In this document: positions 1 to 64,000 of the stretch, in pieces
Layout of the letters: each line of letters starts with the position of its first letter
Position numbering within the stretch: the first letter of the stretch is position 1
Assembly (NCBI GenBank): GCA_018780805.1
Contig: JADMJD010000006.1
Location: 1-64,000 of the forward strand
DNA length: 64,000 bases
Reading direction: 5' to 3'
From: Rubrivivax sp.
GTDB lineage: Bacteria; Pseudomonadota; Gammaproteobacteria; Burkholderiales; Burkholderiaceae_C
Translations under genes and position numbers: made by a program
Notes under the pieces: generated by a model
Told to the model about the DNA's origin: nothing
The model's database searches: none
What the model saw: the letters and a program-made list of their open reading frames with translations, nothing else

Positions 1-2
1 CC

Positions 3-569
3 AAGAACATCATCATCGGCAACACCGCGCTGTACGGCGCCACCAGCGGCGAGGCGTTTTTCCGCGGCGTGGCCGGGGAGCGTTTTGCGGTGCGTCTGTC
101 GGGTGCGACCACAGTCGTCGAAGGCACGGGCGACCATGGCTGCGAGTACATGACTGGCGGCACGGTGGCCGTGCTGGGGCGTACGGGCCGCAACTTTGCC
201 GCCGGCATGTCGGGTGGTGTGGCCTACGTCTATGACGAAGACGGCAGCTTCGCCAAACGCTGCAACACCAGCATGGTGGGCCTGGACAAGGTGCTGCCGC
301 AGGCGGAGCAGGACGGTGAACCCGCCAGCTGGCACCGCGGCCTGGCCGACGAGGTGATGCTGAAGAAGCTGGTCGAAGACCATCACCGCTGGACCGGCTC
401 GCTGCGCGCCCGCGAGATCCTGGACAGCTGGGCCGAATCACGCCAGAAGTTCGTCAAGGTGTTCCCGCACGAGTACCGCCGCGCGCTGTCCGAACAGGCC
501 GCCAAGGCACAGGCCAGCACCGCCACCAGCAAGGCCAAGGCATCCGCGGCTGCGGTCCCCGCCAAGTAA
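3..569 (+). CDS. gltB: Glutamate synthase large subunit, C-terminal part (5' truncated by window)
   Basis: Frame open from base 3 ([53 protein letters not shown]), typical GltB C-terminal GXGXG beta-helix; directly followed by gltD. Confidence 0.95.
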
Positions 570-583
570 GAGGTCATCACACC

Positions 584-2062
<1,479 letters not shown>

Positions 2063-2096
2063 ACTGAAGCGCTGACCGGCGCCGGCTGAAGACGCC

Positions 2097-4880
2097 TTAC
2101 AGCGTTTTCAGCAGTGCCGCCACTTCCCCTTGGCGGGGGAACTTGGTCCCCAGCTGCGACAGCGTGGTCAGTTCGGTCTTCGCACCGGCCTTGTCGCCGG
2201 CCTCGATCAGCAGCTTGGCCAGGTTGAAGCGCAGCTGGGGGTTGGTGTTTTCCAGCGCCATCGCCTTTTTCATCACCTCCACGCCCTTGGCCGCCTGCCC
2301 TTCGGCCGCCAGCGCCAGCGCCAGGGTGTCCATGATCACCGGCCGGTTGGGCAGCAAGGCGTTGGCCTTCTCGGCCATGACCACCGAGCCTGGCTTCTTG
2401 GCCGTGGCCATCAACCAGGCCACGTTGTTCAGCGCCAGCGCGTTTTCCGGCTGCAGCTTCAGCACCTCGCGGTAGCGCAGTTCGGCCTGGGGCAGGTTGC
2501 GTGCAGCGAGTGCAAAGTCGCCCAGGTAGTACTGGAACTCGGCGTCACGCGGGTGGGCCTTCAGCCAGTCGGTCGCGTGTTTGTCGGCGGCGGCTTCCTG
2601 TTTGGCGGCGGTCAGCGCCACGTGCACACGGGTGGCGAGCTCGGTGGAGTTGGGCGCCGCCTTCAGGCCGCCGTTGTAAACCTCCAGGGCCCTGTCCCAG
2701 CGCTTGAGCGAGGCTTCGATGCCGCCTTCGATCAGGAAGCCCACATCCTGGGTGGGCCGTTGTTTCTGGATGTCCTTGGCCACCCCGATGGCTTCGGTGG
2801 TCTTGTTGTCCGCCAGGTAGGCGTCGACCACGGCGCGCTGCGCCTGCAGGTTGTCGGGCGCGATCACCAAGGCACGCTTCAGGCTCTGCATGGCACCGTC
2901 GCGGTTCTTGGCTGCCCACTGCACATCGGCCAGGCGCAGGTAGGGCAGCGGCGACTGCGGCAGCAGCTGCGCCAGCTTGTTGAAGGTGGCCAGGGCCTGG
3001 TTGGTGTCGCCCGAAGCCGCCTGGGCGCGGCCCAGGGCTTCCAGGATGTCGGTGTTGTTGGGCAGCGCGGCGGTGGCGGCCTGGCCCAGTTCGAGCGCGG
3101 CCTTGAAGTCCTTGTTCGCCAGCTGGTAGTTGATCAGCGCCAGCCGCGGCGCCGGGTCGCTGCCGTTTTGCTGGATGGCGTCTGTGAAGACCTTGATGAT
3201 CTCTTCACGCGGCGCGCCGGTGCCGGCTTTCAGCCGCGCCGAGGCCAGCAGGGCCTGCATGTTGCGGGGGTCGGCCTTCATGGCCTCGTCCAGCAGGCGT
3301 TTGGCCTCGTCGGGTTTGCCGTCGATCAGCGCCAGCTGGGCGAGTGCCGAGGTGGCCGGGTAGAAGGTGGCATCGGCCTTCAAGGCCTGCTCGAAGGCCA
3401 CCTTGGCCTCGTCCTTCTTGCCTTGTTGCATCAGCACCCGGGCACGCAGGTTGGCGGCGATGGGTTTGCCGGGCAGCTTTTTCTCCAGCGCGTCGATGGC
3501 CTTCATCGCGCCGGCGTAGTCCTTCTTGCGCACCAGCGCGCCGATCAGCGGCAGATCGGCCGTGGTGGAGTCGTCGGCCGCGGCCAGGGTCTGCAGCTCG
3601 GCCATGCCGGCGTCGTTGTTGCCCTTGAGCAGCTTGCTGATGGCCAACGCGGTCTTCGCGCGTTTGTCGTCGGGGTTGAGCTGGGACGCCTTGGCGAATG
3701 CCGCTTCCGCATCGTTGATGTCGCCGGCCTGCAGGTGCGCTTGCGCGGCCAGCGAGTACACGGCCGCGGGTGGGTTGGGTCGGTCCAGCAGCGGCTGCAG
3801 CGTGGCCAGGGCCTTGGCCGGCTGCGACATCTGCAGGTAGGTCAGTGTCAGCATGCGGCGCGAGATGTCCTGCTCAGGCGCCTTTTGCAGCGCCTTGGCC
3901 AGGAAGGACTCGGCCTGCAGGAAGGCCTTCTTCTCAAACTCCACGGCGCCGGCCAGCTGCAGGATGCGCGGGTTGTCGGGCGCCACCCGCAGCAGCGCCT
4001 GCGCCACCTCGCGTGCCTTGTCGTATTCCTTGGCCAGCAGCGCCACGTTGCCGGCGAAGTAGGCCGTCTGCGGGTGGTTGGGCAGCACCTTCTGCAGCGC
4101 CAGCACCTGCTCACGCGCGCCCTTCAGGTCTTGTTTGCCCAGCAGCAGTGTGATCAAGGCGCTGTGCGCCGGCACAAAATTGGGTTTGACGGCGACGGCT
4201 TGTTTGTAGGCCTCGATGGCCTTGTCGGGATCGCGTTTGCCGTAGTTCAGCAAGTCGCCCTTCAGCTGCCAGGCGTCGTGGTCCTGCGGGGTGCGGCTGA
4301 TCTGCTTGTCCACCGCGGCCAGGGCGCCGTCCAGGTCGCCGGTGTCGGCCTGCAGCCGGGCCTCGAAGACCTTGGCCGGGCCATAGTCGGGCATGGCCTT
4401 CAGCGCGGCGGCCACGGCCGTCTGGGCCTGGTCGCGCCGGCCCATGGAGCCATAGGTCATCGCCAGCGTGGACTTCAGGTCGGCATCGGCCAGCGGGTCG
4501 GACAAACTGGTCTGGCCGAACTGCTCCGTCAGCTTCTGGTACTGCCCTTCGATGAACATGGCCCGCGCGAGCTCGGGCACGACGGCGGCCTCGGGGTGGC
4601 GCAGGTCCAGCGCCTTGCGCAGCTCCAGCGAGGCCGACGGTGCATCGCCGCTGGCCAGCATGGCCTTGCCCAGCAGGAAGCGGGCTTCGGCGTTGTTGCC
4701 ATCGGCCTGCAGCACGTTCTTGATCTGGATGACGGCCGCCTTGGGGTCGTCCTTGGCCAGCAGTTCCTTGGCCGATCCGAGCAGCTTGTCGGGGCTGTCG
4801 CCCCCACAGGCCACCAGGGCGGCGGCGGCCAGGGCCAGCAGGACCGGGGCAAAGGCACGGGGCAGGTGTTTCACAGGCAT
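2097..4880 (-). CDS. prsT: XrtA/PEP-CTERM system TPR-repeat lipoprotein PrsT
   Basis: 927 aa; lipobox-like signal ([13 protein letters not shown]), many TPRs; directly downstream of prsR. Confidence 0.9.
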
Positions 4881-4902
4881 TCCAACTCCAGGAACGGTAG
4901 GG

Positions 4903-6276
4903 CTACTTGATGCCCAGGCGGTGCATCAGGTCATAGAGGGTGGGGCGGCTGACACCCAGGATCTCGGCCGCGCGCAGGATGTTGCCATTGGCGCGCGCCA
5001 GCGCCGTCACGATGGCTTCGCGCTCGGCATGTTCACGGATGCGGCGCAGGTCCAGGTCGCTGGCCTCGGGCGCTGCCGTGCCGGCCTCGCCAGGGGGTGG
5101 ACGCAGGCCCAGATCTTCGCAGCCTACCCGGCCGCCGTCGGCCATGATGGCTGCGCGTTTGACGACGTTCAGCAGCTCGCGCACGTTGCCGGGCCAGGCA
5201 TGGGCTTCAATGGCGCGCACGGCCTCGTCGGTGAAGCTCAGGCTGCCGCGGCGCTGCTCCTGCGCGAACCGGCGCAGGAAGGCGTGGGCCAGCAGCACGG
5301 CATCGCCGGTGCGCTGACGCAGCGGCGGGATGTCGACCACGATCTCGGCCAGGCGGTAGTACAAGTCTTCGCGGAAGCGACCTTCGCGGATCTGGCCCTG
5401 CAGGTTCTGGTGCGTGGCACAGACCACGCGCACGTCCACCGGGATCTCCTGCCGGCCGCCCACACGCTCGATCGTGCGCTCCTGCAGGAAGCGCAGCAGC
5501 TTGGCCTGCAGCGAGTGTGGCAGGTCGCCAATCTCGTCCAGCATCAGCGTGCCGCCGTGGGCGGTCTCGATCTTGCCAACGGTGGTCTTGGTGGCGCCGG
5601 TGAAGGCGCCTTTTTCGTGGCCGAAGAGCTCGGTCTCCAGCAGGTTCTCCGGGATGGCCGCGCAGTTGATGGCCACGAACTTGCCGCTGCGCTTGGAGGC
5701 TTCGTGCACGCCCTGGGCCAGCACTTCCTTGCCAGTGCCACTTTCGCCCAGCAGCATCACGGTGGCGTCGCTGCTGGCCACCCGTTCGATCAGGCGGCAG
5801 ATGCGCAGCATCTCGCTGTCGCGTGTCATCAGGCCGGACAGTGCATCCGGGTGCTGCGCCGCTTGCAGGCGCCGGTTTTCGGCCTGCAGCTCGAACAGCC
5901 GGTAGGCGCGGTCGATGGTCAGGCCCAGCAGCTCCGGCTCGAAGGGTTTGGCAAAGAAGTCGTAGGCGCCCAAGGCCACGGCACGCAGGGCATTGGCCTG
6001 CTCGTTCTGGCCGGTCAACACGATGACCTTCACATGCGGATCGATGTCGAGCATCTGTTCCAGCAGCTTGAAACCCTCAGACGTGGCGTCCGGATCGGGT
6101 GGCAGCCCCAGGTCCATGGTCACCACCGCCGGTTGGTGGCGCCGGAAGGCCAGCAGCGCACTGCCACGGTCGTGGGCCGTCACCGACTCATAACGGTCCA
6201 GCGACCACTTGATCTGCTTTTGCAGCGCCAGGTCGTCTTCGACGATCAGCAGTGGCGGTTGTTTGTCGGCGCTCAT
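4903..6276 (-). CDS. prsR: PEP-CTERM-box sigma-54-dependent response regulator PrsR
   Basis: 457 aa; receiver domain, AAA+ with GESGTGKE and GAFTGA motifs, Fis-type HTH (ILRAAEILGVSRPTLYDLMHRLGI). Confidence 0.93.
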   Translation of the reverse strand: MSADKQPPLLIVEDDLALQKQIKWSLDRYESVTAHDRGSALLAFRRHQPAVVTMDLGLPPDPDATSEGFKLLEQMLDIDPHVKVIVLTGQNEQANALRAVALGAYDFFAKPFEPELLGLTIDRAYRLFELQAENRRLQAAQHPDALSGLMTRDSEMLRICRLIERVASSDATVMLLGESGTGKEVLAQGVHEASKRSGKFVAINCAAIPENLLETELFGHEKGAFTGATKTTVGKIETAHGGTLMLDEIGDLPHSLQAKLLRFLQERTIERVGGRQEIPVDVRVVCATHQNLQGQIREGRFREDLYYRLAEIVVDIPPLRQRTGDAVLLAHAFLRRFAQEQRRGSLSFTDEAVRAIEAHAWPGNVRELLNVVKRAAIMADGGRVGCEDLGLRPPPGEAGTAAPEASDLDLRRIREHAEREAIVTALARANGNILRAAEILGVSRPTLYDLMHRLGIK

Positions 6277-8372
6277 GCGTTGCCCACCATCGCAAGCCCG
6301 GTGTCTTCATGGGCCTGGAACAGCGGCAGCACCAGGGTGATCACGGTGCCGTGGCCGGGGGTGCTGTCCACCTGGATTTCGCCGCCCAGTTCACGCACGT
6401 ACTGGAAACTCTCGTAGGCGCCGATGCCCATGCCGGCGCTCTTGGTGGTGTTGAAGGGTTTGAACAAACGGGTCTCGATGAACTCTCGTGTCATGCCCTG
6501 GCCGGTGTCGCCCACCACCACACGGGCCTGGCCGCTGGCACGTGTGAGCTCCAGCCAGACCCTGCCGTGGGCCGGTGTGGCGTCGAAGGCGTTCTGCACC
6601 ATGTGGCCCAGCACACGTTCGATGCGCTCGGCATGGCCGCGTGTGGCCACACGTTCCAGCCGCGGCAATTCCAGCGTGCGACCGGCAGAGCGGGCGGCAT
6701 CGGCAATGCGTTGCACGATGGGCTGAAGCTCGACCCCCAATGGGCTGCCGGGTGGCGTTTCGCCTTCACGCAATTGCAGCATCAGGCGGCGCATTTTCTC
6801 CAGCGAACTTTCCACGGTCATCAGCATGTCCTGTTGGAATTCAGGATTGTCGTGCAGCCGCTTGGCGTTCTTCATCATCAAGGACAACTGCGTCACGATG
6901 TTCTTCAAATCGTGCACGACAAAGGCCGACATGCGGTTGAAGGCCTCGAACTTGCGCGCCTCCAGCAGCGCTTCGGTCGCCTGCAATTGCGCCAGGAACA
7001 CGGCGGCCTGGCGGCTGGCGGTCTTGAGCAGATCGCGCACTTCCCAGTCCAGCTCGGGCGCCGCGTGGGGAGGGGCCAGCAACACCAGGCCAGTCAGGTG
7101 CTCGCCCACGATCAGCGGCACGACGGCCCAGACCCCCTCACCCAACCACTCGGGTGGCAACACGCCCTGGTAACGCTCCGGGTGCCGCCTGGCCTCGGTC
7201 ACGTCGACAATCCACTGGTTGGCCTGCAGAAACTGCACGAAGGGCGCGTTCACCGGCACGCTGCCCACGCTGGTGAGCTGACGCGTCCAGGCGGTTTCGC
7301 GCAGTTCGCTGTCGTCACCCAGCAGGGTCCAGAGGCTGGCCCCTGGGCTGTCCACCAGCTCGCACAGGCCCCGCAGCACCAAGGCCCCCAGCTCCTGCGG
7401 TGAGGCGGACGCCGACAAGGTGGCCGTGAACTTCAGCCACTGCTCGCGGTAGTCGTAGCGGTAGGCAAAGAAGTTCTTGCTGATCAGCACGCGCAACCGT
7501 GCCCGCCACTCGCTGGACAGCACCAACAGGGCCAGCAGCACCACGGCACTGAACAACAATGCCAATTGCAGCGCACGGCCCCAGCTGCCACCGAAGTAGC
7601 GCACGTAGTACCCGATGCCGGAAATGAACACCAGGTAGGCGCCGGCCAGCAGCAGCGTGGCCGAGAAAAACGCGGCGTTGTGCGAAACCTGCAGCCGCAT
7701 GCGCCAATCGGCCTGGCGCCGGGACGACAGAAACAACAGCGGCACAGCCAGGCTGTGGATGCCGGCGCGGATGCTGAAGGCATCCTGGTCGAAGCTGCCG
7801 AACAGCACACCCTGGGAGTGGATGTAGAGGTCGAAGCAGAACACACCCGCCAGCGCCAGGCACAAGGGTTTCACGCCCCAGCGGCCGTCACGTGCCACGT
7901 TGCGGAACAGTTGCTCCACCAGCACCAGGCCGAACACCGGCTGCGCCAGTGCGGCGAACAAGGCCCAGCGGCGCAGCGGCTCGCTGTCGCTCAAGGCCGT
8001 GCCGGCGGCCGCCAGGCCACCGAGCCCGATCACGAACGCGGCCACAGTGGGCAGGCGTGCGGTGGGTGCCGCGCCGGGGTCGGCATCGGCGGGTCTGAGC
8101 AGCAGCAGCAGGAACCCGAACCAGGCGCCGTAGCGGGCCAGATCGGCCAGCGCGGTGGCCAGTGCCGACGCATCGGTTTCCGCCAGGGCGAGCCAGGTGC
8201 CCGCCGCGCCCCAGGCGGCGCTGGCCAGCACGGCCAGCAGGAAGACATGGGCCGCCGGCCCGGCGCTGCGCCGCAGGTAGCCGTTGAACAGCAGCCGCAC
8301 GCTGAGCAGGCCATGGGCCAGCACGGCGACGACAAAGCCCAGCAGGACGAGCGGTGGAGGATCGGATCCCAT
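6273..8372 (-). CDS. prsK: XrtA/PEP-CTERM system histidine kinase PrsK
   Basis: 699 aa; multi-TM N-terminus, GAF-like region, H-box FVVHDLKNIVTQLSLMMKNA, HATPase motifs; 4-bp overlap with prsR. Confidence 0.92.
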   Translation of the reverse strand: MGSDPPPLVLLGFVVAVLAHGLLSVRLLFNGYLRRSAGPAAHVFLLAVLASAAWGAAGTWLALAETDASALATALADLARYGAWFGFLLLLLRPADADPGAAPTARLPTVAAFVIGLGGLAAAGTALSDSEPLRRWALFAALAQPVFGLVLVEQLFRNVARDGRWGVKPLCLALAGVFCFDLYIHSQGVLFGSFDQDAFSIRAGIHSLAVPLLFLSSRRQADWRMRLQVSHNAAFFSATLLLAGAYLVFISGIGYYVRYFGGSWGRALQLALLFSAVVLLALLVLSSEWRARLRVLISKNFFAYRYDYREQWLKFTATLSASASPQELGALVLRGLCELVDSPGASLWTLLGDDSELRETAWTRQLTSVGSVPVNAPFVQFLQANQWIVDVTEARRHPERYQGVLPPEWLGEGVWAVVPLIVGEHLTGLVLLAPPHAAPELDWEVRDLLKTASRQAAVFLAQLQATEALLEARKFEAFNRMSAFVVHDLKNIVTQLSLMMKNAKRLHDNPEFQQDMLMTVESSLEKMRRLMLQLREGETPPGSPLGVELQPIVQRIADAARSAGRTLELPRLERVATRGHAERIERVLGHMVQNAFDATPAHGRVWLELTRASGQARVVVGDTGQGMTREFIETRLFKPFNTTKSAGMGIGAYESFQYVRELGGEIQVDSTPGHGTVITLVLPLFQAHEDTGLAMVGNA

Positions 8373-8431
8373 GGGGCAGGATCAGACCACAACCCGGACG
8401 GCGCCGCCCGGGCTGCCGGCCGGCGCGCGCC

Positions 8432-9814
8432 TCAGCGTGCGCCCTTGCCGGTGATGACGACGGCCACGGTTTCGAACAGCACCACGATGTCGAGGAACAG
8501 CGTGTTGTTCTTGACGTAGTACAGGTCGTACTGCAGCTTCTCGATCGAGTCTTCGACGGTGGCACCGTACTGGTAACGCACCTGGGCCCAGCCGGTGACG
8601 CCCGGTTTCACCGACTGGCGCACGGCGAAGTACGGGATCTGCTGGGTGAGCTGCTCGACGAAGTAAGGCCGCTCGGGGCGCGGCCCGACCATGCTCATCT
8701 CGCCCTTCAGCACGTTGATCAGCTGCGGCAGTTCGTCGATGCGGGTGCGGCGCATGAAATGCCCGACCTTGGTGACACGGTCGTCGTGCACGGTGGCCCA
8801 ACGCGGCTTGCCATCCTTCTCGGCGTCCACGCGCATGCTGCGGAACTTGGTGACGGGAAAGGTGCTGCCGTTCAAGCCCACACGTTCCTGCCGGTAGAAG
8901 ATCGGCCCGCGGCTGTCCAGCTTGATGACGACGGCGGCCACCAGCATGATGGGCGCCGCCACCACCAGCAGCAACAAGGCCGAGAGGATGTCGAACACAC
9001 GCTTGACGGCGGTGCGGAACAGGCCCTGGTTGAAACCGTCGCCGAAGATCATCCAGCCGGCGTTGGCAAAGCCCAGGCGGATCTGGCCGAGTGTCTTTTC
9101 GAAATGGGTGTTGACGTCGAAGACCTTGATGCCGAACAGCTTGCAATCCAGCAGCTCGCGCAGCGGCATGCTGCCGGAGCGGCGCTCGGTGAGCGCCACG
9201 ACGATTTCGTCGACATCCATGTCGCGGGCGGTCTGGCTCAGCGGGTGGGCTGTCGACAGCACCTTGGCTGCGTCAACCGCACATTCGGTCTCGTTCGGGC
9301 TGGGGTAATAACCGACGACCTCGGCGTGGGGGTCGTTTTGCCGCAAGGTCTGCGTGACCAGCTGGGCCGCCGGGCCAGAGCCCAGGATCAGGATGCGGGT
9401 CTTGGCGTTGTGGCTGCTGGCCCAGTGGGTGGCATACACGCGGCGCAGGATGATGGCCGACACGCCCACCATCGCGGCCATGCGCATGGCGCCGCGGTCC
9501 TCCAGATCCTGTGGCAACAGGCCGAAGATCAGCCAGGTCAGCGGCAAGGCCAGCAACAGCGCAACGGCGGCACGTGCGATGGCCTGGTTGGCCGAGAAGC
9601 TGGGGGCCTTCTGATACAGGCCGGACGCGGTGTTGATGACAAACATGCCGGCCGCCAGCGTGGCCACCTGGCCGCCGGCCATCGGCAACAAGCTGGCCAG
9701 GCTGTCGGCTTGGGTGGCAAACACCGCCGCCATGCCGGCCAGGATGAAAAACAGGTCCGCCAGCATCCTCATCAGGGTCTGCCGGTGCATGTAGTGGTTG
9801 AAGATGCGGATCAT
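8432..9814 (-). CDS. XrtA/PEP-CTERM system undecaprenyl-phosphate sugar transferase (EpsB/TIGR03013-type priming glycosyltransferase)
   Basis: C-terminal bacterial sugar transferase motifs (KRVFDILSALLLL, KFRSMRVDAE, GPRPERPYFVEQL); likely start MIRIFNHYMHRQTLMRM at 9814, not the 10021 ORF start. Confidence 0.9.
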   Translation of the reverse strand: MIRIFNHYMHRQTLMRMLADLFFILAGMAAVFATQADSLASLLPMAGGQVATLAAGMFVINTASGLYQKAPSFSANQAIARAAVALLLALPLTWLIFGLLPQDLEDRGAMRMAAMVGVSAIILRRVYATHWASSHNAKTRILILGSGPAAQLVTQTLRQNDPHAEVVGYYPSPNETECAVDAAKVLSTAHPLSQTARDMDVDEIVVALTERRSGSMPLRELLDCKLFGIKVFDVNTHFEKTLGQIRLGFANAGWMIFGDGFNQGLFRTAVKRVFDILSALLLLVVAAPIMLVAAVVIKLDSRGPIFYRQERVGLNGSTFPVTKFRSMRVDAEKDGKPRWATVHDDRVTKVGHFMRRTRIDELPQLINVLKGEMSMVGPRPERPYFVEQLTQQIPYFAVRQSVKPGVTGWAQVRYQYGATVEDSIEKLQYDLYYVKNNTLFLDIVVLFETVAVVITGKGAR

Positions 9815-10094
9815 GTGGATCGCTGGGGCTGAATCGGGACGGACCTTGTGGACAACTCGGAGGTCCTGATGCACCACGAACAGGATGCTGATCTGACCCA
9901 TCGCCGAGCGGCTGAAAACACATCGAATCCCGGCGTTCGCAAATGTACGAACCCGGCCCTTCCCAGCACATCCCCGGCTTGAGGGGCGCCCCGAAAAGGC
10001 GGCTGTGACGCCGTTGTGCAACTGTGTATCAGACGGACCCGCATGGCGTACTTCGAGGTGCCGCGAATCGGCACTCCGCCACGGATGCGCGCAA

Positions 10095-11183
10095 TCAGTG
10101 GGCTTCGGGGGTGGGCCAGACGCGCTTGAAGGCCTTGATCGTCAGATGGCGCAGCAGCAGCCCGGGCGGCATGCGCAAGGCGTGCGCCCTGACATACAGC
10201 AGGCCTTCGGCGGCCTCCGCCCCCGCGGTGCGACAGCTGGCGTGCGGGCCGCGCAAAGCCTGGCGCCAGAGCCATGCCAGGCCGCGGTCTTGCCACACCG
10301 GCGCGGCATGGCGCCGTGCCGACGTCAAGGCCTGCGACGGGACAGGCGTGCCCAGGACCTCCACCGCTGCCGTGAGGCCCTGATGCAAGGTTCGGCCCAG
10401 GCCCAGTTGCTCAGCCCGTGTCGCCAGGGCTGACCAAAACGCGGCATTGGCAGCCTGGTGGCGCAACATCAGATCGATGTCCGAGAGGTCCCGCAAGCCG
10501 TGGCTGAGCTCGTCGTTGTGCAGCAGGTGGGTCATGCTGTGCAGCAGCATGTCCACCGGTGACAACACGCGGAAGGCCGGCATCATGGCGCTCTCGGTGG
10601 CGTCGGCCATCAGCAGCCGGCTGTCGGGTTGCACATGGGCGGTGTCGGGCAGGATGGCGTGGTGCACGTCCAGCACCGAGCCCCGGTCGTTGTGCATCAT
10701 CGGCGGGATCTCGTGCATCCACTGCCGGTAATAGCGCTGGTCGTAGGCGTCCAGGTGGGTGGTCATCCAGCCACCCATCATCAGGTGCGCTTCAACTTCA
10801 CCGATGCGATCCTTCGGCACCAGCAGGTCGATGTCGTTGAAGCTGCGGCCCGGGATGCAGGGCGCATCCGCCGCCAGGTAGGCCGCGCCTTTCAGCAGCA
10901 CTGGTTGCAGACGCAAGGGTGCCAACGCGGTCTGCAGGTGGGTCAGTTCACGTTGCACCTCCAGCAACTGGGCCGTGTTCAGGATCTCGGCTGCGCGCAG
11001 CAGCGCCTGGGCCGGCGCGGGCGCAGCGTCTACCAGCCCATCGCGCCGCAGCAGCCAGGCCAGACGCGCCAGCAGGTCGGCGCGGCGGGCCTGCCGCAGC
11101 AGCAGGTCCCATTGCGCAGGCGACAGTGTCCGCACCGATGCCGGTGCGCGCAGGGTTTGCACCACCAGGTCCCGCGCCGTCAT
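10095..11183 (-). CDS. Nucleotidyltransferase family protein (PF14907-like), HPr-rel-A cassette member
   Basis: 362 aa; LLKGAAYLA...GRSFNDIDLLVPKDRI nucleotidyltransferase-like motif; 4-bp overlap with upstream HprK-like gene. Confidence 0.85.
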   Translation of the reverse strand: MTARDLVVQTLRAPASVRTLSPAQWDLLLRQARRADLLARLAWLLRRDGLVDAAPAPAQALLRAAEILNTAQLLEVQRELTHLQTALAPLRLQPVLLKGAAYLAADAPCIPGRSFNDIDLLVPKDRIGEVEAHLMMGGWMTTHLDAYDQRYYRQWMHEIPPMMHNDRGSVLDVHHAILPDTAHVQPDSRLLMADATESAMMPAFRVLSPVDMLLHSMTHLLHNDELSHGLRDLSDIDLMLRHQAANAAFWSALATRAEQLGLGRTLHQGLTAAVEVLGTPVPSQALTSARRHAAPVWQDRGLAWLWRQALRGPHASCRTAGAEAAEGLLYVRAHALRMPPGLLLRHLTIKAFKRVWPTPEAH

Positions 11184-12103
11184 CCAGCGGGCTCCAGGCG
11201 GGCCAGTTGTGTGGTGACGTCTTCCAGATCGCTGTAGACCAGTTCAAAACAACGGCAGCGGTCGATCACCCCCGCCAGCAGGTTGAAGCCTGCCGTGCCA
11301 TGCACGTTGAAGTTGAAGGCGTTTTCCACCAGTTTCACCAGGCCGGCGGCGCGCCCCATCGGCGTCAACGTGGTGGGCGTTTCGGCCTGCCACCGGGGCA
11401 GCACCACCCAAGCAGGCCGGGCATGTTCATGGGCCTGCTCCACAGCCGACAGTGGGGGCTTGAAGTGCGCGACGCTGCCTTTTGTCGTGTCACGCACCAC
11501 GGGGCTGAAGCGCGCTTCGGGGGCAAAGCGGCCGATCACGTCGATCGATGCATTCTTCAGGCTGACCGGGCGCGGCACCGGCACCACGCAGCCGGTGTCA
11601 AGATCGAGTACGGTGAGTTCATCCGACAGCAAACGCCAGCCGCGATGAATCAGCCCGGCGCACAAGGTGCTCTTGCCCGAGCCCGGGGGCGCCGGCAGGA
11701 TCAGGGCCAGCCCGCCGCGTTCCACGACTGCCGCGTGCAGGATCAGGTACTGGTGGCAATGGCTGGTGATGCACCAGTTGAGTCCCCATTCCAGCATCGG
11801 AAAGCCCTGGTCGCCGGGCAGGGGCGCAAACGGCGTCAGGTCGTCGTAGCGGAACTCCACTTGCGGCTGGAACCAGCGGCGCAGGGTGGCGGGGCGGCCG
11901 ACCTGCACGTGGAAATCGGCAAAGGCATCGGAGGCCAACACCGGGTGCGCTGCATAGTGCAGCCGAAAGGCGCTGACGACGGCCGGCAGGCGCGTGCGGA
12001 TGCGGCTGACCACCGGGCCCGTGCGCACAGCCAAGCCTGCGCCCTGCAGCTGGCGCTGGATGTCGAGGGGGGAGAGGTCGCCGAGCTTCACAGAGCGCGG
12101 CAT
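11180..12103 (-). CDS. HprK-related kinase A (HPr-rel-A system)
   Basis: 307 aa; P-loop LPAPPGSGKSTLCAGL and LLSDELTVLD as in the HprK C-terminal domain; neighbours match the HPr-rel-A set. Confidence 0.88.
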   Translation of the reverse strand: MPRSVKLGDLSPLDIQRQLQGAGLAVRTGPVVSRIRTRLPAVVSAFRLHYAAHPVLASDAFADFHVQVGRPATLRRWFQPQVEFRYDDLTPFAPLPGDQGFPMLEWGLNWCITSHCHQYLILHAAVVERGGLALILPAPPGSGKSTLCAGLIHRGWRLLSDELTVLDLDTGCVVPVPRPVSLKNASIDVIGRFAPEARFSPVVRDTTKGSVAHFKPPLSAVEQAHEHARPAWVVLPRWQAETPTTLTPMGRAAGLVKLVENAFNFNVHGTAGFNLLAGVIDRCRCFELVYSDLEDVTTQLARLEPAG

Positions 12104-12375
12104 TCTGTCAGCCCGAGCGTGCGCAGGCTGTCCAGAATGTCGCGCAATGCGGCGATTTCGGTGTCGGTGGCGTCGGTGGCGCCGCAGGCTGCCAGCAGAT
12201 CGGCTTCAGACACCGTGGTGTCCCCAGCATCGACCAACAAGCCAAAAATTTCCGCAGGCCCGTCGGTCAACAGGTGCGTGGCGGTGGCCGCGGGGTCGTA
12301 GACCACCACCTGCTCATCCCAGCGACGCCACTGCAGCGCAGCGCTCTGGGACAGTTGCCACGCGGGCGTCACCAT
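12088..12375 (-). CDS. PqqD-family peptide chaperone, HPr-rel-A system
   Basis: About 95 aa from MVTPAWQLSQSAALQWRRWDEQVVVYDPAATATHLL; start codon shares a base with the stop of the upstream ORF (TGATG); overlaps HprK-like start. Confidence 0.82.
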   Translation of the reverse strand: MVTPAWQLSQSAALQWRRWDEQVVVYDPAATATHLLTDGPAEIFGLLVDAGDTTVSEADLLAACGATDATDTEIAALRDILDSLRTLGLTECRAL

Positions 12376-13013
12376 CAAGCGCTGGTGTAGGGCATTGTCG
12401 TCTTGAGCCACGGCGTGATGCCGCCGTTGCCCTGCGGCGTGCAATCGTCGCAGCGCCACTTGATGCCGGCCGTGGGCTCATGGTAACCACGGGTCTTGTA
12501 GCCACGCCACAGGTCCTGCGCGTACCCGGTGCTGCAGACCGCCGCCGGCACCTTGCCGGCACAGGCGTTCAGATAGGCAGCAGCCAAGTGCGCGACCATG
12601 CACTTCTCGCCTGAGGTTTCGGTGTAGCTCACACACTCAAGCAGGGTCTTTCCACCGTAGGTCGGATGGTCGTCAAAGCACTCGCGGAACAGCTTGGGAT
12701 TTGCGCCGTTGTCCTTCTTGCAGGATGCAGGCCACTTGCTCCAGCTGCCCGTCGGGCCGCAGCTCTTCCAGCCGGAGGGCTTGCAGCCGGTGACCGGATG
12801 GTGGATGTCCGGCCGACTGGTGCTCAGCGATGCAAAGCTGGAAGCCGGCGTCGTCGTGTAGTTGTAGGTGGCGCGCACCGGGTTGCTGACCACGGTCAGC
12901 ATGGCGGGCGCCAAGGCAGCACTGCCTTGCAGCAGGCGACGGCGGCCGGCGCTGCGGGGGGCGGAAGCCGAGGGACCGGCAGGGTCGTTCGGTCGGTCGG
13001 AAGCCATCTTCAC
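12375..13013 (-). CDS. Secreted Cys-rich protein of unknown function with twin-arginine-like signal; candidate client of the HPr-rel-A cassette
   Basis: 212 aa; RRRLLQGSAALAPAMLTVVSNPVRA signal-like N-terminus, 10 Cys in the mature region; stop overlaps the PqqD start. GTG start at 13013 or ATG at 13007. Confidence 0.75.
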   Translation of the reverse strand: MKMASDRPNDPAGPSASAPRSAGRRRLLQGSAALAPAMLTVVSNPVRATYNYTTTPASSFASLSTSRPDIHHPVTGCKPSGWKSCGPTGSWSKWPASCKKDNGANPKLFRECFDDHPTYGGKTLLECVSYTETSGEKCMVAHLAAAYLNACAGKVPAAVCSTGYAQDLWRGYKTRGYHEPTAGIKWRCDDCTPQGNGGITPWLKTTMPYTSA

Positions 13014-13146
13014 TTCTCCAAAGGCATTTCAGCCTGATTTTAGGTGGCGGCCAGGGCTCTGTGGCGCTTGCAGACCCGCGTGAACAGGGGGAAATGCACA
13101 GCTGTCAGGACCATGCGCGCAATGCGCCACGAACCCGCCTTCACCC

Positions 13147-13173
13147 AAAGAAAATGGGGCCCGCAGGCCCCAT
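13147..13173 (-). terminator. Rho-independent terminator downstream of the PEP-CTERM gene
   Basis: Perfect 8-bp stem ATGGGGCC-loop-GGCCCCAT (13154-13173) followed on the minus strand by TTTTCTTT. Confidence 0.85.
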
Positions 13174-13208
13174 CCCGTGCGGTGCAGGCGAAGTGCCTGC
13201 GGCGCGGC

Positions 13209-13958
13209 TTACTTGGCAGTAGCCTTGCGGCGGCGGGCCATGCCCAGACCAGCCAGGGCCAGACCGGCCAGGGCCAGGGAGCCGGGTTCAGGGACGGCTT
13301 GAATAATGTCAACCGTGAAATCAAGGGACCCTGCGGAACCCGTACCGTCGATCATCAGCTGCAACGCTCCGACCCGTGAAAAGTTGGCCGTGCCGAAGTT
13401 GGAGAACGAAACGTACTTCTGACCGACGAAGTTGTCCATGATGGTGGTGGTGAAGCTGTCAACTTCCCCATCGGTGATCATGTCGTCCAAGTTTTTATCG
13501 GTCCACACCGAGAAGGTCAGGTCGAAGGTCTGGTCGGCAGTAATCACGTCGATCAAAAACGACACCGCTCCGATGTTCAGTTCAACACCGACATCACCCG
13601 AAGCGTCATCCAGGCCGTCAGCATCAACGCCAGCCAAGGTGTTAGCCCCGTCCCAGCGAACCAGGCCCGTGCCTTGCGCGGCACCGGCCTGTCCAGACGA
13701 AGATGCGTAGCTGAGAACGTCGTCAGCCACGCCCATCGACACCGAGCCGCCGCCGGCAGTCTTCGTGACAGCGAGATCGCGGTATCCACCAAGGATGGAG
13801 CTGTCCGACCCGGCGGATGTGGCGTCGCTGCCACCGACCACGTTGGTCGAGGCAGTTGCTTGATCGAAGCTGAAGTCGTCAATTACGACGCCAGCGTTCG
13901 CCGCCACACCAGCAACCGCCAGAGCGACCGCCGAAACGATTTTCGAGAACTTGAACAT
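13209..13958 (-). CDS. PEP-CTERM sorting domain protein (XrtA substrate)
   Basis: N-terminal signal MFKFSKIVSAVALAVAGVAANA; C-terminal VPEPGSLALAGLALAGLGMARRRKATAK. Confidence 0.95.
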   Translation of the reverse strand: MFKFSKIVSAVALAVAGVAANAGVVIDDFSFDQATASTNVVGGSDATSAGSDSSILGGYRDLAVTKTAGGGSVSMGVADDVLSYASSSGQAGAAQGTGLVRWDGANTLAGVDADGLDDASGDVGVELNIGAVSFLIDVITADQTFDLTFSVWTDKNLDDMITDGEVDSFTTTIMDNFVGQKYVSFSNFGTANFSRVGALQLMIDGTGSAGSLDFTVDIIQAVPEPGSLALAGLALAGLGMARRRKATAK

Positions 13959-14026
13959 GTTGGGCTCCTGAGAGGTTGCTTGCTGTCTGTGAGGGGGCAA
14001 ATCGACCGCCCTCATGCCTCTTCCTA

Positions 14027-14042
14027 AGCAGGTGCTGTGCCA
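14027..14042 (-). promoter_or_regulatory. Putative sigma-54 promoter (-24/-12) of the PEP-CTERM gene
   Basis: Minus strand TGGCAC-AGCAC-CTGCT; matches TGGCAC-N5-TTGCW except one base, correct GG/GC spacing, about 70 bp upstream of the ATG. Confidence 0.7.
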
Positions 14043-14345
14043 GCTTGGTTTGTTCATTTGAAATCAATAACTTGCGTCGATCTCTGGCCCACAGACCAGC
14101 TGCTGGAGGCCAGGGCTGTAAAGTCTTTCGACACCCTCTGCGGGGCGGGCGCCTGGAGCTTGGCGTGAATAATGCGCTCCGGCTGCAGCAGCGGCGTGCC
14201 GGCCGCTTGGTGGCCTTGTTCGCCTGTGCCAACATCGCGCTCCGGTGCCTGGGCTGAGCGCCGGTTCCGTCCTGCCGGCCCTCCAGATGCATGCTGGCAC
14301 GCCGACAACCTAGCTTATATAGAACACCGCAGAGGATACGTCCCC

Positions 14346-14987
14346 ATGGCCGCAACGATCTCGCCGCGCTCCCCGTCTCCGCTGTACCGCTTGTTCGGTG
14401 CCCTGGCGGCTGTGGCGGCCCTGGCCGGATGTGCCACCGCGCCGAGCAACCTGCCGCCCGCCCCAGCGCAAGCCGCTTCGCCCGAATACAGCTATGTCAT
14501 CGGCCCGGGCGACAGCCTGAACATCATCGTCTGGCGCAACCCGGAGCTGTCCATGTCGGTGCCGGTGCGCCCGGACGGCAAGGTCTCGGCCCCGCTGGTG
14601 GACGAGATCGTCGCCCAGGGCAAGACCTCGGTCCAGATGGCGCGCGAGGTGGAAGAAAAGCTCGCCAAGTTCGTGCGCGACCCCATCGTCACCGTGGTGG
14701 TCACCGGCTTCGTCGGCCCCTACAGCGAGCAGATCCGTGTGGTGGGCGAAGCGGCCAAACCCCAGTTCCTGCCGTACAAGCAGAAGATGACCGTGCTGGA
14801 CGTGATGATCGCTGTCGGCGGCCTCACCGACTTTGCCGACGGCAACGCGGCCACCATCCTGCGCACCGGCGACGGCAACAAACAATACAGCGTGCGCCTG
14901 AAGGACCTGGTCAAGCGCGGCGACGTCAGCGCCAACGTCGAGATGCGACCTGGTGACATCCTGATCATCCCGCAGAGCTTCTTCTGA
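14346..14987 (+). CDS. Polysaccharide export lipoprotein (Wza/EpsE-type, XrtA system)
   Basis: Lipobox AALAGCA; SPEYSYVIGPGDSLNIIVWRNPELS export motif; SLBB-like region. Confidence 0.92.
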   Translation: MAATISPRSPSPLYRLFGALAAVAALAGCATAPSNLPPAPAQAASPEYSYVIGPGDSLNIIVWRNPELSMSVPVRPDGKVSAPLVDEIVAQGKTSVQMAREVEEKLAKFVRDPIVTVVVTGFVGPYSEQIRVVGEAAKPQFLPYKQKMTVLDVMIAVGGLTDFADGNAATILRTGDGNKQYSVRLKDLVKRGDVSANVEMRPGDILIIPQSFF

Positions 14988-15011
14988 CGCCCCTCACACG
15001 CTGCGACGGTC

Positions 15012-16592
15012 ATGAACGAACTGCTGCTCCAGATATCCACCATTGCCCGCGGCATGTGGCGCTTTCGCTGGCCGGCCGTGGCCGTGGCCTGGCTGGTGGC
15101 GGTGGTGGGCACGGTGGGGATCTTCCGCATCCCGGACCAGTACGAGGCCAACGCCCGCATCTTCGTCGACACGCAGTCCATCCTGCGGCCTTTGCTCTCG
15201 GGCCTGGCGGTGCAGCCCAACGTCGAGCAGCAGATCGGCATGCTCAGCCGCACGCTGATCAGCCGGCCCAACATCGAGAAGCTGGTGCGCATGGCCGACC
15301 TGGACTTGTCGGCCAAGAGCAAGACCGATCAGGACGCGCTGATCGATGGCCTGATGAAGGACATCCGCATCAGCGGCACCTCGCGCGACAACCTGTTCTC
15401 GCTGAGCTACCGCGACAGCGATCAGGAAAAAGCCAAGCGTGTGGTGCAGTCGCTGGTCTCGATCTTCGTGGAGTCCAGCCTGGGCGCGACCCGCAAGGAC
15501 ACCGATTCTGCCAAGGTCTTCCTGAACGAGCAGATCAAGAACTTCGAAGCCAAGCTCGAAGAATCCGAGACGCGTTTGAAGGAATTCAGGCTGCGTAACC
15601 TGGACCTTCAGGTGGCCGAAGGCAAGGACTCGGCGTCGCGCCTGGTGGACCTGAACCGCCAGCTGGAAGACGCCAAGCTGCAGCTGCGCGAAGCCGAAAA
15701 CGCGCGCGATTCCGCCAAGACCCAGATCGCCGCCGAGCGGGCCCGCATTTCTGCCGTGGCGACGGCCGCGCCGGACGATGCCTCCATCAACATCGCCACC
15801 CCCGAAATCGATTCCCGGTTGGACACCCAGAAGCGCAACCTCGACAGCCTGCTCCAGCGCTTCACCGAACAACATCCCGACGTGCTCAACACGCGCCGGC
15901 TGATCCGCGAACTGGAAGAGCAGAAGAAGAAGGAAGTGGCAGCGCTGCGCAAGGCCGCCGCCACGGCGGGCTCACCCACGGCGGCACCCAGCGCACAAAA
16001 CGCCACCCTGCAGGAGCTGAACCGCCTGCTCGCGGCCAGCGAGGTGCAGGCAGCGTCACTGCGTGCCCGCGTGAATGAATTCAGCGCCCGTCTGGCCACG
16101 GCCAGGTCGGCCGTGCGCACGGCGCCGCAGATCGAGGCTGAAGCGGCGCAGCTGAACCGTGACTACGAGATCACCAAGAAGAACTACGAAGACCTGGTGG
16201 CGCGCCGCCAGTCGGCCACGATCTCGGGCGATCTGGACTCCGCCTCCGGCATGGCGGATTTCCGTCTGATCGACCCGCCGCGTGTGTCGCCCAAGCCCGT
16301 TTTCCCGAACCGCTTGCTGCTGTTGCCGCTGGCCCTGGTGGCCGCCATCGGCGCCGGCATGTTCACCGCGTTTGCCGCCAGCCAGGTGCGCCCGGTGTTC
16401 ATGGATGCGTCAGAGCTGCGCAACAAGACCGGCCTGCCCTTGCTGGGTGTGGTGTCGATCGCGCTGGCAGAGCCCGACCGGCGCAGCGAGCGGCGCGACA
16501 AGCTGAAGTTTGCGGGTGCGACCGGTGGTCTGTTGCTGAGCTTCGTGATGACGCTCGGCGCCCTGGCCTTTCTGACGTCCCGCATCTCCTGA
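15012..16592 (+). CDS. XrtA system polysaccharide chain-length determinant (Wzz/EpsF-type)
   Basis: 526 aa; terminal TM helices, long coiled coil, C-terminal GxPvFPNRLLLLPLAL-like motif. Confidence 0.92.
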   Translation: MNELLLQISTIARGMWRFRWPAVAVAWLVAVVGTVGIFRIPDQYEANARIFVDTQSILRPLLSGLAVQPNVEQQIGMLSRTLISRPNIEKLVRMADLDLSAKSKTDQDALIDGLMKDIRISGTSRDNLFSLSYRDSDQEKAKRVVQSLVSIFVESSLGATRKDTDSAKVFLNEQIKNFEAKLEESETRLKEFRLRNLDLQVAEGKDSASRLVDLNRQLEDAKLQLREAENARDSAKTQIAAERARISAVATAAPDDASINIATPEIDSRLDTQKRNLDSLLQRFTEQHPDVLNTRRLIRELEEQKKKEVAALRKAAATAGSPTAAPSAQNATLQELNRLLAASEVQAASLRARVNEFSARLATARSAVRTAPQIEAEAAQLNRDYEITKKNYEDLVARRQSATISGDLDSASGMADFRLIDPPRVSPKPVFPNRLLLLPLALVAAIGAGMFTAFAASQVRPVFMDASELRNKTGLPLLGVVSIALAEPDRRSERRDKLKFAGATGGLLLSFVMTLGALAFLTSRIS

Positions 16593-16599
16593 CCACGCC

Positions 16600-17574
16600 A
16601 TGAGCAGTCTGATCGAACAAGCCGCCCACCGGCTCGAGCAACTCCGGCGCGCTGGCGTCGAGATCCCAGGCAACCCGCCATCGGCTCCTGTGCCTTCGGC
16701 GGCGACGCCTGCCGCGCGTGTGGTGCCGGCGCCGGCCGTGCCGGCGCCGGCTGCGGAGCCTCCATCGCCGCAGTCGCGCATGGTGGAGATCAACCTCGAG
16801 CACCTGCAGGCCTCCAGCGTGATCACGCCCGTGTCACCGCGCTCGGCGATGTCGGACCAGTACCGCGTGATCAAACGCCCGCTGATCGCCAACGCGATGG
16901 GCCGGGGTGCGGCGCCGTTGCGCCATGGCAACCTGATCATGGTGACCAGTGCGCTGCCGGGGGAGGGCAAGAGTTTCACGTCCTTGAACCTGGCCATGAG
17001 CATCGCGGCCGAGCTGGACAATACCGTGATGCTGGTCGACGCCGACGTGGCGCGCCCGTCCGTGTTGCGCATGCTGGGCCTGCCGCCCGGCCCGGGCCTG
17101 CTGGATATCCTGGAAGGCCGGGCCGACATGGCCGAGGTGCTGCTGCGCACCAACATCGACAAGCTCACGCTGTTGCCCAGCGGCAATGTGCACCCGCGCG
17201 CGACCGAACTGCTGGCCAGCGATGCCATGCGCGACCTGCTGGACGACATGGCCACGCGATACCCTGACCGCATCATCATCTTTGATTCGCCGCCGCTGCT
17301 GCTGACCACCGAATCGCGGGTGCTCGCCACGCAGATGGGGCAGATCGTCGTGGTGGTGAACGCCGGCAAGACGCTGCAGGCCGACGTGATGAACGCGCTG
17401 AACACCATCGAAGCCTGCCCGGTGAAGATGATGCTGCTCAACCGTGCCCGCGGCACCCAAAGCGCGTCCTATGGGTACGGCTATGGCTACGGCTATGGTT
17501 ATGGCGCACCGGCTGCCAAGGCCGACGAGGCCGAGGGCGCGCCCTCGGCCGCCGCAGCGCCTTCGGCCGGCTGA
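16600..17574 (+). CDS. XrtA-associated BY-kinase (tyrosine autokinase, EpsG-type)
   Basis: 324 aa; Walker A SALPGEGKSFTSLNLA, Walker A' VMLVDADVARPS, Tyr-rich C-terminal tail. Confidence 0.93.
   Translation: MSSLIEQAAHRLEQLRRAGVEIPGNPPSAPVPSAATPAARVVPAPAVPAPAAEPPSPQSRMVEINLEHLQASSVITPVSPRSAMSDQYRVIKRPLIANAMGRGAAPLRHGNLIMVTSALPGEGKSFTSLNLAMSIAAELDNTVMLVDADVARPSVLRMLGLPPGPGLLDILEGRADMAEVLLRTNIDKLTLLPSGNVHPRATELLASDAMRDLLDDMATRYPDRIIIFDSPPLLLTTESRVLATQMGQIVVVVNAGKTLQADVMNALNTIEACPVKMMLLNRARGTQSASYGYGYGYGYGYGAPAAKADEAEGAPSAAAAPSAG
17470..17505 (+). repeat. In-frame hexanucleotide tandem repeat encoding (Tyr-Gly)6
   Basis: TAT GGG TAC GGC TAT GGC TAC GGC TAT GGT TAT GGC read directly. Confidence 0.95.
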
Positions 17575-17577
17575 GCG

Positions 17578-19104
17578 ATGCCGCCCAAATCGGCACCGCT
17601 GCGCCTGACGCCCCGCCTGCTGGCCTGTTGCCTCGCAGCCGCCTGGGCGCCAGCGGCTTGGGCACAGGCCAGCGGCCTGCGCCTGCAGCCCACGCTGAAC
17701 CTGGGGGTCACCGTCACCGACTCTCATGACTTCGAGGACGGCATCCGCCGTGGCGAGGTCATCAGCACAGTGGGTGCCGGCCTGGCCGTCACCAGCAACG
17801 CCGGACGGTTGCGGGGCGCCTTGACCTACCGCGCCGACGGCGTGGTTCACGCGCGCGACACCCCAGCCAATGCCTTGCTGCACAGCCTGCAATCCAGCGC
17901 CGTGGCCGAGCTGCTGGAGCGCCAGCTGTTCATGGACGTGAGCGCCAGGGTCTCGCAGCAGCCGGTGTCCACCCGCCAGGTGCAGACCGTGGACAGTGTG
18001 CTGACCGAACGCAACCGCGCGCAGCTGGCCAGCATCAATGTGCAGCCCCGGTTTGAGTTCCAGTTGGGCCGCGTGGCCGACGGCCGTCTGGCCGCCAGTG
18101 GCACCTACACCCGGCCCAGCGGCGATGCTGATCGCGAAGACTCAGGCCAGGCCTCGGCCAGTTTTTCGCTGGTGTCGGCTGGTGTGTCCAAACTGGGCTG
18201 GAACGCTTCGGCCACGCGCAATGTGTCGCAGTTCCGCGGCAGCCGCCGCGCGACCGACGACCGCCTGGTGGCCGGTGCGGACTTCAAACCCGATGTCGAT
18301 TGGCGCTTTTCCGTGCGCGGCGGTGTCGACTACTCCGACATCAACGCTGCCGGCGAGCGGCGCCGCTACGACAGCTGGGGCGCCGGTGTCGACTGGACGC
18401 CGTCGCCACGCACGCGCGCCACGCTGCAGGCCGACAAACGTTCGTTTGGCGATGCCTTCGGTGTGTCGCTGGAGCACCGCTCTCGCCAGACCGTCTGGCG
18501 CTACAGCGACCAGCAGGACATCTCGCGCAGCGGCGCCAACGATGCCGTGCAGCTGGCGTCGGCCTACGACCTGTTCTTCGCGCTTTACGCGTCGCAGGAG
18601 CCGGACCCGGTGAAACGCCAGGAACTGGTCGAGAGCGTGCTCGTGCGCAACGGCCTGCAGCGGGATGCGCAGCTGGCAGTGGGCTTCCTGAGCAACTCGA
18701 TCACCCTGCAGCGGCGCCAACAGGCCTCGGTGCTGCTGCAGACCGTGCGCACCAGCTACTCGCTGTCTGCCTTTGCTTCACGATCGCGTCGGGTCGAAGA
18801 CGGCTCGTTGCTGGTGGATGACACCGCCAACGGCAACAGCGTCATGCAACGCGGTTTGAGTCTGCAGGTGTCGCACCGCGTCACCCCCACGGCGGCCCTC
18901 ACGGGTGTCGCATCATGGCAGCGCAACAGCGACAGCGAAGCCGGTGCCACGCCCAGCACGCTGAAGAGCTTGTCGTTGTCGTGGTCCGACCGCCTGGGGC
19001 CCCGGACCGCCTACTCCCTGGGCCTGCGTCACGCCGACTACTTCGCCGACACCGACCCCTACACCGAAAATGCCCTCATCGCCAACCTGAGCCTGCGCTT
19101 CTAG
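17578..19104 (+). CDS. PEP-CTERM system-associated outer-membrane beta-barrel protein (TIGR03016-like)
   Basis: 508 aa; signal peptide, alternating beta-strand pattern, C-terminal ENALIANLSLRF (terminal aromatic). Confidence 0.85.
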   Translation: MPPKSAPLRLTPRLLACCLAAAWAPAAWAQASGLRLQPTLNLGVTVTDSHDFEDGIRRGEVISTVGAGLAVTSNAGRLRGALTYRADGVVHARDTPANALLHSLQSSAVAELLERQLFMDVSARVSQQPVSTRQVQTVDSVLTERNRAQLASINVQPRFEFQLGRVADGRLAASGTYTRPSGDADREDSGQASASFSLVSAGVSKLGWNASATRNVSQFRGSRRATDDRLVAGADFKPDVDWRFSVRGGVDYSDINAAGERRRYDSWGAGVDWTPSPRTRATLQADKRSFGDAFGVSLEHRSRQTVWRYSDQQDISRSGANDAVQLASAYDLFFALYASQEPDPVKRQELVESVLVRNGLQRDAQLAVGFLSNSITLQRRQQASVLLQTVRTSYSLSAFASRSRRVEDGSLLVDDTANGNSVMQRGLSLQVSHRVTPTAALTGVASWQRNSDSEAGATPSTLKSLSLSWSDRLGPRTAYSLGLRHADYFADTDPYTENALIANLSLRF

Positions 19105-19108
19105 AGCC

Positions 19109-20248
19109 ATGTACGAAACCCACTACGGGCTCATCAGCAAGCCCTTCCAGCTCATCCCCGACCCGAGCTTCTACTTCGGCAGCAAGCAGCACAGCCGTGC
19201 CAAGGCCTACCTGGAGTACGGTGTCTCACGCAACGAGGGTTTTGTCGTCATCACTGGCGAGATCGGCGCCGGCAAGACCACCATCCTGCGCACGCTGATC
19301 GAAGGCCTGCACGGCAGCAACGTCGTCACCGGCCACCTGGTCACCACCCAGCTGGGCGCGGAAGACACGCTGCGCATGGTGGGCGCAGCCTTCGGCTTCA
19401 AGGTCAAGGACGTGCCCAAGAGCGAGCTGCTGATCACGCTCGAAGCCTTCCTGATCAGCCAGACCAGCCAAGGTAAACGTTGCCTGCTGATCGTGGACGA
19501 AGCGCAGAACCTCAGCATGCGCGCAATCGAAGAGCTGCGCATGCTCAGCAACTTCCAGTTCGGCAACCAGGCCCTGCTGCAGAGCTTCCTGATCGGCCAG
19601 CCCGAGTTCCGCGAGATCCTGCAACGGCCCGAGATGGAGCAGTTCCGCCAGCGTGTGGCGGCCACCTGCCACATTGGCCCGCTGGATCAGGACGAAACCC
19701 GCGCCTACATCGAACACCGCCTCAAACGCGCCGGCTCCACCGACAAACCCAGCTGGGGCGAAGGGGCCTTCGAAGCCATCCACAAGGCCACGCGTGGCAT
19801 CCCGCGCCGCATCAACTCCGTCTGCGACCGTGTGCTGCTGCTGGGCTTTCTGGCCGGCCGCACCGCGCTGACGGTGGAAGACGTGAACGAGGTCGTGCGC
19901 GAGCTCGAGGCCGAAAACGCCGTGCCGCCCAAGAAGGACGTGGCGCCGATGCCCGACAGCGCGCCGGGCGAACTCTACGCCGGCTCGGTGGGTGGCATGC
20001 CGCTGGACCTGGACCTGTCCAAGCTCAAGGTCGACCCGGCCGTGGCCGACAGCATGGGCAAGCAGCTCTCGCGCCTGTCGGCCGAGCAGCGGCTGGACCA
20101 GATGCAGCGCCTGGAACGCAGCTTGCTGCGCCTGGAGCGCATCAACGTGCAGACGCTGTCGATGATGCAGAAGCTGGTGAGTGCCGTGAAGCAGAACAGC
20201 GGCAGCACCGCGCCGGCGCCGCAGCCGTCCGACAACGCCGAGAAGTGA
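19109..20248 (+). CDS. XrtA system-associated ExeA-like AAA ATPase
   Basis: MYETHYGLISKPFQLIPDPSFYF; Walker A GEIGAGKTT; LLIVDEAQNLS. Confidence 0.92.
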   Translation: MYETHYGLISKPFQLIPDPSFYFGSKQHSRAKAYLEYGVSRNEGFVVITGEIGAGKTTILRTLIEGLHGSNVVTGHLVTTQLGAEDTLRMVGAAFGFKVKDVPKSELLITLEAFLISQTSQGKRCLLIVDEAQNLSMRAIEELRMLSNFQFGNQALLQSFLIGQPEFREILQRPEMEQFRQRVAATCHIGPLDQDETRAYIEHRLKRAGSTDKPSWGEGAFEAIHKATRGIPRRINSVCDRVLLLGFLAGRTALTVEDVNEVVRELEAENAVPPKKDVAPMPDSAPGELYAGSVGGMPLDLDLSKLKVDPAVADSMGKQLSRLSAEQRLDQMQRLERSLLRLERINVQTLSMMQKLVSAVKQNSGSTAPAPQPSDNAEK

Positions 20249-20264
20249 CGACACCGCAGACGCC

Positions 20265-21140
20265 ATGCTCGCCCCCGCCCTGACCAACGCGCTGACGATC
20301 GACGTCGAAGACTATTTCCAGGTCTCGGCGTTTGCGCCCTACATCCGCCGCGACGAGTGGGATGGGCGGGAGTGTCGCGTGGAGCGCAACGTGGACCGGC
20401 TGCTGCAGATGCTGGCGGCGCACAACACACACGCCACCTTCTTCACGCTGGGCTGGGTGGCCGAGCGTTATCCGGCGCTGGTGCGCCGCATCGTCGCCGG
20501 TGGCCACGAACTGGCCAGCCACGGCCATGGCCACGAACGGGCGAGCGACCTGGACCCGGCCGCGTTCCGAGCCGACCTGGAGCGCGCCAAGAAAACGCTG
20601 GAAGACATCGGCGGCGTGGCCATCCGCGGTTACCGGGCGCCGAGTTTTTCCATCGGCCACGGCAACCTCTGGGCCTTCGACACGCTGCTGGAAACTGGCC
20701 ACGCCTACAGCTCCAGCATCTACCCGATCAAACACGACCACTACGGCATGCCCGACGCGCCGCGTTTTGCGCACCGGCGCGACAACGGCCTGCTCGAAGT
20801 GCCGGTGACCACGGTGCGCGTCGGGCAGCGCAACCTGCCGTCCAGCGGGGGTGGCTGGTTCCGGCTGTTCCCGTATGCGCTCTCGCACTGGATGATCCGC
20901 CAGGTGAACCAGCAGGACCGTCAGGCCGCGATCTTCTACATGCACCCCTGGGAGATCGACCCCGGGCAACCGCGCATCGCCGGCATCGACGCCAAGACCC
21001 GCTTTCGCCACTACGTGAACATCGGCCGCACCGAAGCCCGGCTGCAGCGTCTGCTGCAGGATTTCCGCTGGGGCCGCATGGACCACATCTTCCTGCCTTC
21101 GGTCCCGGCTTCGGCCCCCGCTTCGGCTTCCCGCCTCTGA
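20265..21140 (+). CDS. XrtA system polysaccharide deacetylase (DUF3473 type)
   Basis: LTIDVEDYFQVSAFAPYI; NTHATFFTLGWVAERYP; HELASHGHGHE. Confidence 0.93.
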   Translation: MLAPALTNALTIDVEDYFQVSAFAPYIRRDEWDGRECRVERNVDRLLQMLAAHNTHATFFTLGWVAERYPALVRRIVAGGHELASHGHGHERASDLDPAAFRADLERAKKTLEDIGGVAIRGYRAPSFSIGHGNLWAFDTLLETGHAYSSSIYPIKHDHYGMPDAPRFAHRRDNGLLEVPVTTVRVGQRNLPSSGGGWFRLFPYALSHWMIRQVNQQDRQAAIFYMHPWEIDPGQPRIAGIDAKTRFRHYVNIGRTEARLQRLLQDFRWGRMDHIFLPSVPASAPASASRL

Positions 21141-21153
21141 CCCCCACACCGCC

Positions 21154-22191
21154 GTGCTGCAGATCCATCGCCTGAACCCGGGCGACGCGGCCGTCGCGTC
21201 GCGTTGGGACACCTTTGTCTTCGCCTGTCCCGAAGCCACCTTCTTCCACCGTGCCGCCTGGCAGCAGGTGATGGTGGAAGTCTTCGGCCATGCCACCCAC
21301 TACCTCTATGCCGAGCGCGACGGTGCCATCGTCGGCGTCTTGCCGCTGGCCCAGGTGAAGAGCCTGCTGTTCGGGCATGCGCTGGTGAGCCTGCCGTTTG
21401 CGGTGTATGCGGGCGTCGCCGCCTCGGACGAAGAAGCGGCCCAGGCCCTGGAAGCCGAGGCCGAACGCATCACACAGCAGCTGGGCGCCGCGCACCTGGA
21501 GTTTCGCCAGCTGCAGCGCCAGCACGAAGGCTGGCCGCGGCAAGAGCTGTACGTCACCTTCCGCAAGGAGATCCTGCCGGAAGAAGAGGCCAACATGCTG
21601 GCCATCCCGCGCAAGCAGCGCGCGATGGTGCGCAAGGGCATCAAGAACGGCCTGGTCGCCACCTTCGACCCCGACGTAGAGCGCTTTTTTGCGCTCTACG
21701 CCGACAACGTGCACCGGCACGGCACGCCGGCCTTGTCCAAGCGCTACTTCCAGACCCTGCGTCGATTGTTCGGCGACGATTGCAGCGTGCTCACCGTCAC
21801 CACGGCCGAAGGTCAGCTGCTGTCCACGGTGTTCAGTTTCTATTTCCGCGACGAAATCCTGCCGTATTACGCCGGTGACGACGAGGCCGCCCGCGACCTG
21901 GCCGCGAACGATTTCAAGTACTGGGAACTGCTGCGCCACGCCTGCGCACGGGGTTTGAAGACCTTCGACTACGGGCGCAGCAAGATCGGCACCGGCCCGT
22001 ACAACTTCAAGAAAAACTGGGGCTTCGAGCCGCAGCCGCTGCACTACGAGTACCGCCTGTACAAACGCGACGCCGTGCCGCAGAACAACCCGGCCAACGC
22101 CAAGTACAAGCTGATGATCGAAACCTGGCGCAAGCTGCCGCTGCCGGTGGCCAACTGGCTGGGGCCGTTTGTCGTGAAGAGCCTGGGGTAG
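21154..22191 (+). CDS. FemAB-family XrtA/PEP-CTERM system-associated protein
   Basis: 345 aa, GTG start; conserved FDYGRSKIGTGPYNFKKNWGFEPQPLHYEY; locus context. Confidence 0.9.
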   Translation: MLQIHRLNPGDAAVASRWDTFVFACPEATFFHRAAWQQVMVEVFGHATHYLYAERDGAIVGVLPLAQVKSLLFGHALVSLPFAVYAGVAASDEEAAQALEAEAERITQQLGAAHLEFRQLQRQHEGWPRQELYVTFRKEILPEEEANMLAIPRKQRAMVRKGIKNGLVATFDPDVERFFALYADNVHRHGTPALSKRYFQTLRRLFGDDCSVLTVTTAEGQLLSTVFSFYFRDEILPYYAGDDEAARDLAANDFKYWELLRHACARGLKTFDYGRSKIGTGPYNFKKNWGFEPQPLHYEYRLYKRDAVPQNNPANAKYKLMIETWRKLPLPVANWLGPFVVKSLG

Positions 22192-22197
22192 GGCGCG

Positions 22198-23406
22198 GTG
22201 GCACGCGTCCTGTACCTGGTCCACCGCATCCCCTACCCGCCCAACAAGGGCGACAAGGTGCGCTCTTACCACCTGCTGCGCCATCTCGCTGAGCGCCACG
22301 AGGTGCTGCTGGGCACCTTTGTCGATGACCCCGATGACCTGCCCCATGTGCCCACGCTGAGCCGCTGGTGCACCGAGGTAAAGGCTGTCCCGCTGCAGCC
22401 GCTGCGCGCCCGTATGGCCAGCCTCACCGGCCTGCTCCGCGGTGAACCGCTGACCCTGGCCTACTACCTCCACGCCGAGATGCAGGCCTGGGTGCAAGGC
22501 CTGCGTGCGCGCGGTGGCATCGACGCCGTGGTCGTGTTTTCGTCGTCCATGGTGCCGTACAGCGAGGGCTTCGGCGTGCCGGTGCTGGTGGACTTCGTGG
22601 ACGTGGATTCCGCCAAGTGGGCCGAGTACGCGCGCAACCGCCCCTGGCCGCTGTCGTGGTTGTATGCACGCGAAGGCCGCACGCTGCTGGCCTACGAACA
22701 GGCCGTGGCCCGGGCCACGACGCGCTCCTTCCTGGTCACGCAGCAGGAGGTGGACCTGTTCGAACGCTTGGCACCCGCCGTCGCCGGGCATGTGCAGGCC
22801 GTGGGCAATGGCGTGGACGCCGAGTTCTTCGCCCCCGATCCCACGCTGCCGTCGCCGTTTTTGGCCGACGAGCTGCCGCTGGTCTTCACCGGCGCCATGG
22901 ACTACTGGCCCAACGTCGATGCCGTCAGCTGGTTCGTCGCCGAGATGCTGCCCGCGCTGCGCCAGCGCTGGCCGACACTGCGTTTCCACATCGTCGGCCG
23001 CAGCCCCACGCCGGCCGTGAAGGCGCTGGCCGGCCCGCACGTCAACGTCACTGGCACGGTGCCCGATGTGCGGCCTTACCTGCAGCATGCCGCCGCCATC
23101 GTGGCACCGCTGCGGCTGGCGCGTGGGGTGCAGAACAAGGTGCTGGAAGCCATGGCCATGGCACGACCGGTGGTGGCGGCCCGCACCTGCGCGGCGGTGC
23201 TGGACGTCACACCCGGCGAGCACCTGGCCGCGGCCGAGGTGCCGGCCGACTACGTGACCGAAGTCGCGCGCCTGCTGTCTGATGCTGCTGCAGCGCAGCA
23301 GATGGGGGCTGCCGCACGGGCCTGCGTGCTGCAGCATTACGCTTGGTCGGCCCGCCTGGGCGGACTGGACCCTTACCTGCCGCCGCCCACACCGCATGCC
23401 CACTGA
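22198..23406 (+). CDS. XrtA-associated glycosyltransferase (TIGR03087-type)
   Basis: 402 aa, GTG start; VLYLVHRIPYPPNKGDKVRSYHLLRHLA; GT4 C-terminal motif. Confidence 0.9.
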   Translation: MARVLYLVHRIPYPPNKGDKVRSYHLLRHLAERHEVLLGTFVDDPDDLPHVPTLSRWCTEVKAVPLQPLRARMASLTGLLRGEPLTLAYYLHAEMQAWVQGLRARGGIDAVVVFSSSMVPYSEGFGVPVLVDFVDVDSAKWAEYARNRPWPLSWLYAREGRTLLAYEQAVARATTRSFLVTQQEVDLFERLAPAVAGHVQAVGNGVDAEFFAPDPTLPSPFLADELPLVFTGAMDYWPNVDAVSWFVAEMLPALRQRWPTLRFHIVGRSPTPAVKALAGPHVNVTGTVPDVRPYLQHAAAIVAPLRLARGVQNKVLEAMAMARPVVAARTCAAVLDVTPGEHLAAAEVPADYVTEVARLLSDAAAAQQMGAAARACVLQHYAWSARLGGLDPYLPPPTPHAH

Positions 23407-24928
23407 TTCCCACCGCCCCTGGCACCGCCTGGTGCCCACGCTGGCGCTGATCGCCTTGTTGCTGCTGCTGTTCCGCGACACCGCGGCGGCGATGGTGGCC
23501 ATCTGGTGGCGGTCAGAGACCTTCACCCATGCCTTCCTGGTGCCGCCCATCGTGGTCTGGCTGGTCTGGCGGCAGCGCCACTTGTTGGCCACGGTGCCCG
23601 ACAAACCGGTGCCGGCGTTGTTGCTGCTGGTGGCCGGCGCCTGTTTCCTGTGGCTGCTGGGCGAACTGGCCACGGTGGGCGCGGCGTCGCAGTTCGCCTT
23701 GGTGGCGCTGATCGTGCTCAGTGTCTTGGCAGTGCACGGCTGGGCCGTGGCGCGCGCCATCACCTTCCCGCTGGTATTTCTGTTCTTTGCCGTGCCGCTG
23801 GGCGAGTTCCTCGTGCCCTCGTTGATGGAAGGCACGGCCGACTTCACCGTGCTGGCCGTGCGCGCGTCCGGCATCCCGGTCTACCGCGAGGGCCTGCAAT
23901 TCGTGATCCCGTCGGGCAGCTGGTCGGTGGTCGAGGCCTGCAGCGGCGTGCGTTACCTGATCGCGTCGTTCATGGTGGGCACCTTGTTTGCCTATCTGAA
24001 CTATCGCCGCCTGGGCCGCCGCCTGGCCTTTGTGGCGGTGTCGCTGCTGGTACCCATCGTCGCCAACTGGCTGCGCGCCTACATGATCGTGATGATCGGC
24101 CATTTCAGCGGCAACGAACTCGCCACCGGCGTGGACCACCTGATCTACGGCTGGGTGTTCTTCGGCCTGGTGATCGGCCTGATGTTCATGATCGGCGCGC
24201 GCTGGGCCGATGCGGTTGACCCGCCAGAGGCAAGCGAACTCGGCGCACGCGCTGCGGCCTCTGTCGGTCGGCTGGTGCCGGTGGCCGGGGCAGCGGCGGC
24301 TCTGTTGCTGCTGACCCATGGCGGCTTGTGGTGGCTGGACCGTGACCAACGCGGCACGCCACCGGCACCCAGCCTTCAGCTCGCCGCCGACAGTGCCTGG
24401 TTGGCCAGCGACGGCCCGCCGCTGCCGTGGGTGCCCGGTTTTGCCAACCCCAGCGTGACGGCCGTGCAGACCTTCCGCCAGGGTGAACGTGTCGGCTGGG
24501 TCTGGGTCGGCCACTTCCGCCAGCAGGGGGATGCCCGCAAGCTCGTGTCCTCGGTCAACGGCCTGGTGGGCACCGAGCAGAAGCTCTGGTCACAGGCCCG
24601 CGGCGGCGCGACGCGCATCGATGCGGCTGGCACACCGGTGGCCCTGCGCACCGGAGAACTGCGCCGCGGTGTGGCACTCGACAGTGTGGCCTCGCAGCGT
24701 GTGCAGGCCTGGATGGTCTACCGTGTCGGCAACCGCTGGACCACCAGCGATGCCGTGGCCAAGGTGCTGCAGGCCTTGCAGCGCCTGGCTGGGCAGGGCG
24801 ATGATGGCAGCGTGCTGCTGCTGGCCACACCGGCCGGCCCGCAGGCCGAAGCCGACCTGGCCGTCTTGGCGCGGGACAGCTTGCCGCTGCTGGCCGCCCG
24901 CCTGGACGCGCTGCGTGCCGCACCCTGA
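23396..24928 (+). CDS. xrtA: Exosortase A with C-terminal EpsI domain
   Basis: Multi-TM; catalytic VEACSGVRYLIA Cys/Arg, VPIVANWLRAYMIV Arg and HLIYGW His motifs; C-terminal soluble EpsI-like part; start at 23396 rather than 23282. Confidence 0.93.
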   Translation: MPTDSHRPWHRLVPTLALIALLLLLFRDTAAAMVAIWWRSETFTHAFLVPPIVVWLVWRQRHLLATVPDKPVPALLLLVAGACFLWLLGELATVGAASQFALVALIVLSVLAVHGWAVARAITFPLVFLFFAVPLGEFLVPSLMEGTADFTVLAVRASGIPVYREGLQFVIPSGSWSVVEACSGVRYLIASFMVGTLFAYLNYRRLGRRLAFVAVSLLVPIVANWLRAYMIVMIGHFSGNELATGVDHLIYGWVFFGLVIGLMFMIGARWADAVDPPEASELGARAAASVGRLVPVAGAAAALLLLTHGGLWWLDRDQRGTPPAPSLQLAADSAWLASDGPPLPWVPGFANPSVTAVQTFRQGERVGWVWVGHFRQQGDARKLVSSVNGLVGTEQKLWSQARGGATRIDAAGTPVALRTGELRRGVALDSVASQRVQAWMVYRVGNRWTTSDAVAKVLQALQRLAGQGDDGSVLLLATPAGPQAEADLAVLARDSLPLLAARLDALRAAP

Positions 24929-25087
24929 CTCCGCGCACTGACGCCGCCCTCTGACCGTAACGCCGGGCGGCGTGCCTTCCTGCACGCTCGCCCCGTCAGC
25001 TGCCGCACAGGCGCTGCCTAGAATGACTTTCGGCCATCCGGGGCTTGCCAGGCAACTGGCCATGGCACCCTCCACCTCCCCCTGACC

Positions 25088-27016
25088 ATGTGCGGCATCA
25101 CCGGCATCTTCGACACGCGCGCCTCGCGGCCCATCGCCTACGAGCTGCTGCACCGCATGAACGACGCGCACCTGCACCGCGGCCCGGACGAGGGCAGCCT
25201 GCACATGGAGCCGGGCGTGGGCCTGGGCCACCGCCGCCTGAGCGTGATCGACGTGGCCACCGGCCAGCAGCCACTGTTCAACGAAGACCACAGCGTGGTG
25301 ATCGTCTTCAACGGCGAGATCTACAACTACCAGGACCTGATGGCCGAGCTCAAGGCGCTGGGCCATGTGTTCCGCACCAAGAGCGACACCGAGGTCATCG
25401 TGCACGCCTGGGAGGCCTGGGGCGAAGCCTGCGTCGAGCGCTTCCGCGGCATGTTCGCCTTCGGCCTGTGGGACCGCAACCGCCAGACGTTTTTCCTCGG
25501 CCGCGACCGCCTGGGCGTCAAGCCCATGTACTACGCGGTGTTGCCCGACGGCATGCTGGTCTTCGGCTCCGAACTCAAGTCGCTGGTGGCGCACGGCGGG
25601 CTGGACAAGACCATCGACCCGCTGGCCGTGGAGGAGTTCTTTGCGCTCGGCTACGTGCCCGAGCCCCGCACCATCTACCGCCAGGCCCACAAGCTGGAGC
25701 CGGGCCACACGCTGTGCATCCGCCGCGGCCAGACTATCCCGCAGCCGCGCCCCTACTGGGACCTGCACTTCACGCTGGACAACCCCATCAGCGAAGCAGA
25801 CGCCCAGCAGGAGCTGATCGAGCGCCTGCGTGAATCGGTGCGCCTGCGCATGATCGCCGAGGTGCCGCTGGGCGCTTTCCTCTCGGGCGGCGTGGATTCC
25901 AGCGCCGTGGTGGCCATGATGGCCGGCCTGAGCGACCAGCCGGTCAAGACCTGCAGCATCGCCTTCGACGACCCGCGCTACGACGAATCGGCGTTTGCGC
26001 AGCAGGTGGCCCAGCGCTACGCGACCGACCACCGCACGCAAACCGTGCAGAGTGACGACTTTGCGCTGATCGACGAACTGGCCCGCCTGTACGACGAGCC
26101 CTATGCCGACAGCTCGGCCATCCCCACGTACCGCGTGTGTCAGCTGGCGCGCCAGCACGTGACGGTGGCACTCTCGGGCGACGGCGGCGACGAGGCCATG
26201 GGCGGCTACCGCCGCCATCGCATGCACGTGGCCGAAGAGCGTGTGCGTGGCCTGTTGCCGCTGGGCCTGCGTCGCGGCCTGTTCGGCGCGCTGGGACAGG
26301 CCTACCCCAAGGCCGACTGGGCGCCGCGCATGTTCCGCGCCAAGACCACCTTCCAGGCCCTGGCGCGCAGCAGCACCGAGGCCTACTTCGGCACCATGTC
26401 GCTGATGCCCGACGCCGACCGCCAGCGCCTGTACAGCCGCGACCTGAAGCGTGACCTGGGCGGCTACAGCGCGCTCCAGGTCTTCCAGCGCCATGCCGCC
26501 AACGCCGGCACTGACGACCCGCTCGCCTTCATCCAGTACCTGGACATGAAGACCTACTTGGTGGGCGACATCAACACCAAGGTCGACCGTGCGTCGATGG
26601 CGCACTCGCTGGAGGTGCGCGAACCGCTGATGGACCACCGGCTGCTCGAGTGGCTGGGCACGCTGCCGTCGTCGCACAAGTTGCAGGGTGGCATGGGCAA
26701 GCGCCTGTTCAAGAAGGCGCTGGAGCCGCACTTGCCGGCCGATGTGCTGTACCGGCCCAAACAGGGGTTTTCGGTGCCGCTGCAACGCTGGTTTGCCGGC
26801 CCGCTGCGCCAGCGCGTGCGCGACACGTTGCAGGGCCAGACCCTGGCTGACACCGGCCTGTTCGAGCCCCGTGTGCTGCGCGAGATCGTGCAGCAGAACG
26901 AAAGTGGCCAGCGCGACCACAGCGTCGTGATCTGGAGCTTCCTGATGTTCGATGCCTTCTTGCGCAATGCGCACCGGGCGGGTGTCGCCCGCGCCCCGAG
27001 TGCAATGGCGGCATGA
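25088..27016 (+). CDS. XrtA/PEP-CTERM system amidotransferase (asparagine synthase-like)
   Basis: 642 aa; Cys2 MCGITGIFD, LHRGPDEG, LSGGVDSSAVVAMM, SGDGGDE. Confidence 0.94.
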   Translation: MCGITGIFDTRASRPIAYELLHRMNDAHLHRGPDEGSLHMEPGVGLGHRRLSVIDVATGQQPLFNEDHSVVIVFNGEIYNYQDLMAELKALGHVFRTKSDTEVIVHAWEAWGEACVERFRGMFAFGLWDRNRQTFFLGRDRLGVKPMYYAVLPDGMLVFGSELKSLVAHGGLDKTIDPLAVEEFFALGYVPEPRTIYRQAHKLEPGHTLCIRRGQTIPQPRPYWDLHFTLDNPISEADAQQELIERLRESVRLRMIAEVPLGAFLSGGVDSSAVVAMMAGLSDQPVKTCSIAFDDPRYDESAFAQQVAQRYATDHRTQTVQSDDFALIDELARLYDEPYADSSAIPTYRVCQLARQHVTVALSGDGGDEAMGGYRRHRMHVAEERVRGLLPLGLRRGLFGALGQAYPKADWAPRMFRAKTTFQALARSSTEAYFGTMSLMPDADRQRLYSRDLKRDLGGYSALQVFQRHAANAGTDDPLAFIQYLDMKTYLVGDINTKVDRASMAHSLEVREPLMDHRLLEWLGTLPSSHKLQGGMGKRLFKKALEPHLPADVLYRPKQGFSVPLQRWFAGPLRQRVRDTLQGQTLADTGLFEPRVLREIVQQNESGQRDHSVVIWSFLMFDAFLRNAHRAGVARAPSAMAA

Positions 27017-27081
27017 GTTCCAGTTGTCTGCGCATGCAGGCGCAGACCAGCTAAGCAGAACATTCAATTGAGGGATCTACG

Positions 27082-28395
27082 GTGAAAGTATCTGTTTTTG
27101 GATTGGGCTATGTGGGCGCTGTCTCTTGTGCCTGTCTGGCCGACCGCGGGCACGAGGTGATTGGTGTCGACATCCACCAGGCCAAGATCGACATGGTCCA
27201 ACGCGGCCAGTCGCCGGTTGTCGAGGAGGGCATCGAAGAACTGATGGCTGCTGGTGTGGCATCAGGTCGCCTGACCGCCACCGACAGCCTGCGTGATGCC
27301 GTTCACGCCACCGACGTGTCGTTGATCTCGGTCGCGACGCCTTCCAATCCGGATTTCACCCCTGACCTGACGGCCGTGGACGGTGTGATCACGGCCATTG
27401 GCCGGGAGCTTGCCAGCAAGCCGGGGCACCACACGGTCGTCCTTCGCAGCACGGTACCGCCCGGAACCACCGAGGAGCGGATCCAACCGCTGTTGGAAGC
27501 GGCGGCGGGCCGAAAGGTCGGCGACCGGCTCTCGCTGGTGTTCAACCCGGAGTTCCTGCGTGAAGGATCTTCGGTGAAGGATTTTTACCATCCCCCGCAG
27601 ACGGTGGTCGGCAGTGTGGACCCGGTTGGTTACGAGGTGATGGAGGCCCTGTACGCAGGACTGCCCGGCGCCTTTGTTCGGACCAACTGCCGCGTGGCGG
27701 AGTCCGTGAAGTACCTCTGCAACGTCTTTCATGCGCTCAAGATCGTGTTTGCCAACGAGAGCGGCTCTGTTCTCAAGGCATGCGGGCTGGATGCGCGAGA
27801 GGTCCTGAAGATCTTCTGCCAGGACACGCAACTGAACATCTCTGCGGCCTACATGCGGCCTGGCTTTGCGTTCGGCGGCAGCTGCCTGCCGAAGGAAGTC
27901 AAGGGATTCATGACCTTGGCGCAGTTGCACAACGTCTCCATTCCGTCCATGTCCGGACTTTTGTCGAGCAACACGGCCCACATCGACCGTGCATTCGATC
28001 TGATCGCCCGCGATGGGCGCAAGCGGGTTGCGCTGTTCGGGCTTGCATTCAAGCCCGGTACCGACGACATGCGCGATTCGCCCTTGGTCCTGCTGGCGGA
28101 GCGTCTGCTTGGCAAGGGTTTTGAGATGGCGATTTATGACGTCAGCGTCAAGACCAGTCGGCTGCTGGGCAAGAACCGGGAGTTCATCGAGCGGGAGATC
28201 CCGCATCTCGACAAGCTGCTGCGCGAGCAGCCGGAGTCGGTGCTGGAAGATGCGGAAGTCATCGTGATTGGCCATGCGGAGCCCCATGCCCGAGAGAAGA
28301 TCGTCGCCATGGCTGGTCAGCGTCGCGTGATCGATCTGTCAGGCTATGCCGACATCCAGAAGGCCTGTTCAGCCTATGAAGGCATTTGCTGGTGA
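27082..28395 (+). CDS. Nucleotide-sugar 6-dehydrogenase (UDP-glucose / GDP-mannose dehydrogenase family)
   Basis: 437 aa, GTG start; MKVSVFGLGYVGAVSCACLADRGHEVIGVD, catalytic FGGSCLPKE. Confidence 0.92.
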   Translation: MKVSVFGLGYVGAVSCACLADRGHEVIGVDIHQAKIDMVQRGQSPVVEEGIEELMAAGVASGRLTATDSLRDAVHATDVSLISVATPSNPDFTPDLTAVDGVITAIGRELASKPGHHTVVLRSTVPPGTTEERIQPLLEAAAGRKVGDRLSLVFNPEFLREGSSVKDFYHPPQTVVGSVDPVGYEVMEALYAGLPGAFVRTNCRVAESVKYLCNVFHALKIVFANESGSVLKACGLDAREVLKIFCQDTQLNISAAYMRPGFAFGGSCLPKEVKGFMTLAQLHNVSIPSMSGLLSSNTAHIDRAFDLIARDGRKRVALFGLAFKPGTDDMRDSPLVLLAERLLGKGFEMAIYDVSVKTSRLLGKNREFIEREIPHLDKLLREQPESVLEDAEVIVIGHAEPHAREKIVAMAGQRRVIDLSGYADIQKACSAYEGICW

Positions 28396-29690
28396 GCACA
28401 CCGGTCCCTTCCCCCCGGTGGCGGCTGGCTTTTGTCTCCACGATCTTCTTGTTTCCCACGGATGCCGGCGGGAAGATCAGGACGTGCAATGTGCTGCGCG
28501 GGATGCTGGGGCGCCAGTTTGAGATCACCTTGCTGATGCCCGCGACGCCTGAGCAGAAAACGCTCTGGCGTGAGCAGATTCAGGGGGTTTGTGATGTCTT
28601 GGTCAGTTGGGAGCCTCCCGCAGCCAAACCACGCGTCTCGAGAGTCCTGGATCTGCTGGACGACCTGCCGGCCAACGTCGTGGCCGACCGGCAACCTGCC
28701 GCCATGCTGGCCATTGAGCGCCAATTGACGACCGAGCACTACGACGTTGTGGTGTTCGACTTCGTGCATGCCAGCGTGTTGCGGCCGTCTGCCCGGGCTG
28801 CGCGTCAGGCCGGCGCCACGGTGTGCTTCACGCACAATGTTGAAACCGAGATCTTTCGTCGCCACGCTGAAACGGCTCGCCAGTGGTGGGCGCGTCTTGT
28901 TTGGCGGTCTCAGGCCCAAAAGATGGCGCGATTCGAAGCGACATCGTTGCAGTCCTATGACGCTGTAGTCGCTGTCTCCGAACGGGACCGAGACGCCTTC
29001 AGGCAGGGGTTTGGCGTCCGAAACGCCCACGCCATCCCGACCGGTGTCGACCTGGACTTCTTTTCGTTCGAGCCCGGTCCGGAGGTGTCCGCCGACGCCC
29101 CGCCTGTGGTGGTGTTCACCGGGTCCATGGATTGGGACGCCAACATCGACGGGGTGCGCTTCTTCATCCGCGAGGTGTGGCCCCAGGTGCTGGAGCGGTG
29201 TCCAGAGGCGCGTTTTGACGTGGTTGGTCGGCATCCGCCACCGGCGTTGGTGCGTGAGGCTCAAGACAGCAGGGGCGTACGTTTCACCGGCTTTGTGGAC
29301 GACGTGCGGACCTATGTGCGCCAGGCCTGCGCCTTCGTGATCCCGTTGCGCGTGGGTGGGGGAACGCGAATCAAGGCCTTTGAAGCCATGGCCATGGGTT
29401 GCCCGGTCGTGTCCACCTCGATCGGCATTGAGGGTCTGGGCGTCAGTCCGAACGTCGACTATCTCGAGGCTGACGATGCCGCTGCCATGGCGCAGGCGAT
29501 TCTTGGGTTGGTTGCCGACAAGAAGCTGCGCGATCACTTGGCGGGTGCGGCACGCAGGCTCGTGGAGGATCGCTACGGACACCAGGTTGCGGCGATCGCA
29601 TTCGAGGCGATCTGCATGACAGCGGCCAGCAAGCGAAGTGAGGCCGAGTCCACTTCAGTGCCTGCACGCCCGACGTTGGCAGCGCATTGA
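28386..29690 (+). CDS. Glycosyltransferase, GT4-like
   Basis: 434 aa; FTGSMDWDANIDGVRFF, IPLRVGGGTRIKAFEAMAMGCPVVST. Confidence 0.88.
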   Translation: MLVSTPVPSPRWRLAFVSTIFLFPTDAGGKIRTCNVLRGMLGRQFEITLLMPATPEQKTLWREQIQGVCDVLVSWEPPAAKPRVSRVLDLLDDLPANVVADRQPAAMLAIERQLTTEHYDVVVFDFVHASVLRPSARAARQAGATVCFTHNVETEIFRRHAETARQWWARLVWRSQAQKMARFEATSLQSYDAVVAVSERDRDAFRQGFGVRNAHAIPTGVDLDFFSFEPGPEVSADAPPVVVFTGSMDWDANIDGVRFFIREVWPQVLERCPEARFDVVGRHPPPALVREAQDSRGVRFTGFVDDVRTYVRQACAFVIPLRVGGGTRIKAFEAMAMGCPVVSTSIGIEGLGVSPNVDYLEADDAAAMAQAILGLVADKKLRDHLAGAARRLVEDRYGHQVAAIAFEAICMTAASKRSEAESTSVPARPTLAAH

Positions 29691-29706
29691 TCGGAAGTCG
29701 TGGCCG

Positions 29707-30906
29707 ATGGTGATCCGAACGCTGCTCTTCAGCTCGCTGTATCCCAGCGCCGTTCGGCCGTCGCACGGCATCTTCGTCGAGACCCGGTTGCGCGAGTTGC
29801 TGAAGACCGGTGCGGTGGAGACCCGGGTCATCGCCCCGGTGCCATGGTTTCCGTTGGCAGGCGAGCGCTTCGGGGAATACGGCCAGTTTGCCGCCACGCC
29901 GCGTGAAGACACCCGCCACGGCATCGCCGTGCAGTACCCGCGCTATCTGCTGCTGCCCAAGGTGGGCATGAACATGGCGCCGGCCAGCATCGCCCGCGCC
30001 GCGTGGCCGGCTGTGCAGCGATTGCTGGCGCAGGGCTTTGATTTTGACCTGATCGACGCCCACTACTACTACCCCGACGCCGTGGCTGCGGCGATCATTG
30101 CTCGCCGTCTGGGTAAACCATTCGTGGTGACCGCACGGGGGACCGATCTGAACCTGATCCCGGACTACCCAAAGGCGCGCCGCCGCATCCTGGAGACAGC
30201 AGACCAGGCCGCGGCGTCGATTGGCGTGTGCAAGGCGCTGATGGACAAGCTCGCGCAACTGGGCGCCGATCCGGCCAAGCTGCACGTCCTGCGCAACGGC
30301 GTCGACCTCCAGCGCTTCCGCTCTGAGCCCATGGCCGACGCGCGCACCCGGCTGGGCTTGCCTGCCGGCGGCACCATGCTGCTGGCCGTGGGCCACCTGA
30401 TCGAGCGCAAGGGCCAGCGCATCGCGATCGAGGCCTTGCCGCAGCTGCCGCAGGCGCTGCTGTGCCTGGTGGGCCGCGGCCCGGACGAAGCGGCTCTGAA
30501 GGCGCTGGCCAAGCGCCTGGGCGTCCACGACCGCGTGCGTCTTGTCGGCGCCGTGGACAACGCGGAACTCCGCTGGTGGTACAGCGCCGCCGATGCCTCG
30601 CTGTTGTGCAGCAGCCGTGAAGGCTGGGCCAACGTGCTGCTCGAGTCGATGGCCTGCGGAACGCCCGTGCTGGCCACCGACATTTGGGGCACGCCCGAGG
30701 TGGTGGCGGCGCCCGAGGCGGGGGTGTTGATGGAGGAGCGGACGGCAGTGGCGTTGGTGTCTGCCTGGCATCGGCTCTGTTCCAATGGAATCCGGCGGGT
30801 GGAGACACGCCGCTATGCCGAGCAGTATTCCTGGGGTTCGACGTCCCACGGGCAGCTGGCCTTGTTCCGGCAGCTGAAGGGTCCGTCAGAGAGGGCGGTT
30901 CAATGA
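29707..30906 (+). CDS. Glycosyltransferase, GT4
   Basis: Start MVIRTLLFSSLYPSAVRPSHGIFVETRLREL; LLCSSREGWANVLLESMACGTPVLATDIWGTPEVV. Confidence 0.9.
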   Translation: MVIRTLLFSSLYPSAVRPSHGIFVETRLRELLKTGAVETRVIAPVPWFPLAGERFGEYGQFAATPREDTRHGIAVQYPRYLLLPKVGMNMAPASIARAAWPAVQRLLAQGFDFDLIDAHYYYPDAVAAAIIARRLGKPFVVTARGTDLNLIPDYPKARRRILETADQAAASIGVCKALMDKLAQLGADPAKLHVLRNGVDLQRFRSEPMADARTRLGLPAGGTMLLAVGHLIERKGQRIAIEALPQLPQALLCLVGRGPDEAALKALAKRLGVHDRVRLVGAVDNAELRWWYSAADASLLCSSREGWANVLLESMACGTPVLATDIWGTPEVVAAPEAGVLMEERTAVALVSAWHRLCSNGIRRVETRRYAEQYSWGSTSHGQLALFRQLKGPSERAVQ

Positions 30907-31082
30907 TTGGCGCACTTCTGCTGTTGATCGAGCTGTTGGTGATGGCGTGGTTGATATGGTGCCTTGTACGCAATCCTGTTAACGGCAAGCCCCGTGACTT
31001 GGACCTGATGCAGTATTCGGAGGAGCGCTACGTCAAGCCAGTGAAGGTGGCCGGCACTTCCAAATCCGGCAAGGCGCCCTGA
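30903..31082 (+). CDS. Small single-TM membrane protein, 59 aa
   Basis: MIGALLLLIELLVMAWLIWCLVRNPVNGKPRDLDLMQYSEERYVKPVKVAGTSKSGKAP; 4-bp overlap with upstream GT; ends 3 bp before next CDS. Confidence 0.75.
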   Translation: MIGALLLLIELLVMAWLIWCLVRNPVNGKPRDLDLMQYSEERYVKPVKVAGTSKSGKAP

Positions 31083-31085
31083 GCC

Positions 31086-32414
31086 ATGCGTGACCTCATG
31101 ATCATGATGATGATGATCATCATCATCCCAATGTGCGTCAGGAACGCCTTCGCGGCCTACCTTTTGTGGGGCTGGTCGGGGTTGATTGCCGTCCACACGT
31201 TTGCCTACAGCTACATGATGACGTTCCCTTTCGTGGTGACGTTTGCCGTGATCTCGCTGGTCCTGATCCTGCTGCGGCGGGACCCCGACATCCAGCCCAA
31301 CGAATTTGGGGCAGTCAACCTCACCTTGATCTGGTTCGGATTGCACGCCGTTCTGTGCGCGACGATGGCCTACCCAGACCTTCCCAGGAACTGGGAGATC
31401 ACTCTCGATCTGCAGAAGACATTGCTGTATGCGCTGCTGATGCCGATGCTCGTGACCAGCCGGCTTCGCATCCATGCGATGGTCCTGATGCTGGCTCTCT
31501 CCGCTGGCTACCACGGGGTGCTCGAGGGACTCAAGTTCATCGCGTCGGGTGGTGGTCACATTTCTCAGGGCAACACCAAACTCGGCGACCGCAACCATTT
31601 CGCGGTGTTGGTCACGATGTGCCTGCCGTTCATGCTGTACTTGTTGTGGTACTCACGCTCAAGGTTGGTGCAGTTGGTTGCGGTAGCCGGCTTGCTCATC
31701 AACACCTTGGCCACCATTGCCACCCACTCACGTGGTGGGCTGCTCAGCCTGATCACGGTGGCGGCCTATTTTGTCCTCGTCAGCAAGCGCAAGCTCCTGG
31801 GCCTGGCCACCATGGTTGTGGTCGGCGCGATCGGCATCGTGATGGCCCCGGAGAGTTGGACAAATCGAATGGAGTCGATCCAGACGGCCAATACCGATGA
31901 CTCTTTCATGGGCCGGGTCATTGCCTGGAAGCGTGCCAGCGCCATCGCACTTGAGCACCCCATCGTCGGTGGAGGCATCCGCTCGGTGCAAAGCGGCGCG
32001 CTACTCGAGAAGTACCGGTTCGAGCAAGGATTGCTGGGTTGGGTCGAAACGCCGCCCGCTACGCGGGCGCTCGCGGCCCACAGCATCTACTTCGAGGTCA
32101 TGAGCGACATGGGATTCCTCGGGCTCTTCATCTTCCTCGTCCTGATGGCAAGCCCCTTTGTGATGGCACGGCGTGTCAAGAAGATCTGCGATCAGATCGG
32201 GCCCAGTGCTGCTTGGTCCAAAGATTTGGCCTATTGCATCTGCGCGGGCATGTTGGGCTTTCTGAGCGGTGGCGCCTCGATCAGTGCGGCCTACTTCGAG
32301 TTCACCTACATCCTCATTGCGCTCGCGGCTGTCAATCTGCGCGTCATCAGTCAGGCCCAAGCGACGGCGCAGAAGCCAGTTGCCGTTGCGAACAACACGG
32401 CGGTGGCGGCATGA
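31086..32414 (+). CDS. Exosortase A-associated putative O-glycosylation ligase (O-antigen ligase-like)
   Basis: 442 aa polytopic; GxxHAVLCATMAYPDLPRNWE, H..RGG.L (THSRGGLLSLITVA), locus context. Confidence 0.88.
   Translation: MRDLMIMMMMIIIIPMCVRNAFAAYLLWGWSGLIAVHTFAYSYMMTFPFVVTFAVISLVLILLRRDPDIQPNEFGAVNLTLIWFGLHAVLCATMAYPDLPRNWEITLDLQKTLLYALLMPMLVTSRLRIHAMVLMLALSAGYHGVLEGLKFIASGGGHISQGNTKLGDRNHFAVLVTMCLPFMLYLLWYSRSRLVQLVAVAGLLINTLATIATHSRGGLLSLITVAAYFVLVSKRKLLGLATMVVVGAIGIVMAPESWTNRMESIQTANTDDSFMGRVIAWKRASAIALEHPIVGGGIRSVQSGALLEKYRFEQGLLGWVETPPATRALAAHSIYFEVMSDMGFLGLFIFLVLMASPFVMARRVKKICDQIGPSAAWSKDLAYCICAGMLGFLSGGASISAAYFEFTYILIALAAVNLRVISQAQATAQKPVAVANNTAVAA
31106..31127. repeat. 22-bp perfect palindrome made of ATG/ATC triplets in the ligase N-terminus
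   Basis: GATGATGATGA|TCATCATCATC read directly, about 20 nt after the ligase start codon. Confidence 0.95.
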
Positions 32415-33532
32415 GGCCTGCTGCATCGGCGACGAACAGTCGCGTGCTGTTGCATGCGTTTTCCAGCTTCACGCTGGGCGGTGCGCAGGCCAGGTTCCTG
32501 CAACTGGTTAATGCCTTTGGGCCTCGGTATCGACACCTGATTGTGGCGATGGATGATCAATGGGAGGCGGCCGAGCGCTTGAGTGCTGCGGTCCATTGGG
32601 ATCAACTCCGGGTGCCTGTGGTGCGCGGCGGCGGTCTGGACAATCGGTCTGCCTTCAGGCGTGTCCTCGCGGACGCCCGGCCCGATCTGGTCATCTCCTA
32701 CAACTGGGGCGCTGTCGAGTGGGCAGCCGCCAACTGCCCGTCCATTTCGCCGCACGTCCACGTGGAAGACGGCTTTGGCCCCGCCGAGACCCAATCGGAA
32801 CTGCCGCGTCGCGTCTGGGCCCGGCGCGTGTTGCTCAATGCGGCACGCGCCCAGGTGGTGGTGCCGTCGCGCCGGCTGCGGCAACACGCCAGGGGGTGGT
32901 GGATTCCGCCATCCAGGCTGCGGTACATCCCCAACGGGGTGCCGCGCGCCGAGCGGCTAGCAGCGGATCCGCGACGCGGTACAAGCGCTGCCATCACTGT
33001 CGGCACGGTGGCCGGGTTACGGCCCGAAAAAAACGTCGGCCGCCTGCTCAAGGCCGTCGCGGCAGTGAACCGCCAGCATGACATTCGCCTGCTCATCGTC
33101 GGCGACGGCCCGCAGCGCCCGGAACTCGAAGCGTTGACGGCGCAGCTCGGTCTGTCTGATCGTGTCACGTTTGTGGGCTACGTGACCAATCCCGCCGAAT
33201 ACTTGGCCCGGATGGACGTCTTCGCCTTGTCTTCGGACACCGAACAACAGCCCATCTCCATGCTCGAGGCCATGGCACTTGGGATTCCGGTTGTGGCCAC
33301 TGCCGTGGGCGATGTCCAGAACATGCTGCCTGCGGGCGCCGGGGTCTTGTCGCGGCCAGACGATCAGGCCTTTGCCCTGGCATTGGCAGACATGCTGGCC
33401 AAGCGTGACGAATGGCCTGCGTGGGGTCAGCGCCTTGCACTTAAAGTCGCTCAAGAGTTTTCATTCGACCGCATGCTCCAAAACTGGGGCTTGGTTTTCG
33501 ACGGTCGCCTGCGCGACGTTCCCGCACTCTGA
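32411..33532 (+). CDS. Glycosyltransferase, GT4
   Basis: About 373 aa from MRPAASATNSRVLLHAFSSFTLGGAQARFLQL (ATGA overlap with ligase); SSDTEQQPISMLEAMALGIPVVATAVGD. Confidence 0.9.
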   Translation: MRPAASATNSRVLLHAFSSFTLGGAQARFLQLVNAFGPRYRHLIVAMDDQWEAAERLSAAVHWDQLRVPVVRGGGLDNRSAFRRVLADARPDLVISYNWGAVEWAAANCPSISPHVHVEDGFGPAETQSELPRRVWARRVLLNAARAQVVVPSRRLRQHARGWWIPPSRLRYIPNGVPRAERLAADPRRGTSAAITVGTVAGLRPEKNVGRLLKAVAAVNRQHDIRLLIVGDGPQRPELEALTAQLGLSDRVTFVGYVTNPAEYLARMDVFALSSDTEQQPISMLEAMALGIPVVATAVGDVQNMLPAGAGVLSRPDDQAFALALADMLAKRDEWPAWGQRLALKVAQEFSFDRMLQNWGLVFDGRLRDVPAL

Positions 33533-33553
33533 GGCGACGGCTCTTCTCTGTTC

Positions 33554-35305
33554 ATGGTTTCCACGCCACGCCCACCCCGAACTGCACTTGTGCTGGGCAG
33601 TGACACCCGCTCATTCCTGGCCGTGGTGCGTTCACTGGGTCGCCAGGGGGTGCAGGTCCACGTGGCGCCCTATGACTTCTCGTCGGCGGCGCTCAGCTCG
33701 CGGTACATCCGCGGTGTGCACCGCCTGCCGCCGCTCCAGGCCGATCCAGAGGAATGGATCGTGGCGCTGCTGGCGCTGTGTGAGCGCATTGCGCCGGACG
33801 TTGTCTTTCCTTGTGATGACCGCGGCATCATTCCCCTGCACCACTTCCGGCAACGGCTCGGGGCGTTGCGTGTGGCGCTGCCAGGGCCAGAGGCGTTGGC
33901 CGCGTTCTTCGACAAGCACCAGACACGACAATTGGCGGCGCAGTGTGGTGTGCCCACGGCGCCCGGCCGCCTGCTGGACCCGGACGACACGGCCGACACG
34001 CTGGCCAGTGAATTCGGTTTCCCGCTGTACCTCAAGCCCTGCAGCTCCTACGAGTTGAGCTCGATCGAGAGCAGGCAGAACGTCATCGCCTGCAAGAGCT
34101 CTCGCCAGCTGCGGCAGGCTTTGAGCACCATCGGTCGTCACCAGCGCTTTCTGGTTGAAGCCCACAGTGCCGGTACCGGGGTCGGGCTGTCGGTGCTCTG
34201 CCATGACGGCGAGGTCAGCCATGCGTTCCAGCACCGCCGAGTCCGTGAACCGGTGGGTGGTGGGGGCAGCAGCTATCGCCGCAGCGAGGCCGTGTCCGCC
34301 GACCTGGAACAGATGACACGCGCACTCTGCCGTGCCGCCAAGCTGGAAGGTGTGGCCATGTTCGAGTACCGGGTGGACGACGCCACGGGGCGCAAGATTC
34401 TCTTGGAGGTCAACGCGCGTTTTTGGGGTTCGTTGCCATTGGCGGTGGCCGCGGGTGTGGACTTCCCGGCGCTGTGGTTCCAGCAGCTCACCAGCAGCGC
34501 CCCGCTGCCACGGCAGGCGGCCTACCGCGTGCCATTCCATGCACGCAACCTGCTGGCGGACTTGTACTCCACGGCCGGGCACGCCAGTTCAGCGCACCCA
34601 GGCAGCAGGTTCCGCCAGTTGCTGCACATGGTGGTCTGGGCCGGGTCGCTTTGGCGGCTGCCGCTGGGCCGTGAATCCTTGGACACCCTGGCCTTTGACG
34701 ACCCACAGCCCGCAGGGCGGGAGTTTGCGCAGATCATGCGCAAGCTGGCGGGCCGAATTCGCCATGTCGTCCCCGCGCTCGATGCACGCCACCGCCACCG
34801 GTTGCGGCTGCAGGTGCGTGAGGCCTGCTTGTCGGCGCGGCGCGAGCAGCGGCCGCTTCGTTTGCTGGTCGCCTGTTTCGGCAACATCTGCCGCAGCCCG
34901 TTCGCGCATCGCCTGCTCGAGCAGCGGTTCAAGGATTCGAAGCAGTCCGTGCAGATCATGGGTGCGGCGCTGGCCTGCAGGCCGGGGCGCCCGTCGCCGG
35001 CGCGGGCCATCGCCGTCGCTTCGGAATGGCAGGTGGACTTGAGTGAACACCGGTCTGTCTATGCGACGGAGGAGATGCTCGCGGCTGCCGACCTGGTGTT
35101 GGTCTTTGACGGGGCCAACCTCGAACTGCTGGCCTCACGTGGTGCCCCGTTGCGGCACGGTGTGTGGCGACTGGGGGAACTGACAATGTCGGGCGCCGTG
35201 GACATCGTGGATCCGGTCGACGGTGATGAGGCGTTCTTCCGCCGCGTCTACGGTGCCATCGCCGGGGCCGTGGATGAGCTGCAGGCCGTGGTGGAGGCGC
35301 CATGA
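33554..35305 (+). CDS. ATP-grasp domain protein fused to C-terminal low-molecular-weight protein tyrosine phosphatase
   Basis: N-terminal ATP-grasp-like region (CDDRGIIPLHHFR, FPLYLKPCSS, KILLEVNARFWGSLPLAV); C-terminal LLVACFGNICRSPFAHRLLEQRF (CX5R) and DIVDPVDGDEAFF. Confidence 0.88.
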   Translation: MVSTPRPPRTALVLGSDTRSFLAVVRSLGRQGVQVHVAPYDFSSAALSSRYIRGVHRLPPLQADPEEWIVALLALCERIAPDVVFPCDDRGIIPLHHFRQRLGALRVALPGPEALAAFFDKHQTRQLAAQCGVPTAPGRLLDPDDTADTLASEFGFPLYLKPCSSYELSSIESRQNVIACKSSRQLRQALSTIGRHQRFLVEAHSAGTGVGLSVLCHDGEVSHAFQHRRVREPVGGGGSSYRRSEAVSADLEQMTRALCRAAKLEGVAMFEYRVDDATGRKILLEVNARFWGSLPLAVAAGVDFPALWFQQLTSSAPLPRQAAYRVPFHARNLLADLYSTAGHASSAHPGSRFRQLLHMVVWAGSLWRLPLGRESLDTLAFDDPQPAGREFAQIMRKLAGRIRHVVPALDARHRHRLRLQVREACLSARREQRPLRLLVACFGNICRSPFAHRLLEQRFKDSKQSVQIMGAALACRPGRPSPARAIAVASEWQVDLSEHRSVYATEEMLAAADLVLVFDGANLELLASRGAPLRHGVWRLGELTMSGAVDIVDPVDGDEAFFRRVYGAIAGAVDELQAVVEAP

Positions 35306-36351
35306 AGCATGCGGGATTGCCAGCCACCGACCCGCAGCCCATCAACCTGCGCCTCGAGCGCCCCGTTTTGGCGGTGGTGGTGGACACCGAGGAGGAGTTC
35401 GACTGGGCCCGGCCCTTCGACAGGCAGGCCACTGGAACCCACAGCATCCCCGCTCAGGACGCGGCACATGGGGTCTATGACGAATTCGGCGTTGTGCCGA
35501 CGTATGTGATGGACTACCCCGTGGCGACGTGCGCTCGCGCCATCTCGTATTTTCGTCGGCTGCTCGACAGCGCACGGGCCGAGGTCGGCACCCATTGCCA
35601 CCCCTGGGTGACACCACCCCATGCGGAGGCGGTGAATGCATTCAATTCGTTCCATGGCAATTTGCCGGCGGACTTGGAGCGAGAGAAGATCCTGCGTTCC
35701 ACAGAGGCCGTCGCGCAGGCCTTTGGAGAACAGCCGAAAGTCTTCAAGGCCGGCCGCTACGGCCTGGGGCCTAACACCTTTGAGACCCTCCAGGCGCTGG
35801 GCTACGAGATCGATTGCAGCTACGTGCCACACACCAGTTTTGCAGAGGGCAGCGGCCCCAACTTCATGGGCTGCCCGGACCAGCCGTTTTACACCGATGC
35901 CTCCGGGGCCTTGCTGGAGGTGCCGTTGACGATGGGCTTCTCCGGCCTCTTGGGCCGCCATGGTCCTGTGTTGTCACCCGCCGCGCAGGGCCGCTGGGGC
36001 AAGCAGCTGAGACTGCCCGGGTTGTTGAGCAAGGCGCGTCTCCTGGAGTTGGCGCGTTTGAGCCCCGAGGGCTTTGACATGGCCACACAGTGCCGGCTGT
36101 TGACGGCCATGGTGGCCCAGGGCCGCCGCGTGTTCACGATGACCTACCACTCGCCCAGTCTGCAGCCGGGCTGCACCCCGTACGTGCGCAATGAGCAAGA
36201 CCTGGCCGAGTTCCTGAGCCGGATCCGAGGCGTGTTGAAGCACTTCTCGACGGTGCTGCAAGGGCAGTTTGTCAGCATGTCCCAGCTGAAGCAGATGGGA
36301 GACCGGGCGCGTGATCAGCGCGCGAATGAAGGCGTCTTGACCGGAACCTGA
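35302..36351 (+). CDS. Polysaccharide deacetylase-like protein (WalW-like)
   Basis: 349 aa; VVVDTEEEFDW, VGTHCHPWVTPP; 4-bp overlap with upstream gene. Confidence 0.85.
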   Translation: MKHAGLPATDPQPINLRLERPVLAVVVDTEEEFDWARPFDRQATGTHSIPAQDAAHGVYDEFGVVPTYVMDYPVATCARAISYFRRLLDSARAEVGTHCHPWVTPPHAEAVNAFNSFHGNLPADLEREKILRSTEAVAQAFGEQPKVFKAGRYGLGPNTFETLQALGYEIDCSYVPHTSFAEGSGPNFMGCPDQPFYTDASGALLEVPLTMGFSGLLGRHGPVLSPAAQGRWGKQLRLPGLLSKARLLELARLSPEGFDMATQCRLLTAMVAQGRRVFTMTYHSPSLQPGCTPYVRNEQDLAEFLSRIRGVLKHFSTVLQGQFVSMSQLKQMGDRARDQRANEGVLTGT

Positions 36352-36359
36352 GCAAAACG

Positions 36360-37379
36360 ATGACCGAGCCTTCCCCTTTCTTCTCCGTGATCATCGCCAC
36401 GCGGGACCGTGCTGAACTGTTCGAGGCCGCGATCAGATCGGTGGCGGGCCAGTCCTTCACCGACATGGAAATCGTGGTGGTGAACGATGGCTCGTTGCCT
36501 GAAGCCCTGCCGGCCTATCGGCAGACGCTCGAAGTCTTGCGCAGTGAGCTCGGCACGGACCGGGTGCAAGACCATCTGCTGATCCGCCGTCCCAAGGGCC
36601 ATGGGCAGAGCTACTCGTTGAACGTCGGCGTCGAGCGTGCGCGCGGGCGCTACGTGTGCTTCCTGGACGATGACGACGTCTGGGTAGACCCTGAACACCT
36701 GGTGCGTGCGGCCGCGTCCATCTTGTCGCGGCAAGACGCTGCCGGTGAGGCAGTGGACCTGTACACGAGCAACCAGGAAGCATTCAGGGGCCCGGAACGG
36801 CACCCTGGCCCCATTTGGCTGCAATCGCTCGGCAGCATCTTGCAGGCGAAGGGGCGGCAACCCGGGCAGGACGGTGTCTACACCGTGAGCGTGGAAGAAC
36901 TGCTCCAGGTCGATGGTTTCTGCCACCTCAACTGCCTGGTCGTGCGGCGGGATCTCTGGGCCCGCATCGGTGGCATGGACGAGGGCATCCGCTGGGAGTG
37001 CGACCGTGACGTCGTGCTCCGGCTCATGGATGTTTCCTCCCGCATCCTCCACCGCCCGGCCATCACGTCGCGCCATCACATTCCTGACCCCAAGCAGGGC
37101 ACCAGCATGACCACGTCGCTCGGTGAACTCGAGCGCAGGATGTGGCAAGTGAGGGTGCTGGACAAACTGGCTGTGTTTTGCCGCCGTCCGGATGTCCGGG
37201 CGCACGCCCGCTTGCACAAGGGTTACGCCTACAAGCGGATTGCATTGGTGTTGGCAGCGCAGTCTGACTGGCGGTCTGCGCTGCCTTACGCGCTGCAGGC
37301 GCTGGCTTGTGCGCCTTCCTTCAAGTGGCTGGCCTACGTGGCGTATGCCGCTGCACGCGCAGTGCCGGCCAGACGCTGA
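36360..37379 (+). CDS. Glycosyltransferase family 2
   Basis: FFSVIIATRDRAELFEAAIRSVAGQSFTDMEIVVVNDGS; FLDDDDVW. Confidence 0.93.
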   Translation: MTEPSPFFSVIIATRDRAELFEAAIRSVAGQSFTDMEIVVVNDGSLPEALPAYRQTLEVLRSELGTDRVQDHLLIRRPKGHGQSYSLNVGVERARGRYVCFLDDDDVWVDPEHLVRAAASILSRQDAAGEAVDLYTSNQEAFRGPERHPGPIWLQSLGSILQAKGRQPGQDGVYTVSVEELLQVDGFCHLNCLVVRRDLWARIGGMDEGIRWECDRDVVLRLMDVSSRILHRPAITSRHHIPDPKQGTSMTTSLGELERRMWQVRVLDKLAVFCRRPDVRAHARLHKGYAYKRIALVLAAQSDWRSALPYALQALACAPSFKWLAYVAYAAARAVPARR

Positions 37380-37427
37380 GCACGCGCCCGTCCGGCTGAA
37401 TCAACTCCTCACCTCAAGCACTCGCCC

Positions 37428-38306
37428 ATGCCGAACCTGAACAAAAACCTGGTGGTTGCACTTGCCCGCCTGACAGCCCGTGCCGTCGGTCAACTCAGCA
37501 AAGATGAGGTCGAGCAAGTGGCGCGGCACATCGGCCATCAAAGGCAGCTGCCCTGTGCCGAGGAGTTTGCGTTCTTCGCCAAGTGCTTGCAAACCGAATA
37601 CTTCGGCATCAGCAATCGCACGGCTGAAAACGGCGAACTCTGGATGATGAAGGCCACTGCACCATTGGCATTCAAGACCGTCTTTGACGTTGGCGCCAAT
37701 GTGGGAAAGTGGACCACCCACTTGCTGGGCCAGCATCCGGCTGCGTCTGTCCATTGTTTCGAGATTGTTCCCACGACGTTTTCTATCCTCTCGGAGAACC
37801 TGAAGGACAAGGCCTCGCAAGTGGTGCTCAACCAGTTTGGGCTGGGCGAAAGTGACGCCGAGATCACGATGCACGTCGATCCAAACAATCTGACCATCTC
37901 GAGCGCCTACGACTTTGGCAGCCAGGATGGCAAGGTGCAGGTGCTATGCAAGATCAGGAGTGCCTCCGACTACTTCAAGACTGCAGGTCTGAAGGGCATT
38001 GATTTTCTGAAAATCGATGTCGAAGGGGCCGAAGCCATGGTGATCCGTGGCTTTCGGGATCAACTCGCTGCGCGCCAGGTTCGTTTGCTGCAGTTTGAAT
38101 ACAACCGGGGCTCGCTGGAGAGTGGCGTGCTGCTGAAGGATTTTTATGCCATGTTGAAGCCTTTGGGCTATCAACTCGGCAAGCTGTATCCCAATGGTGT
38201 CAAGTTCCAGGACTACAGTTGGGAGCATGAGGACTTCATGGGCCCCAACTATGTCGCCTGTCTGCCGGATGATCGAGAGCTCATCAAGCTGATCTCAATC
38301 CGATAA
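37428..38306 (+). CDS. FkbM-family methyltransferase
   Basis: FDVGANVGKWTTHLL; GIDFLKIDVEGAEAMVIRGF. Confidence 0.93.
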   Translation: MPNLNKNLVVALARLTARAVGQLSKDEVEQVARHIGHQRQLPCAEEFAFFAKCLQTEYFGISNRTAENGELWMMKATAPLAFKTVFDVGANVGKWTTHLLGQHPAASVHCFEIVPTTFSILSENLKDKASQVVLNQFGLGESDAEITMHVDPNNLTISSAYDFGSQDGKVQVLCKIRSASDYFKTAGLKGIDFLKIDVEGAEAMVIRGFRDQLAARQVRLLQFEYNRGSLESGVLLKDFYAMLKPLGYQLGKLYPNGVKFQDYSWEHEDFMGPNYVACLPDDRELIKLISIR

Positions 38307-38328
38307 CACGATCAGCGGTTCCCGCAGC

Positions 38329-39093
38329 ATGGCAATCCTGCGTTCATTCATCCATAACCCCAGGGTACTGCTTCGGCCTCGACATATTCTCCTGCTGAGC
38401 CACATGCGGGCCAACACGAGTTTGTTTGGACAGATTCTGGGCGACCATCCGGAAATCGAGGGCTATTATGAGATGCACATGGGGTACTTCAGCTGGAAAA
38501 GCCTCTGGCGCCAGCGTTTGAATTATTTTTTGTCACACGACGCAAAGCCTGGAAGTAAGTATATCTTTGACAAGATTTTGCACAACGGACACCCTGTGGT
38601 CGACAATGTGTTGAAGCGACATGATGTCAAGTTGATATTCATGCTTCGAGAGCCTGAACAATCTGTCAAGAGCTTGGTGTCACTTTACCGTGTCGAGTTG
38701 CCTCGGAATCCAGAGGCTACGGTCGAAGGCGCTGTTGACTATTACTTGAGTCGTTTGATGGAAATGCAGCGCATGGCACGCCCCGTAGCCGGTCGGTACA
38801 CGTACCTGGACGCCGAGTCCTTGCTGGACCGGCCTGAGCAGGTTTTGGCGAGGCTATCGACACAGCTTGAGCTCGCTAGCCCGTTGTCGTCCAGTTACAC
38901 GCCACGCACGATGTCGGGCAAGAGATTTGCTGGCGATAATTCCGCTCGCCTTGCATCTGGGGCCATAGAGCGTGTCAAGAGCAACTACGAAAGCATAGAG
39001 TTGTCCGAGAGCCAATCCGTGGTGCTTCAAGATGCCTACCATGCTTGCAGACAGGCACTTGTTCAGACATCAATGGGTTTGATGGATGCTTGA
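38329..39093 (+). CDS. Sulfotransferase-family protein
   Basis: 254 aa; 5'-PSB-like LLLSHMRANTSLFGQILGDHPEIEGYYEMHMGY and LIFMLREPEQSVKSLVSLYR. Confidence 0.8.
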   Translation: MAILRSFIHNPRVLLRPRHILLLSHMRANTSLFGQILGDHPEIEGYYEMHMGYFSWKSLWRQRLNYFLSHDAKPGSKYIFDKILHNGHPVVDNVLKRHDVKLIFMLREPEQSVKSLVSLYRVELPRNPEATVEGAVDYYLSRLMEMQRMARPVAGRYTYLDAESLLDRPEQVLARLSTQLELASPLSSSYTPRTMSGKRFAGDNSARLASGAIERVKSNYESIELSESQSVVLQDAYHACRQALVQTSMGLMDA

Positions 39094-39681
39094 CCCCAGC
39101 CGTTGGCTAACCTAGCCGGCGTACTTTGTTTACGCCTAGCTACTTCCCTCGTATCCAGTTCGCTGTTGCACTGTTTGTCGGAATATTACAATACATTAAG
39201 TTCCCTGGAGGCGTGTAGAATTTATTATTTATGCGCGCTCTGTGCCAGTGATTATGGTGCTATTTGACGTTCCTTCAGGCACATCAATGGACGTTATTCA
39301 ACGTATTTTGGGGCCAATGGTTGAATTTCTTCGAGCGCGCCTAAGTTTTTGATCGTTCTCATTGCAGCGCTATCCAGCGCCGCGGCGCCAGCAGCGCCGT
39401 CTCTGCTCAGTACCGCGACAGGGCGCACTCTTGGCTGCTTTGTTCAACCAAGTTAGGTGGCGTCATGAAAAGTCTTGCGTGACCAACGTTGTAACGTGCG
39501 AACATCTGCGTGATGAATGTGCGCTGTGACCGCTTGCAAGTACTTACAGCGATCCCCGATCACTGGATCAATTTTCCTAGGCCGCTGCCGATACAACAGC
39601 TTGCAGCAGGCGTGCTATAGATCCGCTCGACCACGCCATCGGGCATGACTGCGCCCGGATAGAAGACAGAGTAGTTGACCG

Positions 39682-41961
39682 ATGAAACACACCCCTGATG
39701 CGATTTCGCGCCGCCAGTTCGTTGGTGCCACCGTAGCCACCCTGGGAGGCATGGGTCTCAGCGCATGTGGCGGGGGTGGTGCTGCCGCCGTCGACGATGC
39801 GGGCCAGGTTGCAGGCCCGGCCCCGCAGAACCCGGAATCGCCGACACCGCCGCCACCGCCGCCACCCGCGGTGCTCAACCTCAAGCTGCATTCGGCCTCG
39901 ACCGGTGTTTTGCCCTTCGCCGCCACGCTGTTCCCACTGCGGGGTGTGGTCCCTGCCGGCAAGACGCTGGTCATTACTTCAGTGCCTGAACTCGACGCGT
40001 CGGTCTTGTCGCGTTGGCCCGATGGCTCTGCTGCAGTTGTCGTTCTCGCAGGCTCCACCAGTGTGGCGGCTGGCCAGCAGCAATCGCTCGGCCTCGCGTT
40101 GTCTGACACCCCAGTGTCCGTCGCTGCGCTCACGGTCGCAGATGTCAGCCGGGTCGTAAAGTCAGTACATGCAAACTTCGGTGCTGACGGCGTCTGCCAG
40201 ATTGCCGACTTCAGCGCACCGGACGTGGTCTGGTGGGCCAACAGCCAGACCTTGTGCGCCCGGTACCGCGCACCCGCATCGATTCATCCTGCGCTTGAAC
40301 TCGTGATCGACGTCCAGGTGTACCGGGGTGGGCGCGCGCTGGTGGAGATCGTCTGTGAGAACGCCAAGCTCGATCTGACGGGTGCCGGGGCCGTTGCCGC
40401 ACCTGTAGCGGCACGCTACGCAGACGTGGTGGTGGAGGTCAACGGGACTGCCATCACAACGGTCAGTGCTGTCGGTGCAAATCACGGACCGGACCAACAG
40501 TCTGTCAATCGCTACCGCCAAGTGGGCACCCTGCTCGTTGAGCCTGGTGAGCACCGCGCATTCCGTGCTTGGTACGCCAGCACCTGGCTGGGTGGCGATC
40601 CGCTGCTGCTGGCCCACCAAGACACCACTGAACTGCAGTCACATCCGCTTCTCTACAAGTTCGCGCGCCAAAGCACGAACGACCTCAGCGTCTATGAGAA
40701 TGATGTGTATGTGCCTTGGGCAGCCGGCAGGCACCGCAGCACGCGGATGGGTGACACGGGTTTGCACCCTTCCATCGGCCCCCTCACGGCCTGGGACATC
40801 GAGTGGCTGAGGACAGGCGATCCGCGACTGGCTCGTGCCTCGCAGGCGAACACCCTGGCCGTGTTGACATTCAACGTCAGCTTTCGAGACAAGGCCACGG
40901 GATTTGTGCCAACCTTCGCAGCCATTGGCGCGCGCAGCAGCGACAAGAACTGGCCCAAGAGCAACGCAGACGCACCGAACGCGAACGTGTGCGCATGGGA
41001 AGTCGCACACCATCCGGCCCAAGGGTTGGTGGCCTTCCTGACCAGGCCGTCACCGGTCTTCATCGAGATCGCCCAGAAGATCAATTGCTTCAACGGCACG
41101 TGGAGTGAGTCTGACAACCCGGGCTGGGGCAACAAGGCCAACAACCCGGCAGTCGCACCGTTTCCATGGACGTCAGGGATCTTTGGCCATTGGTATCAGA
41201 TCCGTGGCCGCGGTTGGTGCTTCCGCAGCCTTGCACACGCCTGTTTCCTGACGCCGGCGACCGTGCAACCCGGGCACAGAGCAGACCAACAAGCCGCGCT
41301 CGCCAAGAACGTGGAAGCATGGCACCTGTTCAAGGATGAGCCCACCAACACGCTTAACGTCACCTGGCGCTGGTCGCACAACTCGCTTGACGATTACAAC
41401 AAGACAGCAGTTGGTGTCCAGTTTGGTCTTTGGCAGCACCATTACGTCATTCCGGAAATCTGCAAGGTGGCAAAGGCCAGCCTGCTGGACTCCGCCGCTC
41501 AAGCCCGGCTTGATGAACTTGCAGACTGGATTGCGCTGCAGCCCGTTCGATGGGTCAACGAGCAGCCGAATGGCAGCTGGCGTTACGTCGGGTACCAGAC
41601 CCTGATCGCAACTGAGGCTGTCATCCAGACCTCACCAGTCAATCGTCTGCTGTTGACTCAGTTGTCCCACTGGGGCGCGATGAGAGCATGGCAGCACACG
41701 GACGCGCCGCCGACTGTCAGCGGCAGTTGGGTATCCACGGAGAGCGGCATCGAAACCTTGTACTCCCAGTACCCGCAAACCAACCCGGGCGTTGATTCCT
41801 ACACCGCCATCTATTACCTGGCCCTCGTACACGCCGTCGAGCGAGGTGTTCCGGGCGCGAGCCAGGCATGGAACACCGTCCAGACTCAGATCACCAACCT
41901 ACAGAGTTGGATCGACAAATCGAGTGCAGAACCAAGATGGGTGGCGGTCCCTCGCGTCTAG
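39682..41961 (+). CDS. Tat-exported lipoprotein of unknown function; possible RIFT-barrel/toroid polysaccharide lyase-like
   Basis: 759 aa; SRRQFVGATVATLGGMGLSACGGGG (twin-Arg plus lipobox), poly-Pro linker, RWPDGSAAVVVLAG motif. Confidence 0.6.
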   Translation: MKHTPDAISRRQFVGATVATLGGMGLSACGGGGAAAVDDAGQVAGPAPQNPESPTPPPPPPPAVLNLKLHSASTGVLPFAATLFPLRGVVPAGKTLVITSVPELDASVLSRWPDGSAAVVVLAGSTSVAAGQQQSLGLALSDTPVSVAALTVADVSRVVKSVHANFGADGVCQIADFSAPDVVWWANSQTLCARYRAPASIHPALELVIDVQVYRGGRALVEIVCENAKLDLTGAGAVAAPVAARYADVVVEVNGTAITTVSAVGANHGPDQQSVNRYRQVGTLLVEPGEHRAFRAWYASTWLGGDPLLLAHQDTTELQSHPLLYKFARQSTNDLSVYENDVYVPWAAGRHRSTRMGDTGLHPSIGPLTAWDIEWLRTGDPRLARASQANTLAVLTFNVSFRDKATGFVPTFAAIGARSSDKNWPKSNADAPNANVCAWEVAHHPAQGLVAFLTRPSPVFIEIAQKINCFNGTWSESDNPGWGNKANNPAVAPFPWTSGIFGHWYQIRGRGWCFRSLAHACFLTPATVQPGHRADQQAALAKNVEAWHLFKDEPTNTLNVTWRWSHNSLDDYNKTAVGVQFGLWQHHYVIPEICKVAKASLLDSAAQARLDELADWIALQPVRWVNEQPNGSWRYVGYQTLIATEAVIQTSPVNRLLLTQLSHWGAMRAWQHTDAPPTVSGSWVSTESGIETLYSQYPQTNPGVDSYTAIYYLALVHAVERGVPGASQAWNTVQTQITNLQSWIDKSSAEPRWVAVPRV

Positions 41962-41965
41962 AAAC

Positions 41966-43399
41966 TTAGGGTTTCTTGGCGGATTTTTTGCGAAGCTCAT
42001 CCATGACCGGGTGAGCCAAGTAATGAATGGTGATGACCCAGGTGATTGCTGTCGTCGCTGCCGCGATGCCAAGAACTGCGAGTCCACTAAGCGCGGTCTT
42101 GTCGCAAATCAATGCGACGCTGCCGGACACCGCCGCGCAAGCCAACAACACCCTCAGGCTGGGTGCCTGGCTGGACAGCAACATCCGGGGGCTGAATCCA
42201 AAACATCGCTGCGCCATCGCGCCTGAGGCCAGGGTTACACCGATGTCTGCAACAAAGAAGCAGATCGCAACTTGCACCAGATCGGCCGCCCCCAGTGCCA
42301 CGATGAGCAGCATGCGACCTGCAAGCCCAGAGAAGATGATGAAGGCCGATGCGTATGGGCGCCCTATGGCGTAGAGCGCCGGGTTGACCAGATGGCTGCT
42401 GACTCTGGCAGCCTCGGCGGCGCAGAGCCAAGGTACCAACGGCGACGCCGCCAACCAAGTGCGACCATAGAGCAACTCGATGATCTCGTTGGGGTAGATT
42501 GCAATGAACGCCAGAACCGGCCAAGCAATGACCGTGAGATAAGCCAAGCTCTTGCTGAACAAGTCAATGAACTCTTCGGGCGCCTCGTGGTGTCGGCGGG
42601 CCAGGATCGGCAACGCATTGAAGTTCAACACGGGGCCGATGCCTTGCTGAAGCAGGCCTACGAGGCCATTCGCGCGGCTGAAGAGACCGACTTCATGGGC
42701 TCCGAGCGAGCGGCCGATCGCGAAGTCTGGTAATGCTTGATTGATGGTCGTCATGGCGTTCCCCAAAGTGACCCCCCCGCCGTACGAGATCACCTCACGC
42801 CATCCTCTGAAACGCGGCTGGAACCTGAAACCTTTGGGCTTCACGATCCAGTAGCACACTACGTTGCAGACTAGGTTCGCGACGTTTGCCCAGGCGGGCG
42901 CGGTGGAGCCATAGTCATTCGCAGCAAGACCCAGGCAGGTCGCTGCATACACGGCTGTGCTGGTCAGGTTGACGAAGGCATTGCGACCAGCACTGAGGTT
43001 GCGCACCAGCAATGAAGACAGCACGCTGGCAAAGGGCACCAGCAGGAAGCTGATGATCAGGATGCTCAGCACCACTGCGATCTGGTCTTCCTTGAAGTAG
43101 TTGGCCAGTGCTTGTTTGCCCAGCCACATCGCCGCCGCCAGCACCCAGGAGGTGGTGATCATCAGCCCGAGCACCGAGCCGATCTGTTCGTCCGTCAGTT
43201 CCTTAGAGCGGATCAGGAAGACCCGGCCGCCCCAGTCACGGAAGACAGCGACAAAGTTGATGAAGGCCACGGCAATCGAGAAGACGCCAACTTCCTCGGG
43301 CGTCAGCAACCGGGCCAGCACCAGCGTCACTGCAAACATCACGATGGTGTTTGCATTGCTGAAGATGAAGGTGATCCACATGGATCGGCGGATCTGCAT
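41966..43399 (-). CDS. Oligosaccharide flippase (Wzx-like, polysaccharide biosynthesis protein)
   Basis: 477 aa polytopic; VTLVLARLLTPEEVGVFSIAVAFINFVAVFRDWG. Confidence 0.92.
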   Translation of the reverse strand: MQIRRSMWITFIFSNANTIVMFAVTLVLARLLTPEEVGVFSIAVAFINFVAVFRDWGGRVFLIRSKELTDEQIGSVLGLMITTSWVLAAAMWLGKQALANYFKEDQIAVVLSILIISFLLVPFASVLSSLLVRNLSAGRNAFVNLTSTAVYAATCLGLAANDYGSTAPAWANVANLVCNVVCYWIVKPKGFRFQPRFRGWREVISYGGGVTLGNAMTTINQALPDFAIGRSLGAHEVGLFSRANGLVGLLQQGIGPVLNFNALPILARRHHEAPEEFIDLFSKSLAYLTVIAWPVLAFIAIYPNEIIELLYGRTWLAASPLVPWLCAAEAARVSSHLVNPALYAIGRPYASAFIIFSGLAGRMLLIVALGAADLVQVAICFFVADIGVTLASGAMAQRCFGFSPRMLLSSQAPSLRVLLACAAVSGSVALICDKTALSGLAVLGIAAATTAITWVITIHYLAHPVMDELRKKSAKKP

Positions 43400-43432
43400 G
43401 CCGCTACCCCGCGCGAGATGGTGCTGTGAGCG

Positions 43433-44494
43433 TCACGACGCCAAGGCCCCGAGCTTCTTGACCCAGCCGCCAACCCTGTGCCTGGCAATCTCCGCCATGC
43501 CCAGTGCCGTGCGCGGATTGGCAATCAGCACGCCCCAGCGTTCTCGCCGGTTTGACATCCAGTCGGCCTTGTAGGGTTCGTCACCCATGCCGTAGTCCAC
43601 TTCGGCCACGCCGTCCTGCACCATCACATCTTCAATCAGATGCGCGGTCAGCAAGGAGCCTGCGCTCCACGCTGCAGCGTCTTGTCGGTAGGCCAGCTTG
43701 TAGATGGCGGCCTGCCCCTCGTGAACCAACCAGACTTGGGCGGCCACGGGTTCGCCTGCCATCTTGGCCAGCCCCAGGCGCAGTCGCCCGTGCGATGCGG
43801 CCCAACTCATCATGCGGGGCATGAATGTCGGAAAGGGTTCCGGCTCCTTCCAGCTGGCGGCATAGATGTCGGCGTAGGCTTGGATGCCGGCCGCGAGACC
43901 GGCGCCGCCGGTCACGGTTTCGAGGCGCCCGCCTGCGGCCATAAAACGCTTGCGCTTGCGGTCGACCGTGTTCTTCAATGCACCGGATCGGGACGCCCAG
44001 TACGCAGGCCAATCGCCATTCGACGCCAGGTAGTGGTTGACGAACCTGAAGTACGGCAGGACGCTCAGGCCGCTGGCTTTGGCCGCCTCCAAGAGCGCCG
44101 GATCCTTGGCCATGGACTCCGACCAAGGGCCGAACTGAACGACAGAGAAATCACCCGGGCAGCGCAGCAAGCCCTTGAACAGGCTCGCCCAATCCTGCGC
44201 ATCCGGCGCCGAGACGCCAAGCGCCGGTTCCGCCAGCGGCGTGTAGAAGTTGGCCCATGCGTCGTAGCGGCCGGTCGCGGGATCATGCACGGCCGGAATG
44301 CACAGGCGGAAGCCAGCGCCATCTTGGACAACGAGACAGACAAAACTGTCGGCAGGACGCGCCCCGAAGGTTTCTGCCACCACTTCCAGCCAGCCGGTGG
44401 TGCCAAACACACCAGACCGCCCGTTGGAGTTCAAGAAGGCCCGCAGGTCGCCCGACCAGTTTTCAAGCCCCCTCACGCAGGAGAAGCCGGTCAT
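43433..44494 (-). CDS. GNAT/FemAB-like acyltransferase (PF13480-like)
   Basis: 353 aa; VAAQVWLVHEGQAAIYKLAYRQDAAAWSAGSLLTAHLIEDVMVQDGVAEVDYGMGDEPYKADWMS. Confidence 0.88.
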   Translation of the reverse strand: MTGFSCVRGLENWSGDLRAFLNSNGRSGVFGTTGWLEVVAETFGARPADSFVCLVVQDGAGFRLCIPAVHDPATGRYDAWANFYTPLAEPALGVSAPDAQDWASLFKGLLRCPGDFSVVQFGPWSESMAKDPALLEAAKASGLSVLPYFRFVNHYLASNGDWPAYWASRSGALKNTVDRKRKRFMAAGGRLETVTGGAGLAAGIQAYADIYAASWKEPEPFPTFMPRMMSWAASHGRLRLGLAKMAGEPVAAQVWLVHEGQAAIYKLAYRQDAAAWSAGSLLTAHLIEDVMVQDGVAEVDYGMGDEPYKADWMSNRRERWGVLIANPRTALGMAEIARHRVGGWVKKLGALAS

Positions 44495-45363
44495 CCACGG
44501 CCTCGTTCACCGTCGGCAATCTGCTTCAACAGCCGCACCACATCGGCTTCCAGCATGCGTCGGGCCGCAGGCGTTGAAAGCGTGTGATCGGCGTTGGGCA
44601 GCGGAATGAACTGCACGGAGGGCCGTCGCTTGAGCGCCTGCCAAGCGGTGGAGGACGACACCACGTCTGAGAACTCGCGCGCCGTCTGGTCCTTGTCCGA
44701 CAGGTGCACCCAGACCACCCCGGCAAACGTCTTCAGGCCCTCCAGCATGCGCGACCGGAAGTCGGCCCGCTCGCCGGCGCCCCAGCGGCGCAGACCATGG
44801 ATGCCGTCCTGCAGCACTTCCAGTGCGGCACGCCATCGCACGCGCCCGGTCAGCAACTTCTTCCAGAACTCCGATTGCGCCAGCCGTCGCGGATACCAAT
44901 GGCGCAAGTTGGAGCGTGCCAGGCTCTCGGAGCTGCGGATCCAGGGGTTCAGCATCGCCAAGCCGGCAACCCGCGGGTCTTGCGTGTCCGCCATGTAGAT
45001 GGCGCAGGCCGACGCGCCATCGCACAGCCCCCACAGCAGCACCTTGCGCACCGAGGGCGCGTGGGCTTGCAGGCACTGAATCGCGCCTTCTATGTCCGGG
45101 GTCTGGCTGTCAAAGCCAGGCGTCTCTCCGGTGCTGTCGCCCATGCCTCTGGCATCGAAGCGCATGGCAGCGTACCCTGCGCGGGCGACGTGGCGGGCCA
45201 GTTCCACGAACTGGCGATGGGCGCCGACCCGGTACTGAGGCCCTCCCACCACAATGAGCAGGCCGATGTCGGAGGCGGGCCCCGCGGCCGGGGCAGACAC
45301 CACCCCGACCAGGACCTCGCCTTCGCAATCGAACCTGACGGCCTGCTCGGAAAATTCGGTCAT
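44491..45363 (-). CDS. Hydrolase 1, exosortase A system-associated (alpha/beta hydrolase)
   Basis: LLIVVGGPQYRVGAHRQFVELARHVARAGYAAMRFDARGMGDSTGE; 4-bp overlaps on both sides. Confidence 0.9.
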   Translation of the reverse strand: MTEFSEQAVRFDCEGEVLVGVVSAPAAGPASDIGLLIVVGGPQYRVGAHRQFVELARHVARAGYAAMRFDARGMGDSTGETPGFDSQTPDIEGAIQCLQAHAPSVRKVLLWGLCDGASACAIYMADTQDPRVAGLAMLNPWIRSSESLARSNLRHWYPRRLAQSEFWKKLLTGRVRWRAALEVLQDGIHGLRRWGAGERADFRSRMLEGLKTFAGVVWVHLSDKDQTAREFSDVVSSSTAWQALKRRPSVQFIPLPNADHTLSTPAARRMLEADVVRLLKQIADGERGRG

Positions 45364-46211
45364 TGCGGGGCGGCTCGCCCAAAGAGGATGTGGCAGGTTT
45401 GGGTCACCAATTCGGGGGCGTCCACGATCTCTGGTGAAACCCAGAATGCCGGGCCGGTCACGCCATCCTGTTCAATTGACCAGCCGGCTTGCTGCCATTC
45501 TGACAGCCGTTCCGCGTTGGCCGTGGCGGCAGGGGACCTGGGGCGTTGAGACACCTCCACGACCACCAGCCGGTTGCCGGCATGGACCGGGGGGACCGGT
45601 GAGAGCGGTTGTTTGCAGCCGTCATACAGGTCTGCGCTGACGGGGTAACCCATCACCTCGACCGCTTCGCCACCTTCCCAAGACGCGCGCATCGCTGCAG
45701 CCTCGGACTGCGCACCGCGGCCCTCCGCGATCGCACTGGCCGAGCGCTGTCGAATCCAGTCCTTCACCAGGTCTTCGCCCTTGACGACTGGCTGCCAGAG
45801 CAGCATGTGATCGGCGGTCACCCCCTGCAACACGCTGCGCAAGGCCAGCAGTGCACCGGCGCGATGCGCCCAAAGCCAAAGCGGCTTGCCGGGGTGCCGC
45901 TGCTTCAGCCACGATGCCCCTCGCCGTACATCGGCCTCCCACTCCTGCCAGGACGCTGATATGGAAGCGCCGCTGCTGTCGCCGCAGCCTTTGAGGTCCA
46001 TCTGAAGGACAGCCGCGCCATCGCCAGCCAGGGCGCGGGCGCAGCGTGCGACAACACGGCGGGACCGGTTCAGTTCCTCGCCAAAGGCGTGGCAATGCAG
46101 GACCAGCGCCCGGGGTTCCCCCTCTGGCTCATGCGAGACACAGAATCGGTGACCGCCGCTGGCGTCGGGCAGAAAGAACGGCTCGGGTCCGGAAGGGCGG
46201 CTCATGGGCAA
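45360..46211 (-). CDS. Hydrolase 2, exosortase A system-associated
   Basis: EPRALVLHCHAFGEELNRSRRVVARCARALAGDGAAVLQMDLKGCGDSSG. Confidence 0.9.
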   Translation of the reverse strand: MPMSRPSGPEPFFLPDASGGHRFCVSHEPEGEPRALVLHCHAFGEELNRSRRVVARCARALAGDGAAVLQMDLKGCGDSSGASISASWQEWEADVRRGASWLKQRHPGKPLWLWAHRAGALLALRSVLQGVTADHMLLWQPVVKGEDLVKDWIRQRSASAIAEGRGAQSEAAAMRASWEGGEAVEVMGYPVSADLYDGCKQPLSPVPPVHAGNRLVVVEVSQRPRSPAATANAERLSEWQQAGWSIEQDGVTGPAFWVSPEIVDAPELVTQTCHILFGRAAPQ

Positions 46212-46463
46212 TCAGTCGCCAGGTCTGGCCGCGAGGGTGTCGATCAAGGTGCCGATCGAAACAAAGGCCGATGCGTCCAGGTCTTCGGCCATGCGGTGGC
46301 CCAGCCTGTCCTCCAGCGCTGTGAGCAAGGCCACCACTGCCAAAGAATTGAACTCTGGCAGGTGGCCCAGCAACTGCGTGTTTCTGCTCAGGCCGGCTGC
46401 TTGCGCCGCAGGCATGCTGAGCGCATCGGCCACGCATTCGATCACTTCACGTTCGAGGTTCAA
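46212..46463 (-). CDS. Acyl carrier protein (exosortase A system-associated)
   Basis: 83 aa; phosphopantetheine region LPEFNSLAVVALLTALEDRLG (NSL instead of DSL). Confidence 0.88.
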   Translation of the reverse strand: MNLEREVIECVADALSMPAAQAAGLSRNTQLLGHLPEFNSLAVVALLTALEDRLGHRMAEDLDASAFVSIGTLIDTLAARPGD

Positions 46464-46638
46464 CGGGCATCATCCTTGTCAGCCATGGATTCTGAAGGCC
46501 TTCTTCACGAGGGCGCCGTGCCTCCGGCATGACGGTGGCGCACAACGTCACAGGTTCGGGTACCGTCCAGGGCGACCGCGGCACCTGAATCCCGGTGCTT
46601 GCATCGGATGGCTCTACCCACTGCAGCAACAACGCGAC

Positions 46639-48195
46639 GTGACACTTTCAGAATTGTTGATGAAAACGGCCGCACTTTGGCCCGAGCGCGTGGTGTTGGC
46701 CGATGGCGCTGTTGCCTTGACCTATCAGGAACTGCGGAACCAGTTGTACTCGGTTTCGAGCCTGATCCGCCTGCGTCTGGGGCCAGGCCGCGGCCACCGG
46801 GTAGCCGTCTGGATGGAGCAGCGCCATGAGTTTGTCGTCGCGTGCTTTGCCGCCAGCCATGCCGGTGCGGTCTTCGTTCCGCTGAACCCGGTCTTCAAGG
46901 CCCAGCAAGTCTGGCATGCCTTGCAGGATGCCGGCGCAGCACTGTTGATCACAACCCCTGAGCGTGCCGCGCTCTTGAAGGCCGAGCTCAGCCCGGGCGC
47001 GCAATGCCCGCAAATCCTTTGCGTTGGCGATCCGGCATGGTGCAGTGCACCCGCAGAACAAGATGGTTGGTACTGCGCCGGCTCAACGCCCGACACCGAC
47101 CCCGCCGCCATCCTCTACACCTCCGGCAGCACCGGCCGCCCCAAGGGCGTGGTGCTGTCGCACCGCAACCTGGTGGCCGGTGCGCACAGCGTGGCGGGCT
47201 ACCTGGGCAACACCGCGGACGACACGCTGCTGGCCGTGCTGCCGCTGTCCTTCGACGCCGGTTTCAGCCAGCTGACTACTGCCTTCAGCGTCGGCGCCAA
47301 GGTGGTGCTGATGAACTACCTGCTGCCACGCGACGTGCTCAAGGCCATCGACGAGCACCAGATCACGGGCCTGACGGCCGTGCCGCCGCTCTACATCCAG
47401 CTCAGCCAGGCCAAGTGGCCCGAGGGCGCCGGGCGCTCGCTGCGCTACTTCGCCAACACCGGCGGCCGCATGCCGCGCGCCACGCTGGACGTGTTGCGCC
47501 AGCGCTGGCCGCAGGCCCAGCCCTACCTGATGTACGGCCTGACCGAGGCCTTCCGCTCCACCTACCTGCCGCCGGAGCAGGTGGACATCCGACCCGATTC
47601 CATCGGCAAGGCCATTCCGAATGCCGAGGTCCTGGTGCTGCGCGAAGACGGCACCGAGTGTGGCCCCGACGAGCCCGGCGAGCTGGTGCACCGCGGCCCG
47701 TTGGTGGCCCAGGGCTATTGGAACGACCCGGACAAAACCGCCGAACGGTTCCGCCCACTGCCCGCCGGGCTGCGGCTGCCGGGCCTGGTGCTGCCGGAGA
47801 TCGCCGTGTTCTCGGGCGACACCGTGCGGCGTGATGCCGAGGGTTACCTGTACTTCGTCGGCCGGCGCGACGAGATGATCAAGACCTCCGGCTACCGCGT
47901 CAGCCCCACGGAGGTGGAAGAGGTGCTCTACGCCAGCGGCCTGGTGGGCGAGTGCGCGGCCTTCGGCCTGCCGCACGCGGTGCTGGGACAGGCTATCCAC
48001 GTGGTGGCCACGCCCGCTGCGGGGCAGGCGGTGCTGGACGTGGCGGCCCTGCTGGCGTTTTGCCGCCAGCAGCTGCCGGCCTACATGGTGCCGGCCGCCA
48101 TCGAGCCCGTGGCCGAGGCGCTGCCGCGCAATGCCAACGACAAGATCGACCGCAAGGTCCTGGCCGCCAGCCGCACGGCTATCCTGGGCACCTGA
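46639..48195 (+). CDS. Acyl-CoA ligase / AMP-dependent synthetase, exosortase A system-associated
   Basis: AILYTSGSTGRPKGVVLSHRNL, GYWNDPDKTAERF, GRRDEMIKTSGYRVSPTEVEEV; plausible GTG start 46639 (the 46204 ORF start overlaps ACP). Confidence 0.9.
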   Translation: MTLSELLMKTAALWPERVVLADGAVALTYQELRNQLYSVSSLIRLRLGPGRGHRVAVWMEQRHEFVVACFAASHAGAVFVPLNPVFKAQQVWHALQDAGAALLITTPERAALLKAELSPGAQCPQILCVGDPAWCSAPAEQDGWYCAGSTPDTDPAAILYTSGSTGRPKGVVLSHRNLVAGAHSVAGYLGNTADDTLLAVLPLSFDAGFSQLTTAFSVGAKVVLMNYLLPRDVLKAIDEHQITGLTAVPPLYIQLSQAKWPEGAGRSLRYFANTGGRMPRATLDVLRQRWPQAQPYLMYGLTEAFRSTYLPPEQVDIRPDSIGKAIPNAEVLVLREDGTECGPDEPGELVHRGPLVAQGYWNDPDKTAERFRPLPAGLRLPGLVLPEIAVFSGDTVRRDAEGYLYFVGRRDEMIKTSGYRVSPTEVEEVLYASGLVGECAAFGLPHAVLGQAIHVVATPAAGQAVLDVAALLAFCRQQLPAYMVPAAIEPVAEALPRNANDKIDRKVLAASRTAILGT

Positions 48196-49436
48196 TGAAC
48201 AGCCCCCGCCCGCCCTTGATGCACCCGCCAATGGCGCAGTTCCCGCTGCAGGACGGCGAGCCGCTGGTCAACGGCGTGCCGCTGGGTCGGCTGGCGGAGC
48301 GTGTCGGGCGCACGCCGTTTTATGCCTATGACCGCAGCGTGGTGCAAACGCGTGTGGCGCAGCTGCGCGCCGTGCTGCCACCGGCGCTGGAACTGCACTA
48401 CGCGGTCAAGGCCAACCCGATGCCGGCCGTCGTGGGCCTGCTGGCCGCTCTGGTGCAGGGGCTGGACGTGGCTTCGGCCGGCGAGTTGAAGCTGGCGCTG
48501 GACACCGGCCTGGACCCGCAGCACATCAGCTTCGCAGGCCCCGGCAAGCAGGTGGCCGAGCTGCGCCAGGCCGTGGCCGCCGGCGTGCTGGTGCACGTGG
48601 AATCGGCGCTGGAGCTGCAGCGCCTGGCCGATCTGCAGCAGCAGCTGGGCCTGCCGGCGCGGGTCGCGCTGCGCATCAACCCCGATTTGGAGCTCAAGGG
48701 CGCGGGCATGAAGATGGGCGGCGGCGCCAAGCCGTTTGGCATCGACGCCGACCAGGTGCCGGCGCTGCTGCGCCAATGCGCTGCGCAAGGCCTGGCCTTC
48801 GAAGGCTTCCAGGTCTTTGCCGGCTCGCAGAACCTGCGCGCCGATCTGTTGTGCGAGGCGCAGCTGCAGAGCTACGCGCTGGCCCTGCGCCTGGCCGCCG
48901 AGGCGCCGGCGCCGGTGCGCTTCCTGAACCTGGGCGGTGGTTTCGGCATCCCGTACTTCCCGGGTGATGTGCCGCTGGACCTGGCGCCGATCGCTGCCAA
49001 CCTGGCGCAGATCAGCGCGCGCGCCGCAGCGGACATGCCGCAGGCCCGGCTGGTGCTGGAGCTGGGCCGCTACCTGGTGGGGGAGGCGGGCCTGTACGTC
49101 ACCCGCGTGATCGACCGCAAGGTGTCCGGCAGCCAGGTCTTCCTGGTCGTGGACGGCGGCCTGCACCACCACCTGGCGGCCAGCGGCAACTTCGGCCAGG
49201 TGCTGCGGCGCAATTACCCGGTGCACATCGTCACCCGCTCGCGCACCACCGAGCGGGAAACGGTCTCGGTGGTTGGCCCGCTCTGCACGCCGCTGGACCT
49301 GCTGGCCGACCGCATGGATCTGCCTGTGGCCGCCGTCGGCGACTTGGTGGTGGTCTACCAATCAGGCGCCTACGGGGCGAGTGCCAGCCCGCAGGGATTT
49401 CTGGGGCACCCGGCGGTGACCGAGGTGCTGGTCTGA
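48195..49436 (+). CDS. PLP-dependent decarboxylase, exosortase A system-associated
   Basis: Fold-type III: YAVKANPMPAVVG (PLP Lys), LNLGGGFGIPYFPGD, VGPLCTPLDLL; start overlaps ligase stop. Confidence 0.92.
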   Translation: MNSPRPPLMHPPMAQFPLQDGEPLVNGVPLGRLAERVGRTPFYAYDRSVVQTRVAQLRAVLPPALELHYAVKANPMPAVVGLLAALVQGLDVASAGELKLALDTGLDPQHISFAGPGKQVAELRQAVAAGVLVHVESALELQRLADLQQQLGLPARVALRINPDLELKGAGMKMGGGAKPFGIDADQVPALLRQCAAQGLAFEGFQVFAGSQNLRADLLCEAQLQSYALALRLAAEAPAPVRFLNLGGGFGIPYFPGDVPLDLAPIAANLAQISARAAADMPQARLVLELGRYLVGEAGLYVTRVIDRKVSGSQVFLVVDGGLHHHLAASGNFGQVLRRNYPVHIVTRSRTTERETVSVVGPLCTPLDLLADRMDLPVAAVGDLVVVYQSGAYGASASPQGFLGHPAVTEVLV

Positions 49437-49481
49437 GGCCCGGCCTGTCGGGCAACACTACTTTACCGCCCGGTATCCGTA

Positions 49482-49496
49482 GAACCCCGGGGGTTC
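49482..49496. repeat. 15-bp perfect dyad GAACCCC-G-GGGGTTC upstream of mlaF
   Basis: Read directly in the intergenic region. Confidence 0.9.
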
Positions 49497-49569
49497 CGAC
49501 CCCCCATGCCACAATCCGCCCCCATCGCACGAGCCCCGCGCGGCCCTGTCCGGGCCGCCCTGTTGCCGC

Positions 49570-50379
49570 TTGAAATCCGACGCCCTGATCGAGATCGACC
49601 ATGTCAGCTTCGGCTATGACGAACGTCGCTCCATCCTCAATGACGTGTCGCTGCGCTTCATGCGCGGCAAGGTCACGGCCATCCTGGGCGGGTCGGGCTG
49701 CGGCAAGACCACGCTGCTGCGCCTGATCGGCGGCGTGCACGCGGCCACGAAGGGCCGGGTGGTGTTCGATGGCGAGTTGCTGGACATCCGCAACAAGGCG
49801 CAGATGTACGGCCTGCGCCGCCGGCTGGGCATGTTGTTCCAGTTCGGCGCCTTGTTCACCGACCTCACGGTGTTCGAAAACGTGGCCTTTCCGCTGCGCG
49901 AGCACAGCGATCTGCCCGAGGCGATGATCCGCGACATCGTGCTGATGAAGCTCAACGCGGTGGGCCTGCGGGGTGCCGCGTCGTTGCGCATCTCCGAGGT
50001 GTCGGGTGGCATGGCGCGGCGCATCGCGCTGGCGCGTGCGATCGCGCTGGACCCGGAACTGATCATGTACGACGAGCCCTTTGCGGGGCTGGACCTGATC
50101 AGCATGGGCGTGGCCGCCAAGCTGATCCGCACGCTGAACGACACCACGGGCGCCACCTCGCTGGTGGTCTCGCACGACGTGCCCGAGTGCATGGCCATCA
50201 GCGACTGGGTGGTGCTGATGGCCGCCGGTGGCCGCATCGTGGCCCAGGGCACGCCGGCCGAACTGATGGCGTCCATGGACCCCGAGGTGCGCCAGTTCGT
50301 GCGTGGCGAGCCCGATGGCCCGGTGAAATTCCATTACCCCGCGCCCGAGATCGCGGCTGACTTCGGGGTGGCGCCTTGA
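49570..50379 (+). CDS. mlaF: Phospholipid ABC transporter ATPase MlaF
   Basis: TTG start; Walker A LGGSGCGKTT, SGGMARRIALARAIALDPELIMYDEPFAGLD. Confidence 0.93.
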   Translation: MKSDALIEIDHVSFGYDERRSILNDVSLRFMRGKVTAILGGSGCGKTTLLRLIGGVHAATKGRVVFDGELLDIRNKAQMYGLRRRLGMLFQFGALFTDLTVFENVAFPLREHSDLPEAMIRDIVLMKLNAVGLRGAASLRISEVSGGMARRIALARAIALDPELIMYDEPFAGLDLISMGVAAKLIRTLNDTTGATSLVVSHDVPECMAISDWVVLMAAGGRIVAQGTPAELMASMDPEVRQFVRGEPDGPVKFHYPAPEIAADFGVAP

Positions 50380-51155
50380 ACATCTTCCAGCCCATTGGCG
50401 CCTGGGCGTTGGCCTGGATGCAGGGCGCCGGCCACGCCGCGCTGTTTTTTGCCGACCTGCTGCGCGCGGTGCCGGCATCGCTGCGGCGCTTCTACCTGGT
50501 GGTGCACCAGATCCACGCCATCGGCAACCGCTCGATGCTGATCATCGTGGCCTCGGGCGTGGCGGTGGGCTTCGTGCTGGCGCTGCAGATGTACTACGCG
50601 CTGGTCACCTACGGCGCGGCCGAGAGCCTGGGCCTGATCGTCAACCTGTCGCTGGTGCGTGAGCTGGGCCCGGTGGTGACCGGTTTGTTGTTCGCCGGCC
50701 GGGCCGGCACTTCGCTGACGGCCGAGATCGGCCTGATGAAGGCCGGCGAACAGCTGGCGGCGATGGAGCTGATGGCGGTGGACCCGCGGCAGCGCGTGCT
50801 GGCGCCGCGATTCATCGGCGGCATCGTCTCCATGCCCCTGCTGGCCGCGATGTTTTCAGCCGTGGGCATCCTCGGGGCCTGGATCGTGGCCGTGGGCATG
50901 ATCGGCGTGGACGGCGGCAACTTCTGGTCCATCATGCAAAGCGGGGTCGATGTCTGGCGCGATGTGGGCAACGGCATCGTCAAGAGCATCGTGTTCGGCG
51001 TCATCTGCACCGCGGTGGCGCTGTACCAGGGCTATGAAACCGACGCCACACCCGAGGGTGTGGCCTACGCCACCACGCGCACGGTGGTGATCTCTTCGCT
51101 CGGCATCCTGAGCATGGACTTCCTGCTCACGGCGTTGATGTTCTCCACGCCCTGA
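50376..51155 (+). CDS. mlaE: Phospholipid ABC transporter permease MlaE
   Basis: 259 aa; LVRELGPVVTGLLFAGRAGTSLTAEIGLMKAGEQLAAMELMAVDP. Confidence 0.95.
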   Translation: MNIFQPIGAWALAWMQGAGHAALFFADLLRAVPASLRRFYLVVHQIHAIGNRSMLIIVASGVAVGFVLALQMYYALVTYGAAESLGLIVNLSLVRELGPVVTGLLFAGRAGTSLTAEIGLMKAGEQLAAMELMAVDPRQRVLAPRFIGGIVSMPLLAAMFSAVGILGAWIVAVGMIGVDGGNFWSIMQSGVDVWRDVGNGIVKSIVFGVICTAVALYQGYETDATPEGVAYATTRTVVISSLGILSMDFLLTALMFSTP

Positions 51156-51175
51156 GCACACAAGGAGCAAGACAA

Positions 51176-51649
51176 ATGGGCAGAAAAAGCATCGAGACCC
51201 TGGTCGGTCTGTTCGTGGTGCTGGGCGCGCTGGCGCTGGTGTTCCTGGCGCTGAAGGCCGCCAACCTGGGTTCGTTCCGGGGTGGGGACACCTACACCGT
51301 CAAGGCGCGCTTCGACAACATCGGCGGCCTGAAGGCACGTGCGCCAGTGCGCAGCGCGGGTGTGAAGGTGGGCACCGTCACCCGGATCGGGCTGGACCCG
51401 GTGACCTACCAGGGCGTGGTCACGCTGGAGATCCAGAAGAGCTACCAGTTTCCCAAGGACAGCTCGGCCAAGATCCTGACCGCCGGCCTGCTGGGCGACC
51501 AGTACATCGGCCTGGAAGCTGGCCCGTCGGAAGAAAACCTGGCCGCCGGCGGCGTGATCTCGCAGACCCAGTCGGCCGTGGTGCTGGAGAACCTGATCGG
51601 GCAGTTCCTGGCCAACACCGCTGACCGCGCGGGCGAGAGCAAACCATGA
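51176..51649 (+). CDS. mlaD: Outer-membrane lipid asymmetry protein MlaD
   Basis: 157 aa MCE-domain protein; GRKSIETLVGLFVVLGALALVFLALK. Confidence 0.95.
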   Translation: MGRKSIETLVGLFVVLGALALVFLALKAANLGSFRGGDTYTVKARFDNIGGLKARAPVRSAGVKVGTVTRIGLDPVTYQGVVTLEIQKSYQFPKDSSAKILTAGLLGDQYIGLEAGPSEENLAAGGVISQTQSAVVLENLIGQFLANTADRAGESKP

Positions 51650-52356
51650 CGCCGCGCCGTCTGGCCGCCACGGGCCTGGTGGTGCTGCTGGCCGCCGGCC
51701 CTGTGGCCGCGCAGCAGCAGCCCAATGACCCGCTGGAAGGCCTCAACCGCGGGGTGATGGTGTTCAACGACGGCATCGACAACGCGGTGCTCAAGCCCGT
51801 GGCCGAGGGTTACCGCAAGGTCGTGCCCTCGTTTGTGCAGACCGCCGTCGGCAACTTCTTCGGCAACCTGGGCGATGGCTGGTCGGCCATCAACCACCTG
51901 CTGCAAGGCAAACCCGAGCCTGCGCTGAACATGACGCTGCGCATGGCCGTGAACAGCACCTTCGGCCTGGGCGGCCTGCTGGACGTGGCCAGCGAAGCCG
52001 GCCTGGAGCGCCAATCCGAAGACCTGGGCCAGACCCTGGGCGTGTGGGGTGTGCCCACGGGCCCCTACCTGGTGCTGCCGCTGCTGGGCCCATCCACGCT
52101 GCGCGACAGCCTGGGCGTGGCCGCCAGCATGAGCGCGCGCACCAGCCCGCAGTACACCGACGACACCGGCACCGCCAACGTGGCCCTGCTGCTGAACGTC
52201 GTGCACACCCGCGCCGGGCTGCTGGGCGCCAGCCGGCTGCTGGACGACATCGCACTCGACCGCTACAGCTTCCTGCGCGATGCCTACCTGGCGCGCCGCA
52301 AGAACCAGGTCTACGACGGCACCCCCCCCGAAGAGGGTGAAGAGCCGGCGAAGTGA
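51646..52356 (+). CDS. mlaA: MlaA/VacJ family lipoprotein
   Basis: NDPLEGLNRGVMVFNDGIDNAVLKPVAEGYRKVVPSFVQ; LGVWGVPTGPYLVLPLLGPSTLRD. Confidence 0.95.
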   Translation: MTPRRLAATGLVVLLAAGPVAAQQQPNDPLEGLNRGVMVFNDGIDNAVLKPVAEGYRKVVPSFVQTAVGNFFGNLGDGWSAINHLLQGKPEPALNMTLRMAVNSTFGLGGLLDVASEAGLERQSEDLGQTLGVWGVPTGPYLVLPLLGPSTLRDSLGVAASMSARTSPQYTDDTGTANVALLLNVVHTRAGLLGASRLLDDIALDRYSFLRDAYLARRKNQVYDGTPPEEGEEPAK

Positions 52357-52411
52357 ACGTGTGGCGCCTGCCGCGCGTTGAGGGAGGCACTGTCCCTGAA
52401 AGGATGAACCG

Positions 52412-53014
52412 ATGTTGAAGAAGATGCTGGCCACCACGGCCCTGATGTTCGGCCTGGCCGCCAGCGCGCTGGCCAATGTGGCGCCGGATGCGCTGGTGCA
52501 GCGCCTGTCCACCGAGATGATCGACGCCGTCAAGGCCGACCCCGCCATCCAGGCCGGTGACGTGGCCAAGGTCATCGCGCTGGTCGATGCCAAGGTGCTG
52601 CCGTACCTGAACTTCGAGCGCATGACGGCGTCGGCCGTGGGCCGCTTCTGGCGCCAGGCCACGCCCGAGCAGAAGCAGAAGCTGCAGGCCGAGTTCAAGC
52701 TGCTGCTGGTGCGCACCTATGCCGGCGCGCTGGCCCAGGTGAAGGACCAGACCGTCCAGCTCAAGCCCTTCCGCGCCGGCGCCACCGATGCCGAGGTGGT
52801 GGTGCGCACCGAGGTCAAGGGCAAGGGCGAGCCGATCCAGCTGGACTACCGCATGGAAAAAGCCGGCGACAGCTGGAAGATCTATGACGTCAACGTGCTC
52901 GGCATCTGGCTGGTGGACCAGTACCGCAACAGCTTCGCGCAGGAGATCAACGCCGGCGGCATCGACACGCTGATCACCAAGCTGGCCGAGCGCAACAAGG
53001 CTGCGGCTAAGTGA
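52412..53014 (+). CDS. mlaC: MlaC/Ttg2D family substrate-binding protein
   Basis: 200 aa; MTASAVGRFWRQATPEQKQKLQAEFKLLLVRTYAGAL. Confidence 0.94.
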   Translation: MLKKMLATTALMFGLAASALANVAPDALVQRLSTEMIDAVKADPAIQAGDVAKVIALVDAKVLPYLNFERMTASAVGRFWRQATPEQKQKLQAEFKLLLVRTYAGALAQVKDQTVQLKPFRAGATDAEVVVRTEVKGKGEPIQLDYRMEKAGDSWKIYDVNVLGIWLVDQYRNSFAQEINAGGIDTLITKLAERNKAAAK

Positions 53015-53023
53015 GCCGGCGCA

Positions 53024-53080
53024 GGGCCGCCCCAAGCCGGCGACCCCCCTCGGGGGGCGGACGCGCAGCGGCCTGGGGGC
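53024..53080. repeat. GC-rich palindromic extragenic element between mlaC and mlaB
   Basis: GGGCCGCCCCAAGCCGGCGACCCCCCTCGGGGGGCGGACGCGCAGCGGCCTGGGGGC; CCCCCC-TC-GGGGGG core. Confidence 0.6.
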
Positions 53081-53084
53081 TGAC

Positions 53085-53354
53085 ATGAGCACGGTCATGC
53101 TGCCGGCGGCCGTGACGATGCAGAACGCATCGGCCGCGCTGCGCAGCGTGGAAGCGGCCGTGGCCCAGGGCGGTGACTTGGTGGTGGACGCTTCGGCGCT
53201 GGCCGAGCTGGACACCTCGGCCGTGGCCCTGCTGCTGCAGGCGCGGCGGCTGGCGCAGGCCAAGGGGCTGGCCTTCCGCCTGCAGGCGCCGCCGGCCAAG
53301 CTGGTGGCGCTGGCGCAGCTTTACGGCGTGGAGCCGTTGCTGTCGGCGGCGTAA
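53085..53354 (+). CDS. mlaB: STAS-domain protein MlaB
   Basis: 89 aa; VVDASALAELDTSAVALLLQARR; end of mla operon. Confidence 0.85.
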   Translation: MSTVMLPAAVTMQNASAALRSVEAAVAQGGDLVVDASALAELDTSAVALLLQARRLAQAKGLAFRLQAPPAKLVALAQLYGVEPLLSAA

Positions 53355-54205
53355 CGCCGCAGCCGCAGGTTTTTCTTGATCTCCTGCAGCACCGGCCGCA
53401 GGCCCGCACTGCCCAGGCGCAGCGCGACGCCGGTGGTCAGGATGTCGATGATCATCAGGTGCAGCAGCCGCGACACCATCGGGCTGTAGCGGTCGAAGTC
53501 TTCCGGGTGGTCGGCCGCCAGCAGCAGGTGGCCGGGGGACTGCGCCAGGTGTGCCAGCGGTGAGCCGCTCGCCGTGATGACGATCACCGCCGCGCCCTTG
53601 CGGTGCGCGATCTGTGCCACGTCCAGCAGGTCGCGGCTGCGGCCGGAGTTGCTGATGATCACGGCGCAATCACCCGCGCCCAGCATCGTGGCGCTCATCA
53701 CCTGCACATGGCCGTCGCTGATGGCCGCCGAGTGCACGCCCAGCCGAAAGAACTTGTGCTGCGCGTCCTGCGCGACGATGCCGGAGTTGCCGACGCCATA
53801 GAACTCGATGCGGTGGGCGCTCTTGCCGGCTTCGGTGAGCAGCGCAATGGCCTGCTCGATGGCACCGGCCGCGGCGGCGTTGCGGTACTTCAGCAGCGCG
53901 CTGACGGTGTTGTCGATGACCTTGACCACCAGGTCGCCGGCCTTGTCGTCGTCGTCCACCGAGCGATGCACGAAGGGCACCCCTTCGTTGACGCTGCCGG
54001 CCAGCTTGAGCTTGAAGTCGGCCAGGCCGTCATAGCCCACGCTGCGGCAGAAGCGCACCACCGTGGGTTTGCTGACGTTCGAGCGTTCGGCCAGCTCGCC
54101 CACCGGCAGCGTGGCAAAACTGCGCGGGTCGGACAGCACCAGGCGTGCCACACGCTGCTCCGCCGGGGGCAGGGCGGGGATCGAGGCGCGGATGCGGTCG
54201 AGCAT
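53321..54205 (-). CDS. RpiR-family (HexR-like) transcriptional regulator with SIS domain
   Basis: 294 aa; ERSNVSKPTVVRFCRSVGYDGLADFKLKLAG; SIS domain YGVGNSG...ISNSGRSRDLL; adjacent to zwf. Confidence 0.9.
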   Translation of the reverse strand: MLDRIRASIPALPPAEQRVARLVLSDPRSFATLPVGELAERSNVSKPTVVRFCRSVGYDGLADFKLKLAGSVNEGVPFVHRSVDDDDKAGDLVVKVIDNTVSALLKYRNAAAAGAIEQAIALLTEAGKSAHRIEFYGVGNSGIVAQDAQHKFFRLGVHSAAISDGHVQVMSATMLGAGDCAVIISNSGRSRDLLDVAQIAHRKGAAVIVITASGSPLAHLAQSPGHLLLAADHPEDFDRYSPMVSRLLHLMIIDILTTGVALRLGSAGLRPVLQEIKKNLRLRRYAADSNGSTP

Positions 54206-54210
54206 GTTCG

Positions 54211-55656
54211 TTATTGCTCTTCGGCCCAGGCGCAGCCATCGCGTGCCACCAATGCACTGGCCGCGGGCGGGCCCCAGCTGCCGGCGGCATAGGGCCGCGG
54301 CGGTGTCGGGTCGTTGGTCCAGGCCTCGAGGATGGGCATCACCCAGCGCCAGGCCTGCTCTTGTTCGTCGCTGCGCACGAACAGGTTCAGCCGGCCGGCA
54401 ATCGCGTCCAGCAGCAGGCGTTCGTAGGCGCCGACACGCTCGCTGGGGAAGGCCTTGTCGAAGTCCAGGTCCAGCGACACCGGCGACAGGCGTTCGTTGG
54501 TTCCACCGCCCTTGGCCGCCAGCAGGTGCAGCTCCAGCCCGTCTTCCGGCTGCAGCTTGATGACCAGCCTGTTGGCGTGCGTGGTGCCCGGGAAGATGGG
54601 GTGCGGCACGGCGCGGAAGTTGATGACGATCTGCGCGTCGCGGCCGGCCAGGCGCTTGCCTGTGCGCAGGTAAAACGGCACACCCGCCCAGCGCCAGTTC
54701 TGCACCTCGGTGCGCAGCGCAACGAAGGTCTCGCAGCGGCTGTCGGGCGGCACCTTCACCTCGTCCAGGTAACCGGGTACCGCCTGGCCGCCCACGGTGC
54801 CGGCACGGTACTGGCCGCGCACCACGTCGCGTGCCACGGTCTCGGGCGTGAAGGGGCGCAGCGAACGCAGCACCTTCAGTTTTTCATCGCGGATGGCGTC
54901 GGCATCGTTGGTGGAAGGTGGCTCCATCGCCAGCATCGTGAGCAGCTGCAGCGCGTGGTTCTGCACCATGTCGCGCAGCGCGCCGGTGGTGTCGTAGTAG
55001 TCGCCACGTGTGCCCACGCCCAGGCCTTCGGCGATGGTGATCTGGATGTTGGCGATGCTCTCGCGCCGCCACAGCGGCTCGAACAACGCGTTGCCAAAAC
55101 GCAGTGCCATCAGGTTCTGCACCGCCGGTTTGCCCAGGTAGTGGTCGATGCGCAAGGCCTGGGACTCGGTGAAGACCGAACGCACCACGCGGTTGATCTG
55201 CTGCGCGCTGGCCAGGTCGTGACCCAGCGGTTTTTCCAGCACCACGCGCACATTCGGGCCGTTCAGGCCGGCGGCACCCAGCTGCTCGCAGATCACCGGG
55301 AACAGGTAGGGGCTGGTGGCCAGGTACAGCACCACCTGGTCGGCACCACGCGCGTCCAGCCAGTCTTTCAGGCCGGCGTAGTGCGCGGGCTGCGACAGGT
55401 CCATTCGGCGGTAGTGCAGCAGCTCGGCAAACCGCGCGAACTCTTCGTCGCTGGGGCGCTTGGACGGCTCCACCTCGGCGAAGCGTTCGTGGATGAAAGC
55501 CCGGTACTCGGCGTCGCTGCGTTCATCGCGGGCGACGGCCAGGATGCGGCCTTCGGGCGGCAGCTTGCCATGGCGGAAAGCCTGGAACAGCGCCGGCATC
55601 AGCTTGCGCCAGGTGAGGTCTCCGGTGCCCCCGAAGAACACGAGGTCAAACGACAT
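54211..55656 (-). CDS. zwf: Glucose-6-phosphate 1-dehydrogenase
   Basis: MSFDLVFFGGTGDLTWRKLMPALF; RIDHYLGKPAVQNLM. Confidence 0.97.
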   Translation of the reverse strand: MSFDLVFFGGTGDLTWRKLMPALFQAFRHGKLPPEGRILAVARDERSDAEYRAFIHERFAEVEPSKRPSDEEFARFAELLHYRRMDLSQPAHYAGLKDWLDARGADQVVLYLATSPYLFPVICEQLGAAGLNGPNVRVVLEKPLGHDLASAQQINRVVRSVFTESQALRIDHYLGKPAVQNLMALRFGNALFEPLWRRESIANIQITIAEGLGVGTRGDYYDTTGALRDMVQNHALQLLTMLAMEPPSTNDADAIRDEKLKVLRSLRPFTPETVARDVVRGQYRAGTVGGQAVPGYLDEVKVPPDSRCETFVALRTEVQNWRWAGVPFYLRTGKRLAGRDAQIVINFRAVPHPIFPGTTHANRLVIKLQPEDGLELHLLAAKGGGTNERLSPVSLDLDFDKAFPSERVGAYERLLLDAIAGRLNLFVRSDEQEQAWRWVMPILEAWTNDPTPPRPYAAGSWGPPAASALVARDGCAWAEEQ

Positions 55657-55717
55657 GCAGTCTCCGCGCGATGTAACTTTGTTTCGCGCCGGATGATGCC
55701 GAAGTTTCAGCGGCGGG

Positions 55718-56866
55718 TCAACGCTGCAGTGCGCCGGGGCTCCAGGTGGCGGGCGGCGCCAGCGGGCGTGTGCCGATGGGCAGCACAAACTCGGCGGTGG
55801 GCACGGCTTCGTCGCCGGCCAGGCCGCCCGGCGGGTCGACGCGTCCGCGGAGTGATGTGTCGGGCCTCAGCTCGAAGGCCAGCATGGCCGGGTCGTCCAG
55901 CATGCTGCGCAGGGCGGGCCAGTTGCCGTCGAAGCGGCCACCGGCCCCGAGCGTGAACACGCCCGCACCCACCGTCAGGTTGTTCACCGCGCGCACCTCG
56001 GTGCCGGCGCCCAGCCGGTCGGCCCAGGCGCGCAGGTACCAGGCCAACGGGGCGTCGCTGATCAGCGTGTTGTGAGACAGCAGCAGCCGGTTGCGCGGCC
56101 AGGTGCGGCCCTCGACACCGTAGGACACCACCACCGGGTTCTGCGTGCCGCGCCCCTGGCCGATGATGTTGCCGATCAGCACGGCGTCGCCGCCGGCCGG
56201 CAGGTCCACCTCGTAGGAACTCTGGCCGTCCTGGCCGTCGTAGACCAAGTTGTAGGCGATCAAGGTCTGGCGGGCGCGCGACTTGATCAGGTGGCCCTCG
56301 AACCCGCTGTGGAAGCGGCTGCCGCGGATGCTGACGCGGTGGATGCGGCCGGCATAGAGCTGGTGGAACAACCCGCCCACCACCTGCGGCGTGCGGCCGA
56401 ACTCGCTGTCTTCGACGACCAGTTCCGTCGTCTCGTTGTTGCCGGTGACCACGCCGACCTCGTTGTCGAAGAAGGCGCATCGGCGCAACGTGAGCTTGCC
56501 GCTGTCCAGCCGGATGCCGGCGGCGCTGCCGTTGCGCCCGCGGGCGCCGCTGAACTCGATGTTCTCGACCGTGACCTCGGCGTCGCGCACGGTCCAGATC
56601 GCACGCAGTTCAGCGTTCTTGGCATCGGCCACGAGCACGGGCCGCTGGGCGCCACCTTCGCCGCCGCGCAGCGTCAGCCGCTTGTTGATCAGCATCGGCT
56701 CGCCGTTGTACCGGCCAGGCAGCAGCTCGATCACGTCACCGTCCTGGGCCTGCGCCAGGGCCTGGGCCAGGTCCAGCGGGGCGCCGCCGGGGCCGACCAC
56801 CAGGGTGGCGGCGGGGGCGGCCGAGGCCACGCAGAACATCACAAACAACGGAAACAAGGCGCGCAT
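55718..56866 (-). CDS. Secreted right-handed parallel beta-helix protein
   Basis: 382 aa; signal peptide MRALFPLFVMFCVASAAPA; DGDVIELLPGRYNGEPMLINKRLTLRG and repeated coil pattern. Confidence 0.75.
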   Translation of the reverse strand: MRALFPLFVMFCVASAAPAATLVVGPGGAPLDLAQALAQAQDGDVIELLPGRYNGEPMLINKRLTLRGGEGGAQRPVLVADAKNAELRAIWTVRDAEVTVENIEFSGARGRNGSAAGIRLDSGKLTLRRCAFFDNEVGVVTGNNETTELVVEDSEFGRTPQVVGGLFHQLYAGRIHRVSIRGSRFHSGFEGHLIKSRARQTLIAYNLVYDGQDGQSSYEVDLPAGGDAVLIGNIIGQGRGTQNPVVVSYGVEGRTWPRNRLLLSHNTLISDAPLAWYLRAWADRLGAGTEVRAVNNLTVGAGVFTLGAGGRFDGNWPALRSMLDDPAMLAFELRPDTSLRGRVDPPGGLAGDEAVPTAEFVLPIGTRPLAPPATWSPGALQR

Positions 56867-56949
56867 GGTGAGAAGTATCTCAGCCCGCGGCCACGCGCCG
56901 TAACTGCTTCGTCACCGCCTGCGGGTGCGCTTGCGGTCTAATTCCGCCC

Positions 56950-57915
56950 ATGAACCAGCTCGACGCCCTCAAGTCCCTTACCACCGTGGTCGCTGACACC
57001 GGCAACTTCCGCCAGCTGGCGCAGTACACGCCGCGCGACGCCACGACCAACCCGACACTGATCCTCAAGGCCGTGCAGCAGCCTGAATATGCGCCGCTGC
57101 TGGCCGAGACGGTGGCCGCGCACCGCACGGCGCCGCTGGCCGGCATCGTCGACGAGGTGCTGGTGCGCTTCGGGCTGGAGATCCTGAGGGTCGTGCCCGG
57201 CCGCGTCAGCACCGAGGTGGACGCCCGGCTGTCCTTCGACACCGCCGCCACCGTGGCGCGTGCCCGCCACCTGATGGCCTTGTACGAAAAGGCCGGCATC
57301 GGCCGCGACCGGGTGCTGATCAAGATCGCCGCCACCTGGGAGGGCATCCAGGCGGCGCGCGCGCTGGAGCGTGAGGGCATCCACTGCAACCTCACGCTGC
57401 TGTTCGCCTTCTGCCAGGCCGTGGCCTGTGGCGATGCCGGCGTGACGCTGATCTCGCCCTTTGTCGGCCGCATCTACGACTGGCACAAAAAGGCCGCCGG
57501 CCCCGCCTGGGACGAGGCCGCGCGCAGCGGCGCAAACGACCCCGGCGTGTTGTCGGTGACACGCATCTGGCGCTACTACAAACGATTCGACGTGGCCACC
57601 GAGGTGATGGGCGCGAGTTTCCGCAACGTCGGCCAGATCACCGCGCTGGCCGGCTGCGACCTGCTGACCATCAGCCCCGAGCTGCTGGCCACGCTGCAGG
57701 CCAGCGAGGCCCCGCTGGCCCGCGCGCTGGACCTGGCCGAGGCTCGCGCGGCCGAGCTGCACGCCGTCACCTACAACGAAGCCGGGTTCCGTTTTGCGCT
57801 GAACGACGACGCGATGGCCACCGAAAAACTGGCCGAAGGCATCCGTGCGTTTGCGGTGGACGCGGCCAAGCTGGACCAGCTGATCGAGGCACAGCGCGAG
57901 GGCCAGCGGCCATGA
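56950..57915 (+). CDS. tal: Transaldolase
   Basis: [48 protein letters not shown]. Confidence 0.97.
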
Positions 57916-59501
57916 TCCGCTGCGACCGCACCGCCGCCTGGGCCGCGTTGCAGGGCCACTACCAGGCCCACGGCCGGGATCTGGACCTGCGCGAGGCGTT
58001 TGCGCGCGACCCGGGCCGGTTTGCCGCCTTCAGCCAGGAGGCGCCGGAGATCTTTGCCGACCTGTCGAAGAACCTGATCGACACCGCGACCGAACACTTC
58101 CTGCTCGACCTGGCGCGTGAATGTGGCCTGGAGGCCCGGCGTGATGCGATGTTCGCCGGCCAGCCGATCAACACCACCGAAGGCCGCGCCGTGTTGCACT
58201 CCGCGCTGCGTGCGCCCCGCGGTGCCGGCCTGGTCAGCGACGAGGTGCACGACGTGCTGGACCGTGTGCTCGCACTGGCCGAACAGGTGCGCGACACGGC
58301 CAGCAGTGGCTTCACCGACGTGGTGAACATCGGCATCGGTGGCAGCGACCTCGGCCCGGCGATGGTGGTGCCGGCGCTCGACGCTTTTGCGCACCGCGGT
58401 CTGCGCCTGCACTTCGTCAGCAACGTGGACGGCCACGACATCGTGCCGGTGCTGCGCGGGCTGGACGCACGCCGCACGCTGTTCATCGTCGCCTCCAAGA
58501 CCTTCACGACCCAGGAGACGCTGGCCAACGCGCAGGTGGCGCGGGCCTGGTTCCTGCAACAAGGCGGCACCGACATCGCCCGCCATTTCGTGGCCGCCAC
58601 CACCAACGTGACGGCGGCTGCGGCCTTCGGCATCACGCAGACCTTTGGTTTCTGGGACTGGGTGGGTGGCCGCTACAGCCTGTGGTGCGCCATCGGCCTG
58701 CCGATTGCCATCGCCATCGGCGCGGACAACTTCCGTGCACTGCTGGCCGGCGCAAACGCGATGGACCAGCACTTCGCGCAGGCGCCGCTGGCGCAGAACC
58801 TGCCGGTGCGCCTGGGCCTGCTGGACCTCTGGTACCGCAACTTCCATGGCTTCAGCAGCCGCTCGGTGGCGCCTTACCACCAGGGCCTGCGCCGCCTGCC
58901 GGCCTACCTGCAGCAACTGGAGATGGAGTCCAACGGCAAACGTGTGGACGTCGACGGTGCGCTGCTGCCCTTCGGCACCAGCCCCGTCGTCTGGGGTGAA
59001 CCGGGCACCAACGGCCAGCACGCCTATTTCCAGATGCTGCACCAGGGCACGGACGTGATCCCGGTGGAGTTCATCCTGGTCAAGACGCCAGCCCATGCAG
59101 AAGCCGACCTGCACCGCAAGCTGCTGGCCAACGGCCTGGCGCAGAGCCAGGCGCTGATGCTGGGCAAGACCGCGGCCGTGGCGCGCGGCGAGAAGGCGCC
59201 CACCGCATCGCCCATGCTGGACCCGGACGTGCTGGCCGCGCACCGCAGCTTCCCCGGCAACCGGCCCAGCACCACGCTGTTGCTGGACACGCTGACGCCA
59301 CGTTCACTGGGCGCGCTGATCGCGCTGTATGAACACCGGGTCTTCGTCAGCGGCGCGCTCTGGGGCATCAACAGTTTCGACCAGTGGGGTGTGGAACTGG
59401 GCAAGGCCTTGGCCGGCGAACTGCTGCCGCGCCTGGGCAGCGGAGATGTGGTGGGGCTGGACGGCTCCACCGCCGGTCTGTTGCAGCGGTTGACGCGCTG
59501 A
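57912..59501 (+). CDS. pgi: Glucose-6-phosphate isomerase
   Basis: 529 aa; [48 protein letters not shown]. Confidence 0.98.
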
Positions 59502-59513
59502 AGCCCGCACCGG

Positions 59514-60635
59514 GTGGCAGTGGCAGCCGGCGCAAATGGCATGGTGGCGGTGATGCCACCGGCGCTGTCGTGCCACCTTGATCTGGTCCGCTTCGTGGCG
59601 GCCTTTGCCGTGCTGCTGGCGCACCTGGCCCTGGCGCCTTTCACCGACGACGCGCTTTGGTGGCCGCTGGGCCACTACGGCGAGGCGGCCGTGGCGGTGT
59701 TCTTCGTGCTGTCAGGCTATGTGATCGCGTATGTGACCCAGGCGCGAGAGACCGATGGCAGGCGCTTTGCCGTCGGCCGGTTCTCGCGGCTGATGTCGGT
59801 GGCCGTGCCGGCGCTGCTGGTCACGGCGGCCAGCGATGCTGTGGTGGCCTTTCTGCAACCGGCGTTCTATGCGCGACCGGAGGTGGGTGGGTCCACTGGG
59901 CTCTGGTCCGGCTACCTGGCGTCACTGCTCTTCATCAACGAGTGGCGCATCTTCGGGCTGGGTGCGGTTTTTCCGGGCTCGAACAGCCCGTGGTGGTCCT
60001 TGAGCTTCGAGGCCACGTACTACCTGGTGGCAGGCCTGTTTTTGTACTTCCGGCGCCGCTGGTGGTTCCTGCTGGCGTTCTTGGTGCTGGTCCTGGCGGG
60101 GCGCACCGTGATTGCCCTGTTTCCGCTGTGGCTGCTGGGCTTCGCGCTTTACAGCCGGCCGCCGGCCTGGCCGTTTTCGGGCAGCGCCACCACTGCGATC
60201 TTCTGGGGCTCGCTCCTTGTGCTGCTGGCCTTGCCATTGACGCAGGGCTGGTGGCCGTCCAGCAAGGACTGGTTCTACATGCCCTGGGGCCGTGGCCCCT
60301 ACAACCGCGACCTGGTGGCCGATTACCTTGTGGCCGCCGTCTTCGGGCTGCACCTCCTGGCAGCGCGCCACCAGCTGCCAACGAGTGCCACGACGGCGTC
60401 GCGGTGCGCCGCCTGCGTGCATTGGCTCGGCTCGCTGACCTTTCCTTTGTACCTGTGCCACTACCCGCTGCTGGGACTGGCCGCGGTACTTTCGCCGTTT
60501 GAACGGTCTTCCGGCGGCCACGTGGCGCTGGTGCTGGTGCTGACCCTGGGCTGCGCCGCGTTGGTGGCGCCCTGGAGTGATCGACTCAAGCACAGCATGC
60601 GGCGCGGTTTGCAGCGTCGCGTGCGGCTGAAATAG
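59514..60635 (+). CDS. Acyltransferase family 3 membrane protein
   Basis: 373 aa; LDLVRFVAAFAVLLAHLAL, AVAVFFVLSGYVIAYV, RFSRLMSVAVPALLV. Confidence 0.9.
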   Translation: MAVAAGANGMVAVMPPALSCHLDLVRFVAAFAVLLAHLALAPFTDDALWWPLGHYGEAAVAVFFVLSGYVIAYVTQARETDGRRFAVGRFSRLMSVAVPALLVTAASDAVVAFLQPAFYARPEVGGSTGLWSGYLASLLFINEWRIFGLGAVFPGSNSPWWSLSFEATYYLVAGLFLYFRRRWWFLLAFLVLVLAGRTVIALFPLWLLGFALYSRPPAWPFSGSATTAIFWGSLLVLLALPLTQGWWPSSKDWFYMPWGRGPYNRDLVADYLVAAVFGLHLLAARHQLPTSATTASRCAACVHWLGSLTFPLYLCHYPLLGLAAVLSPFERSSGGHVALVLVLTLGCAALVAPWSDRLKHSMRRGLQRRVRLK

Positions 60636-60642
60636 GGGCGGC

Positions 60643-61965
60643 TCAGCGTGCGCCGGCCGGGGCGGGCGTCTGGCGCCAGGCCAGGCCCAGGCCGTCGGCA
60701 TCCCGGAACCAGTCCCGGGTGTCGGCGACCAGGTTGTCCCGTGCGTCCAGCTGACTGCCTTTCCGCGCGCGGATGGCGCCGTCCAGCAGGTTGTCACGAA
60801 CCTCCGCCGAACTGGGCTCACCGCGCAGCTGGATGCCGGCGGTGTTGATCAAGGTGTTGTTCTGCAGCAGGGTCTGCACGGCGGTGTTCACGTCCAGGCC
60901 GCTGTCGTTGCAGTGGGCGATGATGTTGTGCCGTGCCACGCCACCGCTGAACTCCGACACGCAGCGCTGGTCGCGGCAGTAGGGGGTGCCCGTCCCGCCG
61001 CCGCCGAACGACAAACCCACGCGCACGCCGGGTTGCGAGATGTCGCGCGGGGTGCACACCACCAGGTTGCGCTCAAAGACACCATCGCTGCCACCGCCCT
61101 TCATGAAGGCGGCAAAGGCCACGCCGTTGCCGCCGGACTTGACGATGTTGCTGATCAGGTTGTCGGTGACTTGCCAGCCGGACGCGGCGACGATGTCGAT
61201 GGGCACCACCGACCGCACGGTGTGCCGCGGCGTGCTGTTGCTGAGCAGGTTGAACTCGATGCGGCCGTTGTCCGGGAAGTTGTCACCTTCGCCGTTCACC
61301 TTCAAGTGGGCATTGAAGTCGCGCATGCGGTTGTCGCGCACCACCACGTCGCGCGCTGCGCCGACGATCTGCAGCGCGTGTTCACAGTCGTCGTGGACCT
61401 TGCACACCCCTTGAAAATCCAGGCCCTCGACCACCCAGTACGGCTGTGTCATGCGGATGGCCATCGTGGCGGTCACCTTCAGCAGCGCGGTGCCACGCTC
61501 GGCGGGGCGCACGATGATGGGTTCGGCTGGCGTGCCCGGGTGGCCAGTGCGCAGCCGTTGGGCCACGGCGTAGGTGCCGGGTGCAAGCGTCACCGTCTGG
61601 CCGGCCGTCGCGTTCATCAGCGCCCTGCTCAACTCGTCGACGTTGCGCACGTAGTGGTCGTTGCCGCTGACCGCCGCCACGCCCGTCTGCAGGCGTGGCC
61701 CGCGGCCCAACGTGGGCACGTCGGCCAGGTCCACCGGCCGCTCCACGCGCCGCTGCACCCAGTCCAGCAGCGGCACGAAGACGGCCTCCAGTTTGTCGTG
61801 GTGGTCCAGCCGGCGCTTGAGGTAGCGCACCCCTTCGCCGGGCGAACGAGCGGTTGCTTCCGCCCAGATCTGCCCGGGTGAGGCGCGCAGCAGAGACAGC
61901 GCGACCATCGCGCTGGCCAACGCCAGGACAGCGCCGCCAGCGAGCAGCCAGCGCCAGCGTTTCAC
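60643..61965 (-). CDS. Membrane-anchored right-handed beta-helix protein (polysaccharide lyase/chondroitinase B-like fold)
   Basis: About 440 aa from GTG at 61965 (KRWRWLLAGGAVLALASAMVAL); beta-helix repeats NRMRDFNAHLKVNGEGDNFPDNGRIEFNLLSNST; overlaps DUF2817 stop. Confidence 0.75.
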   Translation of the reverse strand: MKRWRWLLAGGAVLALASAMVALSLLRASPGQIWAEATARSPGEGVRYLKRRLDHHDKLEAVFVPLLDWVQRRVERPVDLADVPTLGRGPRLQTGVAAVSGNDHYVRNVDELSRALMNATAGQTVTLAPGTYAVAQRLRTGHPGTPAEPIIVRPAERGTALLKVTATMAIRMTQPYWVVEGLDFQGVCKVHDDCEHALQIVGAARDVVVRDNRMRDFNAHLKVNGEGDNFPDNGRIEFNLLSNSTPRHTVRSVVPIDIVAASGWQVTDNLISNIVKSGGNGVAFAAFMKGGGSDGVFERNLVVCTPRDISQPGVRVGLSFGGGGTGTPYCRDQRCVSEFSGGVARHNIIAHCNDSGLDVNTAVQTLLQNNTLINTAGIQLRGEPSSAEVRDNLLDGAIRARKGSQLDARDNLVADTRDWFRDADGLGLAWRQTPAPAGAR

Positions 61966-63041
61966 GCCCTGGCCAGGCCCACCACCGCCTGCCGCGCCGC
62001 CGTCAGCCCCTGGGCCACGATCTGCGCCTTCCAGGCGTCGGTGTCGGTGTAGAACACATCGCGCAGCTGTTGTTTGATGGCCTGGCGCTGCGGGCCTTGC
62101 ACATCGGGGTGGTTGGCCAGCCACTGGTCGGCGCGCAGGGCCAGCATCACCTCGTCCCAGGGCACCGTGCCGTACTCCAGCGCGATGCCGGTGTAGCGGG
62201 CCTGCGGGCATGCCTGCTCGGCCGCCAGCCACATCAGGCCGGTGAGTTTGGCCGAGGTGGAGCTGCCGTCGTAGATCGAGGTCACGTCGGCCCCCCACCA
62301 GGCGCGGGCACGCGCCAGCGCGGCGGCGTCGTCGCGGCTGGCAAAGATTTTTTCGCCGTGGCCGCTGGGGCCCAGGCCGGTGTGCAGGTCGATCCAGCCC
62401 AGGCGCTGCGCCTGCTGACCGTGGGCCTGCAGCACACGCCGCAGCGTCTGCTGGCTCCAGGTGGCGGCCGTGCCACCGAAGAACAGGCCCTGCGGGCGCG
62501 TGTGTTGGCCGCTGCTGATGGCGGCTTGCAGCGCCTTCTCGCCATGCCGTGCCGCATAGGCCTGCAGCCGGGCTTCGGCGGCAGGCGAAGGCCATTCGTC
62601 GGGCACGATGGCCGTGGCCAGTTCGTCGTACGCGGGGTTGGCCGGCAGCGGCACGCTGAAGTCGTGGAAGTTGCGGTTCAGGTCCACGTTTTCATGCGTG
62701 GTGCGCCGCCACCACGAAAAGCCCCAGGGGTTCAGCGCGTGCAGGTACAGCACGGCCACACCGGCCGCATGCGCGTGCTGCCGGAAGGCCGCATCGGCCA
62801 GCAACGCCCGCTGCACACCCGAGCCGCAAAACCCTTCCACGCCGTGGCAGGCGCTGCTGACCAGCAGCAGGGCGGGGGCGTCGGCCGGGCCGTCGCGCAC
62901 GACGTCCAGGGCAAGTTCTTCGCCGTCCTGTCCGCTCAGCGGATGGGGGTGCGATTGCACGGCCAGGCCGGCCGCCTGTGCAGCGGCCAGGAAGCCGGCT
63001 CGGGCCTCGGCGTAGCGCTGCGCAAAGAAGGCTGCGCTCAT
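61962..63041 (-). CDS. DUF2817 family metallopeptidase (M14-like)
   Basis: ALLLVSSACHGVEGFCGSGVQ, NPWGFSWWRRTTHENVDLNRNFHDF; start MSAAFFAQRYAEARAGF at 63041 overlaps downstream stop. Confidence 0.85.
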   Translation of the reverse strand: MSAAFFAQRYAEARAGFLAAAQAAGLAVQSHPHPLSGQDGEELALDVVRDGPADAPALLLVSSACHGVEGFCGSGVQRALLADAAFRQHAHAAGVAVLYLHALNPWGFSWWRRTTHENVDLNRNFHDFSVPLPANPAYDELATAIVPDEWPSPAAEARLQAYAARHGEKALQAAISSGQHTRPQGLFFGGTAATWSQQTLRRVLQAHGQQAQRLGWIDLHTGLGPSGHGEKIFASRDDAAALARARAWWGADVTSIYDGSSTSAKLTGLMWLAAEQACPQARYTGIALEYGTVPWDEVMLALRADQWLANHPDVQGPQRQAIKQQLRDVFYTDTDAWKAQIVAQGLTAARQAVVGLARA

Positions 63042-64000
63042 GGGCGCGGCGTGTTCAGCCACTTCTCGGCCAGCCGCACCCAGGCCGTGGCCCCCAGCGG
63101 GATCAGCTCGTCGTTGAAGTCGTAGCTGGGGTTGTGCAGCATGCAGGGGCCGAGACCGTGGCCGCCTTCGCGGTGCTCACCGTCGCCGTTGCCGATCAGG
63201 AAATAACAGCCCGGTTTGGCCTGCAGGAAGAAGCTGAAGTCCTCGGCGCCCATCGTGGGCTCGAATTCGAAGACGTTCTGCGGGCCGACCACCTCACCCA
63301 GCAGGCCGCGCACAAACTCGGTCTCGGCCGGGTGGTTCACGGTGGGCGGGTAGTTGCGGTGGAAGCTGAACTCGCACGTCGTCTCGAAAGCCGCGCAGGT
63401 CGCCTCGGCGATCACCTTCATGCGTCGCTCGATCATGTCCAGCGTCTCGGTCGTGAAGGTGCGCACCGTGCCCTGGATCTCGCAGCTGTCGGGGATCACG
63501 TTGGTGGCTTCGCCGGTGTGGATCATCGTGACCGAGATCACCGCAGTCTCGATGGGGCGTTTGTTGCGCGTGACGATGGTCTGGAAGGCCTGCACCATCT
63601 GGCAGGCCACTGGCACCGGGTCGATGCCGTTGTGCGGCAGTGCGGCGTGCGCGCCCTTGCCGCGGATGGTGATCTTGAACTCGTTGGAGCTGGCGAACAC
63701 CGGCCCCGACTTGACGGCGAACTGCCCCGCCGCCATGCCCGGCCAGTTGTGGGCGCCGAACATGGCCTCCATCGGGAACTGCTCGAACAGGCCGTCCTTG
63801 ATCATCTCGCGCGCACCGCCGCCGCCTTCTTCGGCCGGCTGGAAGACCAGGTACACCGTGCCGTCGAAGTTGCGGTGTCTGGCCAGGTGTTTGGCCGCCG
63901 CCAGCAGCATCGCGGTGTGGCCGTCGTGGCCGCAGGCGTGCATCTTGCCGGGGTGCTTGCTGGCATGGGCGAAGGTATTGCCCTCGGTCACCGGCAGCGC
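63038..64000 (-). CDS. M20 family amidohydrolase (hippurate hydrolase-like), 5' truncated by window
   Basis: KMHACGHDGHTAMLLAAAKHLA, FQPAEEGGGGAREMI, MGAEDFSFFLQAKPG; frame open to the window edge. Confidence 0.93.
   Translation of the reverse strand, partial: ALPVTEGNTFAHASKHPGKMHACGHDGHTAMLLAAAKHLARHRNFDGTVYLVFQPAEEGGGGAREMIKDGLFEQFPMEAMFGAHNWPGMAAGQFAVKSGPVFASSNEFKITIRGKGAHAALPHNGIDPVPVACQMVQAFQTIVTRNKRPIETAVISVTMIHTGEATNVIPDSCEIQGTVRTFTTETLDMIERRMKVIAEATCAAFETTCEFSFHRNYPPTVNHPAETEFVRGLLGEVVGPQNVFEFEPTMGAEDFSFFLQAKPGCYFLIGNGDGEHREGGHGLGPCMLHNPSYDFNDELIPLGATAWVRLAEKWLNTPRP

Follow-up and report, generated by a model that had tools for sequence, protein, structure and literature searches.

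A predicted twin-arginine precursor is the likely client of a PqqD_rel_X/HprK_rel_A/NTP_transf_5 cassette in Rubrivivax

The LPP clusters of Bacillota (PMC13381572, Nat Commun 2026) combine a discrete RRE with an HprK-like kinase and an NTP-transferase and have no lasso cyclase. Their precursors of 35-200 aa (the characterized core measures 45 aa) carry a conserved N-terminal leader with a YxxP motif ahead of a variable downstream part, and the loci lie near polysaccharide genes. The kinase LppK, encoded with the RRE and an NTP-transferase of unknown activity, phosphorylates Ser3 of the core just past the leader, and LppN had no detectable effect in a heterologous host (PMC13381572). The clusters also possess an SpI-like peptidase and an MsbA-like exporter. 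In the phospho- and phosphoglycosylated lasso peptides, among them paeninodin and pseudomycoidin (PadeK, ThcoK, PsmK, PsmN), an HPr kinase homolog phosphorylates a C-terminal serine of a precursor that is delivered by the PqqD-like protein B1, and a nucleotidyltransferase homolog is needed for placing hexoses on the phosphate. For pseudomycoidin, PsmK phosphorylates the serine and PsmN is needed for the addition of one or two hexoses (PMC8498205, PMC9266682). The RREs of the LPP and lasso systems bind a YxxP/WxxP leader motif, and the lasso-peptide kinases require a His-Lys-Asp-Asp set (PMC9266682).

NCBIfam furthermore names an HPr-rel-A system, but its entries describe just a kinase (TIGR04352, HprK_rel_A) and a chaperone (TIGR04353, PqqD_rel_X). 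No model for a substrate was found in NCBIfam or Pfam, and no paper in the literature searched uses either name. Tat substrates with proofreading chaperones, such as TorA/TorD and DmsA/DmsD, offer another point of comparison. Tat chaperones are known to recognize the hydrophobic core of the signal they bind (PMC3316669).

The locus described here lies in a window comprising positions 1-64,000 of contig JADMJD010000006.1 from Rubrivivax sp. (GCA_018780805.1). The minus strand encodes, in operon order, a substrate candidate, PqqD_rel_X, HprK_rel_A and NTP_transf_5. The features are listed below, with substrate residues numbered from the ATG start.

12375..13007, minus strand: substrate candidate, Tat-like precursor of 210 aa; ATG at 13007, GTG at 13013 possible; no Pfam or NCBIfam family
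12870..13007, minus strand: leader, residues 1-46; RRRLLQG; conserved h/c region ...APxxLTxxSxPVxA; predicted cleavage after Ala46 (AxA-like)
12939..12944, minus strand: twin-arginine codons Arg22-Arg23, invariant (117-118/118 non-redundant relatives)
12816..12842, minus strand: serine triad S56-x3-S60-x3-S64, candidate acceptors; Ser56 12842-12840, Ser60 12830-12828, Ser64 12818-12816
12444..12800, minus strand: mature folded domain, residues ~70-188; predicted mostly helical; pLDDT >90 for most of it; no PDB match
12088..12375, minus strand: PqqD_rel_X (TIGR04353), peptide chaperone of the RRE type; start codon overlapping the stop of the substrate gene (TGATG)
11180..12103, minus strand: HprK_rel_A (TIGR04352) kinase, HprK/PEPCK fold (predicted); invariant His123, Lys144 (P-loop GSGKST), Asp161, Glu162
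10095..11183, minus strand: NTP_transf_5 (PF14907), nucleotidyltransferase-like, DxD (FNDIDLLV); 4-nt overlap with the kinase gene

The cassette resembles the LPP clusters in its discrete RRE, HprK-like kinase and NTP-transferase, in the serine close behind a conserved leader that is followed by a variable part, in having polysaccharide genes nearby, and in the absence of a lasso cyclase. Unlike LPP, it has a Tat-like leader, a mostly folded cargo and a candidate serine triad 10-18 residues past the cleavage site. Neither an SpI-like peptidase nor an MsbA-like exporter was found among the cassette genes and immediate neighbors scanned in the window, and the text of PMC13381572 mentions neither Pseudomonadota/Proteobacteria nor the twin-arginine pathway. 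In contrast to the lasso systems, there is no cyclase or B2 protease (leader peptidase) among the cassette genes, and the candidate serines lie at the start of the mature protein. Membership in either group was rejected because the defining features fail. The kinase and chaperone do belong to the HPr-rel-A system. By analogy with TorD and DmsD, one would expect the cytoplasmic chaperone to recognize the twin-arginine signal and to postpone export while maturation is under way, but it is of the RRE type, and the maturation would be a covalent serine modification rather than insertion of a cofactor.

The four genes are translationally coupled, with the substrate gene first. The PqqD_rel_X and HprK_rel_A genes have 16 nt in common, and stop/start overlaps run along the whole series, so that we read the genes as a single unit. 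The substrate frame covers 13013..12375 from the GTG (212 aa) or 13007..12375 from the ATG (210 aa). The ATG is probably the true start, because a GGAG sits 8 nt before it and only ~2 nt before the GTG. The open reading frame at 12375-13013 given in a preliminary description thus holds, on the minus strand and with the more likely start at 13007.

A protein search of 300 genomes of the same family recovered homologs of the substrate in 27 of them (best E 3e-39 at 42% identity; weakest relatives at ~28%), and nearly all of the best 15 directly precede PqqD/HprK/NTP genes. Scanning GTDB contigs with the single substrate protein gave no match; with the kinase alignment as query instead, 80 named loci were obtained, from Burkholderiales, Thiobacillus, Gallionella and others as well as Alphaproteobacteria and Malonomonas rubra. 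No Pfam or NCBIfam family covers the mature part in the window protein or in 47 relatives, and a PDB sequence search with the substrate returned chance matches only.

The substrate is a near-obligate member of the cassette. With the kinase as query, 138 HprK_rel_A loci were collected. In 131 of them (~95%), a profile built solely from relatives found with the substrate protein matches the co-directional gene immediately upstream. Only three further matches occur in ~12,900 ORFs, all of them in L064 and L130, two loci with tandem copies. Seven loci lack such a match: contig ends truncate L041 and L134, L034-L036 carry more divergent forms recovered by an iterated profile, L130 has its substrate copies further off, and L065 is without explanation. 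The remaining genes are similarly constant: PqqD_rel_X directly precedes the kinase in 134 of 139 related loci and the nucleotidyltransferase is present in 135 of 138, mostly directly downstream. Where the nucleotidyltransferase gene is flipped (L206-L211), the cassette genes remain together. Across a class-wide sample of 369 genomes, the profile is found in 38 of 40 genomes with HprK_rel_A above its cut-off versus 10 of 329 without (Fisher p 5e-40); the 40 kinase genomes span 26 GTDB families, and related genomes among them are not independent. Two tandem substrate genes occur in the cassettes L014/L028, L064 and L130.

Site statistics were drawn from 119 relatives made non-redundant at 60% identity, because the 138 loci include some identical or nearly identical genomes that had been picked up twice. 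In pairwise comparison the mature parts average ~26% identity, and the RR and the serine cluster are the best conserved features of the family. The leader consensus (S/A)RR(R/K)(L/F)x(K/R) fits the Tat pattern. Cleavage after Ala46 is inferred because small residues are kept at -3 and -1. The TIGR01409 model (TAT signal) scores 12.9 bits on the substrate, under its cut-off of 16.7, and the choice of Tat over Sec therefore rests on the conserved RR and the consensus. A tatC gene is present in the genome. We infer export by the Tat pathway, although the route itself has not been shown. The LTxxSxP stretch of the leader is more conserved than export alone would require, and the family consensus contains no aromatic-xxP motif (YxxP/WxxP).

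Within the mature protein, no other Ser/Thr column is as well conserved as those of Ser60, Ser56 and Ser64. Among non-redundant orthologs adjoining HprK_rel_A, Ser60 is present in 105/107 (98%), Ser56 in 101/108 (94%, plus four Thr) and Ser64 in 96/107 (90%), and the next Ser/Thr column reaches 63%. The triad is complete in 90 of 107 relatives, and its residues lie 10, 14 and 18 positions past the predicted cleavage site. In most members it is flanked by a cysteine pair, Cys52 (97%) and Cys72 (83%); the window protein has T52 and V72 at these columns and a Cys75 near the second. At the alignment positions of residues 60-64, the sequence SGNxS is found in many relatives and places an N-x-S sequon inside the triad; in the window protein, Asn is absent from this stretch.

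The preliminary description, made from sequence alone, had also proposed that the protein is twin-arginine-like, Cys-rich, and modified by its PqqD/HprK neighbors at a Ser/Thr cluster at its mature N-terminus. The protein does contain RRRLLQGSAALAPAMLTVVSNPVRA, TYNYTTTPASSFASLSTSR and ten Cys, as quoted there. The twin-arginine leader held up across the orthologs. The cluster held in part, since only the three serines are conserved and the Thr run at 51-53 is not. The ten cysteines were rejected as a family-defining feature: cysteine counts in relatives vary widely, many having only 2-6, and the window protein lacks the conserved pair. The proposal that a disulfide-rich fold would need modification before export failed, as disulfides would form after export and provide no such argument. 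That the neighboring genes modify the protein is supported by gene association, RR and triad, with phosphorylation inferred. The description held that orthologs beside HprK_rel_A lacking a conserved Ser/Thr or RR would refute the idea; the alignment was run and this outcome was not met.

HprK_rel_A scores 392 bits to TIGR04352 (curated cut-off 200), PqqD_rel_X 37.7 bits to TIGR04353 (curated cut-off 35) and NTP_transf_5 172 bits to PF14907. The kinase has an HprK/PEPCK fold as predicted by its model (pLDDT 94.6), which matches PEPCK (E 7e-7) and HprK/P (E 7e-4), known relatives of the fold. Across 42 kinases, His123, Lys144, Asp161 and Glu162 never vary, the second acidic residue being Glu, not Asp. 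PqqD_rel_X is homologous to PqqD-type RREs: in a profile-profile comparison, it aligns with PF05402-positive PqqDs at 97.2% probability (E 3.7e-11). A direct PDB sequence match to the lasso RREs TfuB1/TbiB1 was not significant (E ~0.6).

The substrate was modeled with AlphaFold2 on a 48-sequence alignment. The leader is predicted at low confidence, as is a short helix at residues 55-59 that holds the first part of the triad. The predicted fold has no match in PDB or viral structure libraries, and no function was therefore read from it. A 475-aa secreted protein (L197:484-1911) carries the substrate domain (CTPGYW...AALLNA) at its C-terminus, without the RR leader or triad and away from the kinase. 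This single example suggests that the triad goes with the cassette and not with the domain.

Substrates of other shapes also occur. Some HprK_rel_A cassettes encode the same leader in front of an unrelated core, with a Ser 1-3 residues past the AxA and no triad. The smallest core seen, ~12 residues (GSACISCNASLI), belongs to a full HprK_rel_A cassette (L161:778-1008). Five genomes encode divergent HprK genes that score ~50-92 bits to the HprK_rel_A profiles. Short RR-leader peptides of 57-107 aa mostly adjoin these genes and are otherwise found in the same genome. They follow the pattern SRRxFLKxxxYxAPxxLTLxAxPxxA with a conserved Gly-Ser after the AxA and have no NCBIfam or Pfam family:

L198:3640-4513, short RR-peptide locus
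L199:4476-4700, short RR-peptide locus
L200:4576-6388, short RR-peptide locus
L201:5156-6442, short RR-peptide locus
L202:3849-4064, short RR-peptide locus
L203:3337-3657, short RR-peptide locus
L204:3434-3706, short RR-peptide locus

PqqD and NTP_transf_5 are present in some of these loci, and L199 has PqqD (PF05402), NTP_transf_5 and the kinase together. Between the HprK_rel_A and divergent groups, hhalign matches the kinases along most of the protein (E 2e-25), and the chaperones likewise (E 4e-11). The short-peptide loci may represent a sister system of RiPP size. All groups share an RR leader, the AxA and then a Ser.

In the window, the cassette is surrounded by an XrtA exopolysaccharide locus (EpsB, PrsK, EPS export and, at ~23.4 kb, the exosortase XrtA). 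Exosortase (PF09721) occurs in 37 of 40 HprK_rel_A genomes versus 90 of 329 genomes without the kinase (p 5e-16, uncorrected for phylogeny), a co-occurrence that is a correlation only. With neighbor identities read by eye from sequence, about one third of the 80 named loci adjoin PrsR/EpsB-type genes and Thiobacillus-type loci adjoin unrelated genes; a tie between the cassette and the exopolysaccharide locus type was thus rejected. A PEP-CTERM protein is encoded directly upstream of the cassette (13209-14057, minus strand; 29 bits to PF07589) and could be a client of XrtA.

The position of the substrate gene before the cassette and the three near-invariant serines behind an export signal make this protein the likely target of the encoded enzymes. 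We consider it probable that it is a dedicated client, modified by PqqD_rel_X, HprK_rel_A and NTP_transf_5 before Tat export, although measurements of a modification are lacking for every member. In the cytoplasm, PqqD_rel_X would take up the precursor by binding its leader. HprK_rel_A would then phosphorylate at least one of Ser56, Ser60 and Ser64, which we infer from their near-invariance and from the chemistry of LppK and the lasso kinases. NTP_transf_5 may add a second group, a nucleotide or a sugar, onto the phosphate; this step is inferred from pseudomycoidin and is the weakest. PqqD_rel_X may also hold back export by shielding the leader from the Tat translocon as long as modification is unfinished. 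The twin-arginine leader would then direct the protein to the translocon, with cleavage near Ala46, and the modified, folded protein would work beyond the inner membrane. Its partner there is probably the exosortase/exopolysaccharide apparatus, for which there is only correlation. Modification, acceptor residue, export route and function of the substrate are all inferred and none is shown.

Several points speak against this reading. The leaders lack YxxP/WxxP, LppN showed no detectable effect in its heterologous host, and TIGR01409 stays under its cut-off. The conserved serines could also be structural, given that the triad lies between two mostly conserved cysteines and that the unrelated-core class has no triad. 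Taken further, this becomes a rival in which triad and Cys52/Cys72 form a capped loop for folding or binding and the cassette makes or regulates something else. The flanking cysteines and the low-confidence helix at 55-59 are compatible with a local fold that explains serine conservation. We nevertheless regard this as improbable, as the substrate gene almost never occurs without the cassette, unrelated-core substrates share just the leader and the following Ser, and an RRE implies a peptide client.

The enzymes might instead act differently, with NTP_transf_5 nucleotidylating or glycosylating first and the HprK-like protein acting on a small donor molecule rather than a protein serine. The near-constant presence of NTP_transf_5 and the exopolysaccharide genes beside about a third of the named loci favor this view, as does the unsettled activity of PsmN, which may be either a nucleotidyltransferase or a glycosyltransferase (PMC9266682). 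It seems doubtful, however, since characterized HprK-like kinases of RRE clusters phosphorylate peptide serines and the catalytic residues are conserved here. Alternatively, the RR leader could be an RRE-recognized, RiPP-type leader or a Sec signal, and the protein either exported by Sec or retained as an intracellular phospho-switch. The sub-threshold TIGR01409 score and the excess conservation of LTxxSxP would fit. Against this stand the Tat consensus with its near-invariant RR, the small -3/-1 residues, the presence of tatC and the precedent of PMC3316669, and we think it unlikely. Modification of a dedicated client before Tat export remains our preferred reading. A bolder version would see a system widespread in Pseudomonadota that uses RiPP-type machinery (RRE, HprK-like kinase and nucleotidyltransferase) to mark folded Tat-exported proteins. 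The RRE would double as a Tat proofreading chaperone, and the protein would be anchored through its phospho- or phosphoglyco-Ser triad to an exosortase-served exopolysaccharide or envelope; as a whole, we hold this to be a long shot.

The kinase and chaperone of the HPr-rel-A system were named by NCBI, and the present work points to a client in most kinase genomes and to specific acceptor residues. If true, phospho-RiPP chemistry, described between 2016 and 2026 for short and lasso peptides, would extend to folded exported proteins and the Tat pathway. This raises the question of whether an RRE gates Tat export until a serine is modified. The co-occurrence with exosortase furthermore provides a handle on what exosortase-bearing bacteria place outside the cell.
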